Shown here in pieces: positions 1 to 5,693 of a stretch of DNA of 5,693 nucleotides. The position numbers were made by a program, and so were the translations under genes. The notes beneath the pieces were generated by a model. It saw only the letters and a program-made list of their open reading frames with translations. It was not told the DNA's origin and did no database searches. Source of the stretch: Aquamicrobium sp. (GTDB taxonomy: Bacteria; Pseudomonadota; Alphaproteobacteria; Rhizobiales; Rhizobiaceae); contig JACZJD010000690.1 in NCBI GenBank assembly GCA_014860725.1, positions 1 to 5,693 on the forward strand. The letters run 5' to 3'. The first letter of the stretch is position 1, and each line of letters opens with the position of its first letter.

Positions 1-2
1 TC

Positions 3-287
3 GCCGAGGTGATCGCCATGCGCGACGCGGTGCCGACCGAGGCGCTGGCGACGCCGTTCCGCAACGCCGCGCTGCGCGACGTCGCCCGCGAGGTCCTGGA
101 CATCTCGCGGCGCGGGCTCGCCGCGCGGGCGCGCAGGAACCGCGAGGGCAGCGACGAGACCGGCTACCTCGCGCCGCTCGACGAGGTCGTGGCGCGCGGC
201 ACCACCAGCGCCGAGGAAATGCTGACCGCCTGGCGCACCCGCTGGGGCGGCTCGATCGAGCCGGTGTTCCTCGAATACGCATATTAA
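3..287 (+). CDS. gshA: Glutamate-cysteine ligase, C-terminal end (partial)
   Basis: This is the 3' end of a gene that begins before the window; 94 codons and a TAA stop are present. Glutamate-cysteine ligase joins L-glutamate and L-cysteine using ATP, the first and usually rate-limiting step of cytoplasmic glutathione synthesis. The identification rests on the tail. A charged helical stretch (ARARRNREGSDET) is followed by LAPLDEVVARG and then the ending WGGSIEPVFLEYAY, which matches the C-terminus I know from the plant/alphaproteobacterial class of GshA. The catalytic core is outside the window, so activity cannot be judged. The ATG and GTG codons at the very beginning are internal. The reading frame stays open to the window edge and the residues before them (AEVIA) fit the family. 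The next gene is convergent and only 23 bp away. No clear terminator hairpin lies between the two. Confidence 0.85.
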   Translation, partial: AEVIAMRDAVPTEALATPFRNAALRDVAREVLDISRRGLAARARRNREGSDETGYLAPLDEVVARGTTSAEEMLTAWRTRWGGSIEPVFLEYAY

Positions 288-310
288 GAGTTAAGAGCGG
301 GCGCGCCGCG

Positions 311-2140
311 TCACTCGAAGCCGAACTCGCCGGGAGCCGGCGAGACGAAGGGCGTGTCCCACGCACCGCCGACGAAGAAGGGCATCTCGGCCTCGCCGCG
401 CGAGCCGTCCTCGGCCAGCGGCGTGAAGTAGCCCGAGAGCGCCAGCGCCCGGCCGAAATAGTGGACGATGCCGGCGAGCGACAGCACCAGCCGCTGGTCG
501 AGCGTCGCGTTGGCCTTCTCGATGCGGGCGACGCCGCCGGCGATCCTCGCCTTGAAGTCGAGGCCGCGCAGCGGCAGCGTGCCGCCGGCGACCTCCGTCA
601 GCGGGAAGAAGCCGCCGCCGCTCCACAGCGTCCGGAACTTCGCGAGGTCGAGGCCGACCAGCGCCCCCTGCCCCAGCGACGCCGACACCGAGCCTTCCGC
701 ACGGCGCAACGCCGTCTCCCAGTCGCCGCCCGCGCCCTTGAGCATGACCGACATCGTGGCCCTGCCCTGCGGCAGCAGGCGCTCGGCGCCCGCGGCCTTG
801 GCAAGCGCGAAGGCGTCGACATTGTTGGCCATCAGCCGCATCTCGACGGTCTTCTCCTCGCCCGCGCCGTCGATGCGCAGGCCGGCCTGCACCTCGCCGC
901 CGAAGGCTGTGGCGTCGGAGACGTCGAAGGCCGCCAGCGTGCCCTTGACCTGCGCCGAGGCGGCGATGTCGGTCAGCGCCACGCCGCCGAGCGTGGCGGC
1001 GGCCGAGGACAGCCGAAGATCGAGCGAGAGCTGGTCGGAGAAGGCGGTGTCGATCCTGTCCCGGAGGCTCTCCGTTCCCGGCGCGCCGGGCGTGAAGGCG
1101 AGCAGGAAGGAGCGCAGATCGAGCTTGTCGAAGGCCAGCGTGCCGGAGATGGCCGGCACCGGATCGGCGAAGGAAAGATCGAGCACGCCGCGGCCGGTGT
1201 TGCCGCCGAGCGTCAGCGCCGTCTGGTCGAGCCGCAGGCGCCTCGCGTTGCCCTGCACCCGGCTTGCGAGCGTCATCGCCCCGATGGCGGCGCCGGGCGC
1301 GATCCGGGTCTGGGACCATTCGAGCATGCGGCGGATCGACGGCGAGGAGAGCTTCACAGGTCCCTCGAAATAGGCCTCGCCCGACAGGTTCGCCACGCCC
1401 TCGAAGCTCGCCTCGACGAGCGGCGCCTTGAATGAGGCGTTGACCGTGGTGCTGCCGCCGGCCATCAGCAGCAGCGGCGAGGTGGCGGAGGCCTCGACGG
1501 CGACGTTCTCGCCGCGCCAGATGCCGGTGGCGACGAGCCGGGCGCCACGGTTGAGCGAGGGCCAGACGATGCGGCCGCGCAGGCTGGTGACGAGATCGCC
1601 GCCCGCATCCGCGATGCGGCCGTCGAAGAACTCGACCGTGCCGAAGGCGATGTCCGGCAGCGCGCCGACATCGGGGCTGGACGGGTTCTCGGCGACCACC
1701 CGGCGGGCCACCTCCACGGCGCGGATCATCCGTCCGCCGCCCGGCGAGGCGGGAAGGTCGATCACCGAGCCGGACATCGACAGCCGGAGCAGCGGCCGGT
1801 GCAGCGACATGCCGGAGAGCACGACGTTGCCGCGCAGCGCCGCGAGCGGCGACAGCGTGACCTCGAGCGACTCGGCCTCCAGCACCGGCGGCTGGCCGTC
1901 GCTCGCCCATTCGTGGAAGGCGACGTTCTCGAGCCGGGCCTCGAAGCCCGGCCAGACGTCGAGCACGGGCGCGGCCCCGAGCGACACGCGGTAGCCGCTC
2001 CACAGGCTCAGCTCATAGGCGATGCGGTCGCGCACGATCTGGGTGGAGGCGATCCACGGCAGGGCGGCGAAGGCGAGCAGGGCGAGCACCGCCAGAGTGG
2101 CGAGTGCTGCCAGTCCTCTCTTCACCGTCAGGATTCGCAT
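311..2140 (-). CDS. AsmA family envelope protein
   Basis: A 609-residue protein of the AsmA superfamily. Members are inner-membrane-anchored periplasmic proteins related to the bridge-like lipid-transport proteins (TamB, YhdP, AsmA), and in enteric bacteria they affect outer-membrane assembly and lipid homeostasis. The N-terminus is a basic leader (MRILTVKRG) and one hydrophobic segment at about residues 10-30. The typical AsmA N-terminal pattern follows: a region around GYRVSLGAAP and WPGFEARLENVAF (residues 49-75), then LEAESLEVTLSPLAALRGNVVLSGMSL (87-113). The C-terminal AsmA_2-like region at about 537-605 contains ATLDQRLVLSLAGIVHYFG and the ending PFFVGGAWDTPFVSP. The middle is repetitive beta-strand-like sequence. 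The start at ATG 2140 is firm on the upstream side, because an in-frame TGA lies at 2147-2149, and GAGG (2145-2148) sits 4 nt before it. The gene is divergent from the acetoacetyl-CoA synthetase gene. Its exact substrate is unknown. Confidence 0.85.
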   Translation of the reverse strand: MRILTVKRGLAALATLAVLALLAFAALPWIASTQIVRDRIAYELSLWSGYRVSLGAAPVLDVWPGFEARLENVAFHEWASDGQPPVLEAESLEVTLSPLAALRGNVVLSGMSLHRPLLRLSMSGSVIDLPASPGGGRMIRAVEVARRVVAENPSSPDVGALPDIAFGTVEFFDGRIADAGGDLVTSLRGRIVWPSLNRGARLVATGIWRGENVAVEASATSPLLLMAGGSTTVNASFKAPLVEASFEGVANLSGEAYFEGPVKLSSPSIRRMLEWSQTRIAPGAAIGAMTLASRVQGNARRLRLDQTALTLGGNTGRGVLDLSFADPVPAISGTLAFDKLDLRSFLLAFTPGAPGTESLRDRIDTAFSDQLSLDLRLSSAAATLGGVALTDIAASAQVKGTLAAFDVSDATAFGGEVQAGLRIDGAGEEKTVEMRLMANNVDAFALAKAAGAERLLPQGRATMSVMLKGAGGDWETALRRAEGSVSASLGQGALVGLDLAKFRTLWSGGGFFPLTEVAGGTLPLRGLDFKARIAGGVARIEKANATLDQRLVLSLAGIVHYFGRALALSGYFTPLAEDGSRGEAEMPFFVGGAWDTPFVSPAPGEFGFE

Positions 2141-2189
2141 GCCGCCTCACCGCCCCCGATTCCGCCCGCGGCGCATCCAGTTTCGCTAA

Positions 2190-2217
2190 ACAATACGCCG
2201 GACACCGGCATTTCAAG
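2190..2217 (-). promoter_or_regulatory. Candidate promoter for the AsmA-family gene
   Basis: Read on the minus strand, CTTGAA (2217-2212) resembles the alphaproteobacterial -35 element CTTGAC. TATTGT (2195-2190) resembles a -10 element, with 16 bp between them. Transcription would start near 2183, about 40 nt before the ATG at 2140. This is pattern matching only. The -10 match is moderate and other starts are possible. Confidence 0.3.
2197..2209. repeat. 13-bp inverted repeat in the divergent spacer (possible operator)
   Basis: GCCGG-ACA-CCGGC is a perfect 5-bp inverted repeat around a 3-bp centre. It falls between the -35-like and -10-like elements of the candidate minus-strand promoter, where a bound regulator would block transcription. 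In GC-rich DNA such short repeats also occur by chance, so the operator role is only a suggestion. Confidence 0.25.
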
Positions 2218-2276
2218 CTTTTATGGCCTCGCAATGGCGGTTTCCAACAAACGGAATCGTATTTTCGCCGGCTTGC

Positions 2277-2282
2277 CTTGAC
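2277..2282 (+). promoter_or_regulatory. Candidate -35 element for the acetoacetyl-CoA synthetase gene
   Basis: CTTGAC is an exact match to the -35 consensus of alphaproteobacterial housekeeping promoters. It lies 57 bp before the ATG, in the divergent spacer. No good -10 hexamer sits 16-18 bp downstream, where the sequence is around AACCGTG. The AT-rich GTTTAA at 2295-2300 is too close, at 12 bp. The promoter may therefore be weak, activator-dependent, or located elsewhere, for example at TATTTT (2260-2265). Confidence 0.3.
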
Positions 2283-2328
2283 CCGCGGCAGGATGTTTAA
2301 CCGTGCGCGGCATTGGCGACATTTTCCG

Positions 2329-2333
2329 GGAGG
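2329..2333 (+). promoter_or_regulatory. Ribosome binding site that decides the acetoacetyl-CoA synthetase start
   Basis: GGAGG, within GGGAGGAG at 2328-2335, lies 6 nt before ATG 2340. An in-frame TTG at 2313 would add nine residues (MATFSGRSR) but would place this strong Shine-Dalgarno inside the coding region. The ATG at 2340 is therefore preferred. Confidence 0.85.
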
Positions 2334-2339
2334 AGCCGC

Positions 2340-4298
<1,959 letters not shown>

Positions 4299-4424
4299 CG
4301 GCAGGCAAGGTTAACGAACGGTAACGGCGAAATTTACCTCGTTTTCACGAGCCATACCGATTCGTAAACCTGTAAACATCCGGGTAAGAAATCATTAAGG
4401 TCCGCCCACGATAGTCGTGCGTAA
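4299..4424. other. AT-rich control region upstream of the probable sRNA
   Basis: This stretch contains no plausible gene. Positions 4311-4400 are about 43% GC by my count, well below the neighbouring coding DNA. (T/G)TAA words occur at 4311, 4321, 4364, 4372, 4384, 4395 and 4421, with GTAAAC repeated at 4364 and 4372. A GANTC site (GATTC) lies at 4359-4363. CACGA-TAG-TCGTG at 4407-4419 is a perfect 5-bp inverted repeat. Base composition and repeated words suggest a promoter with regulator sites, not simply the tail of acsA2. Confidence 0.5.
4384..4398. promoter_or_regulatory. CtrA-like binding site
   Basis: GTAA, seven bases, then TTAA. This differs by one base from the TTAA-N7-TTAA box bound by the cell-cycle regulator CtrA, with exact spacing. 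It sits about 25-40 bp before the probable start of the small RNA, where CtrA boxes usually overlap the -35 region. Short AT words are common in AT-rich spacers, so this is suggestive only. Confidence 0.35.
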
Positions 4425-4530
4425 CTTGAGGGAGAGATCGGCTTCCGGCGCCCCCCGCGGAGCAGATACGCTCAAGCCCCTGTGTAGCAGCCCATTTTTC
4501 TCATTCGAGCGCCCTTTCCGGGCGCTTTTT
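4425..4530 (+). ncRNA. Probable trans-acting small RNA gene (about 105 nt)
   Basis: No open frame explains this segment, yet it has sRNA architecture ending in a strong terminator. CTTGAG (4425-4430) pairs perfectly with CTCAAG (4471-4476). Inside it, 4441-4447 pairs with 4458-4463 (one bulged T at 4444) and presents a 10-nt loop with six Cs (4451-4456), suited to pairing with ribosome binding sites. A mostly unpaired stretch follows, with a pyrimidine-rich tract (ATTTTTCTCATTC, 4494-4506) that could bind Hfq. Last comes the terminator hairpin. The 5' end is inferred, not seen: it could be about 4405 if the hairpin 4407-4419 belongs to it, or the RNA could be processed from the acsA2 3' UTR. 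Alphaproteobacteria carry conserved sRNAs of this size and style (the alpha-r families, EcpR1, MmgR). I cannot assign it to one from memory. Confidence 0.55.
4508..4530 (+). terminator. Rho-independent terminator
   Basis: AGCGCCC (4508-4514) and GGGCGCT (4520-4526) form a perfect 7-bp GC-rich stem around the 5-nt loop TTTCC. A run of five T (4526-4530), then C and three more T, follows. The T-run exists only on the + strand side, so it ends rightward transcription. It lies 210 bp past the acsA2 stop, which suits a separate sRNA better than an acsA2 terminator. Read from the histidine kinase side, the hairpin has no following U-run. Confidence 0.88.
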
Positions 4531-4563
4531 CTTTGGTGATTCGCTGCGCCGGCCGGGGCGGGC

Positions 4564-5693
4564 CTACTCGGCCAGCACCCGCGTCGAGGGGAAGACGATC
4601 TCGACCAGCGTGCCCTCGCCCGGCGTCGAGGCGATCGAGAAGCGGGCGCGGTTGGCCTCGACCATCGCCTTGGTCAGCGGCAGGCCGAGGCCGGTGCCGT
4701 CGTTGCGGCCGCGCTTCAGCGCGTTGATCTGCTTGAACGGCTTCAGCGCCTGGTCGATCTCGGCCAGCGTCATGCCGATGCCGGTGTCGCGCACCCGCAT
4801 CGCCACGTCGCCCGACGGCTCGTAGGCGGTCGAGACGATGACCTGCCCGCCCGCCTGCGTATAGCGGATGGCGTTCGACAGAAGGTTGAGCGCGATCTGG
4901 CGCACGCTCCTCAGATCGGCCACCACCTCCGGCAGGCGCGAGGCGAGCGAGGAGCGGATGATGACGCGCTCGCGGTTGGCCTGCGGCTGCATCATGGCGA
5001 CGGCTTCCGCCAGCGCCTCGTTGAGCGAGACGGCCTCGTAGTTCATCTCCTGCTCGCCGGCCTCGATCTTGGAGATGTCGAGGAGGTCGTTGACCAGATC
5101 GAGCACGTGGTTGCCGGAGCGGTTGATGTCGCGCAGATAGTCGCGGTAGCGGTCGGAGCCGATCGGGCCGAACTTCTCGTCCATCATCAGCTCGGAGAAG
5201 CCGATGATGGCGTTCAACGGCGTGCGGATCTCGTGGCTGACGCGGGCGAGGAACTCGGTCTTCTGCGACGAGGCGCGCTCGGCCTGGGCGCGCGCCTGCG
5301 TCAGCTCCTCCTCGGCGCGCTTGAACTGGGTGATGTCGCGCACCACGGCGCAGTAGCCGCTGTCTTCGGGCAGGCGGCCGATGGTCATGAACAGCGGGAT
5401 GAAGCGGCCTTCGGCCTCGCGGCCGATCACCTCGCGGCCGTCGTTCAGCACGCTGGCGACGCCGTTGTCGGCGAGGCCGGCGAGATAGTCGCGGGCCGAC
5501 TTCTGGCTCTCGATGGCGAACAGCGTCGCGAAGGGCTTGCCCTCGACCGCGGCGCTGTCGAAGCCGAACAGCGCCTCCGCCGGGCGGCTGATGTTGCGGA
5601 TCGTCCCGTCGGGCGCGATCAGCACCACGCCGTCGGTGGCGGTGTCGATGATGGTGCGCAGCTCGGCCAGCCGGCGCTCGAGCTCCTGCACCA
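4564..5693 (-). CDS. cbrA: PAS-domain sensor histidine kinase, CbrA/PleC/DivJ type (3' part)
   Basis: The gene starts beyond the window; about 376 C-terminal residues and a TAG stop are present. Numbering from Q/E-rich residue 1 at 5691 (a GTG that is probably internal), the order is: PAS domain (about 8-122, with TDGVVLIAPDGTIRNIS and VVRDITQFKRAEEEL), a short coiled coil (123-148), HisKA with phospho-acceptor H153 in SHEIRTPLNAIIGF, and HATPase_c. The latter has N-box N269/N273, G1 box DTGIGM (302-307), F-box around F319 and G2 box GTGLGL (332-337). All catalytic residues are intact and no receiver domain is fused. The HisKA sequence (FGPIGSDRYRDYLRDIN) and the FKQINALKRGRNDGTGLGLPLTKAMVEANRA-like tail resemble kinases acting on DivK. 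In S. meliloti CbrA controls DivK-CtrA signalling, the cell surface and symbiosis. The symbol rests on this resemblance and the acsA2 neighbour. PleC or DivJ remain possible. Confidence 0.75.
   Translation of the reverse strand, partial: VQELERRLAELRTIIDTATDGVVLIAPDGTIRNISRPAEALFGFDSAAVEGKPFATLFAIESQKSARDYLAGLADNGVASVLNDGREVIGREAEGRFIPLFMTIGRLPEDSGYCAVVRDITQFKRAEEELTQARAQAERASSQKTEFLARVSHEIRTPLNAIIGFSELMMDEKFGPIGSDRYRDYLRDINRSGNHVLDLVNDLLDISKIEAGEQEMNYEAVSLNEALAEAVAMMQPQANRERVIIRSSLASRLPEVVADLRSVRQIALNLLSNAIRYTQAGGQVIVSTAYEPSGDVAMRVRDTGIGMTLAEIDQALKPFKQINALKRGRNDGTGLGLPLTKAMVEANRARFSIASTPGEGTLVEIVFPSTRVLAE

Follow-up and report, generated by a model that had tools for sequence, protein, structure and literature searches.

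Does the spacer between two converging genes of an Aquamicrobium sp. contig hold a small-RNA gene with a promoter of its own, or is it the tail of the upstream mRNA? The window (the whole stretch of 5,693 nucleotides that was analysed) carries acsA2 and, facing it, the 3' part of a kinase gene whose product we take to be CbrA-like (CbrA). The acsA2 stop codon occupies positions 4296-4298 and that of the kinase gene starts at 4564, leaving a spacer of 265 bp (4299-4563). A first-pass annotation had read into this spacer a closed stem, a C-rich loop and a terminator, the parts of a small RNA (sRNA). All of them were recovered: the 265-bp convergent spacer itself, the stem formed by 4425-4430 and 4471-4476, a run of C residues at 4451-4456 and the terminator. 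The latter consists of a stem-loop at 4507-4527 (8 pairs, loop of 5) followed by TTTCTTT and starts 209 nt past the acsA2 stop; an intrinsic terminator with a U tract, as present here, is a feature expected of an Hfq-bound trans-acting sRNA. The positions of all features are collected in Table 1.

Table 1. Genes of the window and parts of the predicted small-RNA gene (R1, covariance model of Mesorhizobium-type rows; percentages are paired cells in alignment A6)
Feature	Position	Strand	Basis
Glutamate-cysteine ligase gene, end part	3-287	+	
AsmA-family gene	311-2140	-	
acsA2, acetoacetate--CoA ligase	2340-4298	+	TIGR01217, 1015 bits vs cut-off 520.9
Upstream CtrA half-site words	TTAAC 4311-4315, TTTACC 4333-4338	+	sequence
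CtrA-type box TAA-N7-TTAA	4385-4398	+	found once in the window, never in 200 shuffles
-10-like element CGATAGTC	4409-4416	+	CGATA and TC invariant in 14 aligned Mesorhizobium-type spacers
Predicted small RNA	about 4422-4534 (start and end inferred)	+	R1 match 4421-4534; orthologs
Closing stem P1	4425-4430 (CTTGAG) with 4471-4476 (CTCAAG)	+	97.6% paired; both-side changes 4/6 pairs
Inner hairpin P3, C-rich loop	4441-4463	+	84.7% paired; both-side changes 5/5 pairs
Linker, candidate target-pairing stretch	4477-4506	+	AGC core in alignments; putative function
Intrinsic terminator	4507-4534	+	95.6% paired; both-side changes 8/8 pairs
PAS/HisKA/HATPase kinase, C-terminal (3') part, convergent	4564-5691	-	Pfam HisKA, HATPase_c, PAS

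Taken alone, the sequence features of the window make a weak case for an sRNA. One terminator was observed in the spacer against 0.6 in shuffled sequences, and the fold z-score was -2.28 for positions 4404-4534 (3 of 200 shuffles were equally stable) and -1.04 for the whole spacer (35 of 200). The lowest-energy fold of 4423-4531 (-41.6 kcal/mol) does not contain the closing stem; enforcing stem and terminator gave -36.7 kcal/mol, 4.9 kcal/mol from the lowest-energy fold, and the boundaries of P3 in the window were taken from a constrained fold. What lifts the case above chance is the covariation found in 43 distinct rows of relatives, together with a box at a fixed distance from the RNA start.

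Relatives were fetched via acsA2, the constant upstream neighbour of the element, and the best 80 loci among the matches listed were used. The spacer after acsA2 aligned over its length between the window and 13 loci of Mesorhizobium, Aminobacter and Aquibium; in Rhizobium, Ensifer, Sinorhizobium, Shinella and Pararhizobium the element occupies the same place with a changed sequence and is still recognisable. When window positions 4299-4534 were used as a BLASTN query, 34 of 247 genomes taken from the Mesorhizobium albiziae (G002) family matched at E <= 3e-7; this query barely detects the Rhizobium/Ensifer form, and the tally of 200/247 at E <= 1 means little. Queries taken from an Ensifer and a Sinorhizobium-group spacer matched 16/16 and 28/33 genomes, respectively, at E <= 0.001 and at one place each. 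Identity to 10 relatives was 68.3-75.3% for the RNA spacer and 62.9-73.4% for the spacer preceding acsA2 (60.7-69.9% in four shuffles), the former being higher in 7 relatives and lower in 3, and this comparison is a weak control. Many genomes matched query positions 132-164; of four such stretches, the one inspected (L119) looks like an IS110-like transposase region, and these matches were rejected as targets; the resemblance of these 33 nt of the sRNA to the transposase stretch is probably due to chance.

A covariance model (R1) was built from 15 Mesorhizobium-type rows, the window being one of them, and included P1, P3 and the terminator. It matched 45/45 sources of a wider, chosen set, 15 of which were its building rows, the rest having been found by BLASTN or via acsA2. 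In the alignment made from these 45 matches (A6; 43 distinct rows, without L012, the Rhizobiaceae loci and L116, which comes from the same genome as L002), 93.5% of the cells of the distinct rows were paired and 17/19 pairs had changes on both sides, compared with at most 55.4% paired cells in slid controls; A6 was fitted to the structure and hence leans towards it. A separate MAFFT alignment (A7) of 33 Rhizobiaceae rows picked by hand (17 of L018-L042 and 16 of L128-L171) was given a hand-set structure with P1, three inner hairpins and the terminator; 89.3% of its cells were paired, with both-side changes in 18/29 pairs and slid controls reaching at most 53.4%. Compensatory changes, by which the first-pass annotation had proposed to judge the stems, are thus found in P1, the inner hairpin and the terminator, and in two separately aligned sets. 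What the two sets share by comparison is an RNA of about 105-130 nt with a closing stem, inner hairpins, a conserved linker and an intrinsic terminator.

The linker carries an AGC core in 38/45 Mesorhizobium-type rows and 32/33 Rhizobiaceae rows. Its consensus in the Mesorhizobium-type relatives is GUUGUGACAGCA, the window version being UGUGUAGCAGCC, and its unpairedness in the predicted ensembles was moderate (0.65 and 0.48). A perfect complement of a 12-mer of the linker, used as a target probe, was found in 3/3 genomes nowhere beyond the gene itself. In the Rhizobiales isolate AFS000733 (L025, 5124-5155) the linker is duplicated in tandem, with GTTGAACAGCACCAAA at 5124 and 5140, and this copy may point to the importance of the linker. 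Rhizobium sp. CCGE 510 (L036, 5044-5270) carries a repeat-like insertion of roughly 120 bp within an inner hairpin of the sRNA; L155 has a similar repeat, located upstream of its sRNA. In the window, the GGGA/UCCC hairpin of the relatives is degraded. The structure has good support for the family, and its use in the window strain has less.

To compare the two clades, a second model (R2) was built from the 33 Rhizobiaceae rows; on five loci kept as unseen tests (L025, L031, L035, L036 and L047) it scored 48.6, 67.2, 36.2, 52.9 and 28.7 bits, respectively. R1 pointed to the right place in 18/22 element-bearing Rhizobiaceae loci (E up to 10) and exceeded 32 bits in three of them only (L023, 38.7; L022, 36.2; L020, 34.4). 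R2 pointed to the right place in 21/27 Mesorhizobium-type loci and scored at least 35 bits in 11 of these, the highest value being 44.7 in L006; it gave no match in the window, L001, L014, L089, L101 and L114. False matches of R2 reached 31.9 bits at groEL ends, and matches of R1 elsewhere reached 26.4 bits. Because of the groEL matches at ~32 bits, no R2 match below about 35 bits was trusted alone, and much of the cross-clade argument is carried by the shared place and the box. When eight genomes were searched over their whole length with R1, the true place was listed in three (G001, G002, G005), and the other five gave weak other places only.

Several matches of R2 were discarded. Those inspected in the S. 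meliloti group are groEL gene ends (L204, L205, L206, L207 and L209) or a groEL end with repeats (L208), and the matches in L016 (25.3 bits), L047 on the minus strand (21.0), L024 (18.5), L015 (16.5) and L017 (15.1) are false or doubtful. The tandem repeats of L208 (G277, S. medicae-like) follow the groEL end and cover its last codons and a downstream stretch. In L012 (Phyllobacterium salinisoli, 4960-5250), to which R2 gave 12.5 bits, a TTAA-type stretch and the terminator are kept and AACTTGAG is not; this spacer is perhaps a strongly diverged member.

The promoter of a CtrA-controlled sRNA should contain a CtrA box. The S. meliloti consensus derived from verified sites is given as TAA-N7-TTAAC (PMC3616915), and a sequence match to it that differs in the last base precedes the predicted RNA: in the 14 Mesorhizobium-type spacers the final C is replaced by G in 13, among them the window, and by T in one. 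The looser form AA-N7-TT[A/T]A was present 23-25 nt before the RNA start in 73/79 orthologs (52/58 after thinning; rate in shuffles 0.12%) and the strict form TAA-N7-TTAA in 56/79 (39/58 after thinning; 0.014%), the shuffles being single-base and 3 of the 79 orthologs having no exact AACTTG start; no box was seen at the expected place in 6/79 loci. Of the seven fixed box columns, the first T carries 0.72 bits and the other six 1.06-1.64, whereas columns -22, -21 and -5, which lie between box and start, carry 0.04-0.07 bits; conservation of the box next to such variable columns looks like selection and not like shared descent alone. In 23 chosen loci, half-site words between -140 and -40 numbered 57 against 5.3 expected by shuffling, and they were absent from 3 of these loci. 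The -10-like element is CATGGT-like in many Ensifer and Sinorhizobium loci.

The kinase next to the RNA was the reason for which a cell-cycle role had originally been suggested. That this adjacency is informative was not supported: in 125 tabulated acsA2 loci, some without the RNA and a few of them duplicates, the nearest convergent gene (ABC permease or kinase being sought) was a permease in 87 and a kinase in 22, and in 16 neither gene was found closer than 1.5 kb. Identity to the query was no higher than 51-58% among the Mesorhizobium-type permeases. In the seven RNA-bearing loci with both genes in reach (L018, L019, L021, L027, L028, L029 and L031), the permease gene lies between the RNA and the kinase gene, and the order acsA2, ABC permease, PAS kinase recurs in the Sinorhizobium-group genome G280 and in S. 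meliloti Ak57, where the permease is annotated as an iron ABC transporter permease and phaP1 follows the PAS kinase. In the latter locus (L188, 7834-11914), acsA2 and this phasin gene bracket the region. In the window, the kinase gene adjoins the RNA apparently because the permease gene is absent there. Judged from gene order, the adjacency is probably secondary, and it says little on the function of the sRNA. The cell-cycle link itself is favoured by the CtrA-type box; for the role in polyhydroxybutyrate (carbon) storage that had also been raised, the neighbourhood is the sole point in favour.

The element is missing from part of the Sinorhizobium group. In 5 of 33 genomes acsA2 is intact and the element is absent after it: AACTTG was found in none of the five within 420 nt after acsA2, R2 matched in 0/5 of these loci, and a loose box in one (L177) and AACTGG in another (L180) occur without the rest. 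Outside these loci, R2 gave weak matches in the five genomes. S. meliloti Ak57 (CP090106.1) likewise keeps acsA2 and its neighbours, and its spacer of 290 bp after acsA2 has no box and no AACTTG, with no R2 match in the locus (E up to 10). Over the whole record, R1 with stricter filters found nothing and R2 found four weak places, the best of which is the groEL end, the other three having E values of 0.2-0.8. Among the element-lacking genomes, G277 has matches to S. medicae replicons and G278 to Sinorhizobium sp. K101, M103 and C101; for G279, the 12 kb of one replicon that were compared are identical to NZ_CP141213.1, a record labelled S. meliloti. When S. meliloti itself was sought among the 33 genomes with a pSymB fragment, no near-identical genome appeared. 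Four records filed as plasmids, CP090106.1 (titled pSymB), NZ_CP104127, NZ_CP104131 and NZ_CP104135, look like entire chromosomes (3.5-3.7 Mb, with acsA2). SmelC073, then SmelC151 and SmelC165, had been considered as S. meliloti counterparts by map position and were dropped, the Ak57 spacer lacking the element; as this spacer holds no such RNA, neither SmelC151 nor SmelC165 is encoded there as its ortholog.

Combined, the compensatory changes in the stems and a promoter-like box of its own support the discrete small-RNA gene that the first-pass annotation had proposed. The best explanation, at a probability of about 0.7, is an independent trans-acting small-RNA gene after acsA2. That the sRNA gene is real is highly likely; that it is controlled by CtrA is probable, judged from the box, and action in trans by base pairing is favoured with slightly less assurance. 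Very probably these loci represent a genuine family of conserved sRNA genes whose promoter is of the CtrA type, of which the window holds a somewhat diverged member. Phosphorylated CtrA would bind the TAA-N7-TTAA box, which would cover the -35 region, and would act together with a weak -10 element to start transcription near 4422, so that synthesis of the RNA would be tied to one phase of the cell cycle. The RNA would end at the terminator, with Hfq holding the U tail, and base pairing with mRNAs could involve the linker, joined in many Mesorhizobium-type members by the C-rich loop.

Three other readings of the element were weighed against this independent gene. It could be the conserved 3' UTR and terminator of acsA2, that is, an mRNA end or a processed RNA with no promoter of its own. 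acsA2 is indeed its constant neighbour, in part a result of the sampling, which began with loci fetched via acsA2, and no further terminator-like site was found from the acsA2 stop to the element. However, a box and a -10-like element stand at a near-fixed distance from the RNA start, half-site words lie further upstream, and acsA2 is intact without the element in five genomes and in Ak57; covariation and the placement of the box favour an independent, probably cell-cycle-timed gene, and we regard the 3' UTR as improbable. A small protein gene is far less plausible still: short closed ORFs exist and reach at least 25 aa in 14/78 rows, but length differences are not multiples of three, the pairing is conserved, and the arm-to-arm distance modulo 3 (24/23/11 among 58 measured rows out of 78) is consistent with no common reading frame. 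The sRNA might also be real and yet not timed by CtrA, the box belonging to another regulator such as a different TTAA-type factor. The last box base, which departs from the consensus in 14/14 spacers, speaks for such a regulator, and the retained TAA-N7-TTAA spacing (strict in 56/79) and the upstream half-site words speak against it, so that on these sequences it appears rather unlikely.

A further question, which bears on novelty and is compatible with an independent sRNA gene, is whether the RNA is the same as a candidate of Mesorhizobium huakuii 7653R, most likely MH_s11; we consider this identity doubtful. MH_s11 is listed as an RNA of 165 nt on the + strand between convergent genes, detected by RNA-seq and Northern blot (PMC5596092, Table 1), and it resembles the present RNA in this arrangement and in not being annotated in Rfam. 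The same source places the chromosomal MH_s11 and MH_s22 on the + strand between + and - genes, and MH_s16 on the - strand likewise. RNase P was used as a landmark in 10 genomes, six of which had both genes on one contig: in three of the six (G112, G163 and G172) the sRNA and RNase P are on opposite strands, 1.9-2.2 Mb apart, the distance of MH_s11 being 1.70 Mb, but the other three (G113, G214 and G223) differ in strand. Against the identity also stand the homologs reported in Bartonella and the length of 165 nt compared with about 110 (PMC5596092), where the flanking genes are given as locus tags only. With a position that fits in 3/6 genomes and fails in 3/6, prior detection of the RNA as a transcript is possible.

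The family may, as a tentative possibility, be an ancient CtrA-driven one that predates the split between the Mesorhizobium-type and the Rhizobium/Ensifer-type lineages, a cell-cycle-timed riboregulator like CcnA of Caulobacter crescentus, and that disappeared from the lineage of S. meliloti and S. medicae. Such a loss would explain its absence from S. meliloti-based catalogues: a major comparative survey of sRNA families in rhizobia is described as having started from S. meliloti sRNAs (PMC3927594). A conserved family lost from S. meliloti would escape such a design, which gives reason to repeat discovery in other rhizobia. If the box is used, the master cell-cycle regulator would directly control a small RNA in nitrogen-fixing symbionts, and a mutable box with a measurable RNA would make post-transcriptional cell-cycle control directly testable outside Caulobacter. 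The absence in the examined S. meliloti and S. medicae genomes offers a ready natural comparison.

As far as the searches show, the sRNA family is new while being a known kind of thing. With Rfam 15 there was no match in the window at the gathering score, and a search of 4290-4570 at E up to 10 gave three weak matches of 14.8, 13.8 and 12.5 bits against gathering scores of 70, 50 and 41. Membership in EcpR1 or MmgR, suggested at the outset, did not hold. EcpR1 (SmelC291) is a trans-acting sRNA conserved among rhizobia and with a link to the cell cycle, as predicted for the present RNA; it is encoded downstream of divK-pleD in S. meliloti and has the loop motif UCCGCCGCAUCU (PMC4414408), whereas the window locus is flanked by acsA2 and the PAS/HisKA kinase, and the motif is absent from the spacer at up to 2 mismatches. 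Elsewhere in the window it occurs at up to 2 mismatches only at 832-843 and 1324-1335, no more than chance. MmgR/suhB (RF00519) shares a terminator with a U tail, and was rejected because its match scores 12.5 bits, below the gathering score of 41, and is confined to the terminator region; pairing of the linker with MmgR was dropped as well, the TTAGC linker of 19/33 Rhizobiaceae rows speaking against it. GspR (SmelC775) is also a rhizobial cell-cycle sRNA, reported between SMc03844 and SMc03845 (PMC5928217) and as likely restricted to Sinorhizobium (PMC7143759); the window flanks are instead acsA2 and the kinase, and the family is set apart from EcpR1 and GspR by locus or motif. No sRNA after acsA2 is named in the covered parts of the open-licence literature; earlier detection is possible in the sRNA lists for Rhizobium etli (PMC2881028) and Agrobacterium (PMC3738593, PMC10469942). 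The nearest system in working principle, likened by its features, appears to be CcnA of C. crescentus, for which a CtrA box, cell-cycle regulation and a CCCC loop are described (PMC8959179). CcnA is an RNA of 182 nt at the origin of replication, compared with about 105-130 nt after acsA2 here; CCCC occurs inside the closing stem in only 2/33 Rhizobiaceae rows, and in the inner hairpin in 27/45 Mesorhizobium-type rows.
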